Source: a virus. From it: DNA of 29,257 nt. Every line of letters starts with the position of its first letter. The first letter of the stretch is position 1. The stretch spans positions 1 through 29,257 of the IMG/VR virus record IMGVR_UViG_3300010316_000031. One strand, written 5' to 3'. Made by a program: the position numbers and the translations under genes. Below are positions 1-29,257 of the stretch, piece by piece. The notes under the pieces are model-generated. The model saw nothing but the letters and a program-made list of their open reading frames with translations. It had not been told where the DNA came from and searched no databases.

Positions 1-230
1 ACGCGCGCGCACACGCGCGCGCCCGCGCGCGCGCGCTCACCCGCACGCGCGCACACACGCACGCGCACACGCGCACGCACACGCGCACACGCACACGCGC
101 ACGCACACGCGCCCACACGCACACACACACACGCACGCACACGCACACGCACACGCGCACGCACACGCACACGCACACGCGCACGCACACGCACACGCGC
201 ACGCACACGCGCACACGCGCACGCACACGC
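1..230. repeat. Alternating CA/CG low-complexity tract (Z-DNA-prone)
   Basis: Almost pure alternation of purine and pyrimidine made of CA and CG steps, broken only by a few CCC or CTC interruptions near 22, 36-41 and 112. Such sequence is known to favour left-handed Z-DNA under negative supercoiling. It forms the extreme left end of the window and runs straight into the 37-bp repeats. It may be a real genome terminus or packaging region, or partly an assembly artefact, since short reads collapse such tracts. An apparent minus-strand reading frame through it is only a by-product of the repeat. Confidence 0.85.
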
Positions 231-327
231 AAAAGCGGATACGCGGATATCGCCAGGGGACATGCGCAAAAGCGGATACGCGGATATCGCCAGGGGACAT
301 GCGCAAAAGCGGATACGCGGATATCGC
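229..327. repeat. 37-bp tandem direct repeat, about 2.7 copies
   Basis: Two full copies (229-265 and 266-302) and a partial third (303-327) are identical over their shared length, with a strict period of 37 nt. Each unit begins GCAAAAGCGGATAC and contains a second, near-identical 8-mer (GCGGATAC then GCGGATAT). There are no unique spacers between units, so this is not a CRISPR array. The position upstream of the small terminase gene makes a packaging-initiation (pac/cos) or replication iteron role plausible, but this is inference. Confidence 0.85.
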
Positions 328-331
328 AAGA

Positions 332-353
332 CGCTATAAAGTCGCTATAAAGT
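332..353. repeat. 11-bp tandem pair CGCTATAAAGT
   Basis: CGCTATAAAGT occurs twice back to back (332-342, 343-353). Its core TATAAAGTC recurs inside the palindrome at 363-382. It may be a protein-binding site; function unknown. Confidence 0.7.
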
Positions 354-362
354 CTACATCCT

Positions 363-382
363 GAAGACTTTATAAAGTCTTC
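363..382. promoter_or_regulatory. Perfect 20-bp palindrome, candidate binding site
   Basis: GAAGACTTTATAAAGTCTTC is its own reverse complement over all 20 bases. It has no central loop, so a dimeric DNA-binding protein site is more likely than an RNA hairpin. It shares the TATAAAGTC core with the tandem pair just upstream. No T-tract follows, which argues against a terminator. The binding protein is unknown. Confidence 0.5.
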
Positions 383-399
383 GAGATCGCCGACCAGGG

Positions 400-437
400 G
401 GTGTCCGAAAACGGATGGTGGGTGTCCGAAAACGGAT
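400..437. repeat. 21-nt-period repeat carrying a TCCG-AAAA-CGGA hairpin
   Basis: GGTGTCCGAAAACGGAT occurs at 400-416 and again at 421-437. Each copy holds the short inverted repeat TCCG/CGGA around AAAA. It is part of the structured non-coding block before the small terminase. From 438 to 510 I see a G-rich then C-rich stretch and an A/T-rich run (about 489-502) but no promoter that I can call. Confidence 0.7.
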
Positions 438-510
438 AGGGGGGTGCATGGGAGTCGCCCCGGCCCCCTAAAAGACCACCCCTCGCGCAAAAATTTAAAA
501 AATCCATCTT

Positions 511-515
511 AGGAG
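511..515 (+). promoter_or_regulatory. Shine-Dalgarno AGGAG fixing a TTG start
   Basis: AGGAG lies 8 nt before the TTG at 524 but 26 nt before the first in-frame ATG at 542. The TTG is therefore the better start for the small terminase subunit. Confidence 0.6.
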
Positions 516-523
516 TCTTTTTC

Positions 524-940
524 TTGGGTCTATATTATTATATGAAATATCATGAGTTCAAAGATGATTTAGTATATGCTTACCTGAGCCATGTTGCTGC
601 AACCGGCAACAAGTCTGAGGCGTGCGAGGTTTTGGGCTTATCTCCTTCTGCTGTTGGGACTCGTCGTCGTGAGGACTTAGAGTTTGCGGAGGAGGAGCGG
701 GCTGCTGATGCTCGTTTCAACGATTGTATTCGTTCTGCTATGGTTCGTCGTGCGATTGATGGTGTAGATCGTGACGTTTGGTATCAGGGTGCTGTTGTGG
801 GTAAGGAAGTAGTTTACAGTGACATGTTGTTGAAGGAGTTATCGAAGCGTCTTCCTGACATGCAGCAGAAGCACGAGGTTGAGGTAACGACTAGTGGTCT
901 AATTGGTTTACCTACTGTATCTTCTTGGGGTGATGAGTAG
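524..940 (+). CDS. terS: Terminase small subunit
   Basis: 138 residues. The small subunit recognises the phage packaging site and loads DNA onto the large terminase. The N-terminal half reads as a helix-turn-helix (roughly residues 12-55, with GNKSEACEVLGLSPSAV). The C-terminal part has the pattern VWYQGAVVGKEVVYSDMLLKELSKRLPD (in pieces, residues 87-114), typical of small terminases of this kind. A TTG start is chosen because AGGAG sits 8 nt upstream; the ATG at 542 has no ribosome site. It lies next to the repeat block at 229-437, the natural candidate for its DNA target. The family assignment rests on sequence pattern and position 1.4 kb before the large terminase; I am fairly sure. Confidence 0.8.
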   Translation: MGLYYYMKYHEFKDDLVYAYLSHVAATGNKSEACEVLGLSPSAVGTRRREDLEFAEEERAADARFNDCIRSAMVRRAIDGVDRDVWYQGAVVGKEVVYSDMLLKELSKRLPDMQQKHEVEVTTSGLIGLPTVSSWGDE

Positions 941-945
941 TTGCG

Positions 946-1239
946 ATGACTTTGGAAACACTCAGCAGGAACAATATCCCAATGTGGTCGGCTAACATCA
1001 TACTTGTGTTTGTATTTCTGGGCTATATGGAAGTTGACGCGCGGCGCAGCGATTTGGTAGCGGAGCAGCGTATCAGGCAGTGCCACTCTGTCCAGGAGGA
1101 AAGTATTGAGGTAATGCGATCGTTGCGCGACAGCATGGTTACTTATTCTTTGCAATGCGCTGGGTTGGGCGATGCCATCCAAATGCTTTCGAGGGACATG
1201 GAGGACTTACAGGATCAGATTCGCCGGATTGAGGATTAG
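946..1239 (+). CDS. Small membrane protein with coiled coil (spanin-like?)
   Basis: 97 residues. It has one hydrophobic segment near residues 15-28 (SANIILVFVFLGYM), then a long charged helical region (about 30-97) with heptad-like spacing ending in DMEDLQDQIRRIED. One N-terminal anchor plus a coiled coil is the architecture of inner-membrane spanins (Rz-like) and of some other phage envelope proteins. I do not recognise a specific family. It starts 5 nt after the small terminase gene and is followed within 5 nt by a permuted NlpC/P60-like gene, which fits a lysis or envelope-interaction module. No strong ribosome site precedes it, so translation may be coupled to terS. Confidence 0.55.
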   Translation: MTLETLSRNNIPMWSANIILVFVFLGYMEVDARRSDLVAEQRIRQCHSVQEESIEVMRSLRDSMVTYSLQCAGLGDAIQMLSRDMEDLQDQIRRIED

Positions 1240-1244
1240 GTTTA

Positions 1245-1847
1245 ATGTTAAGTAGGTATTTAGAGGTTCGTCCTCGTTTATCTACTGGTGACATTGTGTT
1301 ATTTTCTGGTCGTGGTGTAATCAGTTCTGGTATAAAGTTAGCGAGTGGCTCTATGTGGAGTCATGTTGGTATAGTTTTACGGATACCTGAGTATGACTTT
1401 GTATGTGTGTGGGAGTCTACTACGTTATCGGGTTTGTTTGATCTTTGTTCCGGTTCTATTCGTAGTGGTGTACAGTTAGTTCCTTTTTCGGATCGTGTGT
1501 CTTCTTATCGTGGTAGGATTGCGGTTCGTCATTTAGTTATTGATGGTGGTTTAGGTTCAGGTTCTTTGTGTAGTTTAATGGAATTGCGTAATGAGTTACG
1601 GGGTTGTAGTTACGAGCGTTCTCGTTTAGAGTTATTTCGTTCTGCGTTTGGCGGCATTTTCCGTTCTGGTTCAGAGGATTTGTCGAGTATTTTCTGTAGT
1701 GAGTTAGTTGCTGAGGCGTATCAGCGTTTAGGTTTATTGTGTTCTGGTATTCCGAGTAACAGTTATATTCCTGCTGATTTTTCAAGTGGCCGGGACTTAA
1801 GTTTGCTTGGTGGGGCGTCTTTATCGGAGGAGCATTTCTTATGTTAA
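1245..1847 (+). CDS. Permuted NlpC/P60 (YiiX/YebB-like) amidase-fold protein
   Basis: 200 residues. The order of motifs is that of circularly permuted papain-like NlpC/P60 proteins: TGDIVLFSG (14-22), then a histidine motif SHVGIV (His40), and the presumed nucleophile late in the chain in FCSELVAEAYQRLGL (Cys151). Members of this superfamily cleave or modify amide or ester bonds in peptidoglycan peptides or lipids; the substrate here cannot be told. There is no signal peptide or cell-wall-binding domain. Its neighbours are small membrane proteins, so an endolysin-like or envelope role is possible. Its codons are strikingly T-ending and C-poor compared with the capsid genes. The following gene overlaps its stop (ATG at 1841, TAA at 1845-1847). 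Confidence 0.65.
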   Translation: MLSRYLEVRPRLSTGDIVLFSGRGVISSGIKLASGSMWSHVGIVLRIPEYDFVCVWESTTLSGLFDLCSGSIRSGVQLVPFSDRVSSYRGRIAVRHLVIDGGLGSGSLCSLMELRNELRGCSYERSRLELFRSAFGGIFRSGSEDLSSIFCSELVAEAYQRLGLLCSGIPSNSYIPADFSSGRDLSLLGGASLSEEHFLC

Positions 1848-2218
1848 GGTTATTGCCTATTATTTTATTTGAGTTGGTGTTTTGGTTGGGTTGTTTGGGT
1901 TGTTTATTGGGTCTTTTTTTAGGCGACTTGTGTTTAGCTGCTTTTAGTTTATTTGTTATTTTGTTTTTGATATTTTCCATTTTTTACGGTTTACATTGTG
2001 TTAGTGAGACTTTGCCTTTGCGGAATAGTCATTATGTAAGGGGGTCTCGGCGAGTTTTTATTTGGTGTATATCTTTGGCTTTGACTGGGTACAGGGTTTA
2101 TGAGGTTTCTTGTAGGGAGTGGCCTGTTTGGCGTCGTAGTCCTTATGTGATATCGAGGGTTTCTCCTAGTGGTCGTGTATTGGTTGTGCGTCTTTTTCCT
2201 GGCATTTACCTAGTGTGA
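1841..2218 (+). CDS. Polytopic membrane protein, holin candidate
   Basis: 125 residues. Two long hydrophobic stretches fill residues 4-27 and about 31-52, and a third weaker one lies near 72-86, followed by a basic C-terminal half rich in Arg. Size, number of segments and position after a permuted NlpC/P60 gene would suit a holin or another membrane component of a lysis module, but there is no recognisable family signature. The start overlaps the upstream stop by 7 nt, so translation is probably coupled. The coding strand is extremely poor in C: one C in the 60 bases from 1861 to 1920. Confidence 0.5.
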   Translation: MLRLLPIILFELVFWLGCLGCLLGLFLGDLCLAAFSLFVILFLIFSIFYGLHCVSETLPLRNSHYVRGSRRVFIWCISLALTGYRVYEVSCREWPVWRRSPYVISRVSPSGRVLVVRLFPGIYLV

Positions 2219-2379
2219 TTGTTTATTTTCTGATTTGGGTTTGTTATATTGCTGCGTTGTGGTATGTTGGTGGCAAGCTGGACGGCCCGTTTTTGTTTTT
2301 TATGGGTGTTCAGTCGGTATTTTTGGGTGAGTTTTGTAAACTAATGTTATTGGTGTTGTGTGGATATCGAGTGGCTTGA
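2215..2379 (+). CDS. 54-residue hydrophobic protein
   Basis: A short frame opens with GTG at 2215, giving a 4-nt GTGA overlap with the previous stop, and ends at TGA 2377-2379, overlapping the terL start by 20 nt. The product begins MIVYFLIWVCYIAALWYV, a clear membrane segment, and has a second hydrophobic stretch (FLFFMGVQSVFL, residues 26-37). It fills what would otherwise be a gap in a tightly packed operon, has the same G+T-rich style as its neighbours, and would make a second small membrane protein of the candidate lysis group. No ribosome site is clear. It could be spurious, since T-rich DNA encodes hydrophobic residues by default. Confidence 0.4.
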   Translation: MIVYFLIWVCYIAALWYVGGKLDGPFLFFMGVQSVFLGEFCKLMLLVLCGYRVA

Positions 2380-4336
2380 TGTTGATGGGGGCTTGGTGCC
2401 TCATAGTGGTGGGAGGGCTTTGTTATGGGCACCTCAGGAGGGGAGTCAGGTTGATTTTTTAACTTCCCCGATATTTGAGACGTTGCTTTGTGGTCCTCGT
2501 GGCACTGGTAAGACTGACACGTTGTTGATGGATTTTCTTCAGCACACGGGTTCAAAGACGACACCTAATTCTAATGAAGCGCGTGGTTTTGGTGATGCGT
2601 GGTCTGGCATTTTATTTCGTCAGTCTTATCCTGCTCTTGACGATGTAGTTAGTAAGTCTTTGCGTTGGTTCAATCAGTTACCTGTGGGTAACCGTCCTCA
2701 TTTCAATGTGGGGAATTACACATGGAAGTGGCCTACTGGTGAGTCTTTACGTTTTCGTCAGTTAAAGGACCGTAAGGATTACGACAAGTATCATGGTCAT
2801 TGTCTTCCTCCTGGGTCAAGGGTATTGATGTCTGACGGGAGTTGGAAGTTGATTCAGAAGATTCGTCCTTTTGATTGGATACGTCTTCCTTACAGTCCTT
2901 ATCATTCGATTACCCTTCCTGTTCAGTACACGACTGTGGATGAATTTGACGGTTATTTGTTGGAGTATGAGTCTGATGAGACTTATATCCGGTGTACACC
3001 TGATCACGACGTGTGTTACTGGGATCGGGAGTCTGCGAAGATACGCCGCAAGCCTTTTTGCGAGTTTGTGACGGGTGATGAGATTGTATTGGGTGACATG
3101 CGTCGGGTAGTGTTTAATTCTTCGCTTGTTCGTTACGATCATTATGTAGGTGAGGTGTTTTGTTTAGGTATTCCTGTATTTCACAGGTTTATTGCGCAGC
3201 AGGATGGCAGCAAGACGCCTTGGATGTCTGGTAACAGTTATCCTTGGATAGGTTTTGAGGAGCTTACGACGTGGGCTACTCCGGTATTATATCAGAGAAT
3301 GCTTTCTTTGTGTCGTGGTACTGCTCCTGGTATGCCTCGTAAGATTCGGAGTACGACAAACCCGAATGGTTATGGTCATACTTGGGTTAAGAAGAGGTTT
3401 CAGTTGCCTGTAGGCTCTGGTAGGCGGATAGGTAAGATAGTAACTACTGAGGGTGAGAAGCCTAGGGTAGCGATCAATTCCAAGTTGTCGGAGAACAAGG
3501 TTCTTTTATATTCGGACCCTGATTATGTAAAGAATCTTCGTGGTGCGTGTCAGAACGAGAGTGAGCGGGCTGCTTGGATAGATGGTAGTTGGGACATCAC
3601 TTCTGGTGGTATGTTTGATGACATTTGGGACAGTGGTACTCACGTTGTACCGAACATAATTGGTTGTATTCCTCATTCTTGGAGGGTGGATCGGTCTTTT
3701 GACTGGGGTTCTTCTTCTCCGGCGAGTGTAGGTTTTTGGGCAGAGTCTGATGGAACTGAGTTAGTTTATCCTGATGGTACGACAGTTCACACAGTGAGGG
3801 GGGATTTATTCCGAATTGCTGAGTGGTATGTGTGGAATGGTGACGCAGATAAGCCTAAGGGGCTATGTATGTTAGCGGAGGACATTGCTCAGGGTATTGT
3901 ACAGCGCCAGGTTGATTGGGGTATAAATGAGATAATCAAGCCAGGGCCTGCTGACAACTCGATTAACTCTGTAGAGAACGGAAATTGTGTAGCTTCTGAC
4001 ATGCGGGCTAGTGTAATGGTAAATGGCAAGCGTATGCGGGGTGTTTCTTGGACGAAGTCCGATAAGCGGCCAGGAAGTAGGGTAATTGGTTGGCAGCAGA
4101 TGAGAAAATATTTATCAGGCGCTCTTAATAAGTCTAAATTACCAAGAGAGCGCCCCGGTCTTTTCATCTGTGAGCAGTGTGTAGATTTTATACGTACGGT
4201 GCCTCTTCTTCCACGGGATGAGCGGAAGTTAGACGATATCCCAACAGATAACATTGAGGATCACATTGCTGATGAGGCTCGTTACAGGATACGCGGCAGG
4301 GTGCCCATTACCCAAGGAGATGTTATAGGTGGCTGA
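2360..4336 (+). CDS. terL: Terminase large subunit, interrupted by an in-frame mini-intein
   Basis: 658 residues as translated, 513 after removal of the intein at residues 148-292. TerL is the packaging ATPase and headful or site-specific nuclease. Walker A is GPRGTGKT (45-52). Walker B is WIGFEE (296-301), just after the intein. The coupling-type motif TTNPNGYG lies at 332-339. The RNase-H-fold nuclease acids are Asp448 (FDWG), Asp532 (GPADNS) and Asp634/Asp638 in EDHIADEARY (633-642). The start is GTG at 2360; no strong ribosome site is visible. The 513-residue extein total is normal for the family. The Walker B acid is Glu-Glu rather than the usual Asp-Glu. The gene overlaps the portal start by 8 nt. 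Confidence 0.92.
   Translation: MDIEWLDVDGGLVPHSGGRALLWAPQEGSQVDFLTSPIFETLLCGPRGTGKTDTLLMDFLQHTGSKTTPNSNEARGFGDAWSGILFRQSYPALDDVVSKSLRWFNQLPVGNRPHFNVGNYTWKWPTGESLRFRQLKDRKDYDKYHGHCLPPGSRVLMSDGSWKLIQKIRPFDWIRLPYSPYHSITLPVQYTTVDEFDGYLLEYESDETYIRCTPDHDVCYWDRESAKIRRKPFCEFVTGDEIVLGDMRRVVFNSSLVRYDHYVGEVFCLGIPVFHRFIAQQDGSKTPWMSGNSYPWIGFEELTTWATPVLYQRMLSLCRGTAPGMPRKIRSTTNPNGYGHTWVKKRFQLPVGSGRRIGKIVTTEGEKPRVAINSKLSENKVLLYSDPDYVKNLRGACQNESERAAWIDGSWDITSGGMFDDIWDSGTHVVPNIIGCIPHSWRVDRSFDWGSSSPASVGFWAESDGTELVYPDGTTVHTVRGDLFRIAEWYVWNGDADKPKGLCMLAEDIAQGIVQRQVDWGINEIIKPGPADNSINSVENGNCVASDMRASVMVNGKRMRGVSWTKSDKRPGSRVIGWQQMRKYLSGALNKSKLPRERPGLFICEQCVDFIRTVPLLPRDERKLDDIPTDNIEDHIADEARYRIRGRVPITQGDVIGG
2801..3235 (+). 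mobile_element. Mini-intein within TerL (145 residues, no homing endonuclease)
   Basis: Residues 148-292 of the TerL frame interrupt the conserved stretch KDYDKYHGH / SYPWIGFEEL. The insert starts with Cys1 in a block-A-like CLPPGSRV, has a block-B TxxH (TPDH, intein Thr66/His69), a block-F-like EVFCLGIPVFHRFIA (Cys121, His128), and ends SGN with Ser as the +1 extein residue. Excision restores a continuous TerL motif. At 145 residues it is a bare Hint splicing domain with no endonuclease. Oddities: the penultimate residue is Gly instead of His, and block F has Cys where Asp is usual. Cys at F:4 and a hydroxyl residue (Ser143) before the penultimate position recall class 3 inteins, but the Trp expected in block B is not at the right place and Cys1 is present. 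Confidence 0.88.
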
Positions 4337-5720
4337 TTTAACGGCGGTACATCCACTTTACACTAAGTACTTAACAGACTGGGGGCTTCTAAACGACTGT
4401 TTTGAGGGCGAGCGTGTAATTAAGGCGAAGCGTACCACTTATCTTCCTGCGACAGACGGTCAGTTGAACAGGGGAGGTAATCCGATCACTGGTCATTTGA
4501 ATCCTAATACTGTGGGCGACCGGGCGTATGGCTCTTATAAATTGCGTGCGCGTTTTCCTGAGTTAGTTTCATTGGCTGTAGAGGGCTTTGTGGGCATTAT
4601 GCACCGTAAGCCTGCCGTTATTGAGTTGCCTCCTGAGTTGGAGGGTATGCGTTATCTTGCGACACGGGATGGTGAGTCTTTGCAGCAATTGTTGCGTCAG
4701 ATCAATGCGCAGCAGTTTTTGATGGGTCGTGTAGGGCTTTTGGTTGATCCTGATAGCACAGGTTCTCCTCGTATTGCTTGGTACACTGCGCCTAGTATTA
4801 GGAACTGGTATGTAGACCGGGATGGTAAGCCCCAGTTGGTAGTGTTGGATGAATCGGGTATGGTGATTCAGCCTGATTTAAGTTGGGACTATGAGACATC
4901 TTATCGGGTGATGATCCTAACAGAGGGTGGTGTATACACCACTGAGACGTTTGGTGACGATTCTTCGCAGGTATCTTTATCTGCCATTTCTAGAGCGCCT
5001 AGCATCAATGGTCGTGAGATGGGTGAGATTCCTTTTCACTTCATAAATTCTGACAGCTTGGTATCGGATCCGACTCGGCCTCCTCTTTTGGGGATTGCCG
5101 AAATGAGTTTGGCAATTTACCGTTCAGAGGCGGATTACCGTCACGCTTTATATATGACTGGCCAGGACACTTTGGTTGTCAAGGGTGAGTTGGCGAAGGA
5201 GGAGGTAGAGATTGGATCTGCTTCTTATATCCACATCAGCGACGAAGGTGATGCTAAGTACGTTGGAGTTACTGGCGACGGTCTTTCTGAGCAGCGGGCG
5301 GCGCTAGAGAGCGACCGTTTAAATGCCGCAAACCGAGTTGGGACTTTGTTAGACAATGCGAGCCACGAGCGCGAGTCAGGTGAGGCCCTGAATGTACGCG
5401 TAGCGGCCAAGACTGCGAGTCTGGGGCAGATAGCCAAGATTGGTGCCCAGGGGCTTGAGAACGCCTTAAAACAGACGGCATTGTGGGTAGGTGCTGACCC
5501 AGATTTGGTCAAGGTTACCCCCAACACTGATTTCACAATGGATGGGAAAGTTGGGCAGGAGATCCTAAGTCTACAGCAGGCTGTCTCCGACGGCTTCCCT
5601 CTTAGCCCAGAGTCCTTACATGCAATTGCCAAAAAGCGTGAGCTTACGGCGATGACATGGGAGGAGGAACGGGAAAAACTAGTTCCTCGTGTTTTGAATG
5701 AGGAAAACGCACAACAATAA
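4329..5720 (+). CDS. Portal protein (DUF4055-like)
   Basis: 463 residues. The portal is the dodecameric ring at one capsid vertex through which TerL pumps DNA. The N-terminal part (HPLYTKYLTDWGLLNDCFEGERVIKAK in pieces, residues 8-34; AYGSYKLRARFPELV) and the later QFLMGRVGLLVDPD and WYTAPSIRNWYVDRDG pattern match DUF4055-type portals. The C-terminal region (about 310-420) is helical with ESGEALNVRVAAKTASL. The start is GTG at 4329, with AAGGAGA at 4314-4320 giving 8 nt spacing, and the gene overlaps the terL stop by 8 nt. Position between terL and the scaffold supports the call. Confidence 0.85.
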   Translation: MADLTAVHPLYTKYLTDWGLLNDCFEGERVIKAKRTTYLPATDGQLNRGGNPITGHLNPNTVGDRAYGSYKLRARFPELVSLAVEGFVGIMHRKPAVIELPPELEGMRYLATRDGESLQQLLRQINAQQFLMGRVGLLVDPDSTGSPRIAWYTAPSIRNWYVDRDGKPQLVVLDESGMVIQPDLSWDYETSYRVMILTEGGVYTTETFGDDSSQVSLSAISRAPSINGREMGEIPFHFINSDSLVSDPTRPPLLGIAEMSLAIYRSEADYRHALYMTGQDTLVVKGELAKEEVEIGSASYIHISDEGDAKYVGVTGDGLSEQRAALESDRLNAANRVGTLLDNASHERESGEALNVRVAAKTASLGQIAKIGAQGLENALKQTALWVGADPDLVKVTPNTDFTMDGKVGQEILSLQQAVSDGFPLSPESLHAIAKKRELTAMTWEEEREKLVPRVLNEENAQQ

Positions 5721-5732
5721 GCGGAGGGCATG

Positions 5733-6533
5733 ATGCCTCTCAACGCAACCTACGAGCAGGAAAGTGATATTCCTGCTTCTTACAAGCCTCTTTACTCTGA
5801 GAGTGAGGGTAAGTGGGTAATTGAACCTATTGAGGGTCTAGTCTCGGTTTCTGAGCGGGACCGGATACTTAACTCTTTGAGTGCCAGCCGGAATGACACC
5901 AAGGCTATTCGCGATCAGTTGAAGCCGTGGACTTCTTTGGGTGAATTGGAGGATGTGCAGTCGGCTTTGGATCGTATTCCGTCTTTGGAAGCGGCGGCTA
6001 AAGGTAATGACGAAGAGGCTATCAAGGAGCGTCTGGAGGCTTCTGCGAAGATGGCGACCGCTCCTCTTCAGCGCCAGCTTGAGGACATCACGGCAAAATA
6101 CGAGGAAGCCGTTGGCAAAGTAGAAAAGTTTCGGCAGGACGAGGTTGATCGTACCAAGTCTGATCGCCTTCGAGAGGTTCTTATGTCATCGGGCATCAAG
6201 GACCCTAATGCGCTTAATATGGCGCTTCAGTCTGCAATGGGTTTGCATGAGTTGTCCGAGGATGGGAGTGTACGTACTAACGACCGTGCAGGACTGGCTG
6301 GGTTGTCTCCAGATGTTTGGGTCAAGGATTTTCAGAAAGCCAACCCTTTTCTTTGGCCTGAGTCAGTATCAGCTAACGCACGCGGCGGTAAGGGTAATTC
6401 CGGCGGAGCTTCTAATCCCTGGTTGACTGGAAATCTGACTGAGCAGAGCCAATTGTTGTCTAGCGACAGAGATCTAGCCAAGCAGTACTTTCAGCAAGCC
6501 GGAAAGGAGGCCAAGGGTCTCCCAGTGGCCTAA
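5733..6533 (+). CDS. Capsid scaffolding protein
   Basis: About 266 residues. The central part (about 50-150) is a long charged coiled-coil region, followed by a Gly/Ser-rich linker (ANARGGKGNSGGASNPW) and a C-terminal helix. This is the usual make-up of internal scaffolds that guide capsid assembly and are then removed. The core has no enzyme motif. Two ATGs lie in tandem (5730 and 5733); GGAGGG at 5723-5728 gives better spacing to the second. The location between portal and capsid genes supports the role, although a tRNA and a phosphoesterase intervene before the capsid gene. Confidence 0.7.
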   Translation: MPLNATYEQESDIPASYKPLYSESEGKWVIEPIEGLVSVSERDRILNSLSASRNDTKAIRDQLKPWTSLGELEDVQSALDRIPSLEAAAKGNDEEAIKERLEASAKMATAPLQRQLEDITAKYEEAVGKVEKFRQDEVDRTKSDRLREVLMSSGIKDPNALNMALQSAMGLHELSEDGSVRTNDRAGLAGLSPDVWVKDFQKANPFLWPESVSANARGGKGNSGGASNPWLTGNLTEQSQLLSSDRDLAKQYFQQAGKEAKGLPVA

Positions 6534-6538
6534 TCGGT

Positions 6539-6615
6539 AGTGGGGTGGAGCAGTCTGGTAGCTCGCTGGGTTCATGACCCAGAGGTCGCTTGTTCGAATC
6601 AAGCCCCCACCACCA
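6539..6615 (+). tRNA. Initiator tRNA-fMet (anticodon CAT)
   Basis: A 77-nt cloverleaf with CCA encoded (6613-6615) and anticodon CAT at 6573-6575. The T stem is GCTTG/CAAGC around TTCGAAT. Three known bacterial initiator signatures are present: a mismatch at position 1-72 (here A1 with C72), three consecutive G-C pairs in the anticodon stem (CTGGG / CCCAG), and A11:U24 in the D stem. The D-loop/D-stem run GGTGGAGCAG closely resembles bacterial tRNA-fMet. It starts 5 nt after the scaffold stop and is therefore probably cut from the late mRNA. An elongator Met tRNA would lack these features. Confidence 0.93.
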
Positions 6616-6672
6616 CTTTTTTAGGGCAGGGTTTTGTGCCTTGATTTATAGCCACTCATTAGGATTGTCCTT

Positions 6673-7803
6673 ATGAACGAGGAAAATGCAGCAAAAGATG
6701 AAGCCATTATTGAGGATCTTTCAAAGGGGTTATCTCGTAGAAAGATACTGGCAAAGTACCGTATAGGTAACCATAGGTTCACTAGGCTTTCTCGTGAGCT
6801 TTCCAATAGGCTTCATCTGGCACGTAAGGGCAAAGAGGAGGTAGCGGTACCTACTGGGTACTTTGCGTCTAAGATCTGCACCCATGAAAAAGGGGGGGAG
6901 GTTCAGCAGCGGTGGGTACATACCCGTCCCGATCAGGAGATGCTATTTCAAGCGCAGTTAAATGCGCTGAACGGTATAGCGGAGTCGGGCCTGCCTGTCT
7001 TCGCGGAAGTGGCCAATCCTGTTTTATCCGAGGATGATTTACTTACTTTGTATGTATTATCCGACCTCCATTTGGGTCTTTATGCGTGGGAAAAAGAGTC
7101 TTCAGTGCCGTGGGACCTTAATCTTTCAAAGAAGGCGGCTCTTGACTGCTTGCATCGGATGGCGGATGGTAGCCCAGCTAGTAAAACGGGTGTTCTTTGT
7201 TTGCTTGGTGACTTTATGCATTGGGATGGTTTAGTTCAAGAGACCAATGGTCATCGGCACAACCTAGACGGAAGTTGTAGGTTTGGGGAGCTGATAGAAA
7301 CAGCTTTGGAGAGCATTCTTTGTTCTATCACCAAGCTTTTGGGTACCCACCAAGAGGTAAAGGTTTTGGTGGCAGAGGGTAACCACGATGAGAGGTCTGC
7401 TAACTGGCTACAGGTGTGTCTTCCTTTTATATTCCAAGACAATCCTCGTGTGCAGTTCATCAAAAACGGCCTTCCTTATTATGCAATGGTTCACGGCGAA
7501 CATCTTCTTGGTTTTCATCACGGCCACAAGGTGCGGGACAAGGAGGTGGCTACAGTATTCTCGGCAGATCCACAATTTCGCAAGATGTGGGGTAATTCTC
7601 AACTCTGTTGGGTTCATACAGGCCATCTTCACCACCAGTCAATAATTGAGGTACCGGGGGCGATTGTAGAGAGGCATCCTACTCTTTCTGCTAGGGACTC
7701 CTATGCATCTCGCCGAGGGTACACTAGTTGGAGATGCGCACATGCGATTACTTATCATAAAAAGTATGGTCCAACATCACGCATAACCGTCGTCCCGACC
7801 TAA
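6673..7803 (+). CDS. Calcineurin-like metallophosphoesterase with N-terminal HTH-like region
   Basis: 376 residues. All metal-binding motifs of the calcineurin-like fold are present in order: SDLHLG (Asp131, His133), GDFMHWD (Asp180), GNHDE (Asn237, His238), HHGH (His285) and GHLHH (His318, His320). Residues 9-45 (EDLSKGLSRRKILAKYRIGNHRF in pieces) look like a helix-turn-helix, as seen in a phage group of these enzymes. Substrates of the superfamily range from nucleotides to DNA ends; none can be assigned here. The gene sits in the head cluster between scaffold and major capsid, an odd place for an enzyme. The start has only a weak TTAGGA about 8 nt upstream. Confidence 0.85.
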   Translation: MNEENAAKDEAIIEDLSKGLSRRKILAKYRIGNHRFTRLSRELSNRLHLARKGKEEVAVPTGYFASKICTHEKGGEVQQRWVHTRPDQEMLFQAQLNALNGIAESGLPVFAEVANPVLSEDDLLTLYVLSDLHLGLYAWEKESSVPWDLNLSKKAALDCLHRMADGSPASKTGVLCLLGDFMHWDGLVQETNGHRHNLDGSCRFGELIETALESILCSITKLLGTHQEVKVLVAEGNHDERSANWLQVCLPFIFQDNPRVQFIKNGLPYYAMVHGEHLLGFHHGHKVRDKEVATVFSADPQFRKMWGNSQLCWVHTGHLHHQSIIEVPGAIVERHPTLSARDSYASRRGYTSWRCAHAITYHKKYGPTSRITVVPT

Positions 7804-7840
7804 ATTAAGGACAAGGCGTGACGCCGAGGCATCCTCATGG

Positions 7841-7878
7841 GGGAAGTCAGGTAAGATTAAGTGTATGAAGCACTTCCC
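7841..7878. promoter_or_regulatory. Inverted repeat in the leader of the capsid gene
   Basis: GGGAAGT (7841-7847) and ACTTCCC (7872-7878) are perfect complements separated by 24 nt, within the 106-nt gap before the major capsid gene. A smaller AGTG/CACT pair is nested inside. A second short palindrome, GGCGTGACGCC, lies at 7815-7825. These could shape the capsid mRNA 5' end or mark a processing site. No convincing -35/-10 pair is seen, and the role is unknown. Confidence 0.35.
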
Positions 7879-7909
7879 AACAATTTTCATTAAATGAGGA
7901 CTTTTAATT

Positions 7910-8983
7910 ATGGCTGATACAGCAGTACGCCTTCAAGATCTCCAAGTATACGACGGTTTTACCGACTACGTCGTTAAGGAGTCAATGGTCACTGACGCTC
8001 TCGTAACATCGGGCGCAGTGGTTGAGAACACTATTCTTTCTAGTAAGATTGCAGAGGGAGGCAAGATGACATCTATGCCTTTCTTCAAGGATCTTGCTGA
8101 CGATGCCGACAACGTTTCGGATGACAATCCTGCCAACCTTGCTTTTTCAAAGAAGATTGAAGCGGCTGACGACACGGCAGTATTTCAGCGCCGTAACCAG
8201 AACTGGTCAGAAATGGACCTCGCCAACGAGCTGATCACTGGCGATCCTCTCGGTGCGATTGCTACTTTGACCTCCGGCTACTGGCGTGGTCGCCGTCATG
8301 CTGCATTGAAGGCGCTCCTTAAAGGTGTCTTCGCGGCAAATGACAAGTCGGCTTCCCCAGGTGGGGGGGATGGAACAGCAGGCTCTGGTGACCTGACCTT
8401 TGTGTCTGGTGGTGCTACTTACACCGATGGCGTTACTGATTTAAACCACAACACACTTGCTGACACGCTTGGCACGCTTGGGGTTTATCAGGATTTGGAG
8501 GGCGGAATCCTTCTTGTCCATCCAAACATCTACACCAGTATGCGCAAGGACAACCTGATCGACTTCATCAAGCCTTCGGATCAGCTACAGCCGATCCCAT
8601 TTTTTGGCAACCTTCGGGTTGTACAGGAGGCTTCGATGCCTACTGGGGAACTCTTGGGTAACGTAGGCCGAGTAGACTACGAATCCTGGATTCTCCCCGC
8701 AGGTTCGATTCAGGTCGGCTTTGGTAGTGCGAAGGTTCCTCAAGAGATCAGCCGAATCCCAGACGCGGGCAACGGCGGCGGACAGACTAAGCTGTTCCAG
8801 CGTGTGGTGTACTCGATGCATCTCCCAGGTTACAGTTGGAATGTTACCCACGCTAATACCTCTGCGGGTGGCCCTAGCAACGCGGCAAGCGTTAACCAAC
8901 TGGCCCATGAGGACAGTTGGTTGCGGGTTTTCCCAGAGCGGGCGCAGGTACCAGTGGCTCGTCTGATCTCTACCGAAGCGTAA
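7910..8983 (+). CDS. Major capsid protein
   Basis: 357 residues. The pattern LANELITGDPLGAIATLTSGYWRGRRHAALKALLKGVFAAN (in pieces, about 103-144), LIDFIKPSDQLQPIPFFGNLRVVQE and the overall length match HK97-fold coat proteins of siphoviruses. It polymerises into the icosahedral head around the scaffold. A loop rich in Gly and Ser near 145-160 is likely a surface or E-loop-like insertion. It starts with ATG, with GAGGA (7896-7900) upstream, and is followed 16 nt later by a strong intrinsic terminator, as expected for the most abundant virion protein. Confidence 0.88.
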   Translation: MADTAVRLQDLQVYDGFTDYVVKESMVTDALVTSGAVVENTILSSKIAEGGKMTSMPFFKDLADDADNVSDDNPANLAFSKKIEAADDTAVFQRRNQNWSEMDLANELITGDPLGAIATLTSGYWRGRRHAALKALLKGVFAANDKSASPGGGDGTAGSGDLTFVSGGATYTDGVTDLNHNTLADTLGTLGVYQDLEGGILLVHPNIYTSMRKDNLIDFIKPSDQLQPIPFFGNLRVVQEASMPTGELLGNVGRVDYESWILPAGSIQVGFGSAKVPQEISRIPDAGNGGGQTKLFQRVVYSMHLPGYSWNVTHANTSAGGPSNAASVNQLAHEDSWLRVFPERAQVPVARLISTEA

Positions 8984-8999
8984 GTCAAGGCGGTCACTT

Positions 9000-9036
9000 A
9001 GGCCCCTCTTCCTAGGGGGAGGGGCCTTTTGTTTTT
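9000..9036 (+). terminator. Rho-independent terminator after the capsid gene
   Basis: GGCCCCTC (9001-9008) pairs perfectly with GAGGGGCC (9019-9026), extended inward by wobble and G-C pairs, and is followed directly by TTTTGTTTTT (9027-9036). The stem and T-tract are textbook. It probably makes a capsid-rich transcript end here with partial read-through into the neck genes, since no obvious promoter lies between 9037 and 9058. Confidence 0.88.
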
Positions 9037-9058
9037 CTAATACAGGAGAGATACCACA

Positions 9059-9397
9059 ATGCCTCGTAAGCGACCAGAAAGTGAAGTAACTACACCAGAC
9101 AAGGTGGTGCCTCGTTCTCAGGTACTACGTGAACAGATCGCTAGTCTTCTCAAGGACCTAGGCGTTCAGCGAGCCAAGCAAGAGGAAGCAGAAACTATCT
9201 GTTCTGGGATCAAGAATGCCCTTTCCCCTTTGCAGGAAGAACTTGCAGATCTCTCAAAGATCTCCCCACGAGATCTTCGTCTTAGTCACGAGAAGATTTC
9301 TCGCGAAAAGAACGCAAATCGTGCCTTGTATCGCCATATTTTTCGGGAATCCCTTCGTGGTTTTACTCCAGTAGTGTCCCAAAAGGGTGCGGAGTAA
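9059..9397 (+). CDS. Small coiled-coil protein of unknown function
   Basis: 112 residues, basic at the N-terminus (MPRKRPE), with a heptad-like helical stretch at about 20-70 (QIASLLKDLGVQRAKQEEAE) and an Arg/Lys-rich second helix (about 72-100). It has no membrane segment and no enzyme motif. AGGAG at 9044-9048 supports the ATG at 9059. The position between major capsid and head-tail adaptor suggests a virion or assembly accessory, but I do not recognise a family. Confidence 0.65.
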   Translation: MPRKRPESEVTTPDKVVPRSQVLREQIASLLKDLGVQRAKQEEAETICSGIKNALSPLQEELADLSKISPRDLRLSHEKISREKNANRALYRHIFRESLRGFTPVVSQKGAE

Positions 9398-9403
9398 TCC
9401 ACT

Positions 9404-9910
9404 ATGTCTTTCCTTCTGGAGGACGGCACCGGCCTATCCAATAGCAACAGCTATGGGACAGTTGCCGGGTTCAGGGCATACCACCAAGACAGAGGTGCTG
9501 CGGGGGTAGATGAGTCTACCCCAACGGACGAAATTGTCCAGCATCTCCTGATCAAGGCCACCCAGTATATCGATCGGCGTTTTGGTACGCGGATGAAGGG
9601 ATTACCTTTGACTTCAAGCCAAGCTCTTGGGTTTCCTCGTCAGTATGCCTACGACAAACTAGGCGTCATGCTGAGTTCAGTGCCTACTGCTTTGGTGAAT
9701 GCTACTTATGAGTATGCTCTCCGCAGCAATGCGGATACGCTGTGGCCGGACCCAGCTCATAGTACCTTTGGTAAAGTAATAGAGGAGATTGTGGGGCCAA
9801 TCGAGGTCAAGTACTCCGACAAGACAGAATCAAAAGTTCGCGACTACCCAGAGGTTGACAACCTGCTTGAGGGCCTCCTGCGCCCATCGGGGCTGGTCCG
9901 TGGGTTATGA
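9404..9910 (+). CDS. Head-tail adaptor (DnaT-like family)
   Basis: 168 residues. The opening MSFLLEDGTGLSNSNSYGTVAGFRAYHQDRG (in pieces), the block ATQYIDRRFGTRMKGLPLT and QALGFPRQ..YD match the phage family often labelled 'putative DnaT-like ssDNA-binding protein', whose place right after the capsid gene and whose helical fold point to a head-tail connector. The connector binds below the portal. The DnaT name in databases is historical and I do not propose DNA binding. It starts with ATG 6 nt after the previous stop and ends inside the next gene. Confidence 0.75.
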   Translation: MSFLLEDGTGLSNSNSYGTVAGFRAYHQDRGAAGVDESTPTDEIVQHLLIKATQYIDRRFGTRMKGLPLTSSQALGFPRQYAYDKLGVMLSSVPTALVNATYEYALRSNADTLWPDPAHSTFGKVIEEIVGPIEVKYSDKTESKVRDYPEVDNLLEGLLRPSGLVRGL

Positions 9911-10286
9911 TTACACAAAAGTTGCGGATGCGAGCACTCGTCTTATCACTAGGTTTGGTCGTGACGCTACGTTTCGCTATTATTCGACCACTACGGAAAG
10001 CGGCCAAGAGTGGTTGGGCAATAATTCGCGCACGGAGGCAGCTTCCACGGTCTTAAAGGTACTGGAGTCCGACCCAAACTCTGACAAGTTAGTCAAGGAG
10101 TTGGTCGAGTCTGGTGGATTTGTTTCGGCGAAGAGTGTCCTTTTATGCGTAGTCCCTTCTGACGGATATGACATTGTTAAGACCACAGAAATAGTGGACA
10201 ATGGCAAGACTTATGGAGTAGTTGCTATTATGCCGCTTAGTCCTGGGGATACACCTCTTTTATATGCAGTTGTGGTGTCCGAATGA
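9900..10286 (+). CDS. Neck / head-closure protein
   Basis: 128 residues from a GTG at 9900, overlapping the adaptor by 11 nt. The N-terminus (YTKVADASTRLITRFGRDATFRYY) fits the recurrent 'RLI.RFGR..T.R' opening of small phage neck or stopper proteins. The rest is predicted beta-rich and ends with GKTYGVVAIMPLSPGDTPLLYAVVVSE, which resembles closing strands of such proteins. The frame stays open upstream to 9789, but that stretch overlaps the conserved adaptor, so the internal GTG is preferred. The role is inferred from order: adaptor, stopper, tail terminator. Confidence 0.6.
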   Translation: MGYDYTKVADASTRLITRFGRDATFRYYSTTTESGQEWLGNNSRTEAASTVLKVLESDPNSDKLVKELVESGGFVSAKSVLLCVVPSDGYDIVKTTEIVDNGKTYGVVAIMPLSPGDTPLLYAVVVSE

Positions 10287-11377
10287 TTGCCTCGGCAGCG
10301 CGAAACTTAGTATTTAGCGTCTTCCGCAAGGCATGGGTAGAAGAGGCCCTCTTGCCCAGCCAGAACGTGAGGTATCCTAACCTGCGGAAGGATAATTTCC
10401 CTGTAACTGGTGGGGCTTCCGCTGAGGTATTCCTTACCCACACAGACTCTGAGCAGAGTACGCTTCCTGGTGGTAACTCTGGTAAGATTAAGTACAAAAC
10501 TACTGCTCTGTTTGAGGCGGTAATCTATCTCGACAGGGAAGAAGGAAACGACGATGTATATTCCATTGGCGAAAAGATCATAAAGGCTTTCCGTAACTCT
10601 AGTACAAATGGCGTATGGTTTCGTAACTCCTTTATTAAGGAGCTGGACCCAGATGGGAACTTTAACCGCGTAAGTTTTCTTTCTTTCTGTGATTATTATC
10701 ATGTTGATCAGCCAGCGGAAGTCCCTCCTGTTAATAGTTACCCCAATGACCAGTACAGTGTATTCCTGCCATTTGATGACGTTGACGAAAACCTAGAGCA
10801 ATACAGTTGGTATGGCGAAACCTACGTAGGGACAGGCAAACATGACGGGGCTTTTGTATTTGACCATGAGGCAGTTCTATCAGTGCCTGTGCCAACCATT
10901 GACCCTAACGCATACAGTGTGGTTTTCTGGATAAACGCCACGGGTGTGAGATTCATTGGTGAGCTTGACGCCAAGGTAATCTGGAGGGGTGACATCAATA
11001 ATCTTTCAGACCCTGTCCCGCATTATATCTTCAATACCAGCAAAGATTTTTACTCAGGGGATGTTTGTTACCACGACAGCTCTTTTCCTTTGCATAGTGA
11101 GGTAACTAGTGATTTGCTTGATGAAACTTGGCGTCACGTTGCTATCACCTATGACGGCGCAAGGAAATCTTTTTATCTAGATGGGGTGTTGAGACACACA
11201 GCAGTTGCGTCTCCTGCTCCTGTGGCAAATGACACGTTGAACTTTGGCGGCGTCCCTGGGTACTACTACAAGAACGGGTCTCTTGATGACGTGGGTTATT
11301 TTTCCCGAACCGCACTTACACAAGAACAGATTTACGAAATCTATAGCAGCCCCGGTCCTTTGGGTACACCCCCCTAA
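10283..11377 (+). CDS. Tail terminator-like domain fused to a LamG-like lectin domain
   Basis: 364 residues. Residues 1-141 resemble tail-terminator/completion proteins (DUF4128-like): an N-terminal helix with FRKAWVEEALLP, LFEAVIYLDREEG, a helix IGEKIIKAFRN, and a final strand region NRVSFLSFCDYYHVD. A short Pro-rich linker (144-153) leads to a second domain at 156-356 with concanavalin/LamG signatures: a paired opening FLPFDDVDEN and GAFVFDHEAVLSVP, then ETWRHVAITYDGARKSFYLDG (about 281-301) and SLDDVGYFSRTALTQEQI (333-350). A terminator ring carrying six lectin-like domains at the neck would be a decoration that binds sugars or debris; this is inference. Start ATG overlaps the upstream stop as ATGA. 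Confidence 0.75.
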   Translation: MIASAARNLVFSVFRKAWVEEALLPSQNVRYPNLRKDNFPVTGGASAEVFLTHTDSEQSTLPGGNSGKIKYKTTALFEAVIYLDREEGNDDVYSIGEKIIKAFRNSSTNGVWFRNSFIKELDPDGNFNRVSFLSFCDYYHVDQPAEVPPVNSYPNDQYSVFLPFDDVDENLEQYSWYGETYVGTGKHDGAFVFDHEAVLSVPVPTIDPNAYSVVFWINATGVRFIGELDAKVIWRGDINNLSDPVPHYIFNTSKDFYSGDVCYHDSSFPLHSEVTSDLLDETWRHVAITYDGARKSFYLDGVLRHTAVASPAPVANDTLNFGGVPGYYYKNGSLDDVGYFSRTALTQEQIYEIYSSPGPLGTPP

Positions 11378-11392
11378 AACATAATTTTTATA

Positions 11393-11412
11393 GTAACTTA
11401 TTGAGTAGTTAC
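11393..11412. other. Stem-loop in the gap before the tail-tube gene
   Basis: GTAACT (11393-11398) and AGTTAC (11407-11412) form a 6-bp stem with an 8-nt loop. The next bases are GTACAAAAAGGG, with no T-run, so an intrinsic terminator is unlikely. Function unknown. Confidence 0.35.
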
Positions 11413-11453
11413 GTACAAAAAGGGTGCAGTACCTGTAGTTAGGGTGCCTGCTG

Positions 11454-11490
11454 TTCAATACACACCGAATGATTAGTCTATATTAGACTA
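11454..11490 (+). promoter_or_regulatory. Palindrome and possible promoter before the tail-tube gene
   Basis: TAGTCTA-TAT-TAGACTA (11474-11490) is a perfect 7-bp inverted repeat with a 3-nt centre. It contains TATATT, a fair -10 match, and TTCAAT at 11454-11459 could be a weak -35 with a long 19-nt spacer. It lies in the 142-nt gap between neck and tail genes, the largest gap after the capsid gene. It may be a promoter/operator for the tail operon; spacing is poor, so confidence is low. Confidence 0.3.
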
Positions 11491-11519
11491 CCCTGATCTA
11501 AAAATAGGAGTACTTTATA

Positions 11520-13109
11520 ATGTCAGTAACAGAATCTCATATCCTGAGTAACCAGACAGGGTTGACTGTCGCGGAAGAGTTGTCGCCTAAAGTTTTGCCA
11601 TTAAATCCTGTTTGGCGGGAGCTGGAACCCAACACGGAAGACATGGGCGCTAGTTATAGCCAAGTTGCACGAAGCCCTATCAATAGCAGCAGGCAGCGTC
11701 GTAAGGGGGCAGTTACTGACCTTGACTCGCAGGCTTCCCTTCAAGTGGATCTTACCACGGACCCTGTAGTACGTGACCTGCTTCAGGGCTATGTCTTCGC
11801 AGACATCGAGAATAAAGGCGTCAGCGAGAATGTACTTGGCAGCACGCAACGTCAGCACGCTATTGACTCTAGCACGGATGTGGTGACAGCCTCCGGCGAC
11901 ACGCCCTCCTTATCTGATGACTTCTCGCAAGGTGACCTAGTCTTAGTATCTGGGTCTTTTTCGGAAGCAAACAACGGCCTGTTTAAGGTTGATAGTGGGG
12001 CCACCGCAACCACATTGAGCCTTATCGCTGCGGATGGGACTGACGGATCAGTCAATACCGTGGACGAGTTGGCCACTTCGGAGATTACCCTAGTAAAGGT
12101 AGGGGCACAGGGCGGGTCTGGGGCCATTGAGGTATCTGCGACGGGTGGCTTCCCCCAGTTGACTAGCCTTTCCTTTGACTTTACCACTCTGGGTCTTGTA
12201 CCTGGTGAGTGGATTTATGTTGGCGGCGACGAGCTAAGTACTAAGTTTGCTACTGCCGCAAACAACGGATTTGCGCGGGTCCGCTCGGTCACATCAAACG
12301 TAATCACGGTGGACAAGACATCGGATACTTGGGTGACTGACAACGGCGCAACTAAGCTAATTAGCCTATTCATCGGTCGGCGTCTGCGTAATCGCACAGG
12401 TTCTGCAATCAAGCGCCGCTCCTATCAGTTTGAGCGTAGCCTAGGAGCGCCCAATAGCGCGTCCCCCGGCCAGGTCCAGTATGAATATGTTACGGGCGCG
12501 GCACCTTCCATCGCCAAGATTGACCTTAGCACTGCTGACAAGGTCATGGTTGATCTTGAGTACATCGGCCTTGGGTACGAGACTCTAGATGCGGCCACCG
12601 GCAAAAAGAGTGGTACCCGCCCTACATTGGAAAGCGGGGATGCTTACAACGCTTCTAACCATGTCAAGCGAACATCCTTGCGTCTAGCGAGTGGTCAAAA
12701 CCCCAACAACACGGATGAGTTCACTTACGCTGCGGACCTAGAGTTCTCCATCAATAACAACGTCAGCCCCCTGAAGGCCATTGGCACGCTTGGTGGGTTT
12801 GATACAAACGCCGGGGAGCTTACAGTTGATGCCTCGTTGACCGCATTCTTTGCCGACATTGTGGTTATGAGTCGTATTGCAAATAACGACGACATGACCC
12901 TTGATACGATTTTGGTCCAAGAAAACAAGGGGGTAGCGATTGATCTACCTTTGGTGACACTAGGCTCCGACAACCCGCAAATCTCGGCTAACGAGGCTGT
13001 AACTTTGCCTCTGACCATTACTGCGGTATCTGGGAACGCTATCTCTAGTACCTTGGATCACACGATCATGTTCAATTTCTTCGATTACCTACCAACAGCA
13101 GCAGGCTAA
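11520..13109 (+). CDS. Major tail tube protein (large variant)
   Basis: 529 residues. The block LRNRTGSAIKRRSYQFERSLGAP (in pieces, near residue 290-312) and KVMVDLEYIG, LEFSINNNVSPLKAIGTLGGFD and the closing DHTIMFNFFDYLP match tail tube proteins of siphoviruses. It stacks as rings around the tape measure. It is clearly larger than the roughly 200-350 residues of many tube proteins: residues about 110-290 carry a Gly/Ser/Thr-rich segment with PSLSDDFSQGDLVLVSG and FATAANNGFARVRSVTSNVITVDK, which looks like inserted beta-sandwich modules displayed on the tail. AGGAG at 11506-11510 supports the start. Confidence 0.82.
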   Translation: MSVTESHILSNQTGLTVAEELSPKVLPLNPVWRELEPNTEDMGASYSQVARSPINSSRQRRKGAVTDLDSQASLQVDLTTDPVVRDLLQGYVFADIENKGVSENVLGSTQRQHAIDSSTDVVTASGDTPSLSDDFSQGDLVLVSGSFSEANNGLFKVDSGATATTLSLIAADGTDGSVNTVDELATSEITLVKVGAQGGSGAIEVSATGGFPQLTSLSFDFTTLGLVPGEWIYVGGDELSTKFATAANNGFARVRSVTSNVITVDKTSDTWVTDNGATKLISLFIGRRLRNRTGSAIKRRSYQFERSLGAPNSASPGQVQYEYVTGAAPSIAKIDLSTADKVMVDLEYIGLGYETLDAATGKKSGTRPTLESGDAYNASNHVKRTSLRLASGQNPNNTDEFTYAADLEFSINNNVSPLKAIGTLGGFDTNAGELTVDASLTAFFADIVVMSRIANNDDMTLDTILVQENKGVAIDLPLVTLGSDNPQISANEAVTLPLTITAVSGNAISSTLDHTIMFNFFDYLPTAAG

Positions 13110-13113
13110 GTAT

Positions 13114-13554
13114 ATGGCACTTCGCGACCAATTTAAGACGGACAATAAACTCGAAAATGATGGCATCTGGCTGGAATTTGACGAAGTAAGAGTCCGTGTT
13201 CGGCGAGCGGGAAAGTCTAACAAAGCATTTCTAGCTGAAATGGCCAAGCACCAACGTGCCTTGAGTATTGGTGCAATCCGAGGCTCAAAAGCAGACAAAC
13301 TGGCGTATGAGGTATTCGGCAAGACGGTAGTTTGCGGATGGGAGACTATGGTTAAGGGCCAATGGGTAGAGGGTATTGACCCATTGGACGCGGGCAAAAA
13401 GGCTTCTAAGACAGGAGACCTTCTCCCAGCAACTAGCGAATTTATTATTGATGTGTTCAACGAGTTGCCGGAGTTCGCGGATTTGGTGATCAGCCAAGCT
13501 TCTAACCATGAGTCATTTCTTGCTGAAGTTAGGGAGGAGAAAGCAAAAAACTAA
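13114..13554 (+). CDS. Tail assembly chaperone, short form (gpG-like)
   Basis: 146 residues. It sits between the tube gene and the tape-measure gene and ends in a frameshift signal, as expected for lambda gpG-type chaperones, which coat the tape measure before the tube assembles. Sequence shows an N-terminal beta-rich part (IWLEFDEVRVRVRRAG) and a helical C-terminal half. The stop TAA (13552-13554) follows directly on A AAA AAC. The short form should be the main product. Confidence 0.82.
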   Translation: MALRDQFKTDNKLENDGIWLEFDEVRVRVRRAGKSNKAFLAEMAKHQRALSIGAIRGSKADKLAYEVFGKTVVCGWETMVKGQWVEGIDPLDAGKKASKTGDLLPATSEFIIDVFNELPEFADLVISQASNHESFLAEVREEKAKN

Positions 13555-13585
13555 GGGAGGCCCTCCGTTATGCGTTGACGGAGGG
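13545..13585 (+). other. Programmed -1 ribosomal frameshift signal
   Basis: The slippery heptamer A AAA AAC (13545-13551) is in the correct phase of the gpG-like frame (GCA AAA AAC TAA). Nine nt later an 8-bp perfect stem, CCCTCCGT (13561-13568) with ACGGAGGG (13578-13585) and a 9-nt loop, would stall the ribosome. A GGGAGG run (13555-13560) between the two could act as an internal Shine-Dalgarno-like enhancer, though it lies downstream of the slip site rather than upstream. A -1 slip enters an open frame that ends at 13874. Confidence 0.9.
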
Positions 13586-13874
13586 CAAGTTTGAACAAAA
13601 GGCGCTGGAGATGTGCATCCATCAAGGGATGCCTCTTCCCGCTCGAATTGAGAACGCTCCCCAGCCTGCGGAATGTTGTATACTTTTCTGGGCTGCTTTC
13701 CACGAACTTACCAGCACACGCTCCATCGGATTCTCTATCGGCCCAATCCCTTGGACGGCAGTAAAAGCATGGGCGGATGAGCATGAGCTTGTAGGTAGTG
13801 TACGCGAAGACCTTTTTTTCTATGTATCCGCGATGGACGAGGAGTTTCTGAATCATCATGTCAAAAGTGACTAA
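13551..13874 (+). CDS. T-like extension of the tail chaperone, read by -1 frameshift (gpGT fusion 13114-13874)
   Basis: This region has no credible start of its own (only a TTG at 13575, inside the frameshift hairpin). After the slip it continues as LREALRYALTEGKFEQKALE and adds 107 residues to the 146-residue short form, giving a fusion of about 253. The T domain of such fusions recruits the tube protein while G binds the tape measure. The segment contains PAECCILFWAAFHELTSTRS and a helical tail. Its end overlaps the next gene by 17 nt. Confidence 0.85.
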   Translation, partial: LREALRYALTEGKFEQKALEMCIHQGMPLPARIENAPQPAECCILFWAAFHELTSTRSIGFSIGPIPWTAVKAWADEHELVGSVREDLFFYVSAMDEEFLNHHVKSD

Positions 13875-14361
13875 CCACAAAACCTTTAAGTCACTTGTGC
13901 TGAATCTTAAACGCCGCGCTAAGTGGATGCAAATGAATGCGGATGAGAGGCTAAAGACAGCAGCGACAACTGGTTTACATTCTGTTGCTATGGGTACCCC
14001 TGCTGACACGGGTCTTGCCCGCTCTAGTTGGAAGGTAGGGATAAACCGTATACCCGATATCACGCCTAGAAAGCGTCCTTTCTTTCCTGGGAAAAACTTG
14101 GGGATGGATGAGGGTTCCAATGCTATGGGATCAATCCGAGCAGGCTATAGACGGCTCAAGCGGGTTAAGGCCCACCATACGGTTTATATTCTAAATACCC
14201 AGCCCTACCTCAACAGCCTAAACGACAGCCCAGGGAAAAGCCCTCAGAATCGCCACTTTATTGAGAAGGCTCTAGACAAGGTTAGAAGGGTTCACTATAG
14301 CAGGTCTTTGTTAGGAAAGCCGGTAAAAGCTAATTCTTTTAGGGTGAGAAGCAGTGGCTAG
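13858..14361 (+). CDS. HK97 gp10-like neck/tail component
   Basis: 167 residues. MGTPADTGLARSSWKVGI (about 45-62), YILNTQPYLNSLNDSPGKSPQNRHFIEKAL (in pieces, about 114-145) follow the 'P.DTG.lr.sw....PYa..ln.G.S.q...F' pattern of HK97 gp10-like proteins, usually encoded among the neck genes before the tube. Here it lies after the chaperone and before the tape measure, an unusual place. It is basic throughout. The ATG at 13858 overlaps the chaperone extension by 17 nt, and its end overlaps the tape-measure start by 8 nt. Confidence 0.7.
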   Translation: MSKVTNHKTFKSLVLNLKRRAKWMQMNADERLKTAATTGLHSVAMGTPADTGLARSSWKVGINRIPDITPRKRPFFPGKNLGMDEGSNAMGSIRAGYRRLKRVKAHHTVYILNTQPYLNSLNDSPGKSPQNRHFIEKALDKVRRVHYSRSLLGKPVKANSFRVRSSG

Positions 14362-16978
14362 TACAAGAGATACTCATGTGATGGAGTTCCAGACTAGAGG
14401 TCTGGGAAAGTCTAAACGTGCCCTAGAGGGGACCGGAAATTCCGCTATGCGCGCCGGTAAAAGAATAAAATCACTGGGTGCTGCTATGGCAGCACTCGGT
14501 GGCCTTTCTGCCGGTGCTTCTTTGATAAAGCTGGGGGATGACTACAAGCAACTGCGCAACCGTATTCGCCTGACGACTGGTAGCGTTAAAGAGCTGAACT
14601 CCGTTCAAAACCACCTAATGCGTATTTCAAGAAGCACGCGAACTGATGTACGGACTAATGCAGAGGTTTTCAACCGGATGGGGCTGGCTGTAAAGGGACT
14701 AAGTTTCAGCCAAGCAGACGTAATCAAGGCCACCCAAGCCCTGAATGCTGCTATGCAGGTGTCGGGGGCTAGTGCAGATGAGGCGAGTGCCTCTATTATC
14801 CAGTTTACTCAAGGGCTGGCGTCTGCCCGTCTTGCGGGCGACGAGATGCGCTCCATTATGGAGCAGACACCGAAGGTTATTGATGTCATCCTCCAGCACG
14901 TCAATGCAGTGGAGAATCTAAATCTCGCCCGTGGTGACGCCAAGGAAATAGCCATGACGGGCTTTTTCAACCCTGAGCGTGTCTTTGGGGCGCTTATAAG
15001 CAAAGCTGGTGACGATGCGATTAAGGAGTTTGAGGAGACCCAAAAGACCATGCGGCAGAGCATTACTGTTCTCCGCAATGAGTTCCTTATTTCTATTGGG
15101 GAGTACATGGATGTAATGGGGGTAGATTCTGGTCTGAGCAGGGTTCTGGAGTTAATCAGCGAAAACGCAAAGGGAATAGTTCGCATTCTTGGGGCGGCGG
15201 GGCTTTTGGGGGCAATAGCCACCCTAGGGTCCGCTATGGGTGTACTTTTAACCCCCTTTACTGCCACCTTAGCGGGCCTAGTTGGGCTTATGTCGAATAT
15301 GGATAAAATTAAGCTGGGCGTGGTAGAGAAAACCAATGTGTTCGCTGTGGACATAATGAACTCTTTTCTTCACAACAGCATAGATACCTTAAAACAGGTA
15401 ATGGCGAAGAGTTCGGAGAAGATGCAGAGCCTTTTAAACCTTCAGGAAGACGGCCCAGGATTACATAACATCCACCGAGTCCTCTCAGGAGCCGTAAAAG
15501 GGGCAATTGCCTTCATAAAAGTTAATGTGTTAGCGGGTATGGTCCTAGTGGAGAACCTTTTCATTATAGGAAAGCAGTTATTTAACAAGATGACTGAGAT
15601 CATCGAACGTATTTATAAGAAGATACAAGATCTTCTCCAATCCTCCCAAGGTTTAGTATCCCACATCAGGGTAAAGACGGGCTTGGACACTGTAGGTCCA
15701 GAACCAATGCAAAGCCCTGCCCCAAGGAAAAAACCTGCTTGGCAATCAGGAGCGGACAAGATGTTTAAGTTAGCATTGGGGGATTCTTTGCCCGAACGCC
15801 GCGAAGGCGAGATGAAACTCTTCCATTTAGGAAGAGGGATAGGTAATTTCTTGGGTAGTATGTTCGAGAAGGAGGACCCAGATTTATTTGAAACCAACGA
15901 TATTGCGTTAAGAGGGGTGCCGCCAAGGGTAAAGCAAACAGCCCCTGGGCTTCCGCTACTGCCTGCGACTCCCGTTTCTCCTCCTCGTGATATCGTTGGG
16001 GAGTCGCTAGTTAAGATCCAGACAGCCTTTGCTGGCGCTGAAGAAGCTATCTTGGGGTTTACTGCTAATGTTGTAACTGACTCCCTCCAGCACGCACGGA
16101 ACCGGGAGCAGTCCCAGCGGCATCTTATGAAAAGGCTTAATATCAACCCAGACGAGGAGTTTGAACTTCTAGGAACAAGCGCCTTCCCTGCGGGAGGCAA
16201 TTCTGGCAAAGCGGGCAAGCCTGGGCAGTATAAGGTCGATGCCTTGATAAAAGAATTAGCCATTGAGGGGGAGGCGATCCTGAAGTTCTCCCAGTCACAG
16301 TTAAGCATGGAGCAAAAGCATTTAGAGATCATCAGCAGGTACAACCATATACTTACCGAGGGCGTAAACGGCACCAACGAACAGATACGAAAGCTATTGG
16401 CTCGTAATGAACTGGCCAAGATTGCGGCACCTATCAAAGAACGGTTTACTCGCTCAGAGGATGTTATTAGACAAAGGGCCGCAGACCTGCTGTTGGACCG
16501 CGAAGACATCACCCCTAGGCAGCATACCCTTGTCACACAAGAGAATCGCCTAAGCGCACTTTCCGAGTCCCAGACCATGATGGCAGGCGCAGAGCGGGCA
16601 TTGATTCAGTTGGAGCTTCAGGCCGCAGACTCCGCAGGAAACATGGAGAGTGTATTAACAAACGCCTTCCAAGGGGTTGAGGACGCATTGGCCAAGTTCG
16701 TAGAGACAGGTAAGTTAGACTTTAAGAGTTTGGTTTCCTCTATCCTTTCCGATATGACCAGGCTCGCCATCAAGGAGAATATTACACCCTTGTTGGCACA
16801 GGGCGTTCGGGGGGCATTGGGGATGATTGGTCTATCTGCACCCAACCCCGCAGCAGCCGCCGGTGGAGACTCAGGGGGTGTAACCAACGTCTTTCAAATT
16901 CAAACTCCAGACGCGGCAAGTTTTCGAACCTCTATACCCCAGCTCACAGCCACCGCAGCAGGAACAGGAGGAAGATAA
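14354..16978 (+). CDS. Tail tape measure protein
   Basis: 874 residues. It sets tail length and is ejected with the DNA. The N-terminal part (about 35-200) carries the classic segment DDYKQLRNRIRLTTGSVKELNSVQNHLMRISRSTRTD and LAGDEMRSIMEQTPKV (in pieces). Hydrophobic stretches lie near 280-315 and 375-405. The C-terminal region has FVETGKLDFKSLVSSILSDMTRLAIKENITPLL (in pieces, about 790-825), typical of lambda gpH-like tails, and ends in Gly/Ala. At about 0.15 nm per residue the tail would be about 130 nm. No peptidase or transglycosylase motif is seen. GTG start at 14354, overlapping the upstream gene by 8 nt. Confidence 0.88.
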   Translation: MASTRDTHVMEFQTRGLGKSKRALEGTGNSAMRAGKRIKSLGAAMAALGGLSAGASLIKLGDDYKQLRNRIRLTTGSVKELNSVQNHLMRISRSTRTDVRTNAEVFNRMGLAVKGLSFSQADVIKATQALNAAMQVSGASADEASASIIQFTQGLASARLAGDEMRSIMEQTPKVIDVILQHVNAVENLNLARGDAKEIAMTGFFNPERVFGALISKAGDDAIKEFEETQKTMRQSITVLRNEFLISIGEYMDVMGVDSGLSRVLELISENAKGIVRILGAAGLLGAIATLGSAMGVLLTPFTATLAGLVGLMSNMDKIKLGVVEKTNVFAVDIMNSFLHNSIDTLKQVMAKSSEKMQSLLNLQEDGPGLHNIHRVLSGAVKGAIAFIKVNVLAGMVLVENLFIIGKQLFNKMTEIIERIYKKIQDLLQSSQGLVSHIRVKTGLDTVGPEPMQSPAPRKKPAWQSGADKMFKLALGDSLPERREGEMKLFHLGRGIGNFLGSMFEKEDPDLFETNDIALRGVPPRVKQTAPGLPLLPATPVSPPRDIVGESLVKIQTAFAGAEEAILGFTANVVTDSLQHARNREQSQRHLMKRLNINPDEEFELLGTSAFPAGGNSGKAGKPGQYKVDALIKELAIEGEAILKFSQSQLSMEQKHLEIISRYNHILTEGVNGTNEQIRKLLARNELAKIAAPIKERFTRSEDVIRQRAADLLLDREDITPRQHTLVTQENRLSALSESQTMMAGAERALIQLELQAADSAGNMESVLTNAFQGVEDALAKFVETGKLDFKSLVSSILSDMTRLAIKENITPLLAQGVRGALGMIGLSAPNPAAAAGGDSGGVTNVFQIQTPDAASFRTSIPQLTATAAGTGGR

Positions 16979-17949
16979 TGGGTTTCCATGACGTGAGAAT
17001 GCCGGAGGAGTTGGAGTATGGCTCAGTCGGCGGACCCTACTTTCAGACCCAAGTTAGTACCACGGATGCCGGGTTTGAGCAGCGGATTAGCCGCTGGAAT
17101 CAAGTCCGCCATAAATACACCGTGCAGATGAAACTGACATGGCTTCTGGGTCAGCAGCTACGGGAGTTTTACATTGCCCGCCAAGGGGCCGCTCACAGCT
17201 TTCGCTTTAAGGACTGGATGGACTACCGTACCCCTGCCACGGGTTTTAGTGAAGGTCAAGGGGGAGCAACGATAAGTCCCACGGACCAAGTAGTTGGGGT
17301 AGCAGACGGGGTTACTTCCCAGTTCCAACTAGCAAAGAGATACACAAGCGGCGATACGACGCGGGTGCGTACTATCTCAAAGCCTGTTGAAGGTACTGTG
17401 AGTGTTGCAGTTTCGGGGGTAACCCAACCTCAGAATACTTGGAGCATTGATTACAACACAGGGCTTTTAAGCTTTTCTTCCGCTCCCACCTCCGGTGAGA
17501 TTACTTGGGGTGGGGAGTTTGATGTAGAATGTCGTTTTTCAGAGAGCGCAGACAAGCTTCTTCATCTTCGCTGGGAAAGTCATGGGTCTATCTCTATTAA
17601 TAACTTGGAGCTGGTAGAGGTAATGTCCCAAGACTCTCCGAGCGATGAGGTCTACTATGGGGGTAGTTTTGAGGGAGATATAGATGCCGAACAGCACCTA
17701 GGCTGGTCCAGCCCTATGCTACAGGTGCTAGACCCATATGAAGGGGACGCTATGGTGACTCTGCCAGCGCCAGACTCTAACTCCCCCCACTCAGGTGGCC
17801 CTTTCTTCGTTATTTGCCACGGAGGGCCTCTAAACGTCATTACAGTAAATGACGCATCAACCTCCACTGTGGTTACTATTTCTGCGGGTGAGAGTTACAT
17901 GTTTTTCCTTCTGATTACTCCAACGGGGCATCAGTGGTATGCGGTCTAG
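16978..17949 (+). CDS. Distal tail protein, DUF2460 family, with C-terminal extension
   Basis: 323 residues. Residues 1-210 show the DUF2460 pattern: FHDVRMPEELEYGSVGGP at the start, RISRWNQVRHKYTVQ, LREFYIARQGAAHSFRFKDWMDYRTP (in pieces) and a closing FDVECRFSESADKL. In the Rhodobacter gene transfer agent the homologue is the distal tail protein joining tube and baseplate. The family is usually near 210 residues; here about 110 more residues (213-323) form a beta-rich module ending AGESYMFFLLITPTGHQWYAV, similar in layout to the start of the next protein. The start ATG shares one base with the tape-measure stop. Confidence 0.85.
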   Translation: MGFHDVRMPEELEYGSVGGPYFQTQVSTTDAGFEQRISRWNQVRHKYTVQMKLTWLLGQQLREFYIARQGAAHSFRFKDWMDYRTPATGFSEGQGGATISPTDQVVGVADGVTSQFQLAKRYTSGDTTRVRTISKPVEGTVSVAVSGVTQPQNTWSIDYNTGLLSFSSAPTSGEITWGGEFDVECRFSESADKLLHLRWESHGSISINNLELVEVMSQDSPSDEVYYGGSFEGDIDAEQHLGWSSPMLQVLDPYEGDAMVTLPAPDSNSPHSGGPFFVICHGGPLNVITVNDASTSTVVTISAGESYMFFLLITPTGHQWYAV

Positions 17950-19912
17950 GTCCATCTACGGCGGTAGCCTGGAAGTTCAGTTCACTGGCTCCGACATTAA
18001 AATGGACCCACGAACAAGAGTACTTTCTCTAATAGGGGTATCCTCCAACGGAGACGGGCGGTTAATTTTACCTGTAGCTGCCCCTGCTGGGGGTTTTTTC
18101 TATATCACGGGCGGAGACATTGACATCCTTGAAGGGGAGACCGTAGTAGGTAACTCATCTGGCGGAGTAATTGCTTTTTCAACCAAAACCGGCTGGGTTC
18201 TACGAAGCCCTGCGGATAGTTCTACTACTACTCTCACGGGATTAGTACAGGAAAGATCCCTAGTAGTTGAGATTAACCCAACATGGCAACAAAGTTTCTC
18301 TTTTAATTTAATAGAGTATCTAATCTCCATCGACAGCCCTGTCGTATGGCCAGAAAACTCTCATGTTAAGTGGAATATTAAAGTAATTCATCCCGCTAAT
18401 AAAGTTTTGATGGCTTTCAGCTTTTCTTATGCCGAAAGCACATTCGATGGGACACCCTATACAGGAAAAGATGACCCTAAAAGCTTTGCTTTTAGGGTAG
18501 GAGAGCCGGGAAGCTACCTTGTTAATGGAATCGAGGTAGAAATCTTTGTCCACCAGACCCCCACTATATTGTTGACCAATTATGGGTATATCCTAGGAGG
18601 GGGCGGTAGTGGCACCGAGGGTGACCCAGTGGGGTACCAAGGGCAAGGATCTAGCGCCATACTGGCAGATCTCCCGATGACTATCGACAATAGGGGCTGG
18701 ATACTAGCTGGCGGCGGTGGTGGTTCAGTGCCTGTTGGTGACACAGGCATAGCTTGCTCTGGCCAAGGATACTCTAGGGGGGAACCATTTATAGGAGAAA
18801 ATTACCCAGGTAGCGGGAGTACTTTTTTAACAAAACATGGCTTTACACCAAAAGGGACGATAGATTACATCGGCTGGGCTTATATAAAAAATGACATATA
18901 TAATGATAATGCCTATATCCATTGCGCTCACGGGGGTGCATGGGGATGCCCAGGGCAGTCAATAGGAGGGGCTAGAGGGGGCCAGCCGGGGCTTTTAGTG
19001 TCTAAGGCGGAGAATGTAACTTGGCTGGCTGTGGGGGTGGCACAGGGGCTTTGCCGGAACTTAGTGGATAATATATGGGAGCTATACCTAGCTCTCCCAG
19101 AGACCTATATAGATTCTTCAAAGGAGCCATTGGACCCATCGGCCACCCCTGTTGATCTAGGTGAACTGCTCCCATACTACGGCTATTCCTCTACTACTCC
19201 CTCGCAAGTTATAGTCCATGTCCAGAACGGATGCCTATTCGCCAACCCCAGTGATGTCAGAGTTCTATTTTACGATCCTGATCAATATTTATCCCTTGGT
19301 CCTCCTTTGTATGGCAGAGCATTCAGAGAGCTTAGGGCACCTCAATTAAGTCATACTCCAGTCCTATCTACTGGATCTGCTCATCACCCAATGACAAGCA
19401 TCTCTATCAATGTCGATATTGGATGCCGTATCATTGGCCACGGTGCCTCTGCGGTAAGAGAAGGTCCTCATCCGAATGGGGGAGATGCTATTGTAGCCCA
19501 ACATGACATCACGGTTAATAACAAAGGTAAGATAATTGGGGGAGGAGGAGCCGGGGCTTCCCTTACAGAGGATAGATTATCAGGGTTCCCTGGTTATTCT
19601 TATACAGGCGGTTCTGGGGCAGGATTGCCCAACAGTACACCCTCCTCCCCCTCTAGTATAAATGGGGGTGAGATTCTACCTTACCTCTCTACTCCTGCCA
19701 ATGGAGAGAAAGACGATGACGGAAACATAATTGGCGGCTCTGGGGGCGAGTATGGCAGAAATGGCAACTACCCAGAGGGAACGCCCCCGCTGCCAGAGGG
19801 CGTTACAGGATGGATAATTCAAGAACCTTCCCTAGCCGGGTGGGCAGTAAAGGAAGAAGGAGGGATCTCTACTATATTAGGTAATGGTCTTTTTATAGGA
19901 AGGAGCGTCTAG
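17939..19912 (+). CDS. Glycine-rich tail adhesin
   Basis: 657 residues. Residues about 28-92 form a small beta module (GDGRLILPVAAPAGGFFYITGG.. KTGWVLRSP). The rest contains recurring 'N.G.I.GGGG' blocks: TNYGYILGGGGSG (213-225), DNRGWILAGGGGGS (250-263) and NNKGKIIGGGGAG (about 523-535), with a related IIGHGASA between. Such blocks occur in phage tail proteins whose glycine runs pack as polyglycine helices, as in T-even gp38-type adhesins. A receptor-binding role is likely. It sits inside an otherwise conserved tail-tip cassette, between DUF2460 and DUF2163 genes, overlapping the first by 11 nt. Confidence 0.65.
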   Translation: MRSRSIYGGSLEVQFTGSDIKMDPRTRVLSLIGVSSNGDGRLILPVAAPAGGFFYITGGDIDILEGETVVGNSSGGVIAFSTKTGWVLRSPADSSTTTLTGLVQERSLVVEINPTWQQSFSFNLIEYLISIDSPVVWPENSHVKWNIKVIHPANKVLMAFSFSYAESTFDGTPYTGKDDPKSFAFRVGEPGSYLVNGIEVEIFVHQTPTILLTNYGYILGGGGSGTEGDPVGYQGQGSSAILADLPMTIDNRGWILAGGGGGSVPVGDTGIACSGQGYSRGEPFIGENYPGSGSTFLTKHGFTPKGTIDYIGWAYIKNDIYNDNAYIHCAHGGAWGCPGQSIGGARGGQPGLLVSKAENVTWLAVGVAQGLCRNLVDNIWELYLALPETYIDSSKEPLDPSATPVDLGELLPYYGYSSTTPSQVIVHVQNGCLFANPSDVRVLFYDPDQYLSLGPPLYGRAFRELRAPQLSHTPVLSTGSAHHPMTSISINVDIGCRIIGHGASAVREGPHPNGGDAIVAQHDITVNNKGKIIGGGGAGASLTEDRLSGFPGYSYTGGSGAGLPNSTPSSPSSINGGEILPYLSTPANGEKDDDGNIIGGSGGEYGRNGNYPEGTPPLPEGVTGWIIQEPSLAGWAVKEEGGISTILGNGLFIGRSV

Positions 19913-20769
19913 TGTTAGATATACCCTCTCAGTTATCCCCATTTCCTGGGGCACAGGTTTTGCGTTTTGTATCCTGCTGGCACCTAAGCCGAAAAGACGG
20001 TATAGTCATACGCCTTACAAATCACGATGAAAGAATTGTTCTTTATGATGAGGTTTATTACCCTAGGGGTACAATTAACCAAGCGGCCCTAGAGCGTAAA
20101 GATGGCTACCAAGAATCCAAACGTGAAATGGTAGGTGTCTTGTCTAGCGATCGTATAACCCATGAAGACCTAATCTCTGGGGCTTACAGGGATGCTCATA
20201 TCATTGAGCATCTAGTAGACTGGAAATTTCCCAACGCCGGTGCAATAGAGTCTACTGATTATTGGATAAATAAAGTAGAGATGACTGACCATCAATGGAA
20301 AGCAGAGGTTGGTGGCCTTGCTAGATTTCTCAGCCCTTCTGTTGGGGAGGTCTATGGTAGAAACTGTCGTCATGCTTTGGGTAATGAAATGTGCAAAGTA
20401 AATATATTATCTTATTCTACACCGGGAGTATCTGTAGAGAGCATCTCAAATGCCCGCACTCAGTTTACCCCTTATCCTCGGCTAGGAGAGGAGTTCATTT
20501 ATGGCAAGTTGATCTGGGAATCTGGCAGCAACCTTTCTACATCTCAAGAAATACTCTTGATAGATACCGAAACCGGGGTTGTTTCTTTGTCTGACCCCGC
20601 TCCGCGTAATATCCAGGAGGGTGATACTTTGTCTGCCTTCCAAGGCTGTGATCGTCTTCGGGTTACTTGCCACGAAAAGTTCAACAACGCAGAAAACTTT
20701 GGGGGCTTTCCTTTTATCCCTAATCGTGACGCCCTTATCGAAGTACCTGGTCTATCTGATGATGAATAG
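19912..20769 (+). CDS. Tail hub protein, DUF2163 (BR0599-like) family
   Basis: 285 residues, the usual family length. Key pieces are YYPRGTINQAALERKDG near the N-terminus, GRNCRHALGNEMCKV (about 149-163) and GCDRLRVTCHEKFNNAENFGGFPFIPNRD (in pieces, about 244-272), with the conserved cysteines retained. In the Rhodobacter gene transfer agent the homologue is the hub protein at the tail tip. GTG start at 19912 shares one base with the upstream stop and is backed by AGGAAGGAG at 19897-19905. It is followed, with an 11-nt overlap, by the NlpC/P60 gene, the standard partner. Confidence 0.88.
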   Translation: MLDIPSQLSPFPGAQVLRFVSCWHLSRKDGIVIRLTNHDERIVLYDEVYYPRGTINQAALERKDGYQESKREMVGVLSSDRITHEDLISGAYRDAHIIEHLVDWKFPNAGAIESTDYWINKVEMTDHQWKAEVGGLARFLSPSVGEVYGRNCRHALGNEMCKVNILSYSTPGVSVESISNARTQFTPYPRLGEEFIYGKLIWESGSNLSTSQEILLIDTETGVVSLSDPAPRNIQEGDTLSAFQGCDRLRVTCHEKFNNAENFGGFPFIPNRDALIEVPGLSDDE

Positions 20770-21160
20770 AATAGAGTATACAGCATTATCTCTTAGGGGC
20801 ACTCCTTTTAAGCACCAAGGAAGAGATTTAAAGGAAGGGCTAGATTGTGCGGGTCTGGTAGCTTATGTACTTAAAAAGTCAACTGGATTATCCCCTAGCA
20901 TTCCTGATAACTACCCGAAATCTGTGAGAGGATCTTACATTGTTGATGTTCTGGAAGATCACCTAGAAAAAGCAGATGGTCTCCCTATAGGTGGAGTTGT
21001 GACTTTTTGGATAGATAAACCGGGTATTGTTAGGCATTTAGGTATTATCGTAAGAGATGGTTTTGTACACTCCTCTCCCTCCTATGGCACCATGTTTCAG
21101 TCATGGACTGATAAATGGGAAAAAAGAATACAGAATGTATATGTATATCGAGGAAAATAA
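20759..21160 (+). CDS. Tail-tip NlpC/P60 peptidoglycan peptidase
   Basis: 133 residues. LDCAGLVAYVLKKS places the catalytic Cys at 30, VRHLGIIV the catalytic His at 93, and FVHSSPSYG supplies the third polar residue. This is the order of canonical (not permuted) NlpC/P60 enzymes and of the gene-transfer-agent cell-wall peptidase, which opens peptide cross-links during DNA entry. Two tandem ATGs (20759, 20762) lie within the end of the DUF2163 gene; the open frame extends upstream but without homology. Translation is probably coupled, since no ribosome site is seen. Confidence 0.88.
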   Translation: MMNRIEYTALSLRGTPFKHQGRDLKEGLDCAGLVAYVLKKSTGLSPSIPDNYPKSVRGSYIVDVLEDHLEKADGLPIGGVVTFWIDKPGIVRHLGIIVRDGFVHSSPSYGTMFQSWTDKWEKRIQNVYVYRGK

Positions 21161-24100
21161 TGGCTGAGATTGTATTAGCAATTGGCGCTCAGTCTCTTGC
21201 CACCAGCATGGGGCTAGGGGCAACAGGGGTTTCAATAGCAGGCGCAATAGGTACAGTTGCCGGAGCCGCTATCACCAGTTCGTTGAGACCTGGCCCTCCT
21301 ACGGAATTCGGTCCTAGGTTATCTTCGATGGATATTACAGGCTCCGAGGAAGGTAGCCCTATACCACGTATTTACGGACCAGAGGCTAGAGTAGACCGTA
21401 CACAGCTTTTGTGGAAGGGACCTCTTATAGAAAATAAGAGTACTACCCAAACTGCGTCAAAGAATCGTGCGCGTATTGTTGAATTTAGCTACTACATAGA
21501 TGTTGCAATCGCCGTGTGCGAAGGGCCTGTCGAGAACATCTCTAAAATAAGAGCAAATGGAAAAGTAATCTATGATGTTGCCGAACCTCAAGTAGGTTTT
21601 GCCCACTATCAAAGCATAAGCCTTTACTTAGGTACTCCCGGCCAAACCCAAAACTCCCTAATGGAAGCGGCGGAGAATCCAACGGGGGACGGCATCCCAA
21701 CCCCCGCATATAGAGGAATTTGCTACTTTGTAATAGAAAAACTTTCTGTGGATCAGTTTGGCAGGCAGCTTCCCACATTTTCAGTTGAGTTGTCCGCTAC
21801 TACTGGGTGGGAGTTTAATTACCCTAGTAGTGGAGACGTGGTATGGGACGAAAGCACAGACCAAGCTTATATCTACGACCCTGATGTTATTCCTGGGGGG
21901 TGGAGCAGACATCGAATGGGGTACCAAGAGGGGGATATTATAGTAGATAGCCTAGCGATGGACCCTCCAGAGGATGCCCCACCTGGAACCAAGGTGCTTG
22001 TTTTTGATGATGCTTTAATCGGAGCAGATCCTATCTGGACTTTCCTTCTATACGACTCACAGTGGGTGGGTCGAAATTGGGGAGAACCAGGTCTGTGGGT
22101 AAAAGAGGAAAATACTCACTATGATGTTTATTTCAAATTAGTGGGGACCAGTTGGCATGTTGACCGACTGGTACCCACATCTACGCCCTTTAGCCCAAAC
22201 ATGATGCAAGTGGATAGGATGATAGGCAGTACCCTGCCCATACTGGGGGAGGAGGATATAGGAAAGAGGTATGCCAGTCTCTATGGATACATACCAGTGT
22301 CCTCCTCCAACTGGCCTGGGGCTGTCTTTGTATACGAGGGATTTGGGGTGACTTCCACTGGGGCCTTCTTCCCCCGCATGGGTCAAATTGCCAATAACTT
22401 CAGCGGGGGGTACACAACAGGCGATGCAGTAGCGGAGTTGACAGCGCGCAGCGGGCTGTCCACTGAACAGGTTGATGTTTCCCAAATTACCTCACCCTGT
22501 CACGGCATTTTGCTTTTGGATAAGGAGCCTATTGGCAATACGCTGACTACTCTTTCCCACGCATACGGCTTTCGTAGTCAAGTTAAATCCGGCAAGCTAG
22601 TATTCTTCCCTCAAGGCAAAGAGCAAATAGCTTATTTGGGTGAAGAGGATATTGGCACTCAAGGCGGAGAAAAGCCCGGTATTTCTATCACTGATGTATC
22701 CGATTTAGAGCTTCCTAGGGATGTCAATGTACAGTATATTGACAGGGACGAGGATTACACCGTCGGGTCACAGAGAGAGTTACGGGTCAATGCCGAGGGG
22801 GTAAACTCTATATCCTTAAATCTACCTATCACTATGACAGGTTCGGATGCAAGAAGCGCAGCCTCTCGCTTGTTGTGGGAAACTTGGTCAGAGAGAAGAA
22901 CTGTTTCTTTTAGCCTAGGGCCTCGCTGGGTTACACTACAAGAGAATGATGTGGCGGTCTTGGACTGGGCAGGAACTAGGTACCATGTAAGGATTACCCA
23001 AATAAAACGTGGCTTCAATTACCAGCATGATGTTAAAGGTGTAATCTTTTCTATTGCCCCTGGCGAATCAAGCCCCCCTGTTTACCTCTCCTCCTCCCCA
23101 CCGGCGGAAGCAGGGGGCAGCGTCTCTTCTGGAGGAGGAAGAGAAGAGACATATATCCCCCCTGTTGTCACCTACCAACTGATGGACCTACCCCCGCTAG
23201 TGGGCAGCGAATTTGACATAAAGGGTGTATTCTATGCCCAGACTACAGCCACAACATTTAAGGGGGGTACTTACAATTTCGCAAACGACCCCTCTGGTCA
23301 ATATGAAGAAAGAAAAACCACCAATAGTGTAAAAAGCACTATGGGGACAGCAGACACTGTACTCCCTACTACTCCCTCCCCTAATGTTTGGGATGAAGCC
23401 TCTACCCTAGATATCACGCTAGTCGAAGGGGTTTTATATAACTCAAGTAAACAAATGGTTCTGGCGGGATCAAATATGGCGGTGGTTGGGGTTTTTGACC
23501 CTAACTCGGTGGACTACGGGTTTGAGATTATTGGGTTTGCTAGAGCGGAGAGCCTAGGTGGGACCTCCTATAGGCTAAGTACCCTCATAAGAGGAAGGCG
23601 CAATACCCAAGATTACGTAGGGCGTCATACTGCCGGGGAGGATTTTATTCTCTTAACCGAGTCACAGATTACTTTTCTCCAACTAGGGGCAACTGATCTT
23701 GAGGTTTTCCGTTATGTAAAATACATCCCAGTAGGGGCTGTTGAGGAAGACGTGGAGGAAAAGGTAATCCGCGTTGTGGGCAACACTACCCGTCCTTTTT
23801 CTCCTTCGGCGGTGAAAGGTAACTATGTTGCCGGAGACTGGCACCTAGGATGGAACTTCCGCAGCAGGGTTCCTCAGACTACATTCAATGGGTTTGATCC
23901 TGTCAACCCAGAGGGGCCTGAGACCTCTTACCTACTCACTTTCTATACAGACAGTAGCTTTGATACAGTAGCGGGTACCCAAATAACATCTGGGACATCC
24001 TATACCTTTACCTCTGCTGCTCAGACAACACTCTTAGGTTCTCCGCAGACTACTGTTTACGTTTCTGTAGAGCAAAGAATAGCAAGTTCAGATGGCGGAG

Positions 24101-24168
24101 GGTTCTCGGAGCCTCTTAATTATTCTTTGATTTCCTCAAAACAGCAACGATCCACCCTTACAGCATAA
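21160..24168 (+). CDS. Tail tip / host-specificity protein (J-like, GTA megatron-like)
   Basis: 1002 residues. The start ATG at 21160 overlaps the previous stop (TAATG) and has GAGGA 6 nt upstream. The N-terminus MAEIVLAIGAQSLATSMGLG is a hydrophobic, Ala/Gly-rich segment. Then come GSEEGSPIPRIYGPEARVDRTQLLWKG and YYIDVAIAVCEGPVENISKIRANGK (in pieces), hallmarks of J/gene-transfer-agent tip proteins, and DVNVQYIDRDEDYTVGSQRE with ARSAASRLLWETWSERRTVSFSLGPRW of the phage-tail-3-like region. The C-terminus (about 900-1000) looks like a fibronectin-type domain (SYLLTFYTDSSF, TSYTFTSA, VYVSVEQRIA). An insertion near residues 215-420 is unlike the core and may be a surface module. Confidence 0.87.
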   Translation: MAEIVLAIGAQSLATSMGLGATGVSIAGAIGTVAGAAITSSLRPGPPTEFGPRLSSMDITGSEEGSPIPRIYGPEARVDRTQLLWKGPLIENKSTTQTASKNRARIVEFSYYIDVAIAVCEGPVENISKIRANGKVIYDVAEPQVGFAHYQSISLYLGTPGQTQNSLMEAAENPTGDGIPTPAYRGICYFVIEKLSVDQFGRQLPTFSVELSATTGWEFNYPSSGDVVWDESTDQAYIYDPDVIPGGWSRHRMGYQEGDIIVDSLAMDPPEDAPPGTKVLVFDDALIGADPIWTFLLYDSQWVGRNWGEPGLWVKEENTHYDVYFKLVGTSWHVDRLVPTSTPFSPNMMQVDRMIGSTLPILGEEDIGKRYASLYGYIPVSSSNWPGAVFVYEGFGVTSTGAFFPRMGQIANNFSGGYTTGDAVAELTARSGLSTEQVDVSQITSPCHGILLLDKEPIGNTLTTLSHAYGFRSQVKSGKLVFFPQGKEQIAYLGEEDIGTQGGEKPGISITDVSDLELPRDVNVQYIDRDEDYTVGSQRELRVNAEGVNSISLNLPITMTGSDARSAASRLLWETWSERRTVSFSLGPRWVTLQENDVAVLDWAGTRYHVRITQIKRGFNYQHDVKGVIFSIAPGESSPPVYLSSSPPAEAGGSVSSGGGREETYIPPVVTYQLMDLPPLVGSEFDIKGVFYAQTTATTFKGGTYNFANDPSGQYEERKTTNSVKSTMGTADTVLPTTPSPNVWDEASTLDITLVEGVLYNSSKQMVLAGSNMAVVGVFDPNSVDYGFEIIGFARAESLGGTSYRLSTLIRGRRNTQDYVGRHTAGEDFILLTESQITFLQLGATDLEVFRYVKYIPVGAVEEDVEEKVIRVVGNTTRPFSPSAVKGNYVAGDWHLGWNFRSRVPQTTFNGFDPVNPEGPETSYLLTFYTDSSFDTVAGTQITSGTSYTFTSAAQTTLLGSPQTTVYVSVEQRIASSDGGGFSEPLNYSLISSKQQRSTLTA

Positions 24169-24178
24169 AGAGGATATA

Positions 24179-24826
24179 ATGTCCACAACTACACTAGGTC
24201 TTCCCTTGATGTTTGAGGGCCAGACAGGAAATGAGATACAATACAACGAGATGATCGTTTGGGTAAGTGCCCTATTACGCACTGGCGCAAAAGACATTCT
24301 TAACACGCCACCCGGCTCCCCCACCCAAGAAGACACCTACCTAATTGGCCCAGCGCCTACTGGGGATTGGGTAGGAAAGCCTTACTACATTGCTACCTAC
24401 ATCGGAACAGCATGGAAGACCATTTCGCCGCTAGAGGGCTGGTCCCTTTGGATCGACGAAGAAGACGAAAGGTACACCTATGACGGCACAAGCTGGGTCG
24501 TTTACGGCGTTAAGAAGGAGTCCGTGTCAGTTACTGGGGTAGTCAGCAAGTTCGCCGGTAAGCATGTAGTCAACCTGACAGACACTCTAACCCTGACAGT
24601 ACCCGACCCTACGACGTACAACGCCAACGAGCAGCAGCGTACAGAGTTAATCCTGCGGGTACCTGGGGCGCATACAGTAACCCTAGCCACCCCCTCTGGT
24701 GTATTTCGCTCGGACCTAGCTCCCAGCGGAGTCTCCTCCCCTACATTATCAGGACAGTATGTACAGCTTTCGCTGCACACTGATGGAACTGATTGGATTA
24801 CCTACGCAAACGGAGGGATCGCTTAA
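24179..24826 (+). CDS. DUF2793 tail protein
   Basis: 215 residues. Residues about 36-110 follow the DUF2793 pattern: LNTPPGSPTQEDTYLIG, PTGDWVGKPYYIATYIGTAWKTISPLEGW and LWIDEEDERYTYDGTSW (in pieces). DUF2793 proteins are common just after the J-like gene in phages of Alphaproteobacteria and may link fibre to tip. The C-terminal 100 residues form another beta module closing in LSLHTDGTDWITYANG. AAAGAGG at 24167-24173 supports the start. Confidence 0.82.
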   Translation: MSTTTLGLPLMFEGQTGNEIQYNEMIVWVSALLRTGAKDILNTPPGSPTQEDTYLIGPAPTGDWVGKPYYIATYIGTAWKTISPLEGWSLWIDEEDERYTYDGTSWVVYGVKKESVSVTGVVSKFAGKHVVNLTDTLTLTVPDPTTYNANEQQRTELILRVPGAHTVTLATPSGVFRSDLAPSGVSSPTLSGQYVQLSLHTDGTDWITYANGGIA

Positions 24827-27800
24827 TGCGCTGCCTACTTCTTTCTCTACTTCTCGCCATTACGGCTCTGGCCGGTCCTGTCCCACTAAAAGTTGACAAT
24901 CAGACTGGCGATATCTACCCACCCCCTGGGCAGGTAGTAAACCTTCCAGCCGGGTCCACAATGGGTAACGTGCCAATTGCCACGGGAACTGGAGCCGTCA
25001 TTACAATTAGTGATGATGGCAGCGTTACGGCTACTAATATTAGTACTATTGACTTTGGCTCAGTCCTGGACATTAACATTGCCGGGTCTGAAGCAGATGT
25101 AACTTTGACAATCTCAGAAGCAAGCGCCGCAACGCCTACCTTGACTGACACTTTTCTTTTGGGAGATGCCAGTGACAGTGGTCTTATCAAAAGGGCTACT
25201 CTATCCGAGCTTAGGACCCTGATTGATACTGGCGGAAATAGCCTGATAGTTATCAAGGAGGATGGGGGGCTTACCACTACCAAGGCCACCACAATAAACT
25301 TAGGTACTGGTCTGGATTGGACCTGGGCTGACCCAGAAGCTACGCTGGACCTAGATATAAATGAGTATGGCTCGGCTACCCCCACCCTTGTAGATACTAT
25401 CTTGATTTACGATGATAGTGCTGCGGCTGTAAAGAAGTCAAGCCTAGTTAATGTACAGGCTCTAATTGACACAAATACCACGTATACTGCTGGGGCCGGA
25501 CTTACTCTTGCGGGTACAGTGTTTTCACTCGATCATCTTGGCTTTCAGGATATGACAGACCCCAATGGCGACCGAATTACCTACTGGGACGACACGGCAG
25601 GAAACATGGACTGGCTTTTTGTAGGCTCCACCCTTCAAATCGTAGGGTCTATCCTTAACGTAGCCGCAGACAGCATCGGAAACACAAAACTAGCAGAAAT
25701 GGCACAATCCACCCTAAAGGGCAGGCAGTCGGGAGCGGGCACTGGAGACCCACAGGATCTGACAGCGGCTCAGGTGCGCACAATCCTAAACGTGGAAAAC
25801 GGGGCGACTTCTGACCAGACAGACAGCGAGATCGAGACGGCCTACAACAACCAAGTAGCGCAGGTGTCTACAGCCGAACGTACTGCTGGTACGGAGACCG
25901 CAATCCGACGGTTAAGCCCTGCTGATATTCACAGCATGATTGATACCCATGGTGCGGGCGGAGGTGCAGGCGGGTCTGGCACGGTTAACAGAGTCAAGGA
26001 TGATGGGCTACAGGTAGGGGAAGCGGATATCGTCACTATCGATGTGGGGCTTGGGCTAAAGGCCACTGAGTCCCCTGATAAAGAAATAAACCTGGACCTA
26101 GACATTGCCGAGCTTCCGCTCACTTCTCTTAATACATTGGACTCATTGGTGTTTATGGATGCCTCGGATAGCAACCTACCCAAAAGAAACACATTGTATG
26201 CGTTGAAGCTTATGATTGATACAGATACTGACACAGACACGCAGTTGACAGAAGAGCAGGTTGAGGATTTTATTGGCAATGGCCTCACAGGCAACACAGA
26301 GACCGGAATTACCGTCACATATCAAGACGCAGATGGCACATTTGATTTCGTAGTTGACTCTATCACAGCGGCTGATCTAGGGGCGGCAAGCGAAAACATT
26401 GAGGCAGACGGGACAATTCGGTGGGAGGACGCGGGGGCGTTGGATTCTAGTGGAAACCTGACAACTACTTATCTTGTAGCGACGGATATAGACACCGAGT
26501 CCGAGTTTGAAACTTTGTTGACTAACGTCACAAACGTCTTTACTAACAACGATATCTCATCTTTTGGGGCCAGCCTTGTTGATGATGCCGACCAAGCATC
26601 TGCCCAGACTACATTGAACGTAGACCCAGCAGGCACGGATAACTCTACAAATGTAACATTGGCAGGCACACCAGACTACGTAACTTTATCCGGCCAAGTG
26701 CTAACAAGGGGACTAGTTGATGTAACTACTGATATTACGGGTGTTGTACCTATCTCTAACCTAGCGACAGGTACCCCAAACGGAAGCAAATTCATCAGAG
26801 ATGATGGCGTTCTTGCTGAAATAGCGGGTGGAGGTGATGCCCTTGTCGCGAACCCACTTTCCCAATTTGCAACGACCACATCTCTTCAATTAGCGGGGGT
26901 TATCTCAGATGAGACAGGAACTGGTGCTGTTGTACTCAGTACTTCTCCTACTCTGGTTACCCCGGCATTAGGTACACCATCTGCTGCGATTCTGACTAAT
27001 GCTACTGGATACCCAGGGGACGAGAGTCTTCTTACTACAGGTACAATTGGTACAGGAACTTGGCAGGGTACTGCTATTGCAGATCCTTATATTGCCAGTG
27101 CTGCAACATGGAATGGAAAGCAAGATCAAGCAAATGTGCTAGATGACATAACAGCAACGGGTACAGCAACAGCAGCAGATCAAATCATAGTATCGACAGG
27201 AGCAGGTACCTTTTCTTTGGAAAGCGGATCAACACTTTTAGCCTCTATCGGTGCTGACCCAGCAGGCACGGATAACTCTACAAATGTAACATTGGCAGGC
27301 ACACCCGACTATGTAACTCTATCTGGCCAGGTGCTAACAAGGGGGCTAGTTGACGTAACTACCGATATTACGGGCGTTGTGCCTATCGCTAACCTAGGTA
27401 CAGGTACTCCAGACGGAACTAAATATTTGAGAGACGATGGGGTATTTGCTAACCCTGGGATAAATCATTTGAGTGATGTAAGTATCTCTGATCCATCAGA
27501 GAATGACATTCTTGTGTACGACACAGGGAGCTGGGTGAACGTTGAGAGTGTCCCAAGCGCAGACAGAACTCAATTTAAAATACGGAACGAAACAGGTTCT
27601 ACTATTTCGGCAGGTACACCAGTCTACATTTCTGGTTTTTCCGGCGGTCAGGATGTGCCACTCGCAGCCGCTGCCGATGCCTCTTCCGCAATTACAATGC
27701 CAGCGATTGGAGTTCTAAAAGAAGACCTTTCAAACAATTCAACGGGTTACTGTGTTTCTCTTGGCTCAGTTGTAAACATCGACACTTCAACTTTTTCAGC

Positions 27801-29257
27801 GGGTGACACACTTTACGTTGCAAATGGTGGAGGGTTTACAAAAACCAAACCTACTGGAACAAATCTAATCCAGAATATCGGTAAATGCTTAAAAGTAAAC
27901 ACCACAACTGGGTCAATAGAAGTTATGGGAGCAGGTAGATCAAATGATGTACCAAACATCACTTCTGCCAATTTCTGGGTAGGTAACGCCTCCTCAGTTG
28001 CAACGCCTGTGGTAATGAGTGGGGACGCAACTATGACGAATGCTGGTGTTGTTTCCCTTGCTGGTAATTCAGTCAGCGATGCCGAAATTGCATTGGTAAC
28101 TCCTGCTCTTGGTACCCCTTCCTCCGTGGTTTTGACTAACGCTACAGGTTACCCCGGCGATGCCAGTCTTGTAACCACAGGTACAATTGGGACAGGAACT
28201 TGGCAGGGTACTGCTATTGCTGACGCCTATATCTCAGGTGCAGCGGGTTGGGATGCCAAACAAGCCCAGGCGGATATCCTTGATGATATTGGTGCGGTAA
28301 GCGCGCCGGGAGCGGCAGATCAGGTCTTGGTTTCGACTGGGGCAGGCGCGTTCGCTTTGGAGTCTGGCGCTACACTTCGCACGAGCCTGGGACTGGCAAT
28401 CGGGTTTGATGTCCAACCTTATAACCCAATCGTGGCAGATAGTCAGGACACACTAGGGTATTTCTCATCGACGACTTCCGCCGAACTGGCAGGAGTTATC
28501 TCAGATGAAACAGGTACTGGTGCTGCTGTATTTGGCACTTCGCCTACTCTTGTTACCCCCGCGCTGGGTACCCCATCCTCCGTGGTCTTGACTAACGCGA
28601 CAGGGCTACCCGTCGCAGGACTAGCCGCCAGCACATCAGCGGACCTGGCAGGAGTTATCTCAGATGAGACAGGTACGGGCGCTGCGGTCTTTGGTACCTC
28701 CCCTACCCTTGTCACCCCCGCGCTGGGTACCCCATCTGCTGTGGTCTTGACTAACGCTACAGGTTACCCCGGAGATTCCAGTCTTGTAACTGTCGGGACG
28801 GTTGCCACAGGGACTTGGCAGGGTACACGTGTAGACAGCGACTACCTAGATCTGTCCGTAAAACTACTGGGCCAATGGTACGACATGATGGCAGACGCTG
28901 CGGCGTGGAAGCCCGATAGTACGACAGGCCCAGAGACGGGAGACTCCGACGAGCATACGATTAAGGCGTTCTCTGGTATCGCATCCGAAACTGCCCGTAT
29001 CAAGCCAATGATGCCCCGGTCGTGGAACGAGGGCACTGTGAAGGTCACCGTAGCCTGGAAGGGCACTACAGGCGCTGCGCCTGGTGATGGGGTGGCTTTC
29101 GTGATCTCTGGGGCATCCGTCGCAAACGATGGCGCCTGGCCACCAACCACTGGCAGCGCAGTCACCTTTACTGATACTGTAATTGCAGTTGGGGACATGC
29201 ACTATGTCACATCTGGTTCGATCACTGTTGCTGGGGCTGCTGCTGGAGTCCTTACTG
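24826..29257 (+). CDS. Giant modular tail fibre / receptor-binding protein (3' end outside window)
   Basis: The frame stays open for 1477 codons to the window edge. ATG at 24826 overlaps the previous stop (TAATG) and has GGAGGG at 24812-24817, 8 nt upstream. The N-terminus MRCLLLSLLLAITALA|GPV looks like a Sec signal peptide, odd for a fibre. Then come beta-repeat regions, a duplicated module with LRDDG-type ends (residues about 600-662 and 811-873), four copies of the widespread fibre repeat SPTLVTPALGTPS..LTNATG (starting near 689, 1091, 1221 and 1274), a region IRNETGSTISAGTPVYISG (about 916-934) common in fibres, and from about 1348 a jelly-roll-like receptor-binding region with FSGIASETARIKP and TVKVTVAWKGT. 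A chaperone or tip may follow outside the window. Confidence 0.85.
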   Translation, partial: MRCLLLSLLLAITALAGPVPLKVDNQTGDIYPPPGQVVNLPAGSTMGNVPIATGTGAVITISDDGSVTATNISTIDFGSVLDINIAGSEADVTLTISEASAATPTLTDTFLLGDASDSGLIKRATLSELRTLIDTGGNSLIVIKEDGGLTTTKATTINLGTGLDWTWADPEATLDLDINEYGSATPTLVDTILIYDDSAAAVKKSSLVNVQALIDTNTTYTAGAGLTLAGTVFSLDHLGFQDMTDPNGDRITYWDDTAGNMDWLFVGSTLQIVGSILNVAADSIGNTKLAEMAQSTLKGRQSGAGTGDPQDLTAAQVRTILNVENGATSDQTDSEIETAYNNQVAQVSTAERTAGTETAIRRLSPADIHSMIDTHGAGGGAGGSGTVNRVKDDGLQVGEADIVTIDVGLGLKATESPDKEINLDLDIAELPLTSLNTLDSLVFMDASDSNLPKRNTLYALKLMIDTDTDTDTQLTEEQVEDFIGNGLTGNTETGITVTYQDADGTFDFVVDSITAADLGAASENIEADGTIRWEDAGALDSSGNLTTTYLVATDIDTESEFETLLTNVTNVFTNNDISSFGASLVDDADQASAQTTLNVDPAGTDNSTNVTLAGTPDYVTLSGQVLTRGLVDVTTDITGVVPISNLATGTPNGSKFIRDDGVLAEIAGGGDALVANPLSQFATTTSLQLAGVISDETGTGAVVLSTSPTLVTPALGTPSAAILTNATGYPGDESLLTTGTIGTGTWQGTAIADPYIASAATWNGKQDQANVLDDITATGTATAADQIIVSTGAGTFSLESGSTLLASIGADPAGTDNSTNVTLAGTPDYVTLSGQVLTRGLVDVTTDITGVVPIANLGTGTPDGTKYLRDDGVFANPGINHLSDVSISDPSENDILVYDTGSWVNVESVPSADRTQFKIRNETGSTISAGTPVYISGFSGGQDVPLAAAADASSAITMPAIGVLKEDLSNNSTGYCVSLGSVVNIDTSTFSAGDTLYVANGGGFTKTKPTGTNLIQNIGKCLKVNTTTGSIEVMGAGRSNDVPNITSANFWVGNASSVATPVVMSGDATMTNAGVVSLAGNSVSDAEIALVTPALGTPSSVVLTNATGYPGDASLVTTGTIGTGTWQGTAIADAYISGAAGWDAKQAQADILDDIGAVSAPGAADQVLVSTGAGAFALESGATLRTSLGLAIGFDVQPYNPIVADSQDTLGYFSSTTSAELAGVISDETGTGAAVFGTSPTLVTPALGTPSSVVLTNATGLPVAGLAASTSADLAGVISDETGTGAAVFGTSPTLVTPALGTPSAVVLTNATGYPGDSSLVTVGTVATGTWQGTRVDSDYLDLSVKLLGQWYDMMADAAAWKPDSTTGPETGDSDEHTIKAFSGIASETARIKPMMPRSWNEGTVKVTVAWKGTTGAAPGDGVAFVISGASVANDGAWPPTTGSAVTFTDTVIAVGDMHYVTSGSITVAGAAAGVLT
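26623..26811 (+). repeat. 189-bp intragenic repeat, copy 1
   Basis: It encodes the module from DPAGTDNSTNVTLAG to RDDGV in the giant fibre. The first 50 bases are identical to copy 2 at 27256-27444, and later differences are mostly synonymous, so the duplication is recent or kept similar by recombination. Confidence 0.85.
27256..27444 (+). repeat. 189-bp intragenic repeat, copy 2
   Basis: Second copy, in frame, 633 nt (211 codons) after copy 1. The interval between them carries one 'LAGVISDETGTGA' fibre module, so the duplicated unit may be the whole 633-nt block, of which parts have diverged. Confidence 0.85.
28486..28812 (+). repeat. Tandem fibre repeats (LAGVISDETGTGAAVFGTSPT type)
   Basis: Two copies begin at 28486 and 28645, 159 nt (53 codons) apart. 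A full copy lies upstream at 26890 and a truncated one at about 28096. Each encodes LAGVISDETGTGA, SPTLVTPALGTPS and LTNATG. This repeat is widespread in fibres of tailed phages and is a likely substrate for domain shuffling. Confidence 0.8.

Follow-up and report, generated by a model that had tools for sequence, protein, structure and literature searches.

A mini-intein, probably of class 1, in the terminase large subunit gene of the viral contig IMGVR_UViG_3300010316_000031

The terminase gene and its insert

The window, that is, the whole stretch of 29,257 nucleotides that was analysed (positions 1 to 29,257 of IMGVR_UViG_3300010316_000031), carries a terminase large subunit (TerL) gene interrupted by an in-frame insert, and the features of both are collected in Table 1. 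The product was assigned as a terminase large subunit in PHROGs (phrog_2, E 6e-23; phrog_979, E 2e-15), TerL matches were obtained by tblastn in 598 phage records, and the reading frame is open over all 658 residues, the insert included. The insert begins CLPPGSRVLMSDGSW, with Cys as its first residue, and ends TPWMSGN followed by Ser; when it is taken out, KYHGH is joined to SYPWIGFEEL and 513 residues are left. Because the insert sits between Walker A and Walker B, splicing should be required for an active TerL ATPase. A recent arrival of the insert was also considered, and no mark of it was seen in the base composition, the GC content being 45.5% for the insert versus 46.5 and 47.0% for the exteins.

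Just upstream of TerL, positions 1245-1847 hold a gene weakly similar to permuted papain-like YaeF/YiiX enzymes. Positions 6673-7803 hold a metallophosphoesterase-like gene of 376 aa that matches phrog_704 (DNA repair exonuclease) at E 4e-87; it has the portal region on one side and the major head protein gene on the other. Low-complexity CG/CA repeats occupy positions 1-230, and a 37-bp unit is present in 2.7 exact copies at 228-327; these repeats (1-327) stand at the extreme contig end and may be an artefact of the assembly edge.

Table 1. Coordinates of TerL, its exteins and the residues of the intein in the window
Feature	Position	Strand	Basis
TerL precursor gene, GTG start, 658 aa	2360..4336	+	phrog_2 and phrog_979 matches; tblastn
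N-extein, 147 aa	2360..2800	+	extein placement on homologues
Walker A GPRGTGKT, inside N-extein	2492-2515	+	read from sequence
Mini-intein, 145 aa, TerL residues 148-292	2801..3235	+	empty sites, profile match, HINT fold
Cys1, presumed first nucleophile, block A	2801..2803	+	invariant, 18 rows
Block B TxxH, Thr66-Pro-Asp-His69 (TPDH, insert residues 66-69)	2996..3007	+	T66 and H69 invariant, 18 rows
Cys121, block F position 4 (F:4)	3161..3163	+	Cys in 40/42 relatives
His128, block F His	3182..3184	+	His aligned in many, not all, relatives
Block G end, Ser143-Gly144-Asn145	3227..3235	+	invariant, 18 rows
C-extein, 366 aa, first residue Ser+1	3236..4333	+	homologues 42-57% identical
Walker B region WIGFEE, inside C-extein	3245-3262	+	C-extein

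Empty and occupied sites, profile and fold

Homologous viral loci (80 in total) were retrieved by using the C-extein, and both exteins were then placed on each. Both flanks were readable in 78 homologues; in 70 of these the two exteins adjoin directly, the gap being 0 nt, and five others (L025, L028, L034, L038 and L039) carry an in-frame insert of 1026-1035 nt at exactly the junction of the window; the boundaries of the insert are therefore exact. The remaining three comprise two with an intein elsewhere in TerL (L061 and L079) and one (L071) with an alignment offset of 105 nt. Thus the rejoining and the insert limits proposed in an earlier note on this DNA hold. The window insert is in frame, has precise junctions and is without counterpart in most homologues, as an intein would be.

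Each of the five inserts at the window junction is a full-length intein of 342-345 aa; they have a LAGLIDADG-type middle and the layout C...TPNH...VYC...SGN/S (the slash marks the splice junction). They share with the window intein the insertion point, Cys1, the block-B TxxH (TPNH in the five, TPDH in the window), VYC in block F and SGN before Ser, and differ from it in length and in retaining the endonuclease; identity to the window intein is approximately 25-28% over the N part, rising to 42-44% over the C part. Further same-site inteins were sought by a DNA pattern scan for GN/SY..W.G at the junction, and two were found, one of 314 aa (L146) and a mini-intein of 176 aa in IMGVR_UViG_3300027664_000030 (L150). 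The latter, the best blastp match to the window insert (E 9e-10, searched against a small local database), likewise has no endonuclease and has the F:4 Cys and SGN before Ser; it differs in length and is 28% identical. The same TerL gene (8699-11965 of that record) also bears a P-loop intein of 332 aa (GNGK/RISDD...VVTHN/SD) with the class 3 signature, that is, no Cys1, H-R-W, Cys at F:4 and Thr at G:5, and the apparent start of a third intein after EDH in the nuclease part. The TerL intein of Gordonia phage GMA6 (KR063280) resembles the window intein in Cys1, the F:4 Cys and SGN before Ser; its site is about two residues upstream, and it is not a mini-intein (336 aa).

With the insert alone as the query, nothing significant was obtained from Pfam, PHROGs or the PDB sequences, tblastn against phages gave a single match (E 0.9), no relative was found in the first viral scan, and the N-terminal intein model TIGR01445 of NCBIfam was matched below threshold (13.2 versus a cut-off of 24.5 bits). 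Its homology surfaced only via the same-site inteins of homologous TerLs. An intein profile built from 19 relatives, with the window insert left out, matched it at E 1.5e-17, the best of 1000 shuffles reaching 0.22. Across the whole window, no further intein-like stretches were found by searches that included this profile.

The AlphaFold model of the insert, for which an 18-row alignment was the input, was confident (pLDDT 94.6, pTM 0.86), and the PDB matches listed were inteins and their kin, BIL domains and Hedgehog, the Z score reaching 18.5 across 139 residues. The top VIA-align row was a class 3 split intein; the modelled HINT fold does not tell class 1 from class 3. Blocks A, B, F and G and the HINT fold identify the insert as an intein, and the 145 residues contain no homing endonuclease domain, full-length relatives holding approximately 190-200 more residues at a place where the window intein has none. 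The insert is a mini-intein, real and far beyond chance, and the empty sites, the profile and the HINT fold bear out the earlier claim of a 145-residue mini-intein in TerL just before Walker B. In the splicing-domain tree, six same-site inteins (that of the window and the five LAGLIDADG ones) are set apart from the rest by a branch supported at 99/98, the window intein being on a very long branch of its own (3.37 changes per column). Judged from these sequences, the simplest history is most likely a single intein lineage at the TerL site, of which the window copy lost the endonuclease.

Splicing motifs and class of the intein

The TxxH and block-F-like motifs recognised earlier are in place, and Cys1, T66, H69, S143, G144 and N145 are all invariant in the 18-row alignment. 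The absence of the block-B Trp is likewise as first described: Val71 occupies B:12, two residues past the block-B His (position as in PMC5222942). His128 may aid the cyclisation of Asn, as its alignment with the block-F His of other inteins suggests.

The earlier note had regarded the C-terminus as non-canonical and as partly resembling class 3. For this comparison, 42 distinct relatives were collected by scans with the same-site intein alignment and from named phages, their hosts being terminases, DNA methylases, a thymidylate synthase, a portal protein and others. Cys is found at F:4 in 40 of them and Asp in two, and penultimate Gly in 41, counts which take in near relatives and so describe a family rather than independent events. 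The single exception to the penultimate Gly (L111) is an intein ending SSN, then Cys, whose extraction is off by one. Since nearly all relatives have both the F:4 Cys and the penultimate Gly, these traits are the norm of the family, and the ending of the window intein is an ordinary one within a large group of phage inteins that has been described before. Class 1 mycobacteriophage inteins without penultimate His have been described (Kelley 2016, PMC5050341), and many TerL inteins are reported in the same study, all within the ATPase domain and some at Walker B (PMC5050341). In one of the class 1 inteins, that of RDF, a penultimate Gly goes with fast splicing, and replacing this Gly by His slows the reaction (PMC5050341). 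The Bethlehem RDF-type inteins of that class share with the window intein the N-terminal Cys nucleophile and the penultimate Gly, but differ, as compared by description, in host protein and in the presence of an endonuclease (PMC5050341).

Two relatives have Trp at B:12. One is the portal-gene intein of Caudovirales GX15bay (L087, MK557849), in which Cys1, Trp B:12, Cys F:4 and Thr G:5 occur together as a mixture of class 1 and class 3 motifs; the other is a second-site TerL intein at 3001-3984 of the contig shared with L061 (L109), with Cys1, Trp B:12, Cys F:4 and Ser G:5.

Class 3 inteins have Trp at B:12, Cys at F:4 and Thr at G:5, and residue 1 is dispensable in them (PMC5222942; PMC7664689). 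Msm DnaB-1 and MchDnaB1, as members of this class, share with the window intein the HINT fold, the F:4 Cys and Ser+1, but have Trp at B:12 and Thr at G:5, both missing from the window intein (PMC5222942, PMC7664689). A class 3-like or mixed mechanism, in which the first attack would be made by Cys121 and Cys1 would be dispensable, is suggested by the Cys kept at F:4 throughout nearly all of the family and by the coexistence of Cys1 with Trp B:12, in one case also with Thr G:5, in the two relatives above. It is nevertheless highly improbable: Val71 and Ser143 stand at B:12 and G:5, replacement of Trp B:12 by Ala stopped the splicing of three class 3 inteins (PMC5222942), Cys1 is invariant across the 18 rows, and the two relatives with Asp at F:4 have Cys1, or a Cys adjoining the extracted start. 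Assignment to class 3 was rejected on the missing Trp and Thr; the resemblance drawn from the C-terminus does not stand, the F:4 Cys and the Gly-Asn ending being common in the family.

Cys at residue 1 agrees with class 1, and very probably the insert is a class 1 TerL mini-intein, kin to the same-site LAGLIDADG inteins and most likely derived by endonuclease loss, as its residues and relatives indicate. The likeliest mechanism would be class 1 splicing via Cys1, Ser+1 and Asn145. Cys1 would attack the His-Cys peptide bond with the aid of Thr66 and His69, the acyl group would then pass to Ser+1, Asn145 would cyclise, perhaps with His128 standing in for the penultimate His, and an O-N shift would yield the TerL of 513 aa.

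Expected activity and place in the family

A decayed intein, from which the protein would remain a 658-aa precursor or be cleaved, could be read from the very long branch and the lost endonuclease, yet it is highly improbable, as the frame is open, every catalytic residue is kept, the HINT model is confident, and the insert breaks the ATPase domain of a gene needed by the phage, the extein motifs of which are intact. Nothing was found in favour of a role of splicing in the timing of DNA packaging, the least probable of the alternatives: conditional splicing would fit an insert in the ATPase domain, and such regulation has been proposed for phage inteins (PMC5050341), but no switch is evident in the sequence, the majority of homologous TerLs are without any insert at the site, and the RDF intein with its penultimate Gly was completely spliced at time zero, whereas its G316H mutant was about half spliced only after more than 5 h (PMC5050341).

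The mini-intein of the window is an ordinary addition to an already known kind of intein. With it, the large phage intein family having the F:4 Cys and the penultimate Gly gains a compact natural member of 145 aa, and a single TerL site is seen in the empty, full-length and mini states. If both cysteines do act, this family would help to explain the origin of class 3 inteins.
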